Made by a program: the position numbers and the translations under genes. The notes under the pieces are model-generated. The model worked only from the letters and a program-made list of their open reading frames with translations, was not told the DNA's origin and searched no databases. From assembly GCA_030037175.1 (NCBI GenBank), contig JASHRV010000260.1, forward strand, positions 1 through 53,660: 53,660 nt of DNA. The letters are read 5' to 3'. Source of the stretch: Acetobacteraceae bacterium. GTDB taxonomy: Bacteria > Pseudomonadota > Alphaproteobacteria > Acetobacterales > Acetobacteraceae. Shown piece by piece: positions 1 to 53,660 of the stretch. Position 1 is the stretch's first letter; each line of letters begins with the position of its first letter.

Positions 1-830
1 GAGGTCAGCTGCGGGTCGCTCCCCGTGAAATCCAGAACGGCGCCATCCCCCTCGATCACCAGCCGCAGCGCCAGCCGGCACGGGTTGCCGTTGGCTCCGT
101 CCTCGTCGGCATAATCGGCGAAGAAATACTCCCCGTCTGGAATCCCACGCAGAATTTCGCGCGCCTGGTGCTCGGCATAATCGAGCAGCGCCGCAAGCCC
201 CTCCTTGACGGTCTCGGGCCCGAATTTCTCGATCATCGCCCGGGCCTTGCGCTCGCCCGTGTTCAAGGCCCCCACGAACGCCCTGAGGTCGCCCAGGTTC
301 TGCTCGGGCTTCCTCACATTCAGCAGCATCACCCGCAGGATTTCTTCGTTCACCTCGCCCCGCCGATAGAGCTTCATCGGCGGAAAGCGCACGCCTTCCT
401 GATGCACCTCGGTCAATTGCCGCGAAAGGCTCGCCGGCACCGCGCCGCCCATATCGGTGTTGTGGATATGCCCGCACGCAAAACAAAGAATCTCGCCCTC
501 GTGAAAAATGGGCTTCCAGAGGTGCAGATCCGGAACATGCGTGGCCAGGAACCCACTATAGGGGTCGTTGGTCATGCCGATATCGCCCGGCTCGTAGTCC
601 GGAATCATCGCCATGGCGCGGCCGTAGTTGATGCCGGGGTACCAGGTCGCGCCGAGATCCATCGGCACCGCAACCGCCATTCCCGCCGCATCGGTGATCT
701 GCGTGGTGAAATCCTCCGTCTCCTTGACGAAGGTGGAATGCGCCGTGCGGTAGAGCGTATAGGCCATGTTCTCGGCCGCCGCGCGCGCATGGTTGGCAAG
801 AATCTGCAAGCCGACCTTGTCGATCGCCAT
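1..830 (-). CDS. hyuB: Hydantoinase B/oxoprolinase family protein (C-terminus truncated by window edge)
   Basis: Reverse-strand reading from CAT at 828-830 gives MAIDKVGLQILANHARAAAENMAYTLYRTAHSTFVKETEDFTTQI...NDPYSGFLATHVPDLHLWKPIFHEGE, typical of HyuB; directly downstream of hyuA. Confidence 0.9.
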   Translation of the reverse strand, partial: MAIDKVGLQILANHARAAAENMAYTLYRTAHSTFVKETEDFTTQITDAAGMAVAVPMDLGATWYPGINYGRAMAMIPDYEPGDIGMTNDPYSGFLATHVPDLHLWKPIFHEGEILCFACGHIHNTDMGGAVPASLSRQLTEVHQEGVRFPPMKLYRRGEVNEEILRVMLLNVRKPEQNLGDLRAFVGALNTGERKARAMIEKFGPETVKEGLAALLDYAEHQAREILRGIPDGEYFFADYADEDGANGNPCRLALRLVIEGDGAVLDFTGSDPQLT

Positions 831-834
831 CGCC

Positions 835-2877
835 TCACGCCCCCAGCCTGAGATGCAGGTTGCCGTATTCGTCCACCCGGCCCGAAAAGCCTCCGGGCAG
901 GCAGAGCGTCGCATCCTCCTGCACCACGATCGCGGGCCCCGCGATCGCCTGGCCGTGATGCAACGCCTCGCGCAGATAAAGCGGCATCGCCCGCGCCGCG
1001 CCGTCTTGCCACACCTCCACCCGTTTCTCGGGTTCGGGTGCGCCCTCCCGCCGCTCCTCCCTCGGAAAAAGCGGCGGCTCCGTCGTCCCGGTGATCACGA
1101 GGCGCAGATTAACGATATGCGCCGGCGCCCCCGCATCGGAGAAATCGTAGATCTCCCGGTGCTTCCGGTGAAACGCCGCGACGATCGCCGCCATGTCCCT
1201 CGCCGCGACCCACGCCTCGTCCAGCCCGACCTCGATCTCGAAGCTCTGGCCGTCATAGCGCATGTCGGCCGAAAGGCTCACGCGTGCCGGCCCGGAAAAT
1301 CCCCGCCCCTGCCTCAGCCAATCCTCTGCTTCCGCCCGCAGCGCCGCAAAGCCCCCGGCCACCGCCACCATCGCGCCCGGCGCGGCGCCCACGAACAAAG
1401 TGCGGATGAAATCGTTGCGCACATCGGCAATCAGCCCGCCGAGTGCGGAGACAACGCCCGGCCGGCGCGGAATCATCACCCGCTCCATCCCGAGCTCGCG
1501 CGCGAGCAGGCAGCCCAGCATCGGCCCCGCGCCGCCGAAAGGCATCAGCGTGAAATCGCGCGGATCGACGCCATAGCGCGCGATCAGCTTGTTGACCTCC
1601 ACATACATGTTGGAGATCGCAACGCGAATGATGGCCTCGGCCGTCGCTTCCACGCCAAGCCCGCACCGCACCGCCAACGCCGCAACCGCCGCCTCCGCCT
1701 GCCCGCGATCCATCGTCACGGACGAATAGGCAAGCGGCGCATGCCCGAGCCAGCCGCACATCGCCATCGCATCGGTGATCGTCGCCCGCGTCCCGCCCCG
1801 CCCGTAGCAGGCCGGCCCCGGCGTGGAGCCGGCGCTCTCCGGCCCCACCTTGAGCACGCCGAACCCGTCCACGCTCGCGATGGAACCGCCCCCGTCGCCG
1901 ATCGAGGTCACGGAAACCGAAGGCACATAGAGCGGGAAATCGCCGATCGTCTCGCCCATGCCGAATTGCGGCTGCCCGTCGATCACCAGCGCCACATCCG
2001 CGCTCGTGCCCCCGATATCGAGCGTCAGCGCATTGCCGATGCCCGCCTGGCGGGCCAAAAACGCAGCCCCCATCACGCCGGAAGCGGTGCCCGAAAGCAG
2101 CATGTTCACGCACGCGGTCTTCCCGAGCGCGACGCTCATGATCCCGCCGTTGGATTTCGTCACCATCGGCGCGGCCGCAATCCCACGCGCCTCCAGCGCT
2201 TCCTCCAAGGAGCCCAGGTAACGCGCCACACGCGGATGCACGTACCCGTTCAGGATCACCGTCGTGCTCCGCTCATATTCGCGGATCACCGGCCACACAT
2301 CCGCCGACGCAAACACGAAAAGATCCGGCGCCTCGCGCTCCAGAATCGCCTTCGCCGCGCGCTCGTGCGCCGGGTTGCGATAGGCGTTGATGAACGCGAT
2401 CACGATCCCCGCCACGCCCTTCGCCCGCGCCGCCGCCGCCGCGCGCCGCACCGCCTCCTCATCGAGCGGCGCCTGCTCGCTCCCGTCCGCAAGAATGCGC
2501 CCGCCGATCCCGAAAATCCTGTCACGCGGAACAAGCTGCTCGGGCCGGGCGCAGAAAAGCCCGTGCATCTCCGGCATCCGAAGCCGCGCCAGCTCGATCA
2601 CGTCCTCGAATCCCGCGGTCGCGAGCAGCGCAAGATCGGCGCCCTTGCGCTGGATCACGGTGTTGATCCCCACCGTCGTCCCATGCACGAAATCGCTCAC
2701 CGCGCCGGGCGCAAGCCCGTGCCGCGCCTCGAGCAGCGCAATCCCGTCCATCACCTCGCGCCCCGGCTCCTCGGGCGTGGTCAGAACCTTCAGCGTGTGC
2801 AGCCGGTTCGCATCCGTGTCGAACGCGCAAAAATCGATGAAGGTGCCGCCGATATCGACACCAATCCGCCAGCTCAT
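835..2877 (-). CDS. hyuA: Hydantoinase/oxoprolinase family protein, HyuA-type
   Basis: ORF 835..3078; likely start MSWRIGVDIGGTFIDFCAFD at 2877; actin-like DIGGT motifs (IGVDIGGTF, LDIGGTSADVAL). Confidence 0.92.
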   Translation of the reverse strand: MSWRIGVDIGGTFIDFCAFDTDANRLHTLKVLTTPEEPGREVMDGIALLEARHGLAPGAVSDFVHGTTVGINTVIQRKGADLALLATAGFEDVIELARLRMPEMHGLFCARPEQLVPRDRIFGIGGRILADGSEQAPLDEEAVRRAAAAARAKGVAGIVIAFINAYRNPAHERAAKAILEREAPDLFVFASADVWPVIREYERSTTVILNGYVHPRVARYLGSLEEALEARGIAAAPMVTKSNGGIMSVALGKTACVNMLLSGTASGVMGAAFLARQAGIGNALTLDIGGTSADVALVIDGQPQFGMGETIGDFPLYVPSVSVTSIGDGGGSIASVDGFGVLKVGPESAGSTPGPACYGRGGTRATITDAMAMCGWLGHAPLAYSSVTMDRGQAEAAVAALAVRCGLGVEATAEAIIRVAISNMYVEVNKLIARYGVDPRDFTLMPFGGAGPMLGCLLARELGMERVMIPRRPGVVSALGGLIADVRNDFIRTLFVGAAPGAMVAVAGGFAALRAEAEDWLRQGRGFSGPARVSLSADMRYDGQSFEIEVGLDEAWVAARDMAAIVAAFHRKHREIYDFSDAGAPAHIVNLRLVITGTTEPPLFPREERREGAPEPEKRVEVWQDGAARAMPLYLREALHHGQAIAGPAIVVQEDATLCLPGGFSGRVDEYGNLHLRLGA

Positions 2878-2955
2878 CCAAACTCCGTACGAAGCAGCCT
2901 GCGTCAGCTTCCCGCCCGCTCCCGGCCCCGTCCAAGAGCTTCTTCTCTTAGTCCG

Positions 2956-2970
2956 ATAAGTAGAACTTAT
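2956..2970. promoter_or_regulatory. Dyad ATAAGT-AGA-ACTTAT (contains ATAA-N7-TTAT), candidate LysR-type operator upstream of hyuA
   Basis: Perfect 6-bp arms; core ATAA-N7-TTAT is the same as in the dyad at 4143-4157. Confidence 0.5.
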
Positions 2971-3016
2971 GTGCTTTAGGCGCATCGGGCCAGGGAAAGA
3001 GGCAAACAGAGAAACT

Positions 3017-3172
3017 CTTCTTTTTCTGAAGAAAAAGAAGCAAAAAGACTTTTCCCCGCTCTCCGGACCCGGCCCCACCCCGGGACTCCGAACGACCGGT
3101 CGGAGTCCCGGGCTGGAACGGCGGTCCGGAAAACGGAAAAAAGTTCTTTGGTTCTTTCTTTCAAGAAAGAAC
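3017..3172. repeat. Palindromic intergenic repeat, copy A (L hairpin to R hairpin)
   Basis: L hairpin CTTCTTTTTCT-GA-AGAAAAAGAAG (3017-3040), central dyad CCCGGGACTCCGA-N8-TCGGAGTCCCGGG (3079-3112), R hairpin GTTCTTTCTT-TC-AAGAAAGAAC (3151-3172); three related copies elsewhere in the window. Confidence 0.9.
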
Positions 3173-3210
3173 GACTTTCAAAAATAACCCATTCTCTCTT
3201 CCCCTTCCTC

Positions 3211-4131
3211 TCACACCGCCCGCAGCACGCCCGGGTGCTCGGGGTCCGCCACGTAGCCCCGAACCGCGTCGCGCAGGTGCTGGCGCAGCACCTCCTGGTT
3301 GCGCGAAAGCGGCCGTTCGCTCGCGGTCAGAAGGCAGAGCGGCAGGGTGATCTCCGGGCGGAAGGGCCGCGTCACCAGCCCCGCGAAGTCGCTCCACGGC
3401 AGGAGCCCGTCCACCAGCGCGATGCCGATCCCCTGGCGCACGAAGGCGATCGCGGTGATCGAGACGTCGATCTCCACATCGGCGCGCAGACGCGCCCCTT
3501 CCTCGGCGAGCCGCCGCTCGATCAGCAGCGCCGGCAGCGAATCGGCGCGGTAGGAGATCAGCGTCTCCCGTGCGAGGTCCGCGGGCCCCACCGTACCCCG
3601 CTGCGCAAGCCTGTGCCCCGCCGGCAGCAGGCACACCACCTCGCTCCGCCCCACGAGCTCGGTCTCCAGCAACGGCGTCGGCTGGTCGTTCATCGCCACC
3701 CCGATATCCGCCTCCCCGCGCACCAGCATCTCCGCAATCACAGCCACCGGCACCACGTAGGAGCGCAGCTGCACGCCCGGCCGCGCGGCGCGGAACGTGC
3801 CGAGCGCGCGCGGCACGATCGAGAGCGAAGGCGGCGTGGAAGCCGCCAGCCTCACCAGCCCCGCCTTGCCGTGGCGCAGATCGCCCGCGAAACGGCGCAG
3901 ATTTTCGAGCTCGCGAAAAAGCCTGTCCGCCTCGGGGAACAGCAGCTTCGCCTCGGGCGTCGGCAGCAGCCTTCCCTTCACGCGCTGAAAGAGCGTGAAG
4001 CCGAGCTCGTCCTCGGTATGCAGCAGGCTCTGGCTCAGCGCCGGCTGGGACACATTGAGCGCCCGCGCCGCGCCGGTCAGCGTGCCGCAGCGCATGATGG
4101 TGCGGAACACTTCGAGCTGCCGCGCATTCAT
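3211..4131 (-). CDS. LysR family transcriptional regulator
   Basis: MNARQLEVFRTIMRCGTLTGAARALNVSQPALSQSLLHTEDELGFTLFQRVKGRLLPTPEAKLLF: LTTR HTH. Confidence 0.95.
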   Translation of the reverse strand: MNARQLEVFRTIMRCGTLTGAARALNVSQPALSQSLLHTEDELGFTLFQRVKGRLLPTPEAKLLFPEADRLFRELENLRRFAGDLRHGKAGLVRLAASTPPSLSIVPRALGTFRAARPGVQLRSYVVPVAVIAEMLVRGEADIGVAMNDQPTPLLETELVGRSEVVCLLPAGHRLAQRGTVGPADLARETLISYRADSLPALLIERRLAEEGARLRADVEIDVSITAIAFVRQGIGIALVDGLLPWSDFAGLVTRPFRPEITLPLCLLTASERPLSRNQEVLRQHLRDAVRGYVADPEHPGVLRAV

Positions 4132-4140
4132 TCCGCAATC

Positions 4141-4159
4141 ATATAACGCACGCTTATAT
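4141..4159. promoter_or_regulatory. Dyad ATATAA-N7-TTATAT, candidate LysR operator in divergent promoter
   Basis: Perfect 6-bp arms, N7 spacer, T-N11-A type, between divergent LysR (start 4131) and [2Fe-2S] gene (start about 4215). Confidence 0.6.
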
Positions 4160-4214
4160 ACACAAGCCGAATGGCGATTGGACGCGCCCGCGGCCCGTGC
4201 CGACTTTCGCCCCG

Positions 4215-4556
4215 ATGTCCGCCCAACACCTTCTTCATCGCCCGCTCTTTCAGCGCCCCCTCCTTCACCGCCTCGACGAGCGCGCCCGCCTGCCCGTCCG
4301 CATCACGGTGGATGGCGCGCAAGTCACCGCGTTCGCGGGCGACACGCTGCTCACCGCCATCGTCACCGCGAGCGCGCGGCTCCGTCAAAGCGAGTTCGCA
4401 GACGGGCCTCGCGCCGGCTTCTGCCTCATGGCCGCCTGCCAGGATTGCTGGGTCTGGACCGGCTCCGGCGAGCGCCTGCGCGCCTGCTCCACCGAAATCG
4501 CCGAGGGCATGTCGATCCTCACCACCAACCCTCCATGGCTCACCCCAGCATCGTGA
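4215..4556 (+). CDS. (2Fe-2S)-binding protein, small subunit of opine oxidase/HcnA-like FAD-dependent dehydrogenase
   Basis: MSAQHLLHRPLFQRP...VRITVDGAQVTAFAGDTLLTAIVTA...GFCLMAACQDCWVWTGSGERLRACSTEIAEGMSI: Cys-rich ferredoxin-like HcnA/OoxA pattern. Confidence 0.85.
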   Translation: MSAQHLLHRPLFQRPLLHRLDERARLPVRITVDGAQVTAFAGDTLLTAIVTASARLRQSEFADGPRAGFCLMAACQDCWVWTGSGERLRACSTEIAEGMSILTTNPPWLTPAS

Positions 4557-5937
4557 TCGTGGGCGCCGGCCCCGCCGGCGCGCGCGCCGCCGAACGCCTC
4601 GTCGCCGCCGGCCTTCGACCCACCGTCATCGACGAGGCCGCGCGATCCGGCGGCCAGATCTATCGCCGTCAGCCCCCGAACTTCCGCCGCCCGCCCCGGC
4701 GCCTCTATGGTTTCGAGGCCGCAAAGGCGACCGCATTGCACCGCATGTTCGATGCGCTCATCCCCCGCATCGATTATCGCCCCGAAACGCTCGTCTGGAA
4801 CATTTACGACGGCCGCGTGCATCTTCTGCACGGCACGCGATCGGAGGCGCTTGCCTTCGATGCGCTGATCATCGCCGCCGGCGCGACCGACCGCATCATG
4901 CCGCTCCCGGGCTGGACTCTTCCCGGCGTCTATAGCCTCGGCGGGGCGCAGATCGCGCTCAAATCCCAGACCTCCGCGATCGGCGCCCGCCCGGTCTTTC
5001 TCGGCACCGGTCCCCTGCTCACCCTCGTCGCGTATCAATACGCCCATGCCGGCACCCCGCCCTTGGCCGTGCTCGACACATCGCCCCGCTCCGCCCGCGC
5101 CGCGGCCCTTTCCGCGCTCTCCTCCCGCCCCGCGATGCTCGCAAAAGGCTTTTGGTACACGACCTGGCTTGCCGCCCACGGCATCCCGACCCTCTCCGGC
5201 GTCACGCCGCTCGCCGTCACCGGCTCCGGCCGCGTCGAAGAAATCCGCTTCCGCGACGCGCGCGGCCGCGAGCAAACCATCGCCTGCGATGCGGTCGGAA
5301 TCGGCTATGGCCTGCGCGCGGAAACGCAGCTCGCCGATCTCGCGCATTGCGCGTTTGCGTTCGATTTTCTCTTGCACCAATGGCTTCCTCTCACCGATAC
5401 AGATGGGCAAGCTCGGTTCACGGCATCTATCTCGCCGGTGACGGGGCGCGCCTTGCGGGCGCAGACGCGGCCGAGCTCGCGGGCCGCCTCGCCGCCTGTG
5501 CGGTGCTGTCCGATCGCGGATTTTCGGTCCCCGCCGCCGAATTTTCCGCCCTGCGCCGCGGCCTCGCCCGCATGGCTCGCTTCCGCGCCAGGCTCGCACG
5601 TGCCTTCCCTTGGCCCGCCCATCTCGCCGCCGCCTTGCCCGATGAAACCCTCGTCTGCCGCTGCGAAGCGATCAGCGCCGGAGAAATCCGCCACGCCACC
5701 TCGGATCTCTGCGCCCCGGAGGTCAACCGCGCGAAAGCCTTCGTCCGCCTCGGCATGGGCCGCTGCCAGGGCCGCTTTTGCGGCCTCGCCGGCGCGGAGG
5801 TGCTTGCGGCCGCGCGCCGCGCGCCCATCGAATCAGTCGGCCGCCTTCGCGGCCAGGCCCCGGTCAAGCCGCTCCCGATCGGCACCACCGCACGACCGAC
5901 AAAGCGGCGGATGTCGTCATCGTCGGCGGCGGCCTGA
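4535..5937 (+). pseudogene. FAD/NAD(P)-binding oxidoreductase, HcnB/opine oxidase alpha-like, frameshifted near 5413
   Basis: N-terminal MAHPSIVIVGAGPAGARAAERL...GQIYRRQPPNF in frame 2 to about 5413, then SVHGIYLAGDGARLAGADAAELAGRLAA...ETLVCRCEAISAGEIRHA in frame 1; one missing base restores the frame. Confidence 0.75.
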
Positions 5938-7054
5938 TGGGCGCGGCCACCGCCTTCTTCCTCCTCCGCCGCAACCGCTCGGTCATTCTGCTGGAGCGTT
6001 TCCTGGTCGGCCAACAGGCAAGCGGGGTGAATTTCGGCAATGTCCGCCGCCAGGGCCGCTATTGCCCCAGCTTCCGCTCGCCAATCGCTCCCGCGAGCTT
6101 TGGGGCCGCCTCGACGAACTTCTTGGCGAGGATGCGGAATTTCTCGTCTCTGGCCATATCCGCGTCTGCTTCCGCGCCGAGGAAGTGGGAAAGCTCGAAC
6201 AATATACCGCCGATGCCCGTCCCTACGGCCTTGATCTCGAGCTGATCAGCCGCAACGCGCTGCGCATCCGACACCCGTACCTTTCGCCTTCCACCCTCGC
6301 CGGCTCCTATTCGCCCAACGATGGCCATGCCAATCCGCGTCTGGCCGCGCCCGCCTTCGCCCGCGCGGCGATCAGGCACGGCGCGCGCGTTTTCGAGAAT
6401 ACGCAAGTCATTGAAATCGGCCGCGTTGGACAGGATTTCGCTATCGAAACGGCCACGGGCACGCGCTTCCGTGCGCCCAACCTCTTGATTTCGGCCGGCG
6501 TTTGGGGCGCCGCCCTCGCCGCCCGCTTCGAGGAACCGGTTCCGTGTGTCCCACGCGGCCCCCAGATGGCAGTAACCGAGCCGATTGCTGTCTCTATAGA
6601 GCCCGTGATCGGCGTTTTCTCCGATGTCGCGGAGGAGGGCATCTATCTTCGCCAGGTCACGCGCGGCAACATCGTCTTCGGCGGCGGAAACCGCGGCCCG
6701 GCCCTGCCGGACATGGTCCGCGCCTATGTCGATCCCGCCAACACGCTCCGTCAATTGCCCGAGTTACGCCGCCTCATTCCGGCGCTCGCCTCGCTTCGCG
6801 TCATCCGCACCTGGAGCGGCATCGAGGGCTATGTCGCAGACGACATCCCGGTGATGGGCCCGAGCGCAAAGGTCCCCGGCCTTTTCTATGCGTTCGGCTT
6901 TTGCGGCCACGGCTTCCAGCTCGGCCCCGGAGTCGGCGACGTGATGGCGGAACTGATCGACAGGGGCGACGTGATGGCGGAACTGATCGACAGGGGCGCC
7001 ACCACCACGCCCATCGAACCCTTCCATATCCGCCGATTCGCTTCCGCTCAGTAG
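5892..7054 (+). pseudogene. FAD-dependent oxidoreductase, DadA-like, frameshifted near 6063
   Basis: ADVVIVGGGLMGAATAFFLLRRNRSVILLERFLVGQQASGVNFGNVRRQGRY in one frame, continuing LPQLPLANRSRELWGRLDELLG...IRTWSGIEGYVADDIPVMGPSAKVPGLFYAFGFCGHGFQLGP in another; ACG at 5892 where ATG is expected. Confidence 0.75.
6935..6994 (+). repeat. Perfect 30-bp tandem duplication
   Basis: ggcgacgtgatggcggaactgatcgacagg twice in a row, giving GDVMAELIDR-GDVMAELIDR near the DadA-like C-terminus. Confidence 0.97.
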
Positions 7055-7989
7055 CCGCGCCCGCGATCAACCTCGCCTTCGAGCCGCTCGCCCCGCTCGA
7101 AGCGACGGATATTGGCGAGAAGTGCGGCAATGCCCGTCTCCGTCCCCGTCACCGCGCCGATATGCGGCGTGATGACGATCCGCGGGTGGTTCCAGAACGG
7201 ATGCCCCGCGGGCAGCGGCTCGGTCTCGAACACGTCGAGCACCGCGGCCGAGATCTGCCCCGACTCCAGCGCCGCGAGCAGATCCGCCTCGATGAGATGC
7301 CCGCCACGGCCGAGATTGACGAGCCCGGCTCCGCGCGGCAGTTGCGCGAAGAGCGCAGCGTTCAGAATGCCGCGTGTTTCCCCTGTGAGCGGCAGCAGGC
7401 AGATCAGGATGCGGCTTTGCCCGAGCAGGGCGGCAAGCCCGTCCGGCCCCGCATGGCAATCGATGCCTGCGATTTTTCGCGGCGAACGGCTCCATCCCAG
7501 CATCGGAAAGCCGAGCGCCGTAAGCGAAGCCGCCGCCGCCTGGCCCAGCATCCCGAGCCCAAGCAGCCCGACCGGTGTCTCCGAAACCGGTGGGGCTATA
7601 AGCGCGCGCCAAGTGCCACTCCTTCCTAGCGTGAGATATTCGGGCATCCGCCGCTGCAGCATCAGTGCCGCCATCGCGACATAGCCCGCAATGTCGCAGA
7701 CGAGCGCAGGCTCGATCATCCGTACCAGCGGAAGCCCAGGCGGAAGCGAGGCGAGATCGAGCTGATCGACCCCGGCACCGACCGAGAAGATCGCGCGCAG
7801 ATTGGGAATCTGCCCGAAAAGCCCCGAGGGTATGGTCCATGCTGCGAGATAGGCGATTTCCTCCGCGGCACCGATCTCCGGGAAGATACGGAAATCGAGA
7901 TCAGGCGCCTCCGTCCGCATGATTTTTGCCCAGGCCTCGCCGCGATCCGCCCGCCCGATATAGAGGATTGCCGCCCTCTTCGTTCCCAC
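7048..7989 (-). CDS. D-2-hydroxyacid dehydrogenase (glyoxylate/hydroxypyruvate reductase A-like)
   Basis: VGLLGLGMLGQAAAASLTALGFPMLGWSRSPR, LVNLGRGGHLIEADLLAALESGQISAAVLDVFETEPLPAGHPFWNHPRIVITPHIGAVT. Confidence 0.9.
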   Translation of the reverse strand: MGTKRAAILYIGRADRGEAWAKIMRTEAPDLDFRIFPEIGAAEEIAYLAAWTIPSGLFGQIPNLRAIFSVGAGVDQLDLASLPPGLPLVRMIEPALVCDIAGYVAMAALMLQRRMPEYLTLGRSGTWRALIAPPVSETPVGLLGLGMLGQAAAASLTALGFPMLGWSRSPRKIAGIDCHAGPDGLAALLGQSRILICLLPLTGETRGILNAALFAQLPRGAGLVNLGRGGHLIEADLLAALESGQISAAVLDVFETEPLPAGHPFWNHPRIVITPHIGAVTGTETGIAALLANIRRFERGERLEGEVDRGRGY

Positions 7990-7993
7990 GCCC

Positions 7994-8755
7994 TCAGCCC
8001 GCCCCGTGCGGCAGCGTGTCCCGCTCTTCCGCTCGGTATGCCTCGACCATCGCGGCAAGGCTCGGGAAGCGGAAATCGTAGCGTGCATCCTCCGGCGGCG
8101 GCATGGTCGCGCCGAAGCCCGCAACGCCATGGCGGCGGTCGATCCAGGCCGTGGCGAGGCCCGAACGCTTGGCCGGAACATGGTCGTGAAAAAGGCTCTG
8201 CGCGGTGTGCAGGATCTCGCTCTTACGCACCCCGCGTTCCGCCAGATGCTCGTTCATATAGCGGAAATTGGCCGGATCGGGCTTGTAGGAGCCGATATCC
8301 TCGGCGGTGTACACGGCATCGAAAACGACGCCGAGCTTTCGGTTGCTGCCGGCAAAGCTCTCACGGTCCACGTTGGAAAGAACGACGAGCTGATAATGCT
8401 GCTTGAGGGCAGCGAGCGCGGCCGCTGAATCCGCGAAGGTCGGCCAGTCCGGAACCGAGGCGCCGAAGCGCTGCGCCGCCGCCTCGTCGGCGGTGACGCC
8501 CCATTCCGCGGCAAGCCGCCCATGCACCTTCGCCAGCAGATCGGAATAGCGCATGCGCGGTGTTTCCGCTTCTTGCGCCGATTCGTGCCGTGCGAACGCC
8601 TCGAGCACGGCATCGCGTCCAAGCGGGGCGGGAACTTTGGCAAGCAGCGAGCCGAGAGCGGTGAAGATGCCGCTCTCCCAGTCGATCAGGGTGCCGTAGC
8701 AGTCGAAGGTGAGCACACGGAAATCATGAAGACGCACGAGCTGGCTCCATCGCAT
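7994..8755 (-). CDS. Haloacid dehalogenase type II / HAD-like hydrolase
   Basis: VLTFDCYGTLIDWESGIFTALG, VVLSNVDRESF, AEDIGSYKPDPANFRYM, GVAGFGATMPPPEDARYDFRFPSLAAMVEAY. Confidence 0.9.
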   Translation of the reverse strand: MRWSQLVRLHDFRVLTFDCYGTLIDWESGIFTALGSLLAKVPAPLGRDAVLEAFARHESAQEAETPRMRYSDLLAKVHGRLAAEWGVTADEAAAQRFGASVPDWPTFADSAAALAALKQHYQLVVLSNVDRESFAGSNRKLGVVFDAVYTAEDIGSYKPDPANFRYMNEHLAERGVRKSEILHTAQSLFHDHVPAKRSGLATAWIDRRHGVAGFGATMPPPEDARYDFRFPSLAAMVEAYRAEERDTLPHGAG

Positions 8756-8815
8756 GGATGTTTTCTTAGCCAGAGGTGAGGCCCCTGGACATGGAATTCC
8801 CTCTCTCAGCCTCTC

Positions 8816-10873
8816 CTAAAGTGCCATGCACAACCTCAGCGCATCATAGATCGCCGCATGCACGTTTCGGCTCGAGACCGCGTCGCCGATGCGGTGCAGC
8901 TCGAAGCCGCCGGCCGCGCGCGGCTGCGATCGGCCTGCAAGCAGCGCCTCGATATCGGTGATGCCTTGGTTGGCGGAAGCCGCGCGCAGCTCGTCGTAAA
9001 GCGCAGTGACCGGCTCGGTTCCGCGCTCGACCACGATCTGTGAGGCGGTACGCGTGCTCTCTTCGCCCGTCAGCTCGTGGCGGAAGATCGCGGCGAGCTG
9101 ATTGCCGGCCGGGCGGACGCCGATGAGCTGGCGGTCGATTGAAACATTGATGCCGTTGTGCTCGAATCGCTGGCGATAGACCACGCGTTCCGAGTAGGCC
9201 ATTTCAACTGCGAGATTGTCGTCGATCGTCACGAACTGCACCTGGTGCCCTGACTCGGCAAGATGCAGCGCGCAGGAGACCGCCTCGTGCCGACCGGTAC
9301 CATCGAAGACCAGCACATCCTGCTTCGGCGCCGTGGCGCCGCTCAGCACATCCCATACACTCGTACAATATTCGCTGCCGGCGACGCCGTTGGTATCGGG
9401 CACGCCGCCCGTCGCAATGATCACGGCGTCTGGCGCTTCGGCCAGCACATCTTCCGCCTCGGCATACGTGTTGAGCCTGAGTTCGACGCCGAGCTTTTCG
9501 AGCTCGGCCATTCGCCAATCGACGATCGCAATGAGATCCCGCCGCCAGCTTGCGCGTACGGCGATCTGGAGCTGTCCGCCGAGCTGGTTCGCCGCCTCGA
9601 ACAATACCACCTTGTGGCCGCGCTCGGCGGCGACACGCGCTGCCTCAAGTCCACCAGGTCCCCCGCCCACGACCACCACGCGCCGCCCGGGCTGGGCAGC
9701 GCGCGCCACGATCTGTGGCAGGATCTGCTCGCGCCCCGAGGCTGGATTGTGGATACAGGCGACCTTCTTGTACATGCAGTAGGAGGCACCGACACAGGGC
9801 CGGATGCGCTCGGCCTCGCCGCGCGCGAGCTTGTTGGCGATCTGCGGGTCGGCCATGTGTGCCCGCGTCATCCCGACCATATCCACGAGCCCTTCGCTCA
9901 CGGCCCGGCGCGCGGTCGCGATATCGGGAATGCGTGCGGCATGAAACACGGGCAGGTGAATTTCGCGGCGGAAAGCGCCGACGAGATCGAGGAAGGGCGC
10001 GATCGGCTGGGACATCCCAGGCATGTTGTGCTCGGCGAGCGCGATCTCGGTGTCCATTCGCCCGAAGATCGCGTTGAAGAAATCGAGCTGCCCCTCTCGT
10101 TCAAAGATGCGGGCGATGCGCAGGCACTCCTCGAAATCGAGTCCGTCCGGCGGCCCTTCCTCAATCACGAATCGGATACCCACCAGGAAGTCGTCACCGA
10201 CGCGCCTGCGGATCGCCTCATGCACCATCAGCCCGAAACGCGCGCGGTTCTCGGTCGATCCGCCGAAACCGTCGCCGCGGCGGTTGGTGCGCGGGGAGAA
10301 GAACTGGCCGATGAGGTGCCCGCCGGTGACAGTCTCGACGCCGTCGAGCCCACCCTCCTTGCAGCGCCAGGCTGCCTCCGCATAGTCGCGGACCACGCGG
10401 TCGATATCTGCTCGGTCCATCTCGCGCGGGAAGCTGCGGTGCCGCGTCTCACGCACGCGCGAAGGGCCAATCGTTGGCAGCCAGTTCCAGGCAAGTGCGT
10501 CCGCACGCCTTCCGAGATGCGAGATCTGGCACATGATCGCTGCACCATGGCCGTGGATGCGTACGGAAAACTGTTGAAGATAAGGAATGATACGGTCACT
10601 CGCGACGTCGATCTGCCCGCCGCCCCAGCTCGAGTCCGGCGCCACCATCGAGGAGCCGCCGAACATCGTGAGCGCAAGCCCGCCTTTCGCCTTCTCCTCA
10701 TGGTAGCGTTGGTAGCGCTCGGTGGGCAGCCCGCCTTCATCGAGAGTCGAGGCGTGGCTCGTGCTCATGATACGGTTGCGGAAATGAAGATGGCGGGTGG
10801 CGAAGGGACGCAGCAGTGGATCGTTCGCGGGATCGAATTTAGCGATGTTCCCTGGGGTGATATCTACGGGCAT
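8816..10873 (-). CDS. NADH:flavin oxidoreductase (Old Yellow Enzyme/2,4-dienoyl-CoA reductase/N-methylproline demethylase-like)
   Basis: N-terminal TIM barrel FDPANDPLLRPFATRHLHFRNRIMSTSHAS; CVGASYCMYKKVACIHNPASGRE; C-terminal FAD domain VVVVGGGPGGLEAARVAAERGHKVVLFEA. Confidence 0.92.
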   Translation of the reverse strand: MPVDITPGNIAKFDPANDPLLRPFATRHLHFRNRIMSTSHASTLDEGGLPTERYQRYHEEKAKGGLALTMFGGSSMVAPDSSWGGGQIDVASDRIIPYLQQFSVRIHGHGAAIMCQISHLGRRADALAWNWLPTIGPSRVRETRHRSFPREMDRADIDRVVRDYAEAAWRCKEGGLDGVETVTGGHLIGQFFSPRTNRRGDGFGGSTENRARFGLMVHEAIRRRVGDDFLVGIRFVIEEGPPDGLDFEECLRIARIFEREGQLDFFNAIFGRMDTEIALAEHNMPGMSQPIAPFLDLVGAFRREIHLPVFHAARIPDIATARRAVSEGLVDMVGMTRAHMADPQIANKLARGEAERIRPCVGASYCMYKKVACIHNPASGREQILPQIVARAAQPGRRVVVVGGGPGGLEAARVAAERGHKVVLFEAANQLGGQLQIAVRASWRRDLIAIVDWRMAELEKLGVELRLNTYAEAEDVLAEAPDAVIIATGGVPDTNGVAGSEYCTSVWDVLSGATAPKQDVLVFDGTGRHEAVSCALHLAESGHQVQFVTIDDNLAVEMAYSERVVYRQRFEHNGINVSIDRQLIGVRPAGNQLAAIFRHELTGEESTRTASQIVVERGTEPVTALYDELRAASANQGITDIEALLAGRSQPRAAGGFELHRIGDAVSSRNVHAAIYDALRLCMAL

Positions 10874-10882
10874 TGATGGCTC

Positions 10883-12730
10883 TCAAGAGGTGGAAGCAGT
10901 GGCGAGCGGCAGCAGCTTGGCCGCGCCCGTATCGGGCTGCAGCGAAAGAAGCTGCTCCTCGGTGCGATGGCAAGCGATCTCGGCGCCCTTAGCGAGATGC
11001 CGCAACGGCGGCTTTTCCTGGGCACAGAGATCGGAGATTCGCGCTCCGCAACGCGGAAAGAAGGGACATCCATCCAGCATGCCGACGACTCGGCCGATCC
11101 CGGCGGGTGCCGAGGGCGCCGTCTCCAGCCAGCCGGGCCTAAGCTCCGGCACAGAAGACAGAAGCAGATCCGAATAAGGATGGAGAGGGCGACGGAGCAG
11201 AGTGTCGCGGCTCCCCCTCTCCACGCTCCGGCCGGCATAGAGAACCATCACCTCGTCGCAGAGCGCGCGGACCGTTGCCAGGTCGTGACTGATGAAAAGA
11301 TAGGAAAGCCCGAGCTTCTCGCGCAGCTCGGTGAGCAGGTCGAGGATCGCCGCACCCACCACCGTATCGAGCGCCGATGTCACCTCGTCGCAGAGCACGA
11401 GGCTCGGCTCGGCGGCGAGCGCGCGCGCGAGGTTCACGCGCTGCTTCTGCCCGCCTGAAAGCTCACCAGGATAGCGGGCAACAAGGCTGGGCGGAAGATG
11501 CACTAGCTCAAGGAGTTCCGCACTCCGCTGCCGCGCGGCCGCACCCGAAAGTCCGTGGTAGAAGACGAGCGGCCTGGCGATGATGCGGGCTACGGTGCGC
11601 GCCGGGTTGAGCGCCGTGTCCGGCATCTGAAAGACGATCTGGATTCGCCGCAGCTGCTCGCGTGTGCGGGAGGCTGCCGCGCCGGCAAGCGTTTCGCCTT
11701 CGAGTCGGATCATCCCGCGCGCTGGCGGCAGCAGCCCCGCGACGACCCGCGCGAGTGTGCTCTTGCCGCACCCGGACTCGCCCACCACGCCGAAGGCGGA
11801 GCCCGGACGGATGGCGAGGTCGATCCCATGCAGAACCGGCACAGGCGGCAGGCCGGAGTTGCCGGGCCTGCCATACCCGGCCACAATTCCTGCGATTTCG
11901 AGCAGCGGGCGTGCCGTCTGAGCGGGGGCCGCGCGCAGGGCGGGCTCGGCGGCAGCGAGCAGGCTGGCCGTGTATTCATGTGCAGGCGCTGCGAGCAGCC
12001 GTGCGGTCGCTGCCTCCTCCTGCATTCGCCCGTTACGCAGAACGATGATGTGGTCGGCGATTTGCGCCACTACCGCGAGATCGTGCGAGACATAGAGCGC
12101 CGTCACGCGCCGTTCGCGCACCACGCGCTTGAACGCACGCAGGACCTCGATCTGCGTCGTCACGTCGAGCGCAGTGGTTGGTTCGTCGAGGATCAGGAGT
12201 TCGGGGTCGGTGATCAGCGCCATCGCTGCAAGCAGCCTCTGGAGCTGCCCACCCGAGACCTGATGGGGAAAGCGCGAGCCGATCCGTTCGGGCTCGGGAA
12301 GCTGGAGCGCGCGGAAGAGCGTGATCGCCTTCGCCTCCGCCGCTTCGCGCTTCATCAGCCCATGGATCAGGGCCCCTTCGATGACCTGCGCCATGATCCG
12401 CCGCGCCGGATTGAAAGCAGCGGCCGCGCTCTGAGCGATATAGCAGACGTGTCGGCCGCGGAACCGGGCGAGCGCACGCCGTGAAAGCCCGAGCACGTCT
12501 GTACCGCCGACGCGGAGCGTTGCGGCCGAGATGCGACAACCCCCGCGGGCATAGCCCATCAACGAGAGCGCGATCGTCGTCTTGCCCGAGCCTGATTCGC
12601 CGATCAGCGCGGCAACTTCGCCGCGTCCGATCGCGAAGCTCACCGCATCGACGACCATCACCTGCCCGCCGGTAAGGCCCGGCGCGGTCACGCGAAGGTC
12701 GGCAACCTGGACTGCGGCCTCAGCGTTCAT
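10883..12730 (-). CDS. Dipeptide/opine-type ABC transporter ATP-binding protein with two fused NBDs (DppD-DppF-like)
   Basis: Two Walker A (GESGSGKTT, GESGCGKSTLARV) and two signature motifs (VSGGQLQRLLAAMAL, LSGGQKQRVNLARALA). Confidence 0.95.
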   Translation of the reverse strand: MNAEAAVQVADLRVTAPGLTGGQVMVVDAVSFAIGRGEVAALIGESGSGKTTIALSLMGYARGGCRISAATLRVGGTDVLGLSRRALARFRGRHVCYIAQSAAAAFNPARRIMAQVIEGALIHGLMKREAAEAKAITLFRALQLPEPERIGSRFPHQVSGGQLQRLLAAMALITDPELLILDEPTTALDVTTQIEVLRAFKRVVRERRVTALYVSHDLAVVAQIADHIIVLRNGRMQEEAATARLLAAPAHEYTASLLAAAEPALRAAPAQTARPLLEIAGIVAGYGRPGNSGLPPVPVLHGIDLAIRPGSAFGVVGESGCGKSTLARVVAGLLPPARGMIRLEGETLAGAAASRTREQLRRIQIVFQMPDTALNPARTVARIIARPLVFYHGLSGAAARQRSAELLELVHLPPSLVARYPGELSGGQKQRVNLARALAAEPSLVLCDEVTSALDTVVGAAILDLLTELREKLGLSYLFISHDLATVRALCDEVMVLYAGRSVERGSRDTLLRRPLHPYSDLLLSSVPELRPGWLETAPSAPAGIGRVVGMLDGCPFFPRCGARISDLCAQEKPPLRHLAKGAEIACHRTEEQLLSLQPDTGAAKLLPLATASTS

Positions 12731-13580
12731 CGGCGAATAGACGGCGCCGTCTGCCGCCGAAACCGTCGATCATGAGATTAACGCCGATCGTAAGCGTGGC
12801 GATCGCGACGGCAGGCATGATCACGGCTGGTGCGCCATAGCCGAGCCCCTGGATGTTCTCGCGCACAAGCGAGCCCCAATCGGCCGCTGGCGGCTGAATG
12901 CCGAGGCCAAGGAAGCTTAGGCTACTGAGGAGCAGCACGATGAAGACGAAGCGCAGCCCGAAGTCAGTGAGCACCGGGAGAACCATGTTCGGCAGGATCT
13001 CCTCGATCATGATCGTATGTGTCTTCTCCCCTCTTGCACGCGCGACCAGCACGAACTCCATCGCGTTGATATCGACGGCGACCGAGCGGGCGATGCGGAA
13101 CGCGCCGGGGGTGTAGATCACCGCGGCAGTGCCGACCAGCACCGGTACCGAGGCGCCGAGCGCGGCCACCATCACCAGCGCGAACATCAGGCCGGGCAAC
13201 GAGATCAGCGTGTCCATCGAGCGGCTGAGCACCCCGTCGAATGCGCCGCCGCTCGCTGCGGCCAGGGTCCCGAGCGTGATTCCGCACAACGCGGCAAGCG
13301 CGGTTGCCGCGAGTGCGAGGCCAATCGTGTAGCGCGCGCCGTAAAGGATCAGGCTCAGCACGTCGCGGCCGAGATAGTCGGTGCCGAGCGGAAAGCGCCT
13401 GCTCATCGGCCCGAAGACGGTGCCGCTTACAATTTGGGCTTCTCCATGCTGCGCGAGCGCGGGGGCAGCAAGAGCAACGAGGATCCAACCCCCGACGACA
13501 ATCGTCCCGAACAGACCCGCAAGAGAGAGATGCACGCCGAGGCGAACTCGGCGATGCGTGGCAGGCGCGGCTTCGTTCAT
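12720..13580 (-). CDS. ABC transporter permease, DppC-like
   Basis: FPLGTDYLGRDVLSLILYGARYTIGLALAATALAALCGITLGTLAA; order permease/permease/SBP. Confidence 0.92.
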   Translation of the reverse strand: MNEAAPATHRRVRLGVHLSLAGLFGTIVVGGWILVALAAPALAQHGEAQIVSGTVFGPMSRRFPLGTDYLGRDVLSLILYGARYTIGLALAATALAALCGITLGTLAAASGGAFDGVLSRSMDTLISLPGLMFALVMVAALGASVPVLVGTAAVIYTPGAFRIARSVAVDINAMEFVLVARARGEKTHTIMIEEILPNMVLPVLTDFGLRFVFIVLLLSSLSFLGLGIQPPAADWGSLVRENIQGLGYGAPAVIMPAVAIATLTIGVNLMIDGFGGRRRRLFADER

Positions 13581-14596
13581 CGGAGCCGCAGCCTCGGGTT
13601 GGAGAGGATGGCGGCGATGTCGGCGAACAGCACGAGAAGCAGGTAGAAAGTGCAGAAAAGCATCGCGCAGGCCTGGATCAGCGGCATGTCCCGGGTTGAG
13701 ACAGCGTCGACCATCAGCCGCGCGAGGCCCGGATAGTCGAAGATCGTCTCAACGATGATGATTCCGCCGAGCAGGAAGGAAAGGCTAAGCGCAATCGCGT
13801 TGGCGATCGGGCCGACGGCATTGGGCAGCGCGTGCCACAGCACCACCCGCGCTGGCGGCGTGCCCTTGAGCACCGCCATCTCGACATAAGAGGACTCGAG
13901 CGTGTTGACGAGTGCTGCCCGCGTCATTCGAGCCATCTGGGCCACGATCGCGAAGGAAAGCGTCGCCACCGGCAACGCGAAAACGCGGATGAGGCCGGAA
14001 AGCGAATCTGTACCGTCGAAATAGGCGAGCGCCGGCAGCCAGTGCAGCCGCACGGCGAAGATCAGAACTGCCAAAGTCGCGACCAGAAACTCCGGAACCG
14101 AAACGGAGGCGATGGTGACCACGCTGACGACGCGGTCATAGAGCGTGCCGCGCCATATCGCTGCGGTGATGCCGAGCGCGAGTGCCGCCGGCACTGAAAC
14201 GAGGGCCGTGAGACCAGCGAGCAGAAGCGAGTTCGGCAGCCGACTCGCGATCAGCGCCGCAACGGAATCGCCGTTGACGAGCGATTGGCCGAGATTCCCG
14301 CTGACAAGGCCGCCAAGCCAGATCAGGTAGCGGAGCGCAGCCGGCTGGTTGAGATGCATTGCCGCGCTCAATCCGGCGACCGCTTCTAGTGTCGCGCCCT
14401 GGCCAAGCACGATTTCGGCAACGTTCCCCGGCAAAAGCTCGGTTCCGAGGAATACGAGGAGCGAAATCGCGAGCAGCAGAAGCACGTTCGCTCCAATCCG
14501 CGCCCCGATCAGGCGCATGACCACTTTGTTGCGCATGAGCCTGCCGTCTCCCGATGGCACCGCCCGCTGGGCGAGGCCGCTAATCGAGCCAGACAT
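13577..14596 (-). CDS. ABC transporter permease, DppB-like
   Basis: SLLVFLGTELLPGNVAEIVLGQGATLEAV..., RMTRAALVNTLESSYVEMAVLKGTPPARVVLWHALPNAVGPI; start codon may lie inside the annotated ORF. Confidence 0.92.
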   Translation of the reverse strand: MSGSISGLAQRAVPSGDGRLMRNKVVMRLIGARIGANVLLLLAISLLVFLGTELLPGNVAEIVLGQGATLEAVAGLSAAMHLNQPAALRYLIWLGGLVSGNLGQSLVNGDSVAALIASRLPNSLLLAGLTALVSVPAALALGITAAIWRGTLYDRVVSVVTIASVSVPEFLVATLAVLIFAVRLHWLPALAYFDGTDSLSGLIRVFALPVATLSFAIVAQMARMTRAALVNTLESSYVEMAVLKGTPPARVVLWHALPNAVGPIANAIALSLSFLLGGIIIVETIFDYPGLARLMVDAVSTRDMPLIQACAMLFCTFYLLLVLFADIAAILSNPRLRLR

Positions 14597-16229
14597 GTTG
14601 GGCGAAATTGTAGCCCATCAGCGCCCCGGTCGGCACCGGAACGAGCCCCTTCACCCGCGTCGAATAAGCATCGAGCAGGCTGATGAACACCGGGATGCCG
14701 ATTCCGGCGTTGTCGCTGATCATCTTCTGCATTGTACAGTACATGTCCTTGCGCTTGGCAACGTCGGTCTCGGCGCGAGACTGCAAGAGTAGCGAATCGA
14801 ACTTCGGATCTTTCCAGCGGCTCTCATTCCACGGCGCGTTGGAGTTGAAGAAAAGGGTGAGCAGGATGTCCGCGGTCGGCCGCGGGTTGATGTTGCCGTA
14901 GCCGATCGACGACTTGAGCCAGTAATTGGACCAGTAGCCGTTCGCCGGCACGCGCCGGACATCGAACCCGAGTCCGATTTTGCTCCCGGCCTCCTGCATC
15001 AGAACTGCCATGTCTTCAGACCCGTCGGCTGCGGGTGAGCAGACGATCGGCACCGTCGTGTTCGCCATACCGGATTTGTTCAGATGGAATTTCGCCCGAT
15101 CGAGATCGAACGGCCGCTGAGCCAACTCGGCGCAATAGAAGGGGTTGGTGGGGTCGATCGGCTGATCGTTGCCGACCACGGCATAATCGAGAAAGATCGC
15201 GCTCTTGATCCGCTCGCGATCCTGCGAGTACTTCATCGCCATCACGAAATCCGGGTTGCCGGTGTGCGGGAGGTCGAGCCGCAGGATGAGATCGGTGTAG
15301 TCGCCCGCCTTGGTCTCGAATACCGCATAGCCTTTGGCCGCCTGAATCTGCTTTGCCGAGCGCGGGTTGATAGTGCTCGCGATATCGATATCGCCCGAGA
15401 GCAGGGCATCGACTCGTGCCGCCTCGTCGCCGATTCCGAAATGGGTGATCTGATCGATATAAGGCTCGGGCGCGCGGAAATAGTTCGTGTTGCGCACGCC
15501 CACCGTGCGCACACCGGGCTTGAACTCCTTGCAGCGGAACGGGCCGGTGCCGATCCCCCTGCTGAAATCGGTGGTGCCATCCTTCACGATTACGAACTGA
15601 TAGACGGCGAGGATCGCCGGCAGGTCGGCATTCGGCCCCGCGAGCGTGATCGTCACCTCGTCCGGCGCGATCGCCTTGATTTCACGCATCTGGCTCGCGA
15701 GCGGGAGCACCACCGAGCCGGTCTTCGGGTCCTTGAGCCGCGAGAGCGAAAAGACCACGTCCGAGGCCGTGAACGGCGAGCCGTCGTGGAAATGGACATC
15801 CTTGCGCAGCTTGATCGTCCATACGGTCGCATCGGGGCTTTCGATCGAGCGTGCGAGGTCCGGCTGCGGTACAAGGTGCGGATCGAAGACGGTGAGCCCG
15901 TTGTAGAACAGAAAGCAGCGCGTGTAGTCGGTCGAATTGTTGGCGCGTGCCGGATCGAGCGTATCGGCGGTCGAGGAATTGTAGGCCGCGACCCGGATGG
16001 CCCCGCCGCGCTTGGGCGTCGCCGCGACTGCCGCTGCCGCTGCACGTACGGCGCCGCCGGCTGCGAGCACGCCGAGCCCAGCGGCCATCAGCCACTGCGC
16101 AAGCTCGCGCCGTGTCGCGCCGCTCGTGAGCGCCGCCCGGAGCACGCGCCGCTCGGCATCGGTAAGGGACGAGGCCTTGGCCTCGGTCGATTCCTGGGTG
16201 AATTCCTGAACCGGTGTCTCAGCGGTCAT
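14580..16229 (-). CDS. ABC transporter substrate-binding protein, family 5 (peptide/opine)
   Basis: GGAIRVAAYNSSTADTLDPARANNSTDYTRCFLFYNGLTVFDPHLVPQPDLARSIESPDATVWTIKLRKDVHFHDGSPFTASDVVFSLSRLKDP: SBP_bac_5 pattern; RRELAQWLMAAGLG Tat-like leader. Confidence 0.95.
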   Translation of the reverse strand: MTAETPVQEFTQESTEAKASSLTDAERRVLRAALTSGATRRELAQWLMAAGLGVLAAGGAVRAAAAAVAATPKRGGAIRVAAYNSSTADTLDPARANNSTDYTRCFLFYNGLTVFDPHLVPQPDLARSIESPDATVWTIKLRKDVHFHDGSPFTASDVVFSLSRLKDPKTGSVVLPLASQMREIKAIAPDEVTITLAGPNADLPAILAVYQFVIVKDGTTDFSRGIGTGPFRCKEFKPGVRTVGVRNTNYFRAPEPYIDQITHFGIGDEAARVDALLSGDIDIASTINPRSAKQIQAAKGYAVFETKAGDYTDLILRLDLPHTGNPDFVMAMKYSQDRERIKSAIFLDYAVVGNDQPIDPTNPFYCAELAQRPFDLDRAKFHLNKSGMANTTVPIVCSPAADGSEDMAVLMQEAGSKIGLGFDVRRVPANGYWSNYWLKSSIGYGNINPRPTADILLTLFFNSNAPWNESRWKDPKFDSLLLQSRAETDVAKRKDMYCTMQKMISDNAGIGIPVFISLLDAYSTRVKGLVPVPTGALMGYNFAQHVWLD

Positions 16230-16370
16230 TATTCTTTGTGCCCCTTCGCTCGGCGGTGGCGTGAAAGCCCCTCAGCATCTCTGCGTGCGCCTGTGCTTAT
16301 CGACCAGGCATTAAATGCATATGTTCTGTCGCGATGGCTGGCATGTCAGCTTGACAATTCTTAGAGGGGG

Positions 16371-16387
16371 CATACGCTCAGCGTATG
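16371..16387. promoter_or_regulatory. Dyad CATACGCT-C-AGCGTATG (ATAC-N7-GTAT core) overlapping the start codon of the LysR gene
   Basis: Perfect 8-bp arms; ATG at 16385; TTGACA at 16351-16356. Confidence 0.6.
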
Positions 16388-17311
16388 GCCGGTCTCGGCA
16401 GGCTGATCCCGTCCGCCCGTTCACTCCTGGTCTTCGAGGCCGCCGCCCGCTGCGGCAGTTGCGGCGCTGCCGCGCGCGAGTTCAATGTTACCCAACCTTC
16501 CGTCAGCCGCGGCATCGCTCAGCTCGAGGCACATCTCGGGCTTGCGCTCTTCAACCGCGGTGCGCGGGGACTTGTGCTTACCGAAGAGGGCAAGACTCTT
16601 TATCGCGCGGTGAATGAGGGGTTCGAGCGTGTGGAGAGTGCGCTTGCTGCGATCGTTGCGGCCCGCACTCAAAAGCACACCGTGGAGCTATCTCTCTCCA
16701 CTGGTTTCGTCGCTCACTGGCTCATTCCGCGCATGCAGCGGTTCCATCGCGATTTCCCGACCGTCGATCTACGCTTTCAGCTCATTTCCGGAACGCTGCG
16801 CGGCCCGTTCGGGAATGTCGATCTGGCGATGCGCATGCAACCCGGCGAAGATGCCGACTGCCACGCCTGGAAGTTCGCCCCGGAGCTCGTGCTGCCGGTC
16901 TGCAGCGCTGCCTACCTGCGCGAGCATGGCCCGCTCGAAGGTGGCCCCGAAGGAGCGCACACATTGCTGCTTTTCGCCGATCCGCTGCAGGATTTCGCGC
17001 ACTATTGGGGACCACTCGTCAGCGCGCACGCCTTGAGCCACGCTTCGATCGCCTTCTCCGACTATGCCGTCGTTCTTCAGGCAGCGATGAACGGGCAGGG
17101 GATCGCGCTCGGCTGGGTCTCTGTTGTCTCCCATGCACTAGGCGAGGGCACGCTGGTGCCGGCTTCGAGCCGGCGCGTCGCGACAGGCCGAGCGTATCAT
17201 CTGATGGCGCCGCGTGGCCGACCATTGAAAGATGTTACACTTGCGATCCGCGACTGGCTGACCACGGAGATGCAAGCGGACATCGCGCGTATCCGCCACC
17301 TCACCACTTAG
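16385..17311 (+). CDS. LysR family transcriptional regulator (GcvA-like)
   Basis: MAGLGRLIPSARSLLVFEAAARCGSCGAAAREFNVTQPSVSRGIAQLEAHLGLALFNRGARGLVLTEEGKTLY. Confidence 0.95.
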   Translation: MAGLGRLIPSARSLLVFEAAARCGSCGAAAREFNVTQPSVSRGIAQLEAHLGLALFNRGARGLVLTEEGKTLYRAVNEGFERVESALAAIVAARTQKHTVELSLSTGFVAHWLIPRMQRFHRDFPTVDLRFQLISGTLRGPFGNVDLAMRMQPGEDADCHAWKFAPELVLPVCSAAYLREHGPLEGGPEGAHTLLLFADPLQDFAHYWGPLVSAHALSHASIAFSDYAVVLQAAMNGQGIALGWVSVVSHALGEGTLVPASSRRVATGRAYHLMAPRGRPLKDVTLAIRDWLTTEMQADIARIRHLTT

Positions 17312-17589
17312 TCATCGCGCTTCACCGGCTTGCGCCGTCGCATCATCGGGGAAAATGCTCACGCCGTTTCGGGCGCAGCAAGGCCGAGGGCACCCCCCAA
17401 TTGCCACCATATAGGTCCTGCCTAGTTCTCGGTGCAGGGAGCCTGGACTGACGAGCCTGCTGCAGGCTCACATCAAGGGTGACGATCAGACGAAGCTCTT
17501 TGATGCCGATGGTTGGGCTCAAAGTGCTAGATGTTGAGTAGTTTGGAGGCAAGCGGGTTATCTCAGCGGTCGGTCCGGGGAGTGGCGCC

Positions 17590-17935
17590 TGCTCGTCCCG
17601 TGGCATCCCGTCCAGCGCGCGCCACAGCGCTTATTAGCGACGTTTGCGGGACCTGCCGGTGCAGGGTGTGCCGGTCGAGATCCGGGTTCAAGCTCCTTGC
17701 CTGCGATGCGGCAACGCCACATGTGAGCGGCGGATCCTTGCGGCACATCTGCTTGGCGTGGTCGGGCCGATACTCCGGCGCGCATGCCAGGTACTGGAAC
17801 TCATTCATTTGCTCGGACACACTGCAGGCAGGAATACCGCCGAGCGCCTCCTACGCCGTCTCGGCCTCCCGGCTCAGAGACAACGCCATCCCGCAACATC
17901 TCAAACGCCGGACCCGAATCAAACCGGTCTCGTCT
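17590..17935 (+). pseudogene. Degenerate ISL3-family transposase fragment
   Basis: Reading from 17590: CSSRGIPSSARHSAY*RRLRDLPVQGVPVEIRVQAPCLRCGNATCERRILAAHLLGVVGPILRRACQVLELIHLLGHTAGRNTAERLLRRLGLP, then frameshift to DNAIPQHLKRRTRI; matches the ISL3 Zn-finger/HTH N-terminus; in-frame TAG at 17635. Confidence 0.75.
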
Positions 17936-17944
17936 CCATCTCGC

Positions 17945-18860
17945 TTTGAGAAAATTTTTGTCACCGCGGTCCCTGACGTCTGCGTTGCTAGGCAGGTGAC
18001 ACCGCGGCTTAAGCTGAGCGGAGGGATCAGCACGAAGCTCAATAGCAGCCATATCATCCACGAACAGGAAGCGCCGATCCTGTCCTGCCTTGCGCGAGGC
18101 GACATCGATATCCAGGCGAGCGGTCTGCAGAGCGTTACGGGGGGGACTGCATGTCGATGGTGCATGCTTGGGGTGGCCTCGGCGCAACTCCCAGCCCTGA
18201 TTTCAAATCCGAAGTGTCGATCGCGTGCGGCATGGCACGCGTAACCTTGCCAGAGAGCGGCACCGATTAGGATGCGTTCGAGGCCGATTACGATATGATC
18301 CGCGACAAGATCGAGGCGCCGTTTCCAAATCTGTTCGCTGACTTCAATGCCCGAATTCGCGTCCCTGGCGGATTTCACTCTGTGATCGCCGAAGCAGCCA
18401 AGAGTGGAACATGGCAAACAGACGTGCCGACTTTCTCATCTGTGACGGCATTGCGGAAGGTTCTAATATTGCGAACTCCGCGATGTTACATTTGGTTACG
18501 ATCCTAAGCCACAACCAGTACAACGCCTGATTTATGGACTCGACAATCGCTACCGTAGCATCTTCGGAGGCGGGATGGTAGTCTTCATGAACGAGCATGA
18601 CACAGCGAACCGTCAGATCGAGCCTAATTCATTTGTCGAACTGGAATCGGTAACGGAAGGTAGTGATGTGCGCTGGATTGTAGCTGGCTTCAAAGTGCCA
18701 GCCTAGGCTACTTTACGCGGATCGATCTCAGCTTATTGTGCGGAGGCAAATAATTTTTGCAGCTGAGTTACCAAGACAAGGAAAGCGTGACCCGTTCGCA
18801 AAATCGATTCCGATCCCTGTCAGCCCAGTGCTTTAGCGTTGGGTCCGGGCAGGCCGGATT
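17945..18860 (+). pseudogene. Degenerate C-terminal part of FdhF/YdeP-family molybdopterin oxidoreductase
   Basis: Pieces in several frames: [158 protein letters not shown]. Confidence 0.75.
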
Positions 18861-18906
18861 CCACAACCAGGCCTGCACTCATCTATGGCATGTGGGCCGC
18901 GTTGGA

Positions 18907-20481
18907 TCAGTGCCGGAAGTGGCGCATGCCAGTGAAGACCATGGCCAATCCGGCCCGGTCGGCGGCGGCGATTACCTCATCGTCGCGGATCGAGCCACCA
19001 GGCTGAATGACAGCAGTAGCACCAGCTTCTACAATGATATCGAGCCCATCCGCGAACGGAAAGAAAGCGTCCGAAGCAGCAACACTTCCTTGTGTCAGCG
19101 ACAGATCGAGGCCGGCCGTACGCGTGGCTTCTGCTGCCTTCCATGCCCCTATGCGCGCGGCATCAACGCGGCTCATCTGGCCCGCGCCGATGCCGACTGT
19201 CACCCCATCCTTCGCGTAAACGATGGTGTTAGAGCGGACATGCTTGGCGACGCGGAATGCGAAAAGAAGGTCGGCGCGTTCGGTCGCGGTCGGAAAGCGC
19301 TTCGTCACGACCTTGAGATCGACTTCGGACGTCTGCCCGGAATCGCGCGTCTGTACGAGAAAGCCGCCAGACAGGCTGCGGAAAGTGAGACCCGGTGCCG
19401 CAGGATCGGGAAGGGAGCCGGCAAGAAGGAGCCGCAGGTTCTTCTTCCGTGCCAGAATGGCCTTTGCTTCACTGGATGCTGCGGGTGCGATGATCACTTC
19501 GGTGAAGATCGTTGCGATCTTCTGCGCCGTCGCCGCGTCGAGTTCACGATTAACGGCAACGATTCCTCCGAATGCGGAGACTGGGTCGCAGCGTAGAGCG
19601 AAGTCCCAAGCTGCAGCGAGGTTTTCTGCGCTCGCCACGCCGCAGGGATTGGCGTGCTTCACGATCACCACGCTGGGGGCCGTAAATTCCGCCACGCACT
19701 CGTACGCCGCGTCGGTATCGTTGAGATTGTTATAAGAGAGGGGCTTGCCCTGCACCTGGATCGCGCTCGCCACACCGGGACGCGTACCATTGACGTAGAA
19801 GGCCGCGTGTTGGTGCGGGTTTTCGCCGTAGCGTAGCTCCTCGCGGAGCGTGCCGGTGAGGCTGATATGAGAAGGGAAGGGCGTGCTCTCGGCTGCGGCG
19901 AACCAGGCGGTGATTGCTGCATCGTACGCCGCCGTGCGCGCGAATGCGGCGGCCGCAAGCCGGCGCCGCAGCGCGGCGGTCGTTCCACCCGTGCGCTCGA
20001 GTTCGGTGAGCACCGCCTGATATTGTGCAGGTTCGGTCAGCACAACGACGAATTCGTGGTTCTTCGCCGCGGAGCGCAGCATGGCAGGCCCACCGATATC
20101 AATGTTCTCGATACATTCGGCGAGTGGCGCGCCCCGCGCAACGGTCTCCTCGAAAGGGTAGAGATTGACTGCTACGAGGTCGATCGGCGCAATCCCATGC
20201 TTTGCCATTTCGGCTTGGTGCCGGGCGTCATCGGGCCGCCCAAGGATCCCGCCATGGATGGTGGGCACAAGCGTTTTTACCCGCCCGTCCAAAATTTCGG
20301 GGAAGCCCGTATGGGCGGCAACCTCCTTCACCGGGATGCCTGCTGCAGCGAGTGCCGCCGCGGTGCCACCTGTTGAGAGGATCTCGACGCCGCGCGCGGC
20401 GAGTGCGGCGGCGAATGGAACGAGCCCTGTCTTGTCAGAGACCGAGAGCAGGGCGCGGTGGAGCGGCAGGGAATCGGGCAT
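18907..20481 (-). CDS. purH: Bifunctional AICAR formyltransferase/IMP cyclohydrolase
   Basis: [74 protein letters not shown]...[14 protein letters not shown]...KHANPCGVA...[39 protein letters not shown]. Confidence 0.98.
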
Positions 20482-20638
20482 TGAGCACTCGCTAATCAGG
20501 ATTCAAAGCTTCGCGCGTTCAGGCCAGGCAGATCCGGCGGATAGACGGAAATATCCGTGAGGTCCAGATTGTAGGCTACGTGCGGCGCCTGGCGCTCCGC
20601 AGCCTCGCGTCAATGATACCCGGAAGAGCGTCCATCCC

Positions 20639-22765
20639 ATGCCCGAAGGCAGCCAGACAGAAGACCGTTTTGCGAGTCTCTCCGCGCTTCTTGTGCCGCG
20701 TTCCGTTGCAGTCATTGGGGCCTCGGCGGACCCAAGGCGAATCGGCGGTCGGCCGATCGCCTATATGCGGGCCCGAGGCTTCGGTGGCGCCATCCTTCCC
20801 GTCAATCCAAAGCGGGCCGAGATCCAGGGCTTTCGTACCTACCCCGACATCGCTTCGCTACCGTTCGTTCCGGACGTCGCCATTGTTGCCCTGCCGGCGG
20901 CGCTGGTCGAGGCCGCGGTGGCCGAACTCGCGGCGCTCGGCGTGCGCGGAGTAGTCGTCTTTTCTGCCGGCTTCGCCGAGGTGGACGAGGCGGGTGCAGC
21001 GAGCCAGGCTCGCATCGCTGCCACCGCGCACGCAGCCGGGATGCGCCTCCTCGGCCCCAATGCGCTCGGCCTCTTCAACGCGCGGATCGGCTGGTTCGCG
21101 ACTTTCTCTGCTTCGTTGGAGAGCTTCTGGCCCATACACGGACGCATCGCAATCGCCAGCCAGTCGGGTGCCTTCGGTACGCATCTCTTCGCCGCCGCGG
21201 CAACTCGCGGCCTCGGCACCCCCATCTGCGTGACCACCGGCAACGAGGCCGACGTCACCTTGGGTGAAGCGATCGGCTGGCTCGCTGCTGACCCCGGGAC
21301 TGACGTGATCGCCGCCGCCGCGGAGGGAGTCCGCAAGCCGGAGACCTTCCTTGCCGCCCTGGCAGCAGCTCGTGCCGCGCGAAAGCCCGTTATCGTGATG
21401 AAAGCTGGTAGGAGTGCACTCGGGCAGCAGTCCGCGCGCTCGCATACCGCCGCGATCGCCGGCGACGATGCGGTATTCAACGCCGTGCTCGCCGAGTTCG
21501 GCGCAGTCCGAGCGGAATGCGCAGAGCAGCTGCTGGATTTCGCCTATGCCGCGACGCAGCGTGTCTATCCCGCGCGCAACACGCTCGGAGTCCTCACCGT
21601 GAGTGGCGGCGCTGGTGTGCTGATCGCCGATGAAGCCGCTGCGCTCGGGCTTTCCATGCCACCTCTCTCTGAGGCTTCACAATCGGCGCTAAGGGAAGCG
21701 GTGCCCTTCTCCGCCCCTCTCAATCCGATCGATTGCACCGCCCAGGTATTCAATGAGCCTGCGCTCATCAGCCGGTTTGCGGAAACTATGCTGGCAGAGG
21801 GAGGCACCGAAAGCCTCTATCGCTCGGTGCTTGCCTTCTTCAGCCAGACCGGTGGCGCGCCGGCGATCGCGCCGGGGTTGCGAAGCACGCTGGGCGCCCT
21901 CCGTGCCCACTACCCGGGCCGTCTCTACGCCCTGTCGGTGATCGCGCCGGAATCACGCGTGCGCGAATACGAAAAGGATGGGTTTCTCGTCTTCGAGGAG
22001 CCGGTGCGGGCAGTGCGCGCGATCCACGCCATGGGCCGCATCGGTGCAGCTTTTGCAGCGATGCCTCCCGAAAAGCCGTCGCTGCCGGATGTGGTGCTTC
22101 CGGCGCAAACACCTAACGAAGCGGAGGCGAAGCGCCTTCTTGGTAGTGCCGGGATCGCCATCGTGCCCGAGCAGATTGCCGCGACTGCCGAAGAAGCCAT
22201 GCGCGCGGCCGAAGCGTTGGGCTACCCGGTGGTGATGAAAATCCTCTCGTCCGACATTCCGCACAAATCCGAGATCGGTGGCGTACTGCTCGACCTCGCC
22301 GACGTAGCCGCTGTGCGGGAGGGCTTTGCTGTGTTGTTCGCCCGCGCTCGGTCAGCGGTCCCGAGCGCCCGTATCGAGGGGGTGCTGGTTGCGCGTGAGA
22401 TTCGTGGTGCCCGCGAGTGCATCCTCGGCGTACACCGCGACCCCTGCTTTGGTCCTATCGCGATGTTCGGCCTTGGCGGTGTGTTCGCGGAGGTGCTCGG
22501 GGATGTGGTATTCCATCGCTGTCCGTTCGATGAGAAGGCAGCGCGGCAGATGATAGGTGCAGTGCGCGGCGCTCCCCTGCTCACGGGTGTTCGGGGGCAG
22601 AGACCCGCGGACATCGCGGCGCTCGCGCAGATGCTGGCGCGCCTTTCCGCTTTCGCTACCGCCGCCGGCCCTCGCCTCGTATCGATCGACCTCAACCCTG
22701 TGCTTGCGTTGCCGGAAGAAGGGGGCGCCTTCGCGGCCGACGCCGTGATCGAGATCGGGGACTGA
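20639..22765 (+). CDS. Acetate--CoA ligase (ADP-forming)-type / acyl-CoA synthetase family protein
   Basis: SVAVIGASADPRRIGGRPIAYMRARGFGGAILPVNPKRAEIQG; QSGAFGTHLFAAA; C-terminal ATP-grasp VVMKILSSDIPHKSEIGGVLLDL. Confidence 0.92.
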   Translation: MPEGSQTEDRFASLSALLVPRSVAVIGASADPRRIGGRPIAYMRARGFGGAILPVNPKRAEIQGFRTYPDIASLPFVPDVAIVALPAALVEAAVAELAALGVRGVVVFSAGFAEVDEAGAASQARIAATAHAAGMRLLGPNALGLFNARIGWFATFSASLESFWPIHGRIAIASQSGAFGTHLFAAAATRGLGTPICVTTGNEADVTLGEAIGWLAADPGTDVIAAAAEGVRKPETFLAALAAARAARKPVIVMKAGRSALGQQSARSHTAAIAGDDAVFNAVLAEFGAVRAECAEQLLDFAYAATQRVYPARNTLGVLTVSGGAGVLIADEAAALGLSMPPLSEASQSALREAVPFSAPLNPIDCTAQVFNEPALISRFAETMLAEGGTESLYRSVLAFFSQTGGAPAIAPGLRSTLGALRAHYPGRLYALSVIAPESRVREYEKDGFLVFEEPVRAVRAIHAMGRIGAAFAAMPPEKPSLPDVVLPAQTPNEAEAKRLLGSAGIAIVPEQIAATAEEAMRAAEALGYPVVMKILSSDIPHKSEIGGVLLDLADVAAVREGFAVLFARARSAVPSARIEGVLVAREIRGARECILGVHRDPCFGPIAMFGLGGVFAEVLGDVVFHRCPFDEKAARQMIGAVRGAPLLTGVRGQRPADIAALAQMLARLSAFATAAGPRLVSIDLNPVLALPEEGGAFAADAVIEIGD

Positions 22766-22769
22766 CGGC

Positions 22770-23639
22770 GTGGCGATCGATTACGAAACGCTTCGGTACT
22801 TCCCAATTCCGGAGATCCGCCAAACGCTCACGAAGCGCGATACGATTCTTTATGCGCTTTCGATTGGCCTTGGCCAGGATCCGACGGACGTACGCCAGCT
22901 GGACTTCGTCGATCATCATAAAGCGCTCAAGGCGATGCCGAGCATGGCTGTGGTGCTTGGTCATCCTGGCTTCTGGCTTGCCGATCCTGCTACCACCGTG
23001 GACGCGCTGCGGCTCGTCCATGGTGAGCAAGGCATCCGCATCCATCATCCGTTGCCGGTCGAGGGCGGAATCGTCGGGCGGACGCGTGTTGTCGGACTGA
23101 TCGACAAAGGCGCGGGCGCGGCAGCGCTCCTTTATACCGAGAAGGAAGTGGTCGAGACGGCGACCGGCCAGCTCCTCGCCACCACCGCGAGCACCACCTT
23201 CCTGCGCGGCCAAGGAGGTTTCGGCGGCCCCGCCGGCCCGGTAAAGCCCGCCCATCCTCTACCTGAAGGCGCTCCGGACCTTGTCATCGACCGCGCAACA
23301 CGCCCAGAACAAGCACTTTACTACCGCCTCAACGGTGACGACAACCCCCTGCACGCCGATCCCGCTGTCGCGGCGAGGGCCGGGTTTCCCCGCCCAATCC
23401 TGCACGGACTCTGCACGCTCGGCGTGGTCTGCCACGCTCTCGTCGCAAGCCTCGCCGACTACGACGCCACGCGGCTCAGCGCGCTCGATCTCCGCTTCTC
23501 CGCCCCTGTCTTCCCGGGTGAGACGATCCGCACTGAGATCTGGCGCTCCGGCGCATTTCAGGCACGCGCAATTGAACGTGACGTCCTCGTCATCACCCAT
23601 GGGCGGGCGGAATTCAGCCTCATGAGCAGCAAACCATGA
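22770..23639 (+). CDS. MaoC-like / peroxisomal-type enoyl-CoA hydratase 2 family protein
   Basis: MAIDYETLRYFPIPEIRQTLTKRDTILYALSIGLGQDP; YRLNGDDNPLHADPAVAARAGFPRPILHGLCTLGV hot-dog hydratase motif. Confidence 0.93.
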   Translation: MAIDYETLRYFPIPEIRQTLTKRDTILYALSIGLGQDPTDVRQLDFVDHHKALKAMPSMAVVLGHPGFWLADPATTVDALRLVHGEQGIRIHHPLPVEGGIVGRTRVVGLIDKGAGAAALLYTEKEVVETATGQLLATTASTTFLRGQGGFGGPAGPVKPAHPLPEGAPDLVIDRATRPEQALYYRLNGDDNPLHADPAVAARAGFPRPILHGLCTLGVVCHALVASLADYDATRLSALDLRFSAPVFPGETIRTEIWRSGAFQARAIERDVLVITHGRAEFSLMSSKP

Positions 23640-24334
23640 TCGACAAGTTCGTGGACAGCATGGCGGAGGCAATGGCGGGGATCCGGGACGGCTCGGTTGT
23701 CCTACTCGGTGGCTTTGGCCAAGTCGGCCAGCCTGATGCGCTGATCGACGGTTTGATTGCCCAAGGTGCGAAAGACCTTACCGTGGTCGCCAACAATGCA
23801 GGGACCGGGCACACCGGACTCGCGCGGCTGATGGAGCTCCGTCGGGTTCGGCGCATCGTCTGCAGCTTTCCCCGCAGTGCAGGCTCGGTGGTTTTCGAGG
23901 CGCTCTATTCGGCAGGAGAAATCGAGCTTGAGATCGTGCCCCAAGGCACGCTTGCCGAGCGCATCCGCGCCGCCGGCGCGGGTATCGCCGCTTTCTTCAC
24001 GCCCACGGCTGTGGGCACGCGACTCGCCGAAGGCAAGGAGCAGCGCGAAATCAATGGCCGCACCTACGTGCTCGAAAGTGCACTTGCCGGCGATGTGGCC
24101 CTGGTCGAGGCGTGGCGCGCGGACCGCTTCGGCAATCTCACCTACCGAGAATCCGCACGCAACTTTAACCCGATCATGGCTACGGCGGCCAAGCTCACCA
24201 TTGTTCAGACCCAGCAGACGATTCTTGCCGGCTCACTGCATCCCGAAGTCATCGTGACACCGGGGATCTTCGTCGATCGGGTGCTGCACGTGCCCTATGC
24301 TATGCAGACCGAGATGGGAGGACCCGATGCCTGA
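23636..24334 (+). CDS. 3-oxoacid CoA-transferase subunit A
   Basis: VVLLGGFGQVGQPDALIDGLIAQGAKDLTVVANNAGTGHTGLARLME; TAVGTRLAEGKEQREINGRTYVLE. Confidence 0.93.
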   Translation: MIDKFVDSMAEAMAGIRDGSVVLLGGFGQVGQPDALIDGLIAQGAKDLTVVANNAGTGHTGLARLMELRRVRRIVCSFPRSAGSVVFEALYSAGEIELEIVPQGTLAERIRAAGAGIAAFFTPTAVGTRLAEGKEQREINGRTYVLESALAGDVALVEAWRADRFGNLTYRESARNFNPIMATAAKLTIVQTQQTILAGSLHPEVIVTPGIFVDRVLHVPYAMQTEMGGPDA

Positions 24335-24992
24335 TACGGCGCCCGCGAGTATCGCTGCGCTCGATCGCCATGGGATCGCTGCGCGGATCGCGCGCGACAT
24401 TCCCGAGGGGTGGTACGTGAATCTCGGCATCGGCATCCCGACCCTAGTTGCCGAGCATGTGCCCCTTCAGCGTGAGGTGATTTTCCATTCCGAGAACGGA
24501 GTCCTTGGCGTAGGGCCTTCACCAGCGCCCGGCGCGGTCAATCCCTGGCTGATCAATGCCGGAAAGCAACCCGTCACGCTGCGGCCAGGCGGCGCCTTCA
24601 TTCATCACGCGGACAGCTTCGCGATCATTCGTGGCAATCATCTCGACCTTTGCGTGCTAGGTGCCTTTGAGGTGGCGGAGAACGGTGACATTGCCAACTG
24701 GGCGACGGGGAAGAACGACGCCGCTTCGGCAGTCGGCGGGGCAATGGACCTCGCCGTCGGAGCGAAGCGGCTTTGGGTCGCAATGGAACACACGACGAAG
24801 GACGGGATGCCACGGCTTGTCGAACGCTGCACCTATCCACTAACCGCCTCTGGTGCCGTCAAACGCGTATACACGAACCTTGCGATGCTCGAGATAACAC
24901 CGCGCGGCTTTGTTGTGCTCGAGATGGTCCGTGGACTCGATTTCGAGCAACTCCAGAGGTCCACCGGCGCACAGCTCTTCCACCCGGAATAA
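24327..24992 (+). CDS. 3-oxoacid CoA-transferase subunit B
   Basis: RIARDIPEGWYVNLGIGIPTLVAEHVPLQREVIFHSENGVLGVGPSP...GAFEVAENGDIANWATG; overlaps subunit A. Confidence 0.93.
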   Translation: MPDTAPASIAALDRHGIAARIARDIPEGWYVNLGIGIPTLVAEHVPLQREVIFHSENGVLGVGPSPAPGAVNPWLINAGKQPVTLRPGGAFIHHADSFAIIRGNHLDLCVLGAFEVAENGDIANWATGKNDAASAVGGAMDLAVGAKRLWVAMEHTTKDGMPRLVERCTYPLTASGAVKRVYTNLAMLEITPRGFVVLEMVRGLDFEQLQRSTGAQLFHPE

Positions 24993-25010
24993 GGCTTGCC
25001 CGATACAGTC

Positions 25011-25193
25011 CTAATGGTTCGACGCGCCGATGGCGTTTGTCATCTCCCCGTTCATATGAACCATGAAGGATCCCGGCGCCGCCGGCGGGGAGGACGCCTT
25101 CGCAATTGTTGCCGCGTTGCTGCAGCCGCTTAGGGCAACAAGCGCCGTGACGATCATGCCGGCAATCATGCTGTTGCCCCATCCCGCCTTCAC
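25011..25193 (-). CDS. Small putative lipoprotein (60 aa)
   Basis: MKAGWGNSMIAGMIVTALVALSGCSNAATIAKASSPPAAPGSFMVHMNGEMTNAIGASNH: signal helix plus LSGC lipobox; ATGA overlap with upstream kinase ORF. Confidence 0.65.
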   Translation of the reverse strand: MKAGWGNSMIAGMIVTALVALSGCSNAATIAKASSPPAAPGSFMVHMNGEMTNAIGASNH

Positions 25194-25897
25194 GGCTCGA
25201 TCTCTATTTCCGTTCGCGCAACGCGGGAGCGCTCAGGCGGTCGGATCTTCTCATCTGGCAGGCGCACTTCGACCACCGTCTGCGGATAAGTCGTAACCTT
25301 TACGATCCCTCCTTCGGCGCGCGCCAGTTCCTCGACCAATTCAAGCCCTTCCCCGAACCGTGTCGGGTTCTCCGTCTGCCAGCCGTCGTTAGCAACTGAA
25401 AGAACCGTGCTGCCTCCTGCCGCGCGAAAAAGCCACACTGATATGCGTCCGAGCAACCGCATATGCATGCCATGTTTGACTGCATTGCCCACGAGCTCGT
25501 AGGCAATCCGGAGGATCGTCTCTTCCCGTTCGGGCGACCAGCCGTCCATCGCGGTAACATCGAGGCGAATGATCTGCGTTGTGTCGGTATAGAGAGCGAT
25601 CACGCTTTCAGCGAGAGATTGCAGCCGCACAAACAGAGGCTCAAGGCCCCGGGTGAAGCCGAACAGGGCGTCGGAGATCGCCGCGGCCAGCTCGATCCGG
25701 CGCGCAACCTCGTGCGCGAGGCGCTGATTTTCAAGGTTTTCGCTAACTCCCGGCGCCTCCAGCACGTGGATCAAGATCCGCTGCAGCGCGTTCTTCGTTT
25801 GATGCCGTAGCTGCCGGAACTCGATGGGTTCGACATTTCGGCGGGATGAAAGCCCATCCGGGGCGGCCTTTTCCTCTGCCAGGTACGATGTGGGCAT
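25190..25897 (-). CDS. Soluble HisKA_2/HWE-type sensor histidine kinase without obvious input domain
   Basis: FRQLRHQTKNALQRILIHV (H-box), IAYELVGNAVKHGMHMRLLGRISVW (N-box), LSVANDG. Confidence 0.85.
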   Translation of the reverse strand: MPTSYLAEEKAAPDGLSSRRNVEPIEFRQLRHQTKNALQRILIHVLEAPGVSENLENQRLAHEVARRIELAAAISDALFGFTRGLEPLFVRLQSLAESVIALYTDTTQIIRLDVTAMDGWSPEREETILRIAYELVGNAVKHGMHMRLLGRISVWLFRAAGGSTVLSVANDGWQTENPTRFGEGLELVEELARAEGGIVKVTTYPQTVVEVRLPDEKIRPPERSRVARTEIEIEP

Positions 25898-25946
25898 CGG
25901 CTCGTCCTCCGGTCATTGACGAAACAACGAGTGGGTGGCACACTAG

Positions 25947-26005
25947 CGTGGGAAAAATACCCACGTCAAGTGCAGCCGGCGGCTGGTGTGGGTTCTGTTC
26001 CCACG
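25947..26005. promoter_or_regulatory. Two GTGGG-N7-CCCAC dyads spaced 40 bp in divergent promoter
   Basis: CGTGGG-AAAAATA-CCCACG at 25947-25965 and GTGGG-TTCTGTT-CCCACG at 25988-26005. Confidence 0.6.
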
Positions 26006-26045
26006 CATTTGTGCTATCGAGCATTTTGTCCTTCGCGCCAACCGG

Positions 26046-26924
26046 ATGTCCCTCCCCGATCGCCCGCTTGTCCCTTCCCCCGAGGCCCTAGTCCGACCTC
26101 TGCGCAGCTTGCTGCGCCCACTTATCCGGCTTCTGATGCGGAGCGGCGTCACCTTCCCTGTCCTCGCCGATCTTCTGCGCGCTCTTTACGTGGATGTGGC
26201 GATCCGCGATGTCCTGACAGATCCCTCCGTCCGCACTGACAGCCGAGTCAGTCTGCTCACCGGTGTGCACCGCAAGGAGATCCGGCGGCTACGGACTGGA
26301 GCTGCGGAGGCAATGAACGAACCTCCGATTGTCACGCTGGCGAGCGCGGTCATCTCCCGCTGGCTCGGCGGAGCCATCTATACGGATGATCGGGGGCAGC
26401 CATTGATGCTGCCGCGCCTGGGCCGCTCACCTGGCACGCCCTCCTTCGAAGGTTTGGTGACCGCGATCACGACCGATGTCCGTCCGCGCGCCGTACTCGA
26501 TGATCTGCTCGCCCAGAACCTCGTGATGCTTGAGACCGACGATTGGGTTCGGCTCAATGTCGCGGCGTTTGTGCCGTTGCCCGGCCGCGACGCGCAGCTA
26601 TTCTATTTCGGCCGGAATCTTGGCGATCACATTGCTGCTGCTGCGGCCAATGTCGCTGCCGCCGGGGCAGCGCCGTTTTTTGATCGAAGCGTACATTACG
26701 ACGGTCTTGGAGCCGAAGCGGTCCGTCATCTGGCTCAGGCGGGCAGGGAGGCGGCTGAGCGTTTGCTCGTCGATTTCAACCGTACCGCGCTCGCCGTCGC
26801 GGATGCGGACGATCAAGAAGCGGTTCTGGTGCCCGACCGTGCGCGCCGCAGCCGCGTCAATCTTGGCGTCTTCCTTTATGTCGAGGACGCCCCCGACGAC
26901 GCGTCCGGAAAGGAGGCGCGTTGA
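26046..26924 (+). CDS. DUF6502 family protein (ORF can extend to 25986)
   Basis: MSLPDRPLVPSPEALVRPLRSLLRPLIRLLMRSGVTFPVLADLLRALYVDVAIRDV...TDSRVSLLTGVHRKEIRRLR. Confidence 0.75.
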   Translation: MSLPDRPLVPSPEALVRPLRSLLRPLIRLLMRSGVTFPVLADLLRALYVDVAIRDVLTDPSVRTDSRVSLLTGVHRKEIRRLRTGAAEAMNEPPIVTLASAVISRWLGGAIYTDDRGQPLMLPRLGRSPGTPSFEGLVTAITTDVRPRAVLDDLLAQNLVMLETDDWVRLNVAAFVPLPGRDAQLFYFGRNLGDHIAAAAANVAAAGAAPFFDRSVHYDGLGAEAVRHLAQAGREAAERLLVDFNRTALAVADADDQEAVLVPDRARRSRVNLGVFLYVEDAPDDASGKEAR

Positions 26925-28141
26925 TCGTGCGTGGACTTGCCGGATTTCTCGTCCTCGCTTTCCTTGCCTCCTGCGCGTCGCCGACAACCTTCCCCGGTCC
27001 ACCGCCTTTGCCAACATCGACTGCTGATCGCGGCATCGGCGGTACCGGTGGCCCAAGTGGCGCGGTTGAGGTAGATCGAGGCATCGGGGGTACCGGCATC
27101 GTCGGCGTGATTACGGGCTTCGGCAGCATCTTCGTCGACGGTCTTGAGGTGCACTATGGTGCCTCCACCCCAGTCACGGTCGATGATGCAAGCGCCTCGC
27201 CCACGGCCTTGCGCACGGGCCAGGTTGTTGCTGTCGAGGCCGTGGGTCCGCTCTCGGCGCTCTCTGCCCAAAGCGTGTCCATCCTCCATCAAGTGGCTGG
27301 TCCAGTTGAGGCGGTGGAGGATAATGGCCGGATGGCCCGTATCGCCGGTCAGAATGTCGCGATCCCAAATTCGATCGCGGGTGCCGCCGCACTTACGCCT
27401 GGTGCCTGGGTCGCGGTTAGTGGTTTGCCTCGCCCCGATGGCTCCGTGGTCGCCACTCGGATCGACCCGAGCCCTGCCGGCTTGGTGCGTGTGCGCGGAC
27501 AGATCGTTGCGGGCTCGGGTGGGCTGCTGCGGATTGGTCAGCTTTCGTTCGTCCCTACGCCCGTCTCGCACGTGACCCTGGGGCAATATGCAACAGTCAC
27601 CGGCCACCTCTTGGGCGACCAGCTGGTCGCTCGCTCGCTGAACCCCAACCTGGTCGCCGGCGACCCCTTTGTCCGCTTCGGCCCGCGCGTTGGGCGGGTG
27701 TTCATCGAATCCTACGTCACGCCCGCGGACGGCCGTCTCCGCATGGCTCGGGGGCTAAGCGTCGGCGTCCCCATCGGCATGCGCACAAGCTCGGTTGCAC
27801 CAGGTTGGGCCGTGCTGCAGCTGGTACGGGGTTCGGCTGGCTCGCCCCACGCGGTCGGGGCGAACTTTATCGCAGGGCCGGGCACGACGCCGCCACCGCT
27901 GGGCAGAGTTATGCATCCGACTCCTGACCCGGAGGAGCGTCCGGCCGGCGCGCGCTTGCCCGTGTTGCGTGACGCGCCGCGGGACGTTCCCAATGCGGAG
28001 GCTTATCCTCCCGCTTGCGAAGCGCAGGGCGGTTGTGGCGTTGGCATCGGTCTGCCCAGCGGCAGCTTCCCTGGTGGCGGTCTCCCGGGGGGATTTGGCA
28101 TCCGGCCGAATGGTGGTCCAGGCGGCGGTCCGCCACGATAG
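26921..28141 (+). CDS. DUF5666 domain-containing lipoprotein
   Basis: LAGFLVLAFLASCASP lipobox; DRGIGGTG...GTGIVGVITGFGSIFVDGLEVHYGASTPVTVDD repeated OB-like DUF5666 pattern; Gly/Pro-rich C-terminus; overlaps DUF6502 stop. Confidence 0.8.
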   Translation: MIVRGLAGFLVLAFLASCASPTTFPGPPPLPTSTADRGIGGTGGPSGAVEVDRGIGGTGIVGVITGFGSIFVDGLEVHYGASTPVTVDDASASPTALRTGQVVAVEAVGPLSALSAQSVSILHQVAGPVEAVEDNGRMARIAGQNVAIPNSIAGAAALTPGAWVAVSGLPRPDGSVVATRIDPSPAGLVRVRGQIVAGSGGLLRIGQLSFVPTPVSHVTLGQYATVTGHLLGDQLVARSLNPNLVAGDPFVRFGPRVGRVFIESYVTPADGRLRMARGLSVGVPIGMRTSSVAPGWAVLQLVRGSAGSPHAVGANFIAGPGTTPPPLGRVMHPTPDPEERPAGARLPVLRDAPRDVPNAEAYPPACEAQGGCGVGIGLPSGSFPGGGLPGGFGIRPNGGPGGGPPR

Positions 28142-28225
28142 CAACGGGGCTGGCTCTGGGATTGACCCTGCCATGCCCCGGGCGCCACCATTCGCCCTGG
28201 AGTGGCATCGATCAGCAGGAAGACC

Positions 28226-29287
28226 ATGGATCAGGCAGGAGAACTCTCGGGAAGCCTGAGCATGATCCGCGACAGCGCTGCGGCGCTGGTGCCGCGCGGG
28301 GATCTCCGCCGCATCCGCGCGCTTCGGTTCGAATCCCCCGGCTTCGACCGTGCCGCCTGGCGCCAGATTTGCGCCCTCGGTTGGCTTGGCTTGACACTCC
28401 CCGAATCCGCCGGCGGCAGCGGGTTTGGCATGCGCGCTTTCGTCGCTCTCGCCGAGGAGCTGGGCACAGGCCTCGTGCCAGAGCCGCTCATCCCGGCTGC
28501 CATGGCGGCTCGCGTTCTCACCGGCCCTTTGCTCGCCACCGTGCTGGCGGGCGAGAGCATCGTCATACCGGCGTGGCAGGAGCGCCCGAACAGCCTCGCT
28601 ACAGATGAGGACACTATCCTCGAAGGCAATCGCCTCACTGGCCGCAAGCTCTTCATTCCCATGGCCGGCGGCGCCGACCTCTTCCTCATCTCCGCTCGCG
28701 AAGGTCTTGCCCTCCTTGCCCGAGACGCCCCGGGCGCGACGTTGAGCCTCGAACGCACTCAGGATGGCGGCTTCCTTGGGACGCTCACCCTCGAGCGCGC
28801 ACCCACCACGCCCGTTCCCGGCGATTTCTCCCGTGCGCTCGAGGAAGCCTCCCTGACGACCGCCGCTTATCTCCTGGGCGTGATGAGCCGGGCCTTCGCA
28901 ATCACTCTCGACTATCTTTGCACACGCGTGCAATTCGGCCGCCCGATCGGCGCCTTCCAGGTGCTGCGCCATCGCGCCGCCGATCTCAAGATCCAACTCG
29001 AGCTCAGTCGTGCCAGCATCGAAGCCGCGGCCGCCATGCTCGATTCCGACGCCCCGCTTCCGCTTTGCCGCGCCGCCGTGTCGCGGGCCAAGGCCCGCGC
29101 GTCCGACGCTGCACTCCTAATCACCCGCCAGGCGATCCAACTCCATGGCGGCATCGGCTACACCGACGAGCACGATATCGGTCTCTTCCTGCGCAAGGCC
29201 ATGGTGCTCGCCAATCTCTACGGCTCAGCGGCGCTGCATCGAGCCCGTTATGCAGTGCTCGCAGCGGAGGAAGACGATGGCGGATAA
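28226..29287 (+). CDS. Acyl-CoA dehydrogenase family protein
   Basis: LGWLGLTLPESAGGSGFGMRAFVALAEELGTGLVPEPLIPA; YLCTRVQFGRPIGAFQVLRHRAADLKI; RQAIQLHGGIGYTDEHDIGLFLRKAMV. Confidence 0.95.
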   Translation: MDQAGELSGSLSMIRDSAAALVPRGDLRRIRALRFESPGFDRAAWRQICALGWLGLTLPESAGGSGFGMRAFVALAEELGTGLVPEPLIPAAMAARVLTGPLLATVLAGESIVIPAWQERPNSLATDEDTILEGNRLTGRKLFIPMAGGADLFLISAREGLALLARDAPGATLSLERTQDGGFLGTLTLERAPTTPVPGDFSRALEEASLTTAAYLLGVMSRAFAITLDYLCTRVQFGRPIGAFQVLRHRAADLKIQLELSRASIEAAAAMLDSDAPLPLCRAAVSRAKARASDAALLITRQAIQLHGGIGYTDEHDIGLFLRKAMVLANLYGSAALHRARYAVLAAEEDDGG

Positions 29288-30056
29288 CCCCCCGGGCCCC
29301 GTGCTTTGCGAAAGCCGCGAGGGTGCCACCGCGATCCTCACCCTCGATCAGCCCGCCCGCCGCAACGCGCTCTCGGTCGCGATGCGGCGCGCTCTGATCG
29401 ACGCCTTCGAGCGGATCGAGTCCGACCGCACAGTCTCTGCGGTCGTGGTCACCGGCGCTGAAAACACCTTCTGCTCCGGCGGAGATCTTTCCGATATGGA
29501 GGTGCCGGACATTGCCGCCGGCCGCGAGCGGTTCCGCATCACACACCGGTTGGTGCGACTGATCCTGGGCGGTGCGAAGCCCGTGATCGCGGCGGTCGAG
29601 GGCTTCGCTGCCGGTGCCGGCCTCTCTCTTGCCGCCCTTTGCGACACGATCATCGCTGGCGAAAACGCCTGCTTCGTCGCCGGCTTCGGGAAGGTTGGGC
29701 TGATCGCCGATCTCGGCCTCCTTCACACGCTCCCACGCCGCGTCGGCGAGGGGTGCGCTCGCCAGATCCTGCTCTATGGCGAGCGGCTCGCGGCTGCCGA
29801 AGCATTGCGTATCGGCCTCGCCGACGAAATCGTTCCGCCGGGCACCGCGCTCGCAGCCGCGCTCGCCCGCGCCCGCTGTCTCATCGAGCAGGCGCCACTT
29901 CCGACCGCGTTGACGCGTGCCTTCTTCGCCACCGGCCTCGACGCCGTGCTCGAGCGCGAACGCGAGATACAGACAATGCTCTTTCTCTCCGACGACCATG
30001 CCGAGGGCAAAGCTGCCTTCCTGGCCCACCGCTCTCCGCGCTTTACGGGAGCCTGA
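29277..30056 (+). CDS. Enoyl-CoA hydratase/isomerase family protein
   Basis: AILTLDQPARRNALSVAMRRALIDAFERI...VVTGAENTFCSGGDLSDM...KPVIAAVEGFAAGAGLSLAALCD. Confidence 0.95.
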   Translation: MADNPPGPVLCESREGATAILTLDQPARRNALSVAMRRALIDAFERIESDRTVSAVVVTGAENTFCSGGDLSDMEVPDIAAGRERFRITHRLVRLILGGAKPVIAAVEGFAAGAGLSLAALCDTIIAGENACFVAGFGKVGLIADLGLLHTLPRRVGEGCARQILLYGERLAAAEALRIGLADEIVPPGTALAAALARARCLIEQAPLPTALTRAFFATGLDAVLEREREIQTMLFLSDDHAEGKAAFLAHRSPRFTGA

Positions 30057-30058
30057 TC

Positions 30059-31222
30059 ATGCTGCCCGACACCCATATCAAGGATCTGAATACGCTGGAC
30101 GACGCCGAATTCCGTGCCCGCGTCCGTGCCTTCGTTCTGGCCAATTACCCGGCCGATCTGCGCAACCCGCCGAAGCGGCTGCATTTTCGCGAGAGTCGGC
30201 CTTGGTACATGGCACTGGCCGACCAAGGCTGGTTGGCACCCGGTTGGCCGCGCGAATGGGGCGGAATGGGACTCTCGGCCGCCAAGCAGCTTGTCATGAT
30301 CGAGGAGTTTGAGCGCCACGGCTGCGCCCGCTTCAACGACATGGGTGTCACCATGATCGGCCCGCTCCTCATCCGCTTCGGGACCGACGTCCAAAAGCGC
30401 TTCTTTCTCCCAAAGATTCTCTCGGGCGAGCATATCTGGTGCCAGGGCTACAGTGAGCCCAACGCCGGTTCGGACCTTGCGAGCCTGCGCACCGCAGCGA
30501 TGATCGAGGGCGAGCGCTGGATCATCAACGGCCAGAAGATCTGGACCACGCTCGCCAACGACGCCAACTGGATTTTTCTCCTCGTGCGCACGGACAAGCA
30601 GGCCAAGCCGCAGGAAGGCATCAGTTTCCTCCTGGTGCCAATGGACACGCCCGGCATCACTGTCCGTCCGATCATCAATCTCGATCTGCACGATGAATTC
30701 TGCGAGGTCTTCTTCGACAACGTGGCCGTGCCGCAAGAGAACATGGTCGGCGAGATCAACCGTGGCTGGACCATGGCGAAAGCTCTGCTCGGCTTCGAGC
30801 GTTTGCTGCTTGGTTCGCCAAAACAGGCGGCCTACGCGCTTTCGCGCCTGAAACTTCTCGCGGAGCGCATGGGGGTCTGGGATGATCCGCTCTTCCGCGA
30901 TCGCTACACGCGGCTTCGCCTTGACCTCGCGGACCACAAAGCGCTTTACGAAGGCTTCGCCGAGCGCGTGCGGCGGGGCGAGGCGCTCGGCGCCGATGTC
31001 TCGATGCTGAAGGTGCATCAGAGCGAGCTTTTTCAACGAATCACCGACACGATGATCGAGATCGCCGGCGAGAATGCGGGCCTCCTCGACCCGATGGGCG
31101 GCAACCGCGAGCTTCATCCCTCCGGTCTCTTCATCCAGGCACGGCCGACGACGATCTATGGCGGCAGCAACGAAATCCAACGCAACGTTATCGCCAAGAA
31201 CGTGCTCAATCTTCCCGGTTAG
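30059..31222 (+). CDS. Acyl-CoA dehydrogenase family protein
   Basis: WPREWGGMGLSAAKQLVMIEEFERHG...WCQGYSEPNAGSDLASLRTAA...TTIYGGSNEIQRNVIAKNVLNLPG. Confidence 0.96.
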   Translation: MLPDTHIKDLNTLDDAEFRARVRAFVLANYPADLRNPPKRLHFRESRPWYMALADQGWLAPGWPREWGGMGLSAAKQLVMIEEFERHGCARFNDMGVTMIGPLLIRFGTDVQKRFFLPKILSGEHIWCQGYSEPNAGSDLASLRTAAMIEGERWIINGQKIWTTLANDANWIFLLVRTDKQAKPQEGISFLLVPMDTPGITVRPIINLDLHDEFCEVFFDNVAVPQENMVGEINRGWTMAKALLGFERLLLGSPKQAAYALSRLKLLAERMGVWDDPLFRDRYTRLRLDLADHKALYEGFAERVRRGEALGADVSMLKVHQSELFQRITDTMIEIAGENAGLLDPMGGNRELHPSGLFIQARPTTIYGGSNEIQRNVIAKNVLNLPG

Positions 31223-31352
31223 GCCAGGGGCTCCGCCCCCGGTACCCCGCTGGGGCCTTGAGGCCCCACGCCTCCGATAGCGCTGCGCGGTATGAAACAA
31301 TTGGATTGCAAAGGCTCAGCCTTTGCTGGGTTCCAGGGGCGGAGCCCCTGGC
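31223..31352. repeat. Inverted-repeat intergenic element between convergent genes
   Basis: GCCAGGGGCTCCGCCCC (31223-31239) and exact reverse complement GGGGCGGAGCCCCTGGC (31336-31352); internal hairpins GGGGCCT-TG-AGGCCCC (31252-31267) and GCAAAGGCT-C-AGCCTTTGC (31308-31326). Confidence 0.9.
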
Positions 31353-31384
31353 AGGCGCGAAACGCCCAGCTCAACTTACTTCTT

Positions 31385-32611
31385 CTATATTTGTCGATTG
31401 CTTTCCTGCCCTCCCCCTTGCTCACCCCGCCCGAGCAGCGCGGTCGTGTGGCGGGCGATCATCCGTTCCTCGTCAGTGGGCACGACCCATGCCTCGATGC
31501 GCGAGGTTTCGGTGCTGATCCGTCCCTTGCCGTCACAGTTGCGCTCTGCACCGAGCTCTAGCCCAAGCCATTCGCAGCCTGCGGCCACTTCCGCTCGCGT
31601 CGCCGCATCGTGCTCGCCGATTCCTGCTGTGAAGACGATGCCGTCGAGCCCGCCGAGCGCTGCCGCCAACGAGCCGATCTCGCGCACGATCCGATAAACG
31701 AAGAGCGCAATCGCCTCGACCGCCGCGGGATCGTGGGAGGCGCGTAAGGCACGCATGTCCGAGGAAATTCCCGAGACGCCGAGCAGCCCCGATTTCCGGT
31801 AGATCAGATCCTCGATCGCACGCGCATTCATCCCATGGTTGTCGATGAGGTAAAGCAGCACGCCCGGATCGATGGTGCCGCAGCGCGTGCCCATCATGAG
31901 CCCGTCCACGGCGGTAAAGCCCATCGTGCTCGCGATACTCCGGCCCTCGTGAACTGCGCAGAGGCTCGCGCCATTGCCGAGATGGGCAAGCACGAGCCGC
32001 CGTCCGGCAAGTTCCGGCGCGATCTCGCGGAGGCGAGAGACGATGTATTCGTAGGAAATTCCATGGAATCCGTAACGGCGCACGCCTTCGGCGCTGAGCG
32101 CACGCGGTAAGGCGAATGCCTGCGCAACCGGCGCTTGGCTGCAATGGAATCCGGTGTCGAAGCAGGCTACCTGCGGCAGATGCGCGGCATGCGCCGCGAG
32201 CGCGCGGATCGGCGCGAGATTATGAGCCTGATGCAGTGGCGCCAACGGCTCGAGCGCCGTGAGAGCATCCAGCACCTGATCGTCGATTTTCACCGGTGCC
32301 GCATACCGCGTGCCCCCGTGCACGACACGGTGCCCGACCGCAGCGAGGTGCCCATCCCCAAGCAGTTCCGTCGTGATCTCGAGGATCTCTCGCGTCGCGC
32401 CCTCATGGTCGAGCCCTGATGGCCAGCTCCGCTTGGCTACAGTCTTCCCTGCCGCATCGTGCACCTCGAGATCTGGATCGAGACCCGTTTTGGAGCCGAT
32501 ATCCTCGATCTCGCCGTGAAAGAGGAGCGATTCGGCGGGCTCGGTTCCGTAGAGCGCGAACTTGATGCTCGATGATCCGGCATTGAAGACAGCGATGCAC
32601 TCCTTCATCAC
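31385..32611 (-). CDS. ackA: Acetate kinase
   Basis: IAVFNAGSSSIKFALY, VGHRVVHGG, CFDTGFH, GFHGISYEYI, LAHLGNGASLCAV, TSMGFTAVDGLMMGTRCG-type motifs. Confidence 0.96.
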   Translation of the reverse strand: MMKECIAVFNAGSSSIKFALYGTEPAESLLFHGEIEDIGSKTGLDPDLEVHDAAGKTVAKRSWPSGLDHEGATREILEITTELLGDGHLAAVGHRVVHGGTRYAAPVKIDDQVLDALTALEPLAPLHQAHNLAPIRALAAHAAHLPQVACFDTGFHCSQAPVAQAFALPRALSAEGVRRYGFHGISYEYIVSRLREIAPELAGRRLVLAHLGNGASLCAVHEGRSIASTMGFTAVDGLMMGTRCGTIDPGVLLYLIDNHGMNARAIEDLIYRKSGLLGVSGISSDMRALRASHDPAAVEAIALFVYRIVREIGSLAAALGGLDGIVFTAGIGEHDAATRAEVAAGCEWLGLELGAERNCDGKGRISTETSRIEAWVVPTDEERMIARHTTALLGRGEQGGGQESNRQI

Positions 32612-32616
32612 CGCCC

Positions 32617-33582
32617 TCAGATCAGTGCTTCAGCGACGCGTGCCTGCCGCGCTTGGACGAGCAGGGCCGCGATCGCGCAGGAGGCGAGCCGCGTCAACAG
32701 CGAATCAGCGCGGCTCGTGAGAATGATCGGCACGCGCGCGCCGAGCACGATGCCCGCTGCGTCAGCGCCGGCAAGAAACGAGAGGCTCTTTGCCAGCATA
32801 TTGCCCGCTTCAAGATCCGGCACGACAAGCACGTTGGCTCGTCCGGCGACCGGCGAGGCAATACGCTTGATTTTCGCGGCCTCCGGGTCGATCGCGTTGT
32901 CAAGCGCGAGCGGACCGTCCAGCAGCGCGCCCGTAATCTGGCCGCGATCTGCCATCTTGCAGAGCGCAGCCGCCTCGATCGTCGAGGGTACCTTGGCGCT
33001 CACGGTCTCCATGGCGCTCAGAATCGCGACGCGGACTTCCGGAAAGCGCATAGCGTGAGCCAGATCGATCGCGTTCTGAACGATATCGACCTTCTCATCG
33101 AGCGTCGGCACGATATTCACAGCGGCGTCAGTGATGATCAGCGCGTCTGGATGGCGGGGCACATCCATGATGAAGCAGTGGCTGATGCGTCGCTCCGTCC
33201 GTATCCCGCCGTCCCGCGCCACCACTGCGCCCATCAGCTCGTCGGTGTGCAGGCTTCCCTTCATCAGCGCCTGTGCCCGCCCCTTGGCCACAAGCTCGAC
33301 TCCCTTGGCAGCCGAATCATGGCTGTAGGCCGCATCGACGATCTCGAACGCGTTGATATCGAGCGAAGCCGCCGCCGCCGTCCGGCGAATGCGCTCTGCT
33401 GGACCGACAAGAATCGGCACGATCAGGCCGAGTCGCGCTGCCTCCACCGCTCCATGCAATGAGACATTGTCGCACGGATGCACCACCGCAGTCGTTGCTG
33501 CGGGTACCTGCCGCGCCGCCTCCACCAAGCGTTCATATTTCTCGTGAGGCCTTGGCGGCAGCCCATTGCAATCGTCAGGCAT
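32617..33582 (-). CDS. pta: Phosphate acetyl/butyryltransferase
   Basis: LMKGSLHTDELMGAVVARDGGIRTERRISHCFIMDVPRHPDALIITDAAVNIVPTLDEKVDIVQNAIDLA; adjacent to ackA. Confidence 0.9.
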   Translation of the reverse strand: MPDDCNGLPPRPHEKYERLVEAARQVPAATTAVVHPCDNVSLHGAVEAARLGLIVPILVGPAERIRRTAAAASLDINAFEIVDAAYSHDSAAKGVELVAKGRAQALMKGSLHTDELMGAVVARDGGIRTERRISHCFIMDVPRHPDALIITDAAVNIVPTLDEKVDIVQNAIDLAHAMRFPEVRVAILSAMETVSAKVPSTIEAAALCKMADRGQITGALLDGPLALDNAIDPEAAKIKRIASPVAGRANVLVVPDLEAGNMLAKSLSFLAGADAAGIVLGARVPIILTSRADSLLTRLASCAIAALLVQARQARVAEALI

Positions 33583-33672
33583 CAGCAAAATTCCTTTCCC
33601 GGATTCGGCTCTCCCCGGCATTGAATCTTATCCCGTGCCTGCCGCGGCCGCCCATGCGCCATAATGAAATCA

Positions 33673-33695
33673 GGATCGGCCCACCGCGCCGATCC
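33673..33695. promoter_or_regulatory. Dyad GGATCGGC-N7-GCCGATCC (hpf terminator or operator)
   Basis: Perfect 8-bp arms in the hpf-pta intergenic region; no clear T-tract on the minus strand. Confidence 0.5.
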
Positions 33696-33699
33696 GGCA

Positions 33700-33713
33700 T
33701 TGACATCGATCAA
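33700..33713. promoter_or_regulatory. Candidate FNR/FixK-type box TTGACATCGATCAA
   Basis: TTGAY-N4-RTCAA pattern upstream of pta-ackA. Confidence 0.5.
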
Positions 33714-33734
33714 GGCGCCTCTGCGCCTCGGCTC

Positions 33735-34322
33735 TCAGCGCTCGGCCGGGGGCTCGATCCAGCCGATATGCCCGTCTGGACGACGGTAGATGACGTTCAA
33801 CGTACCGCTCGCGCGGTTGCGGAACATCAACACCTGATGATCCGCGAGATCGAGCCGCATCACTGCGTCGCTGACCGAGAGGCGGTCGATCTCCATTGCC
33901 GATTCAGCAATCACGGTGGCATATGGTCCTGTCTCGGGGCTGCCGGCCGGGGCTGGCGTCGCCAGATCCTCCTGGGAGAGGATATATTGTCGGGCCATTT
34001 CGGGCCGCTCGCGGTTCGCGAGGTCCCGCGCATGTTCGTTGACGCGGCGGCGGTAGCGGCGCAACCGTTTGGCGATGTGCTCGGCCGCGTCATCGAAGGC
34101 GGTATGTGCGTCCTGTGCCTCGCCCTCGGCCCGCAGCACGATATCGCGGCCGGCATGCAGGTTGATATCGCAGGTGAAGAAGCTGCGTGCGCGGCCGAAT
34201 GTGACGGCTGCTTCCAGAGCGTGGTCGAAATACTTGCGTGTGATGCGGTCGAGATTCTCCGAGACGTGCGTGCGCAGCGCGTCCGAGAGGTCGAGCTGCT
34301 TGCCAGCAATGGTGATCTGCAT
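33735..34322 (-). CDS. hpf: Ribosome hibernation-promoting factor (long form)
   Basis: MQITIAGKQLDLSDALRTHVSENLDRITRKYFDHALEAAVTFGRARSFFTCDINLHAGRDIVLRAEGEAQDAHTAFDDAAEHIAKRLRRYRRR; C-terminal VLMFRNRASGTLNVIYRRPDGHIGWI. Confidence 0.96.
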   Translation of the reverse strand: MQITIAGKQLDLSDALRTHVSENLDRITRKYFDHALEAAVTFGRARSFFTCDINLHAGRDIVLRAEGEAQDAHTAFDDAAEHIAKRLRRYRRRVNEHARDLANRERPEMARQYILSQEDLATPAPAGSPETGPYATVIAESAMEIDRLSVSDAVMRLDLADHQVLMFRNRASGTLNVIYRRPDGHIGWIEPPAER

Positions 34323-34330
34323 GGCTTTCC

Positions 34331-35836
34331 TCACGCCGACGCCATCTTCTCACGGCGGCGCTGCACCGAGCTCGGGATGCGCAGCGCCTCCCTGTATTTG
34401 GCCACGGTTCGCCGCGCAATGTCCACACCTTCTCGCCTGAGCGCGGAGACGATTGCGTCATCGGAGAGCACTGAGTCGGCCGTTTCGGCATCAACGAGCG
34501 TCCGGATCCGCTGACGCACCGCTTCGGCGCTGTGGGTCTCGCCATCAACTCCGGCAATCGCAGTCGTGAAAAAATACTTGAGTTCGAAGATTCCGCGCGG
34601 CGTCGCAATATATTTGTTCGCGGTCACCCGGCTCACCGTGCTCTCGTGCATCTCCACCATTTCAGCCACATCGCGCAGGATCAGCGGGCGAAGATGCCCA
34701 ATGCCGTGCTCGAAGAAGCCGTTCTGCCGGCGCACGATCTCGGCCGCCACCTTGAGAATCGTCTCGGCACGCTGCTCGAGAGAGCGGACCAGCCAATTGG
34801 CAGCGGCAAGGCGCTCGGCGAGGAAGGATCGCTCCGCTCCCCGCGCACCGACGCTGATGCGTGCGTGGAAAGCGTGATTGACGAGCACGCGCGGCAGCGT
34901 GTCCGGGTTGAGCTCGAGCCGGAAATCGCCGTTTTCCTCGCGGCGCATCAGGATGTCGGGCACGAGCGGCGCGAGCGGCTCGGTGTCGAAGCGGGTGCCC
35001 GGCTTCGGATCGAGCCGGCGCAGCTCGGCCACCATGTCCGCGAGATCCTCCGCATCGACGCCGCAAATCACACGAAGCTCGTTCATCTCTCGCCGGGCGA
35101 GGAGATCGAGATGCTTGAGCAGGGCCGCCATCGCCGGGTCAAGTCGGTTGCGCTCGGCGAGCTGGGCAGCCAGGCATTCGCTGAGATCGCGGGCAAAGCA
35201 GCCGACCGGATCGAACTGCAGCATGCGTGCCCGTATGCGTTCGATCTCCTCGAGCGGAGCGCCGAGTGCCGCCGCAAGCGCGACGGGCTCGGCCGAGAGC
35301 CGCCCTGCCGGATCGAGCAGCGCGATCAGGTGCGCGCCGATCAGCCGCTCCCGCGGCGCCTCGAATGCGAGCCGGAGCTGTTCGGAGAGATACTCGCGGA
35401 GGGAACGTGGACCCTCCGCCACGTTTTCGATTCCCCGCTCGTCCGGCTCGAAGGACCCGCTGTTCCGGCCCGCCCCATCGGAGAGCCCCCCGCCGTCGGA
35501 CGGCCCACCCGCGTCATAGGTCTCGGCAAGCTCGGCATCGAGGGGCGCCGCTTCCGGTGCCGGCAGCACTTCCGAGCTCACCAGCGCTGCCGCATCTGCC
35601 TCGGGTGGGGGCCCATCCGGCCGCTGGTCGGGTGCCGGTGCCTCTCCGGCCATGTCCCCACCGGTGCTGTCCTGCCCCTCGTCGCGTTCAAGCAGCGGAT
35701 TGCGCTCCAGTTCCTCCGTCACGAAGGTCGCGAGATCGAGGTTCGAGAGCTGTAGCAGCTTGATCGCCTGCCGAAGCTGGGGCGTCATCACCAGCGCGGT
35801 GGACTGGCGGATCTCCAGGCGTGGTCCGATCGCCAT
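34331..35836 (-). CDS. rpoN: RNA polymerase sigma-54 factor
   Basis: LEIRQSTALVMTPQLRQAIKLLQLSNLDLATFVTEELERNPLLE; RPLILRDVAEMVEMHESTVSRVTANKYIATPRGIFELKYFFT; RRTVAKYREALRIPSS RpoN box region. Confidence 0.98.
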   Translation of the reverse strand: MAIGPRLEIRQSTALVMTPQLRQAIKLLQLSNLDLATFVTEELERNPLLERDEGQDSTGGDMAGEAPAPDQRPDGPPPEADAAALVSSEVLPAPEAAPLDAELAETYDAGGPSDGGGLSDGAGRNSGSFEPDERGIENVAEGPRSLREYLSEQLRLAFEAPRERLIGAHLIALLDPAGRLSAEPVALAAALGAPLEEIERIRARMLQFDPVGCFARDLSECLAAQLAERNRLDPAMAALLKHLDLLARREMNELRVICGVDAEDLADMVAELRRLDPKPGTRFDTEPLAPLVPDILMRREENGDFRLELNPDTLPRVLVNHAFHARISVGARGAERSFLAERLAAANWLVRSLEQRAETILKVAAEIVRRQNGFFEHGIGHLRPLILRDVAEMVEMHESTVSRVTANKYIATPRGIFELKYFFTTAIAGVDGETHSAEAVRQRIRTLVDAETADSVLSDDAIVSALRREGVDIARRTVAKYREALRIPSSVQRRREKMASA

Positions 35837-35870
35837 GGCCGGAACTAGTTTTCTGCCGGCTTCGTCCGCG

Positions 35871-35886
35871 GTTCGCGGCCGCGAAC
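35871..35886. promoter_or_regulatory. Perfect 16-bp palindrome GTTCGCGGCCGCGAAC upstream of rpoN
   Basis: Sequence equals its reverse complement; about 35 nt upstream of rpoN start. Confidence 0.4.
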
Positions 35887-35973
35887 GAACTGGATCATCA
35901 ATCGGTTGGAAATGAAACGAAAGCGTTCCGATATCGGCACGGTTCTAGTCATTCCGACCTCGCCATCGGAACA

Positions 35974-36726
35974 CTAGAGGCTGAACCTTTCTCCGAGGTA
36001 GAAACGGCGCACGTCCGCATGCGCCACCACCTCCTCGGGCGCCCCGTGCATTAGGACCTCACCCTCGTGCAGAATGTAGGCCCGGTCCACGATCTCCAGC
36101 GTCTCCCGCACATTGTGGTCGGTGATCAGCACCCCGATCCCGCGCAGCTTCAGATGCGAAACGAGATCGCGAATCTCGCCAAGTGCGATCGGGTCAATCC
36201 CGGCCAGCGGTTCGTCGAGCAGGATATAGCTCGGCTGGCTCGCCAGCGCCCGCGCGATCTCGAGCCGTCGCCGCTCCCCGCCCGAGAGGGCAAGCGAGGG
36301 GGTGCGTCTGAGATGCGTGATCCCGAACTCGGAGAGCAAAGCCTCAAGCATCTGCTCGCGCCGGTCGGCATAAGGCTCGGACACTTCGAGCACGGCCCGG
36401 ATATTCTGCTCGACATTGAGGCCGCGAAAGATGCTCGCCTCCTGCGGCAGATAGCCGATGCCAAGCCGCGCGCGGCGGTACATGGGCAAGCTGGTGATCT
36501 CGGCGCCGTCGAGCGTGATGGAGCCAGTGTCCGGCGGCACCAGCCCGACGATCATATAAAAAGTCGTGGTCTTTCCCGCGCCGTTCGGCCCCAGCAGCCC
36601 GACCGCCTCGCCGCGCGTGAGCCGGATGTTCACATTCCGTACCACCGGACGACGGCGAAACTGCTTGCCCAACCCGCGGGCGACGAGGCCGCCGCCGCCG
36701 GAAAGCACGCGCAGGCGCTCGCTCAT
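35974..36726 (-). CDS. lptB: LPS export ABC transporter ATP-binding protein
   Basis: LARGLGKQFRRRPVVRNVNIRLTRGEAVGLLGPNGAGKTTTFYMIVGLVPPDTGSITLDGAEIT; LSGGERRRLEIARAL. Confidence 0.97.
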   Translation of the reverse strand: MSERLRVLSGGGGLVARGLGKQFRRRPVVRNVNIRLTRGEAVGLLGPNGAGKTTTFYMIVGLVPPDTGSITLDGAEITSLPMYRRARLGIGYLPQEASIFRGLNVEQNIRAVLEVSEPYADRREQMLEALLSEFGITHLRRTPSLALSGGERRRLEIARALASQPSYILLDEPLAGIDPIALGEIRDLVSHLKLRGIGVLITDHNVRETLEIVDRAYILHEGEVLMHGAPEEVVAHADVRRFYLGERFSL

Positions 36727-37763
36727 GGTTGAGTCCCTGAAGGCTTGGCTCCTGCTGCTGCGGGCGATTTCCCCGGCTGGCCTGGGCCGGCGTTTTGGCC
36801 TCCCGGCTGCGCCTGGTTCACCGAATTGGGCACGACCAGGCCCTGCACTCTCTGACCCGGCTCGGAAAGCAGCTCCGCTTGGCCGGTTTTCATATCCACC
36901 ACGCCCCGCGCACCGTTGAGCTGGTTCGGCCCCCGCGTGATCCGGACATCGCCCAGAATCAGCGCGATCCCGGTGGCAGGCACATAAACGCCGCGGTCGC
37001 CGGTGACGGTGTCCGTCGCCGTCCGGAGCGTGACGTTGCCGAACGCCTCCACCCGCTTGATCTGGCCGGAATCGGCCAGCGGGTCGGTGCCATTTGCCCC
37101 TCCAACGGCCTGATGCGACACGGCGGTGGCCGGCGATGACGCAGGGGCGTTGCCATTGGCATTCGCGGAGCCGCTCGAGGGCGTCGTATAGGCAACCAGC
37201 GTATCGGCCGTCACTCGGCGCCCGTCATTGGTGACGACGACGGCGTCGCCGCGCGCCACCGCCATATGTTTCTCGTTCCAGTATTCGACATCGTCGCGGG
37301 CGGTCAGAACATCGTTGGGCGTCGTGAGCTTGAGATGCCGGCCCGTCAGCACCAGCACCGCCTCGTCGACGTCATAGACCGCGTGATCGGCGAACGCCTG
37401 GTCGGTCGCCGTGAAGATGTGCACATGGCCGATCGCTTCCAGCCGATAGATCTGCTGCCCTCCGGTGTCCGGCCCGGCAGTCGCAGTGGCGCTCGCCGTC
37501 TGCAACGGGGCCGGTGCGGCCGAGGCGCCCGGCTTCGGCCGGTAATGGGCGATGAGCTCGTCCGCGGTCACGGTCACGGCACCCCGCACGGCCTGGGCAT
37601 CGCCTGTCGCGATCACCTCCTGCTGGCTCTGGCGCCATTCGATTCCGCCGACCGCGGTGATGGTGATCGGGCCGCCCTGCGAGAGGTCGAGTGCTTGCGC
37701 CGCCGCCGCGCGGGTGCCGAGCGCGAGAGCGAGGAGGAACCACGCGGCGGCCCAGCGCCTCAT
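36723..37763 (-). CDS. lptA: LptA/OstA family LPS transport periplasmic protein
   Basis: PITITAVGGIEWRQSQQEVIATGDAQAVRGAVTVTADELIAHYRPK; NQLNGARGVVDMKTGQAELLS; located between lptB and lptC. Confidence 0.93.
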   Translation of the reverse strand: MRRWAAAWFLLALALGTRAAAAQALDLSQGGPITITAVGGIEWRQSQQEVIATGDAQAVRGAVTVTADELIAHYRPKPGASAAPAPLQTASATATAGPDTGGQQIYRLEAIGHVHIFTATDQAFADHAVYDVDEAVLVLTGRHLKLTTPNDVLTARDDVEYWNEKHMAVARGDAVVVTNDGRRVTADTLVAYTTPSSGSANANGNAPASSPATAVSHQAVGGANGTDPLADSGQIKRVEAFGNVTLRTATDTVTGDRGVYVPATGIALILGDVRITRGPNQLNGARGVVDMKTGQAELLSEPGQRVQGLVVPNSVNQAQPGGQNAGPGQPGKSPAAAGAKPSGTQP

Positions 37764-38467
37764 TGGTTCTGCTGACCGTTCAGGACGAGGCGCGCCGGGC
37801 CGCTGAACTGGATCACCGATCCGCCATCGAGCAGGGTGAAGCCCATGGCATCCAGGGTGCCGAACGGTCCCTCGGCGCTCACAGGCACGCCGCTCGCGGC
37901 GGCGCCAGCGGCAAGGTCGACCGTGGCGCTTGCCGAGCGTAGCGTCGTCCCGTCATCGCGGTAGAGCGTGACACCGCCGGAAAGGTCGAGCTGGCGGCTC
38001 TTCTGGGCATAGACGCCCCGCAGCGCCGAGAGCATCACCCAGGAACCCGAATGCAGCGTGATATCCCCTTTAGGGGCGCTCAGATCGACACGATCCGGCC
38101 CCATCTGCAACGCTGAGTCGGCGGTCACGGTGTAGGGTTCGCCCTTATCATCCACGCTGCTGTAGCGCGCATCGAGAAGCTTTCCCCCGCCGCCTGGCGC
38201 CGTCGTATCGAGATGGAAGCTCACGCGCTGTCCTGCAACGCCGGTCTCGAAGTCGGGCCAGAGCGCCACGGAAGCGAGCAGGGCAAGGCCGAAGAAAGGC
38301 AGGATCAGCTTCGCCCAGCGCACGGCGAACCGCCGCCGCGCGATGCTCGCGGCCGAGGGCATCGGCCGGGCGCGGCCAAGCCCGAGCAGATGGATGCGCC
38401 CGAATTCGCGCGGGGCCGCCGCCGCTCTCAGCTTGGGCTTTTCCGTAGGGGCTTCGACGTCCGCCAT
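37760..38467 (-). CDS. lptC: LPS export ABC transporter periplasmic protein LptC
   Basis: Single TM helix (LILPFFGLALLASVALWP), DARYSSVDDKGEPYTVTADSALQMG, DLSGGVTLYRDDGTTLRSASATVDLAAG; operon position. Confidence 0.93.
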   Translation of the reverse strand: MADVEAPTEKPKLRAAAAPREFGRIHLLGLGRARPMPSAASIARRRFAVRWAKLILPFFGLALLASVALWPDFETGVAGQRVSFHLDTTAPGGGGKLLDARYSSVDDKGEPYTVTADSALQMGPDRVDLSAPKGDITLHSGSWVMLSALRGVYAQKSRQLDLSGGVTLYRDDGTTLRSASATVDLAAGAAASGVPVSAEGPFGTLDAMGFTLLDGGSVIQFSGPARLVLNGQQNQ

Positions 38468-38471
38468 TGCC

Positions 38472-39455
38472 TTACGCGATCCCCGCCCGCAACAGGTCAT
38501 GCACGTGCACGAGGCCGAGAAGCTCCTTTTCTTCATCCACCACGAAAAGGGTCGTGATCGGCCGCGATCCTGCATTCATCTCGTGCAGCGCCTCGGCAGC
38601 CAGCGCGTCCGGCCTGATTGTGCGCGGGTTTCGCGTCATCACTTCGCCGACCCTCCGCGAGAGAAGGTCCGGACCCATGGCACGGCGCAGATCGCCGTCG
38701 GTGATGACGCCGACGAGGCGGCCGGACGTGGCGACGACGCCAAGGCAGCCGAACGATTTCTCGGTCATCACCAGAAGCGCCCGGTCCATCGCCATTTCCG
38801 GCCGAGCGAGCGGAAGCGCCTCGCCGGTGTGCATCACCTCGCGCACCCGAAGCAGCCTTGCGCCCAATTTCCCGCCGGGGTGGAACTGGTGGAAATCGCT
38901 CGCCGTAAAGCCGCGGCGCTTGAGCAGCGCGACGGCCAAGGCATCACCCAGGGCCATCTGCATGGTCGTGGAAGTGGTGGGTGCCAAGCCCATCGGACAG
39001 GCCTCCGCCGCTCCCGGCAGCATCAGCACCACGTCCGCCGCCTTCGCGAGCGCCGAGCCTGCGCGCGCCGTGATCGCGATCAGCGGCAGGGCGAAGCGCC
39101 GCGCATGGGCAACGAGATCGGCAAGCTCGGCTGTCTCCCCTGAGTTGGAAAGGGCAAGCACCGCATCGCCGGCCACGATCATGCCAAGATCGCCGTGCGA
39201 GGCTTCGCCCGGATGGACGAACAACGCCGGCGTGCCGGTCGAGGCGAGGGTCGCCGCGATCTTCCGCGCCACATGCCCCGACTTGCCCATACCCGAAACC
39301 ACCACCCGCCCTGAGGCGCCGAGCATCAGCTCGACCGCGCGGGGGAAACTCTCGTCGAGCGAAGCGGCGAGCGCCCGCAACCCGGCCGCTTCCAGCGCCA
39401 GCACCGCACCGGCTGCTGCGAGATCGTCGGGACGGTCCAAGGCCAGCTGAGGCAT
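38472..39455 (-). CDS. kdsD: Arabinose-5-phosphate isomerase (SIS + CBS pair)
   Basis: GRVVVSGMGKSGHVARKIAATLASTGTPALFVHPGEASHGDLGMI; C-terminal CBS domains GRLVGVITDGDLRRAM. Confidence 0.97.
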   Translation of the reverse strand: MPQLALDRPDDLAAAGAVLALEAAGLRALAASLDESFPRAVELMLGASGRVVVSGMGKSGHVARKIAATLASTGTPALFVHPGEASHGDLGMIVAGDAVLALSNSGETAELADLVAHARRFALPLIAITARAGSALAKAADVVLMLPGAAEACPMGLAPTTSTTMQMALGDALAVALLKRRGFTASDFHQFHPGGKLGARLLRVREVMHTGEALPLARPEMAMDRALLVMTEKSFGCLGVVATSGRLVGVITDGDLRRAMGPDLLSRRVGEVMTRNPRTIRPDALAAEALHEMNAGSRPITTLFVVDEEKELLGLVHVHDLLRAGIA

Positions 39456-39647
39456 CAGAATCGGCTCATCCTTTGTCGGCCCATCCTTCTATGGAGGGGC
39501 CCCCGTGAGGGTCAACAACACCCGAACTCTGGCCGCGAATTGCGGCAAGAATTATGCCAGTAACACCTATGCTTGACCGGCGCCCTTTGCGTCCGGTTAA
39601 CTCGCTTTCACCCGCCGCGCCGCGACTTTCCACATCAAGGGCACCCC

Positions 39648-41465
39648 ATGTCGGCAGCGCTCGCGCCGAGCCGCCGGTTCCGACTGATCCTGATCAAGCC
39701 GTCGCACTACGACGACGACGGCTACGTGATCCAGTGGCTGCGTTCGGCCATTCCCTCGAACACGCTCGCCGCGCTCCACGGCCTCGCCCTCGATGTCCGC
39801 GACCGCCGCGTCCTCGGTCCCGACATCGCGCTCGAGATCACCGCCTTCGACGAAACCAACACCCGCATCCGCCCGGACCGGATCGCGCGCATGATCAGGG
39901 CTGACGGCGGCCTCGGCCTGGTTGCTCTCGTCGGCGTGCAATCGAACCAGTTCCCGCGCGCCGTTGATATCGCCCGCCCGCTTCGTGCCGCCGGCATCCA
40001 GGTTGCAATCGGCGGCTTTCACGTCTCCGGCACCCTGGCCATGCTGCCCGGCATCCAGCCCGACCTTCAGGCCGCGCTCGATCTCGGCATCACGCTCTTC
40101 GCCGGCGAGGCTGAGGGCCGCCTCGAGCATGTGCTTGCCGACGCGCTCGCGGGTGGCCTCAAGCCGATCTACAACTTCATGGACGATCTGCCCGGCATCG
40201 AGGGCGCCCCGCCCCCCATTCTGCCGCGCGCACGCATCGTTCGCACCGGCGGGGGCCTCACCAGCTTCGATGCCGGCCGCGGCTGTCCCTTTCAATGCTC
40301 CTTCTGCACCATCATCAACGTTCAGGGCCGCAAATCCCGCACCCGCTCTCCGGACGATGTCGAGGCGATCATCCGCAGCAATCTTGCCCAGGGCATCGAC
40401 CACTTCTTCATCACGGACGACAACCTCGCCCGCAACCGCAGCTGGGAGCCGATCTTCGACCGCCTCATCCGGATGCGTGAGGAGGAGGGTCTTTTCTTCC
40501 GCTTCATCATCCAGGTCGACACACTCTGCCACAAAATCCCCCACTTCGTCGAAAAGGCGGCCCGCGCCGGCGTCACGCGCGTCTTCATCGGCATGGAGAG
40601 CATCAATCCGGACAGCCTGCTCGCCGCCAAGAAGCGGCAGAACCGGATCTCCGAATATCGCCGCATGCTGCTCGCGTGGAAGAGCGTCGGCTGCTTCACC
40701 TATGCCGGTTACATCCTTGGCTTTCCGGGTGATACGCCCGAAACGATCGTGCGCGACATCCGGATCATCCAGCGAGAGCTGCCGCTCGATCTGCTCGAGT
40801 TCTTCTGCCTCACCCCATTGCCGGGATCGGAGGACCATAAGCGCCTTTTCACCACGGGCGTGCCGATGGACCCGGATATGAACAAGTACGACCTCGAGCA
40901 TGTCTGCACGACCCATCCGATCATGTCGAAAGCGGAGTGGGAGCGCGCCTATCGCCTCGCCTGGGAAACGTACTACACGCCCGAGCACATGGAACGCGTG
41001 ATGCGCCGCGCGGGCGCAAGCGGCATCAGCCCCGGCAAGATGATGTTTCTCCTCCTTTGGTTCTGGGGCTGTGTGACGCTCGAAAAAATCCACCCGCTCG
41101 AAGGCGGCTATCTGCGGCGCAAGGTGCGCACTGACCGAAGGCCCGGCCTGCCGATCGAGCGCCCGCTCATCTTCTATCCCCGCTACCTCGCCGACCTCCT
41201 CATCAAGCATGTCCGCATCGGCCGCATGATCCTGCGCATGGCCGCCGTCCGCCGCGCGATCAAGCGCGACCCCAACCGTCGCGCCTATATGGACACCGCG
41301 CTCACCCCGGTCTCGGACGAGGAGATGGACGCGCTCGAGATCTTCACGGCGACCGATGCGGCCCGCAGCGCCGCCGACAAGGCCAAGCGCGACCTTGCCC
41401 GCCGGCAAGCTGCCCTCTCGCCGAAAGCGGAGCCATTGGAACCCGCACCTGTTGGCGGCGGCTGA
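39648..41465 (+). CDS. B12-binding-type radical SAM protein
   Basis: FDAGRGCPFQCSFCTIINVQGRKSRTRSPDDVEAIIR radical SAM CxxxCxxC; N-terminal cobalamin-binding-like region; FLGF-type FAYAGYILGFPGDTPETIVRD. Confidence 0.93.
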   Translation: MSAALAPSRRFRLILIKPSHYDDDGYVIQWLRSAIPSNTLAALHGLALDVRDRRVLGPDIALEITAFDETNTRIRPDRIARMIRADGGLGLVALVGVQSNQFPRAVDIARPLRAAGIQVAIGGFHVSGTLAMLPGIQPDLQAALDLGITLFAGEAEGRLEHVLADALAGGLKPIYNFMDDLPGIEGAPPPILPRARIVRTGGGLTSFDAGRGCPFQCSFCTIINVQGRKSRTRSPDDVEAIIRSNLAQGIDHFFITDDNLARNRSWEPIFDRLIRMREEEGLFFRFIIQVDTLCHKIPHFVEKAARAGVTRVFIGMESINPDSLLAAKKRQNRISEYRRMLLAWKSVGCFTYAGYILGFPGDTPETIVRDIRIIQRELPLDLLEFFCLTPLPGSEDHKRLFTTGVPMDPDMNKYDLEHVCTTHPIMSKAEWERAYRLAWETYYTPEHMERVMRRAGASGISPGKMMFLLLWFWGCVTLEKIHPLEGGYLRRKVRTDRRPGLPIERPLIFYPRYLADLLIKHVRIGRMILRMAAVRRAIKRDPNRRAYMDTALTPVSDEEMDALEIFTATDAARSAADKAKRDLARRQAALSPKAEPLEPAPVGGG

Positions 41466-41491
41466 GGGCAGAGGGCAGCGTCTCCTCGCCT

Positions 41492-42148
41492 TTAGTGGGC
41501 GAAAATGTCCGGCTCCTCGTACCCAAGGAGGTCGAGCGCCGCCCGTTCCGGCAGGAACGCGAAGCAGGCCTCGGCGAGCTCGCGCCGGTTCTCCCGCGCG
41601 AGCAGCGCCTCCAGCCGCGCCCAGAGCGCATGCAGATAGAGAACGTCCGAGGCCGCATAGGCCAGCTGCTCGGGGGTAAGCTCTGCCGCGCCCCAGTCCG
41701 AGGTCTGCTGCTGCTTGGCGAGATCGACGCCCAGGAGCTCGCGGCAGAGCTCCTTCAACCCGTGCCGGTCGGTGAAGGTCCGCACCAGCCTGGAGGCGAT
41801 CTTCGTGCAGCGCACCGGCGCCACCCGCACGCCGAGCGCCTTGGCGAGAATCGCGACATCAAAACGGGCGAAGTGCATCAGCTTCACCACGCGCGGATCA
41901 ACGAGCAGTCGGCGCAGATTGGGGCAATCGGCGCCGCGCCCGCCCAGGCTCTCCGGCACGATCTGCACCAGGTGCGCGATGCCATCGCCTGCCGAGAGCT
42001 GCACCAGGCAGAGCCGGTCGCGATGCGGGTTGAGCCCCATCGTTTCCGTATCGACCGCGACCACCGGCCCGAACGAGAGCCCCTCGGGCAGGTCGTTGCG
42101 GTGGAGATGGATCGTCGCGTCGGGCTGGAACTGGGTGAAACCTGCCAC
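41492..42148 (-). CDS. rnd: Ribonuclease D (GTG start proposed)
   Basis: VAVDTETMGLNPHRDRLCLVQLSAGDGIAHLVQI, LMHFARFDVAILAKALGV, DWGAAELTPEQLAYAASDVLYLHALW (DEDD exonuclease). The track ORF to 42310 runs through the tRNA and is over-extended. Confidence 0.92.
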   Translation of the reverse strand: MAGFTQFQPDATIHLHRNDLPEGLSFGPVVAVDTETMGLNPHRDRLCLVQLSAGDGIAHLVQIVPESLGGRGADCPNLRRLLVDPRVVKLMHFARFDVAILAKALGVRVAPVRCTKIASRLVRTFTDRHGLKELCRELLGVDLAKQQQTSDWGAAELTPEQLAYAASDVLYLHALWARLEALLARENRRELAEACFAFLPERAALDLLGYEEPDIFAH

Positions 42149-42168
42149 TTCGTTGCGTCGCTTCGCGA

Positions 42169-42255
42169 TGGTGCCCAGGAGAAGACTCGAACTTCCACGA
42201 CCTTGCGGCCACAGGTACCTGAAACCTGCGCGTCTACCAATTCCGCCACCTGGGC
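42169..42255 (-). tRNA. tRNA-Leu (anticodon CAG), 3' CCA encoded
   Basis: GCCCAGGTGGCGGAATTGGTAGACGCGCAGGTTTCAGGTACCTGTGGCCGCAAGGTCGTGGAAGTTCGAGTCTTCTCCTGGGCACCA: 7-bp acceptor GCCCAGG/CCTGGGC, anticodon stem CAGGT/ACCTG with loop TTCAGGT, long variable arm. Confidence 0.96.
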
Positions 42256-42389
42256 ACGGACGGCAGGTGCGAGCGGGCGGCCATCTAACCCTGCCCCCCC
42301 ATTGCGTCAACTCCGTCCGGCTTGAGCGAAAGCCGCCCGCAGCCTATTCAGCGGCGCGGAACGAGTCCTGACAAGAAAAGGAGAGGCGG

Positions 42390-43340
42390 GTGGCGGAACG
42401 CAAGGTGGCGACAGTGTTCGGCGGCTCGGGCTTCCTCGGCCGCTATGTGGTGAAACGGCTCGCCGCGGCGGGCCAGATCGTGCGCGTCGCGGTCCGCGAC
42501 CCTGAGGCCGCGCTGTTCCTCAAGCCCATGGGCGCGGTCGGCCAGATCGTGCCGCTCTATACCAACCTCGCCCACCCCGACACCGTGCCCCGCGCGGTCG
42601 AGGAGGCAGACATCGTCATCAACCTCGTCGGCATCCTCGCGGAGCAGCGGTCCGGCGATTTCCAGCGCATCCACGCCGCCGGTGCCGGCGCCGTCGCTGC
42701 CGCGAGCGCCGCGGCCGGCGTTGCCCACCTCGTGCACGTCTCCGCGATCGGTGCCGATCCCGCGAGCCCGAGCCGCTACGCTGCCAGCAAGGCTGCCGGC
42801 GAGGAAGCCGTCCTCGGCGCCTTCCCCACAGCCACCATTTTCCGTCCCTCGTTCGTTTTCGGGCCGGAGGACGAGTTCTTCAACCGTTTCGCCGCGCTCG
42901 CCCAGCTTCTGCCCTTCATGCCGGTGATCTCCGGTGCCAGCCGCATGCAGCCCGTTTATGTCGGGGACGTCGCGGATGCGATGATCGCTTCCCTTTCTCA
43001 CCCCGAGGCCGCGGGGCGCATCTATGAGCTCGGCGGCCCGCGCATCTTCACCTTCCGCGAAATCCTCCAATACGTTCTCAAGGAGACCGGGCGGCACCGC
43101 CCGCTGATTGCGATCCCTCCCGCCATCGCGCGCCTCCAGGCGACGATTGCGGAGCTCCTGCCCGGAAAGCCGTTGACCCGCGATCAGCTCCTGATGCTCG
43201 CGCGCGACAACATCACCGCGGAGAACGCCCCCGGCCTCACCGATCTCGGCGTCATCCCAACCCCGGTCGAGATGGTGGTGCCCCAGTATATCGCCCGCTT
43301 CCGCCCGGGCGGCGGGCGCCGCGAGCTGATCCCCGCTTAG
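42390..43340 (+). CDS. Complex I NDUFA9-like NAD(P)-binding protein (atypical SDR)
   Basis: VATVFGGSGFLGRYVVKRLAAAGQIVRVAVRDPEAALFLKPMGAVGQIVPLYTNLAHPDTVPRAVEEADIVINLVGILAE. Confidence 0.92.
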   Translation: MAERKVATVFGGSGFLGRYVVKRLAAAGQIVRVAVRDPEAALFLKPMGAVGQIVPLYTNLAHPDTVPRAVEEADIVINLVGILAEQRSGDFQRIHAAGAGAVAAASAAAGVAHLVHVSAIGADPASPSRYAASKAAGEEAVLGAFPTATIFRPSFVFGPEDEFFNRFAALAQLLPFMPVISGASRMQPVYVGDVADAMIASLSHPEAAGRIYELGGPRIFTFREILQYVLKETGRHRPLIAIPPAIARLQATIAELLPGKPLTRDQLLMLARDNITAENAPGLTDLGVIPTPVEMVVPQYIARFRPGGGRRELIPA

Positions 43341-43530
43341 AGCGCGATCGGCGGATGTGGCCAAAGATCTGTACCATCTGGCCCGTAGAAGCGTTTTGGA
43401 CGGGGTTAATGGATTGAAATGATGGGGGATTTTTCGCGAGGCCGGATGCCTGCCGCCGCCCAATCCGGCCACAAAAAGTCAAGTTGGGATGATATCTTAA
43501 AGCAGATTATGAGCTAGGCTGAAGAAGGTT

Positions 43531-43663
43531 GTTCTCTTTTGAAAAAGAGAACCAGAAAACTTTTGCTGTTTTTGGGTCCGTCGTTCGTTCAGAGTCCCGG
43601 GCTGGCGCCGGGTCCGGAAAACGGGAAAAAGTCTTTTTGCTTCTTTTTCTTCAGAAAAAGAAG
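43531..43663. repeat. Palindromic intergenic repeat, copy B (R to L, opposite orientation to A)
   Basis: GTTCTCTTTT-GA-AAAAGAGAAC (43531-43552) ... GGTCCGGAAAACGGGAAAAAGTCTTTTTG ... CTTCTTTTTCTTCAGAAAAAGAAG (43640-43663). Confidence 0.9.
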
Positions 43664-43678
43664 ACTCTCTCTACCTGG

Positions 43679-43978
43679 CTAGCCGGCGGCAGCCCCTGCT
43701 GCGCGAATCCGCTCGACCTGCCGCTTGAGCACCCGCGCTTCCTCTGGCAGGCGCCGGGTCGGCGTGCCCAGCAGGAAGGCATCGAGCCCGCCCTTGTGCT
43801 CGATCGTAGAGAGCGCGCGTGTCGAGAGCCGGATCCGGACCGTCCGGCCCAGGATATCCGACATGAGCGACGCCTCCTGCAGGTTGGGCAGGAAGCGGCG
43901 GCGTGTCTTGTTGTTGGCGTGGCTGACGTTGTTGCCGGTCAGCACGCGCTTGCCTGTGAGCTCACACATGCGCGACAT
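43679..43978 (-). CDS. rpmB: 50S ribosomal protein L28
   Basis: [71 protein letters not shown]. Confidence 0.98.
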
Positions 43979-44028
43979 CGGGGGACCTCTCGAAGGAAGC
44001 GGGCTTATGGCGGAGCCGATATTCCGCG

Positions 44029-45894
44029 TCAACCCGGCGCAACCGCCGCCTCCACCGCCTTCATCCCTTCCGCGAGTTCTCCGTTCTCCCGCTCCACCGC
44101 CTGCAGCGCCCACATCCGCGCATAGAGCCCGCCTCGCGCCAAAAGCGCAGCGTGCGTGCCGCGTTCAACCACCGTCCCCGCCTCGAGCACGAGGATCTCG
44201 TCCGCATCCACCACCGTCGAGAGCCGATGCGCGATCATCAGCGTCGTTCGCCCCTGCTCGAGCGAGCGCAGCGCCGCTGCAATCTCCCGTTCCGTCGCCG
44301 TATCAAGCGCGCTCGTCGCCTCGTCCAGGATCAGGATGCGTGGGTTCTTGAGCAGGGTGCGCGCAATCGCGACGCGCTGCTTCTCTCCGCCCGAGAGCTT
44401 GAGCCCGCGCTCGCCCACGCGCGTTGCATATCCCTCCGGCAGGCCATGCACGAAGTCGTGCACCTGCGCGAGACGAGCCGCCGCCTCGACCTCCCTCTCC
44501 GTGGCATCCGGCCGGCCATAGGCGATGTTGTAGCGGATGGTGTCGTTGAAGAGCACGGTGTCCTGCGGCACGATTCCGATCGCGGCGCGCAGGCTTGCCT
44601 GCGTCACGGTGCGGATGTCCGTCCCATCGATCAGGATCCGCCCCGCCGTCGGTTCGTAGAATCGGAAAAGCAGCCGGGTGATCGTGGATTTTCCCGATCC
44701 GGTCGGCCCCACGATCGCAAGCGTCCCGCCCGCCGGCACGGAAAAGCTCACCCCGCGCAGGACCTCGCGCTCCGGCGTGTATCCGAACCGCACGCCCTCG
44801 AACGTCACCGCTCCTTTGAGCTTTGCGGGCGCGGGCAAGGCGGGCGCGCCCGGCGGATCGGCAATCTCCGGCACCACCGTGAGGAGGCGGAACATCTGCT
44901 CCATGTCGAGCAGCCCCTGGCGCATCTCGCGATAGACGAAGCCGAGAAAATTGAGCGGCTGATAAAGCTGCAGCAGATAGGTGTTCACCAGCACGAATTT
45001 GCCCACCGTCATCGTGCCTGCCCGCACCCCCTCGGCCGCCAGCAGCATGATGATGGCAAGCCCTACGGCGACGATTGCCGCCTGGCCGCTGTTGAGCATG
45101 TCGAGCGTCACCTGAGAGCGTACGGCCGCGCGCTCATAGAGTGCCAGCGACTCGTCGAATCGCGCCGCCTCGTGCGCCTCGTTGCCGAAATACTTGACCG
45201 TCTCGTGATTGATCAGGCTGTCGAGAGCCTTGTTCTTCGCCTCGTTGTCCACATCGTTCATCTGCCTGCGGATGCGCAGCCGCATTCCGGTGAAGCCGAC
45301 CGTGAATGCGAGATAGGCACCGACCGCGGCGAAGGTGATGAGCGCGAACCGCCAGTCGAAGAGCCGCCAGAGCACCAGCGTGACCAGAACGACCTCGAAG
45401 AGGGTCGGCAGCACGTTGAACACGGCAAGCCGGAGCACGCTCTCGATGCCGGCGGTGCCGCGGTCGATGGCCCGCCCGAGCGCGCCGGTCTGCCGGTCGA
45501 GATGAAAGCGCAGCGAAAGAAGGTGCAGATGGCGGAACGTCTGGAGCGCGATCCGCCGCACCGCCCGCTGCTGCACGGCGGCGAACAGCGCGTCGCGCAG
45601 CTCGGCGAAGCCCGAGGAGCCGAGGCGCAGCAGCCCATAGGCCAGGATCATCGCCACCGGGATCACCAGGATCGGGTTCGCTCCCTTCGGCGCCAAGGCA
45701 TCCACCGCGCGCGAATAGGCGATCGGCACGAGCACGGTCGCGACCTTGGCCGCGACCAGCGCCCCGCCCGCCGCGACGATGCGCAGCCGTGCCCCGGCAT
45801 CGTTCTTCGGCCAGAGATAAGGCAGCAGCGAGCGGAAGACGCCGAAAGGCATTCCCTGGCGGGAAGCCGAGGGTTCAGAAGCGGGCGCGGACAT
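44029..45894 (-). CDS. ABC transporter, Atm1/HMT1 type (permease-ATPase fusion)
   Basis: [106 protein letters not shown]. Confidence 0.96.
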
Positions 45895-45902
45895 GGAGGC
45901 TA

Positions 45903-45930
45903 ATATGGGGAGGCGGATATGGGGAGGCGG
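45903..45930. repeat. 14-bp tandem repeat x2 (ATATGGGGAGGCGG)
   Basis: ATATGGGGAGGCGG ATATGGGGAGGCGG followed by ATATAGG. Confidence 0.95.
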
Positions 45931-45989
45931 ATATAGGAACGCGATCTTTCGCTTGGGAAGAGGGGTCCTCTGCACTACCTCGGCAGGCG

Positions 45990-46808
45990 ATGACGCACGA
46001 TCTCCTTCGCCACATCGCCGCCTGTCGCAACGCTCGCCTCGAGGCGCGCCGGCGGCTCTGGCTTGGCGCCGAGCCCGTCGGCTGGGTCACGGCGGAGGCG
46101 GCGACCGAGATCGAATCGCTCGCGGGCGGGCTCACCTTCGCCGATGCGCACGGCTTCGAAGCAATGGCCGCCTCGCTCGCCCGGGCGGGCCGAGTCCGCT
46201 GGCGGAACGAGGCTTTTTCCGTTCGCGCCCGCCCCGACGGCCCCGAGCTCGCCCGCGTCGACCGCGGCGCGCTTCCTTACCTCGGCATCTGGTCCGAGGG
46301 CGTGCACGTCAACGGCCTCGTCCGCCGCCCAGAGGGGTCCTGGCTCTGGGTCGCCCGGCGGGCGGCGGACAAGGCACTCGACCCCGGCAAGCTCGACCAT
46401 CTGGTCGCCGGCGGCGTCCCGGCCGGCCTTTCTCCTGGCGAAACCCTCGTCAAGGAGGCCGCCGAGGAGGCGGACATCGCGGCCCCGCTTGCCCGTCAGT
46501 CCGTCAGGAAAGGCCAGATCGTTTACTCCATGGACCGCGCCGAGGGCCTCCGCCGCGACCGTCTCCATTGCTACGACCTCTGGCTGCCCGAGGATTTCGT
46601 CCCCCATCCGGCCGATGGCGAAGTCGCCGACTTCACGCTGTGGCCGCTTGCGCAGGTTCTCACCGTCCTGCGCGAGACGAACGCCTTCAAGTTCAACGTC
46701 GCCCTGGTGCTGATCGACCTTTTCCTCCGCATCGGCCTGATCGACCCCGGGAGCGCGGAGGGCCGGGCACTGCGCGCGGGCCTCGACGAGCCGATCGATG
46801 AAAGCTGA
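45990..46808 (+). CDS. DUF4743 domain-containing Nudix hydrolase
   Basis: MTHDLLRHIAACRNARLEARRRLWLGAEPVGWV; GVHVNGLVRR..LWVARRAADKALDPGKLDHLVAGGVPAGLSPGETLVKEAAEEADI (Nudix box). Confidence 0.93.
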   Translation: MTHDLLRHIAACRNARLEARRRLWLGAEPVGWVTAEAATEIESLAGGLTFADAHGFEAMAASLARAGRVRWRNEAFSVRARPDGPELARVDRGALPYLGIWSEGVHVNGLVRRPEGSWLWVARRAADKALDPGKLDHLVAGGVPAGLSPGETLVKEAAEEADIAAPLARQSVRKGQIVYSMDRAEGLRRDRLHCYDLWLPEDFVPHPADGEVADFTLWPLAQVLTVLRETNAFKFNVALVLIDLFLRIGLIDPGSAEGRALRAGLDEPIDES

Positions 46809-46842
46809 TGTAGGATAGTGCGGTTCGCGTCGGGGATGTCGG

Positions 46843-48351
46843 TTGGCCTCTGTTGCAAGGGGATTGCGGGAAGCCTGGCCGGCCGGCGCCTTCGTGGTTC
46901 TCGTCGTGCCGCTTTGCCTGTTCTTCTCGGTTGTCGTGCCCTTCGGCAACGTGCCTGACGAGCCGGCCCATATCGGGAGAGCGCAATCTCTCCTGCACGG
47001 TCAGCTGATCGGCCGCCGCGGCCTGGTCATGCTTCCGGGCGGAACCGCGCCGGTCCTGCTCGACGGCGTCGACGTGGATCCTGCGGCGATGCAGGCCGCG
47101 CTCGTTCTCGGCGCGATCCCGCCGCACGTGAGCCGGGCCGCGTTGCAGCGGGCGCGCCGCATGGGTTGGAGCGGTAAGCGCACGTTCGTCGAGATTGGCA
47201 CGATTGCCGGCTATTGGCCCGCCTTCTATGTGCCGGCCGCCGTCGCGCTGGAGGCAGCGCGGCTGTTCGGCGCCTCTCCGTTCGAGGCGCTCTTTGCCGG
47301 CCGGATCGCGAACGCGCTCTGCTATGGGTTGCTCGGAACCGCCGCCCTTTTGCTCGCCCGACGCGCCCGCTTCCTGCTTTTCTGCACGCTCTCCGTCCCG
47401 ATGGCTTTCTCGCTCGGCGCATCGTTCAACGAGGATGGGCTGCTGATCGCCGCAACCGTGCTTGCCGCCGCCTTGCTCACCCGCGTGTCCGACCAAGCTG
47501 ATCCGGGCCCCGCTTATCCGGACATCCGGCGCGGGCGGTGGTCATATCGCGCCGCCGCGCTGCTTCTCGCCAACGTGGTCCTGGCGAAGCCGCCTTACCT
47601 GCCGCTGCTCTTCATGCTTCTCGTGCCGCTGCCGCCGCCCACGGCGTGGGCGCCCCTCAGACCCGTGCTTCTGTCGCGACTGGCCGTGGTCGCGCTGATC
47701 GCGCTCTGCGTGCTCGCCTGGACGGCGGTCATGGTGCTGCACACCTCGACCCCGGCCCCGCGCCCTGCCTATCACCCCGGACCTCTCTGGCCGGGCAATC
47801 CCGGCCGCGTCTTCACCGGGACCGATCCCATGGCCCAGATCCGGGTGCTTGCCGCGGACCCGCTCCGCATCGTGACGTTGCCGGTCTTCACGATCCTCCA
47901 CGACATCTGGATCACGCGCCAGACCGTGGGCATTCTCGGCTGGCTCGATGTGCTTCTGCCGCCGTGGCTCTACCGCGCCTGGTTCGTGGCCATCCCTGCG
48001 GCCTTGCTCGCTGATCTGCTCCACCCGTCCGAGGCCGGCGCGAGCGCGACACCCCAGCCGCCGCGCCTTCCCGACACGCTGCTTCTTCTCGTGGGCGCAT
48101 TCGGGTGCTTTCTCGGCGTCTATCTCTCCCAATATCTCATCTGGACCAATGTCGGGCTCGCCAGGGTGGAAGGACCGCAGGGACGCTATCTTTTGCCGAT
48201 CGTGCCGATGATCGCGTTCGCGCTGCCGCGCCTGAGGCTGCGCGGCGGTGCCGGGCTCTCGGCCGCGCTCGGCATAGCGCCCACGCTTGTCGCCGCACTT
48301 CAGCTCGTGGCTCTGCCCATCATGCTGGTGATGGTGTATTACGTTACGTGA
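46843..48351 (+). CDS. DUF2142-type multi-pass membrane protein
   Basis: PFGNVPDEPAHIGRAQSLLHGQLIGRR; PMAFSLGASFNEDGLLIAATVLAAALL; multiple hydrophobic segments. Confidence 0.88.
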   Translation: MASVARGLREAWPAGAFVVLVVPLCLFFSVVVPFGNVPDEPAHIGRAQSLLHGQLIGRRGLVMLPGGTAPVLLDGVDVDPAAMQAALVLGAIPPHVSRAALQRARRMGWSGKRTFVEIGTIAGYWPAFYVPAAVALEAARLFGASPFEALFAGRIANALCYGLLGTAALLLARRARFLLFCTLSVPMAFSLGASFNEDGLLIAATVLAAALLTRVSDQADPGPAYPDIRRGRWSYRAAALLLANVVLAKPPYLPLLFMLLVPLPPPTAWAPLRPVLLSRLAVVALIALCVLAWTAVMVLHTSTPAPRPAYHPGPLWPGNPGRVFTGTDPMAQIRVLAADPLRIVTLPVFTILHDIWITRQTVGILGWLDVLLPPWLYRAWFVAIPAALLADLLHPSEAGASATPQPPRLPDTLLLLVGAFGCFLGVYLSQYLIWTNVGLARVEGPQGRYLLPIVPMIAFALPRLRLRGGAGLSAALGIAPTLVAALQLVALPIMLVMVYYVT

Positions 48352-48360
48352 TCGTATCTT

Positions 48361-48483
48361 CTTCTTTTTCTGGAGAAAAAGAAGCAAAAAGACTTTTTTC
48401 CGTTTTCCGGGGGCGGGCGTCGGCGAGAGACTCCGAACGGAAAACGGATAAAAGTTCTTTGGTTCTTTCTTTCAAGAAAGAAC
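48361..48483. repeat. Palindromic intergenic repeat, copy C (L to R)
   Basis: CTTCTTTTTCT-GG-AGAAAAAGAAG (48361-48384) ... GTTCTTTCTT-TC-AAGAAAGAAC (48462-48483); inner CCGTTTTCCGG / CGGAAAACGGATAAAAGTTCTTT. Confidence 0.9.
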
Positions 48484-48510
48484 AGAATTCCTTAGCGAAC
48501 GCATCCCGCT

Positions 48511-49209
48511 CTAGGCCCGGTCCGCGACCTCGGCAGCGAGCCGCTCGAGCCCATGATCGGTCACGCCGAGCGCGGAGAGCGCTGCGATCGTCTGGCTGAG
48601 ATAGCTGGCGCAGCTGCCGAGCGGACCGGCGGCGTGAGCGATCGTGTCCGCGATCTCGTCTTCCGTGAGATGGCGGACATAGCGCGGGTGCGCGTGGTCG
48701 ACGACGAACGTCACTGCCCGGACATTGCCGGCCGCCGTCCGCACCGTCACCCAGCGCGCGCGATAGGCGGTGCCCGACATCTCCCGCCGCCAGACGAGCA
48801 GGAGCTCATCGCGCACATGCGCGGCGGCGATGCGGAACACGATGCCGCGGCACGAGCCGCCGCGGTCGAGCGCCATCATCAGCCCAGGCCGCTCCGGCGT
48901 GCCGCGCCCGAACGGCATCCGAAGGCAGAAGCGCCGATGCCATCCGTGCAGGATCGCGAGGTGCCGCGTGGTGAAGGCGAAGGCCGGGTTCCACATCAGC
49001 GAGCCGTAGCCGAACACGAAGGCGTCGGTGGCCGGGGGATGGGTGGCGAGAACGGCGTCAAGCGAAGCTTCGATCTCCGCGTCGCTTTTCAGCGCGAGGC
49101 CCGGCAGCCTGAGCGCCCGCATCCGCGCGAGCAGCGAGCCGTCTGCCAGCGCTTGGCGTGTGATGCGGAATTCAGCCCCAGCCGCCGGGTCCTCGGAGAT
49201 CTCGCTCAT
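48511..49209 (-). CDS. chaC: Gamma-glutamylcyclotransferase (ChaC family)
   Basis: DAFVFGYGSLMWNPAFAFTTRHLAILHGWHRRFCLRMPFGRGTPERPGLMMALDRGGSCRGIVFRI; YVRHLTEDEIADTIAHAAGPLGSCASYL. Confidence 0.96.
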   Translation of the reverse strand: MSEISEDPAAGAEFRITRQALADGSLLARMRALRLPGLALKSDAEIEASLDAVLATHPPATDAFVFGYGSLMWNPAFAFTTRHLAILHGWHRRFCLRMPFGRGTPERPGLMMALDRGGSCRGIVFRIAAAHVRDELLLVWRREMSGTAYRARWVTVRTAAGNVRAVTFVVDHAHPRYVRHLTEDEIADTIAHAAGPLGSCASYLSQTIAALSALGVTDHGLERLAAEVADRA

Positions 49210-49234
49210 GCCTGTGCGACAAGCCAGGAAGATT

Positions 49235-49363
49235 GTTCTCTTTTGAAAAAGAGACCCAGAAAACTTTTATCCGTTTTCAGTCTGTCGTTCGGAGTCCCGA
49301 GTGGGCGCCGGGTCCGGATAACGGATAAAAGTGTTTTTGCTTCTTTTTCTTCAGAAACAGAAG
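49235..49363. repeat. Palindromic intergenic repeat, copy D (R to L)
   Basis: GTTCTCTTTTGAAAAAGAGACC (49235-49256) ... GGTCCGGATAACGGATAAAAGTGTTTTTG ... CTTCTTTTTCTTCAGAAACAGAAG (49340-49363). Confidence 0.88.
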
Positions 49364-49412
49364 GGGTGGCTCGCCTGTCCACCGGAGACGAGCCGCCACC
49401 CGGCCCCAATCG

Positions 49413-50021
49413 TCACGCCGCGAGGCGTGTGATCTCCTCGCGTGCGGCCCCGATCGCCGCTTCCCGCTTGTCCGGCCCGAGATTGACGCCCTCGGCACGC
49501 ACGAAACGCACGTCGGTGATGCCGAAAAAGCCGAAGATCCCGCGCAGATAGCTTTCCTGGTGATCGAGAAAGGCGGTTGGCGTGTCGGGCCCATAGAAGC
49601 CGCCGCGCGAGGAGGCGATGACCACCGTCTTGCCGCCGGCCAAACCCACCGGGCCCTTCTCGGTATAGCGGAAGGTCTTGCCGGCAACCGCGAGCCGGTC
49701 GATCCAGGCCTTGAGCTGGCTCGGCACCCCGAAATTGTACATCGGCGCTCCGATCACGACGATATCCGCCGCCAGGAATTCTTCGAGCGCCGCCTGCCCC
49801 GCGGCGAGATCTGCCTGCAGCGAAGCCGCTTCCGGCGCCGCGCCCTGGGCGGCTGCGAGATGCGCGCCCGAAAGATGCCCGACCGGCTCGACCCCGAGAT
49901 CGCGATAGGTCACCGACAGGCCCGGCGTATGGGCACGAAATGCCGCAACGATCTCGGCCGAGAGCGTCCGGCTCACCGAGCCCGCGCCGAGGATGCTCGA
50001 ATCGACATGGAGGAGGTTCAT
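49413..50021 (-). CDS. azoR: FMN-dependent NADH-azoreductase
   Basis: [88 protein letters not shown]. Confidence 0.96.
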
Positions 50022-50080
50022 GGTCGTGGTCCCTGGCTGACTTTCCTCCACAGCTGGGCCCCGAGGATGCAGCGCGCTAG

Positions 50081-50098
50081 CCTATATTTCTCGATAGG
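50081..50098. promoter_or_regulatory. Dyad CCTAT-N8-ATAGG, candidate operator in azoR/LysR divergent promoter
   Basis: CCTATATTTCTCGATAGG, 5-bp perfect arms. Confidence 0.45.
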
Positions 50099-50119
50099 AT
50101 CCATCGTAGGAGAAGATGG

Positions 50120-51064
50120 GTGCTCGACGGCATTTCGCTTGATCAGCTTCGCACTTTCATCGCCGCTGCCGATACCGGGAGCTTCTCTGCGGCCGGAAGG
50201 CGCCTCAACCGCGCTCAGTCCGTTGTCAGCCAGACCTTGGCCAATCTGGAGGCGGGCCTCGGCCTCGCGCTCTTCGACCGCAGCGGCCGCTATCCCGTCC
50301 TCACCGCCGCCGGGCGCGCCCTCTTGGCCGATGCCCGTGCGGTCGCCGGCGGCATGGACCTTTTCAAGGCACGCGCCAAAGGGCTGGCCGGTGGTCTCGA
50401 GCCCGAGCTCTCGGTTGTCGTCGATGTCATGTTCCCGATCGAGGTCCTGACCTCTGCCGTCGCGGCGTTCCAGGCGGAATTTCCGGCGACCCCGCTCCGC
50501 CTCTATGTCGAGGCGCTCGGTGCCGTGATCGAGCCAGTGCTGGCCGGGACCTGCGCCTTCGGCATCATGGGATCGCTCCCGCTCGCCCCGCCCGAACTCA
50601 CCCGCGAGCGCCTGCTCACCGTGCGCCTCGGCATGCTCGTCTCGCCCCTTCATCCGCTCGCCGCACATGCCGGGCCAATCCCTGCCGCCGTTCTTGCCCG
50701 CCACATCCAGCTCGTGCTGACGGATCGCACACGTCTTTCCGAAGGCCACGAGTTCGGTGTCTTCTCGCCGAAAACTTGGCGGCTCGCCGATCTCGGCGCC
50801 AAGCACGTCTTTCTCCGTGCCGGCCTTGGCTTCGGCGGCATGCCGCTTGCGGCCGTGCGCGAGGACCTTGCTCAAGGCACGCTCGTCGAAATCGCAATCG
50901 AGGACGCACCCGCTGCGCGTCCGCTCATGCCGATGTCCGTGATCTACCGCACCGACACGCCGCCCGGTCCTGCCGGCCGCTGGCTGATCGAGCGCCTGAG
51001 AGAAGCCCCGGCCGCCTGTCCGTCGGGTCAGGATTTCGTTCTGCCCGCCGTTGCGGTTGCGTGA
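50120..51064 (+). CDS. LysR family transcriptional regulator
   Basis: LDGISLDQLRTFIAAADTGSFSAAGRRLNRAQSVVSQTLANLEAGLGLALFDRSGRYPVLTAAGRALL. Confidence 0.96.
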   Translation: MLDGISLDQLRTFIAAADTGSFSAAGRRLNRAQSVVSQTLANLEAGLGLALFDRSGRYPVLTAAGRALLADARAVAGGMDLFKARAKGLAGGLEPELSVVVDVMFPIEVLTSAVAAFQAEFPATPLRLYVEALGAVIEPVLAGTCAFGIMGSLPLAPPELTRERLLTVRLGMLVSPLHPLAAHAGPIPAAVLARHIQLVLTDRTRLSEGHEFGVFSPKTWRLADLGAKHVFLRAGLGFGGMPLAAVREDLAQGTLVEIAIEDAPAARPLMPMSVIYRTDTPPGPAGRWLIERLREAPAACPSGQDFVLPAVAVA

Positions 51065-51155
51065 AGATTGGCGAGCGGATGATCTAACGCAATCCGCTCA
51101 ACCCCGCCCGCTGCCATAGTCGGAGCATCCTTCAGGCAACGGGACGGGGCCGGAC

Positions 51156-53093
51156 GTGACGGCGAAGATCGCGGTTGTCGAATCCTTGGGCGAGCAGGCG
51201 ATTCTGCTGCCTTCCCTCATCGGCGAGGCGCTCGCCGCCAACGAACGGCTCAAGCTCCGCCTCAGCCTGCTTCAGGAAGCGGCCCTGCAGGCGGCAGAGC
51301 CGGGGCGGACGTTGCGCGATTTCGGCCTCGAGCGCCGCACCGCCGGGTTGACCGACCCCGCGCTCGACGGGCTCGTCTCCGGCGCCCGCGTCATCGCGCC
51401 CGGGCGTCTCTTCTTGCCCGGCGTCGATGTGCTGCTCGGCTCCGTCGGGGATGAGCTCGCCGCGATGCTCGCCCCCCTCCAGGCTGCGGACGCGGAGGCA
51501 AGCCGGCCTCTCGCCGAGCGGGTCGAGCGTGTGCGCAAATCCCTTCCCACCGTCGCGAGCGGCGAGCTCAGCCTCGCCGATATCGCGGCGCTCACCTCCG
51601 CGAGCCCCGACGGCACCGAGAGTCTGCATCGCCTGGTCATGGACCTGCACCAGGCGGTCAACCGGCTTGCCGCCGCGACCTCGGCCGAGACGTTGGACGG
51701 CGCCCGCGTGCACGGCCTCGACGAGGCGGACCGGCGCCGCGTCATCGCGTTCATGCGGGGGCTTCATCGCACTGCCCCGCTCGCCTTCGGTCATCCCGGC
51801 CTCGGTACCACCGCTGTTGCCGCCGGCGCCCGTCTCACCATCCAGAACGATCTCGGCACCACCGAGGCGCACGTGCTCGTCATTCATGTCGAGCCGGATG
51901 CGGTGACGATCACCTACACGGACATCCACCGCCCGCGCGCGAAATTCTTCATTTCCCTTTTCGCCGGGCAGGGCGTGGCCTGGAGCCCGCTCGGCGAGAA
52001 GGCGACCGGCGATCTCGGGGGGGAGTCTTTCTACCTCCTCACCGGTCGCTATGCCGCGTCCGATGAAGCCGGGCTTGAGCGCTTTCTCGAATTTCTGGGT
52101 TCGCGCCTGGTTTTCGTGATCGACTGGAACAAGGCCCGCAAGGCGCTGCAGACCTTCGTCGGCAAGGCCGCCGCCTTCGATCTTCTCGCCTGGGCGGCCG
52201 AGCACGATTTTGGACATCGTGCCTTCCTCGAGCTCGGCGGCACCGATCTTATCTTCGAAACCATCCAGAGCGCGGCGGCCGGCCGCATTCCCTATGGCGT
52301 GCGGCTCGATACCGCGCTCGGTCCCATCGAATGCGTCCACTTCCTCCAGCAGGCGCTGCGCGACACGAGCCAGGGCCTTGCCGCCGGTCGGACGGCACGC
52401 CTCATCCGCGACGAGATCCAGGCCGACCTCGGCCGGCGGTTCGAAACCGCTGCGAGCTCGGTGCTTACGATTCTCGTCCGCCATCTCGGCCTCTCGCGAA
52501 TGCTCGCCGGCACGATCGCGGACATCCTCGCCACGCCCGGCCTGACGACAGCGAGCGAGCGGCGGGCCTTCGCCATGCGCGCCAAGGCGATCGAGGAGAA
52601 GGCCGACCGGCTGACTGTCGAGGCCCGCGAGCTCGCGGCGCGCCTGCGCGAGGCTGGCAGCCTCCGGCCGCTGATCGACGAAATCGAGAATGCGATGGAC
52701 GCGCTCGAGGATTGCGCCTTTTTCCTCGGGCTGCTGCCGGAGCCGGAGGCGGCGCGGCTGGATGTCGCCCCGCTGGTCCGGCTCGCCGGCATCGCGATGG
52801 GAAGCGTGGGCGATCTCGTGCGCGCCGTGGAAGCCGCGTCGCGGCTGCCGGAGGGTGAACGTGCGGATGCTGTCTCCGCCCTACAATCGATTGACGCGGT
52901 GGTGGTGGGCGAGCGCGGTGCGGACCAGGCCGAGCGCGACACCTTCGCCGCCGTCATGCTGGCCCCGTCGGAGGATATGAAATCTCTCGTCCTCGGGCTC
53001 GAGACCGCACGCGCGCTCGAAACCGCGACCGATCATCTTTCGCACTCGGCGCTGCTTCTGCGCGACCGCGTGCTCGAGGCGCTCTCGGCATGA
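51156..53093 (+). CDS. Large protein with uncharacterised N-terminal region and PhoU/DUF47-like C-terminal helical region
   Basis: 645 aa; C-terminal RAKAIEEKADRLTVEARELAARL...LIDEIENAMDALEDCAFFLGLL resembles DUF47/PhoU helices; GTG start; ATGA overlap with next gene. Confidence 0.6.
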   Translation: MTAKIAVVESLGEQAILLPSLIGEALAANERLKLRLSLLQEAALQAAEPGRTLRDFGLERRTAGLTDPALDGLVSGARVIAPGRLFLPGVDVLLGSVGDELAAMLAPLQAADAEASRPLAERVERVRKSLPTVASGELSLADIAALTSASPDGTESLHRLVMDLHQAVNRLAAATSAETLDGARVHGLDEADRRRVIAFMRGLHRTAPLAFGHPGLGTTAVAAGARLTIQNDLGTTEAHVLVIHVEPDAVTITYTDIHRPRAKFFISLFAGQGVAWSPLGEKATGDLGGESFYLLTGRYAASDEAGLERFLEFLGSRLVFVIDWNKARKALQTFVGKAAAFDLLAWAAEHDFGHRAFLELGGTDLIFETIQSAAAGRIPYGVRLDTALGPIECVHFLQQALRDTSQGLAAGRTARLIRDEIQADLGRRFETAASSVLTILVRHLGLSRMLAGTIADILATPGLTTASERRAFAMRAKAIEEKADRLTVEARELAARLREAGSLRPLIDEIENAMDALEDCAFFLGLLPEPEAARLDVAPLVRLAGIAMGSVGDLVRAVEAASRLPEGERADAVSALQSIDAVVVGERGADQAERDTFAAVMLAPSEDMKSLVLGLETARALETATDHLSHSALLLRDRVLEALSA

Positions 53094-53660
53094 GCAGCGA
53101 CGCACCGCTCTTTATCGGCATCCCCGGCGCCTCCGTTCCGCTCGCACCCGAAGTGGCCGGTGCCAAGGCCGCCCAGCTCTCGCGTATCAGCGTCCTCGGT
53201 CTGCCCGTGCCGCCGGCCTTCGTCCTGCCCACAATACTCTGCGGCCCCGTCAACCAAGGCGATCACGCCGCGCTCATCGCTCTCGATCGCGGCCTCCGCG
53301 ACGGCGTCGCCCGGCTCGAGACGGCAACCGGGCGGCGCTTCGGCGATTCCCGCGCGCCGCTGCTCGTTTCGGTGCGCTCGGGCGCGGCGCAGTCGATGCC
53401 CGGAATGCTCGACACCATCCTTGATGTCGGCCTCAATGCGCGGAGCGTCCGCGGCTTGATCGGCCTGACCGGCAATCCGCGCCTCGCCTGGGACAGCTAT
53501 CGCCGCTTCATCTGCGGCTATGCCGAGGTCGTCGAAAACACCCCGTCCGCGCCGTTCGATGAATGCCTTTCGAAGATGATCGAGGCCGAGGGTGTGGCCC
53601 GCGAAGCCGATCTCGACCCGGAAGCGCTCGAGCGTCTCGCGGCGCAATTCCTCGCGATCG
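53090..53660 (+). CDS. PEP/pyruvate-binding (pyruvate phosphate dikinase N-terminal-like) protein, truncated by window end
   Basis: GAKAAQLSRISVLGLPVPPAFVLPT...LLVSVRSGAAQSMPGMLDTILDVGLNARSVRGLIGLTGNPRLAWDSYRRFICGYAEVV: PPDK ATP-binding domain. Confidence 0.92.
   Translation, partial: MSSDAPLFIGIPGASVPLAPEVAGAKAAQLSRISVLGLPVPPAFVLPTILCGPVNQGDHAALIALDRGLRDGVARLETATGRRFGDSRAPLLVSVRSGAAQSMPGMLDTILDVGLNARSVRGLIGLTGNPRLAWDSYRRFICGYAEVVENTPSAPFDECLSKMIEAEGVAREADLDPEALERLAAQFLAI

Follow-up and report, generated by a model that had tools for sequence, protein, structure and literature searches.

An orphan histidine kinase encoded back to back with two domains without an assigned role, DUF6502 and DUF5666, raises the question of what these genes do together. 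The locus is part of a 53,660-nucleotide stretch of DNA from an Acetobacteraceae bacterium, referred to here as the window, and a previous sequence-only reading had described it as a four-ORF divergent module that might form an envelope-sensing circuit. In a literature search, no mention of DUF6502 or of a GTGGG-N7-CCCAC operator was found, nor were experimental data found.

Organization of the divergent module

All four ORFs of the proposed module are present in the window. The reverse strand encodes an orphan, soluble kinase core of the HWE/HisKA_2 type (25190-25897; 235 amino acids, with H32, the N-box residue N138, G172, and G182/G184) and a micro-lipoprotein of 60 amino acids with the lipobox LSGC (25011-25193, reverse strand), for which a GTG or an alternative internal ATG may serve as start. 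These two genes overlap by 4 nt as GTGA, and not as the ATGA given previously. The forward strand encodes the DUF6502 protein (26046-26924; 292 amino acids; PF20112, E = 1.1e-28) and a DUF5666 lipoprotein (26921-28141; 406 amino acids with DRGIGGTG repeats; PF18914, E = 2.7e-12), which are coupled, as had been stated, by an overlap, here a 4-nt TTGA. At least two such repeats precede the domain in nearly all homologues of the DUF5666 lipoprotein, that of the window included. The longest DUF6502 ORF opens at a GTG at position 25986, and since this codon falls inside or at the edge of operator 2, described below, translation probably begins at the ATG at 26046.

The claim that the module contains no response regulator is in line with our results: none was found among the genes adjoining it, and the assessment of the remainder of the window is based on translations alone. 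The kinase of the window thus does not have the adjacent response-regulator gene that marks a classical two-component pair. Translations also revealed an ordinary-looking block of ribosome-hibernation-, rpoN-, and LPS-transport-like genes at about 33735-39455 on the reverse strand.

Conservation of the kinase-DUF6502 arrangement

In a first search, of 120 relatives, every strong relative of the kinase was found head-to-head with DUF6502. A search of 398 genomes from the family of the window with a 12-sequence kinase profile identified 37 strong kinase loci, 36 of them scoring above 210 bits and one, a partial match, at 130 bits; below these, scores fall to less than 93 bits and correspond mostly to longer generic sensor kinases. 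At 30 of the 37 loci, distributed over 13 genera, the immediate divergent neighbor is DUF6502, so that the neighborhood is conserved beyond this strain and the module can be considered a genuine, conserved, and undescribed regulatory unit, as had been suggested. DUF6502 itself is present in 73 of the 398 genomes, namely, in 31 of the 36 genomes that carry the kinase and in 42 of the 362 others (Fisher p = 5.6e-21; owing to relatedness among the genomes, this and the following p-values overstate independence). Among the matches listed for named records, the pair also occurs in 'Asaia bogorensis' MAGs and in an Acetobacteraceae MAG, and at almost every locus that was examined, DUF6502 is followed by DUF5666. 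At one locus (G193; L314 4543-5915), the orphan kinase gene is duplicated in tandem next to DUF6502, and DUF5666 is followed by a flippase-like gene. No copy of the kinase was found in viral contigs.

The other surroundings of the module are less stable. It had been placed inside a CoA-metabolism cluster, but an acyl-CoA dehydrogenase gene adjoins it elsewhere only in a genome of the same genus (G002), and the other genera examined have different neighbors. The link to CoA metabolism was therefore rejected, and this context is incidental.

A paired operator in the shared promoter

The most informative feature of the locus, which is absent from the earlier description, is a paired operator in the promoter region shared by the two arms. 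This region holds two GTGGG-N7-CCCAC palindromes, to which no strand is assigned: operator 1, GTGGGAAAAATACCCAC, at 25948-25964 and operator 2, GTGGGTTCTGTTCCCAC, at 25988-26004. Exact GTGGGN7CCCAC sites were detected in 32 of 40 DUF6502 promoters, amounting to 52 sites against 0.065 expected from shuffled sequences. All 20 promoters shared with the kinase have an exact operator, as do 12 of the 20 without kinase; five of the eight promoters that do not have an exact operator have none even at one mismatch.

The positions of both operators relative to the predicted promoter elements are informative. An alignment of 26 promoters gives the kinase-ward consensus TTGAC-GTGGG-N7-CCCAC-ATAnnT, and in 21 of the 26, TTGAC immediately precedes operator 1 and a TATnnT-like -10 element immediately follows it. 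The corresponding predicted elements of the window are the -35 box TTGACG (25964-25969) and the -10 box TAGTGT (25940-25945), both on the reverse strand, the latter coinciding with the TATnnT column kept over the 26 promoters. Operator 1 fills the spacer of this sigma-70-like promoter, which measures 17 nt in the consensus and 18 nt in the window, and this placement is, as far as the predicted elements go, the arrangement of a repressor site. The DUF6502 promoter is organized differently: a TGCTAT-like -10 element, predicted at 26012-26017 on the forward strand from the sequence and with weakly conserved columns, follows operator 2 by about 7-10 nt, and no -35 element is recognizable. Operator 2 covers the expected -35 region of a promoter without a good -35 box and may therefore either repress or activate. 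The paired operator is the strongest evidence for co-regulation of both arms.

The palindrome is not restricted to the family of the window. Among 11 DUF6502 promoters sampled across the phylum outside this family, 8 contain its TGGGN7CCCA form, compared with 0.05 expected. Among the matches listed from a public genome collection, operator pairs with AT-rich spacers were nearly all located at DUF6502 loci, including those of Mesorhizobium, Azospirillum, Methylobacterium, Pseudohongiella, and a 'Deltaproteobacteria' MAG. Most of the at least 119 paired-operator loci were set aside as a different element, consisting of GC-rich or self-complementary tandem hairpins without DUF6502. Such tandem GTGGG-N7-CCCAC hairpins with self-complementary spacers (L095-L213) are frequent among the matches listed, are unrelated to DUF6502, and occur there in Rhodobacteraceae, Thiodiazotropha, Clostridia, Planctomycetes, and others; they are possibly terminators or REP-like elements. 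In the genome of the window, the only exact matches with the spacer type of the operator are the two at the module. The other GTGGGN7CCCAC matches of this genome mostly resemble tRNA T-arms and were rejected as members of a regulon.

Dependence of the operator on DUF6502

A link emerges between the occurrence of the operator and that of DUF6502. The strict motif GTGGGAW6CCCAC was found in 43 of the 398 genomes, 40 of which belong to the 73 that possess DUF6502 (p = 3.7e-31, for related genomes). As for the three exceptions, in two the contig ends at the operator (G198 and G422), and the third genome is 73% complete. Because this association reflects in part the conservation of the DUF6502 promoter itself, sites away from that promoter provide a fairer test. 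They were present in 17 of the 73 genomes with DUF6502 (22 sites) and in at most 3 of the 325 others (p = 4e-11, the genomes again being related). In addition, five kinase loci without DUF6502 (G142, G231, G431, G443:C88, and G218) have no operator, even when one mismatch is allowed; it is the off-locus sites and these kinase-only loci alone that address the conservation of the DUF6502 promoter as a confounding factor. In the comparison set for genomes outside the family, the strict motif was found in 4 of 214 genomes, the window's own included, and two of the four do not have DUF6502. The strict motif being rare there, it is the relaxed TGGGN7CCCA form that carries over.

DUF6502 as a probable DNA-binding protein

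The DUF6502 protein of the window matches PF20112 with 100.3 bits, against a cutoff of 27, over positions 4-268 of the 268-position profile. Its most conserved segment, DSRxSLLTGVHRKExxRLR, is predicted to form a helix-turn-helix (HTH). An AlphaFold model predicts an N-terminal HTH at residues 65-84 and a winged-HTH-like segment at residues 134-170, with a local pLDDT of about 90 but a poor overall model (pTM, 0.35). DNA binding by DUF6502, previously mentioned as possible, is probable, and operators that track DUF6502 lend it indirect support. Because of the pTM value, a Foldseek search with this model that gave no significant PDB match, and the fact that none of the Pfam HTH families matches the protein convincingly, we infer DNA binding rather than assign it.

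This leaves room for the idea that a different regulator, co-distributed with DUF6502, recognizes the palindromes; DUF6502 would then be one target among others and would serve lipoprotein or surface biogenesis in a non-regulatory way. The fold unmatched by Foldseek and the indirect case for DNA binding fit this idea, but it does not sit well with off-locus operators that track the presence of DUF6502, with the persistence of the operator together with DUF6502 across classes, or with the predicted HTH in the most conserved segment of the protein, and it is considered improbable.

A DNA-binding DUF6502 would resemble a known type of system. TetR- or MarR-like logic is that of divergently transcribed autoregulators with paired operators, in which one divergent promoter serves both regulator and target and palindromes lie over promoter elements. 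In contrast to these, DUF6502 has no Pfam-detectable relation to either family, and its proposed target is a two-component part.

Properties of the kinase core

The kinase had been assigned to the HisKA_2/HWE class. This assignment holds, since a kinase profile finds the Erythrobacter litoralis kinase EL346 (PDB 4R39/4R3A) as the closest protein of solved structure, at an E value of 2.9e-11; the Pfam HisKA_2 domain, in turn, was not detected in the window kinase. When the window sequence alone was searched against PDB sequences, no match was obtained, and the only Pfam domain seen in it is HATPase_c, below the cutoff (1.6e-4). The latter domain was detected in 12 of 12 homologues (best E value, 3.7e-11), and HisKA_2 was found weakly in 5 of the 12 (best E value, 0.022). 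Among 37 distinct kinase sequences, H32, E134, N138, H142, G143, G172, G182, and G184 are invariant, and the H-box LRHxTKNALQR, which contains H32, aligns to that of EL346. The protein is, by these sequence features, a sensor-less HWE/HisKA_2 core with an invariant phospho-acceptor histidine. Likeness to EL346 extends from the H-box to the C terminus and comprises the H-box, the N-box, and the ATP-binding core. The window kinase differs from EL346 in the absence of a LOV or any other input domain, in the G1-box changes Asn170 and Gln174, and in its linkage to DUF6502.

The G1-box Asp is kept in 34 of the 37 sequences and replaced by Asn in three, among them the window protein (Asn170), so that ATP binding by the latter is uncertain. 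A possible reading is that the protein is not an autokinase but a phosphotransferase like Caulobacter ChpT (PDB 4FPP/4FMT), or an ATP-binding switch, and simply one more target of DUF6502, which would be compatible with our main model for the latter. ChpT has a degenerate ATP site. Both proteins are similar in size, soluble, and sensor-less, with a DHp-like and a CA-like fold, and in Foldseek searches the kinase model matched ChpT (4FPP, 6e-8; 4FMT, 3.5e-7) in addition to EL346 (1.5e-8). However, the window kinase family largely keeps the N, G1, and G2 boxes, the N-box, the G1 Gly, and the G2 GxG being invariant and the G1 Asp mostly retained; by sequence, EL346, a kinase, matches best, and ChpT was not among the PDB sequence matches of the kinase profile at E <= 0.01. 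We regard the ChpT-like role as rather unlikely.

Alternatively, kinase and DUF6502 could form an atypical two-component pair, in which the kinase modifies or binds DUF6502 directly and so controls the operators, as a sensor and an effector without a receiver domain. The tight head-to-head linkage in 13 genera, the invariant histidine, and the parallel divergence of both proteins (Mantel r = 0.65; 0 of 2000 permutations), a correlation that shared species history also produces, are consistent with such a pair. Against it, no receiver domain or other matching Pfam domain was found in DUF6502, more than half of the genomes with DUF6502 do not have the kinase, many of them still with operators, and the kinase occurs at five loci without a nearby DUF6502. 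Moreover, an OmpR-type response regulator takes the divergent place of the kinase in two genomes without kinase (G031 and G198), and a regulator of this type adjoins a second operator site in a further genome (G066); these genes at operators are located at L059 6658-7335, L319 2355-3071, and L088 1547-2308. Since operators persist without the kinase, direct signaling from kinase to DUF6502 is possible but not needed for them, and we give this pairing a low probability.

Links to the cell envelope

It had been suggested that both lipoproteins feed the kinase and DUF6502 in an envelope-sensing circuit. The lipoboxes of both neighbors are in agreement with this suggestion, as are the surface or envelope functions of several genes linked to operators. 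However, the micro-lipoprotein, which had been treated as a core part of the module, has a single homologue, in another species of the same genus (G002; phmmer, 6.5e-6), and no lipoprotein ORF of a similar kind was found behind the kinase in 10 other genomes or records. Nor does the kinase contain any segment in the membrane or the periplasm. With the micro-lipoprotein also confined to the genus, no path by which a lipoprotein could signal to the kinase is apparent, and a circuit of that kind is very unlikely.

The broader association with the envelope, in contrast, is upheld, as genes linked to operators elsewhere often have envelope or surface functions. Operator-linked genes encode glycosyltransferases in Mesorhizobium and Inquilinus, a DUF374 acyltransferase, an ABC-2 exporter, an ice-binding-like adhesin, a DUF4214 protein, and a DUF192 protein; RTX-like and autotransporter-like proteins can be added on the basis of translations alone. 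In three species (L323, L326, and L329; genus g4), the same off-locus operator is located where a DUF374-type acyltransferase gene begins. Some off-locus sites, such as that of the DUF192 gene (L322), adjoin genes with no obvious envelope role. Taken together, these genes appear to lean to the cell surface, though not exclusively. As an analogy only, likened by description, PhyK is an orphan HWE kinase that shapes the Brucella envelope and has been discussed in relation to the PhyR/EcfG general stress response (PMC12354254). In the window, no PhyR/EcfG-type partner was found next to the kinase, its linkage being to DUF6502.

Proposed circuit and its implications

Comparative sequence analysis reveals a conserved layout, operators that depend on DUF6502, and a conserved kinase core, and from these we infer how DUF6502 contacts DNA and represses, which signal it answers to, and what the kinase acts on, as follows. 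It is likely that DUF6502, bound to the palindromes, represses the kinase gene and regulates itself together with DUF5666. DUF6502 would be a previously unrecognized family of DNA-binding transcription regulators that read TGGGAA-N3-TTCCCA, or GTGGG-N7-CCCAC in the bacterial family of the window, and would control its own DUF6502-DUF5666 operon and whichever gene is divergent, which in this lineage is a small soluble HWE/HisKA_2-type histidine kinase. With operator 1 lying between the -35 and -10 elements, DUF6502 bound there is expected to keep RNA polymerase off the kinase promoter and so to repress the gene, whereas from operator 2 it may repress or activate its own promoter. The signal that releases DUF6502 is probably related to the cell surface, since the protein shares its operon with a DUF5666 lipoprotein and operators elsewhere often lie beside surface or envelope genes. 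The kinase, once made, would phosphorylate a response regulator encoded elsewhere.

More speculatively, and here we remain doubtful, DUF6502 could represent a widespread class of regulators in the Pseudomonadota with a deeply conserved TGGGAA-N3-TTCCCA operator and a surface regulon, from which the Acetobacteraceae would have built a hybrid one- and two-component circuit, with an input-less HWE kinase and a DUF5666 lipoprotein that reports the state of the envelope. The linkage to DUF6502 explains the near-constant position of an orphan kinase whose partner would otherwise be impossible to guess, and with a defined palindrome tied to it, DUF6502, so far a domain of unknown function, becomes a candidate regulator that can be tested and for which a regulon can be predicted.
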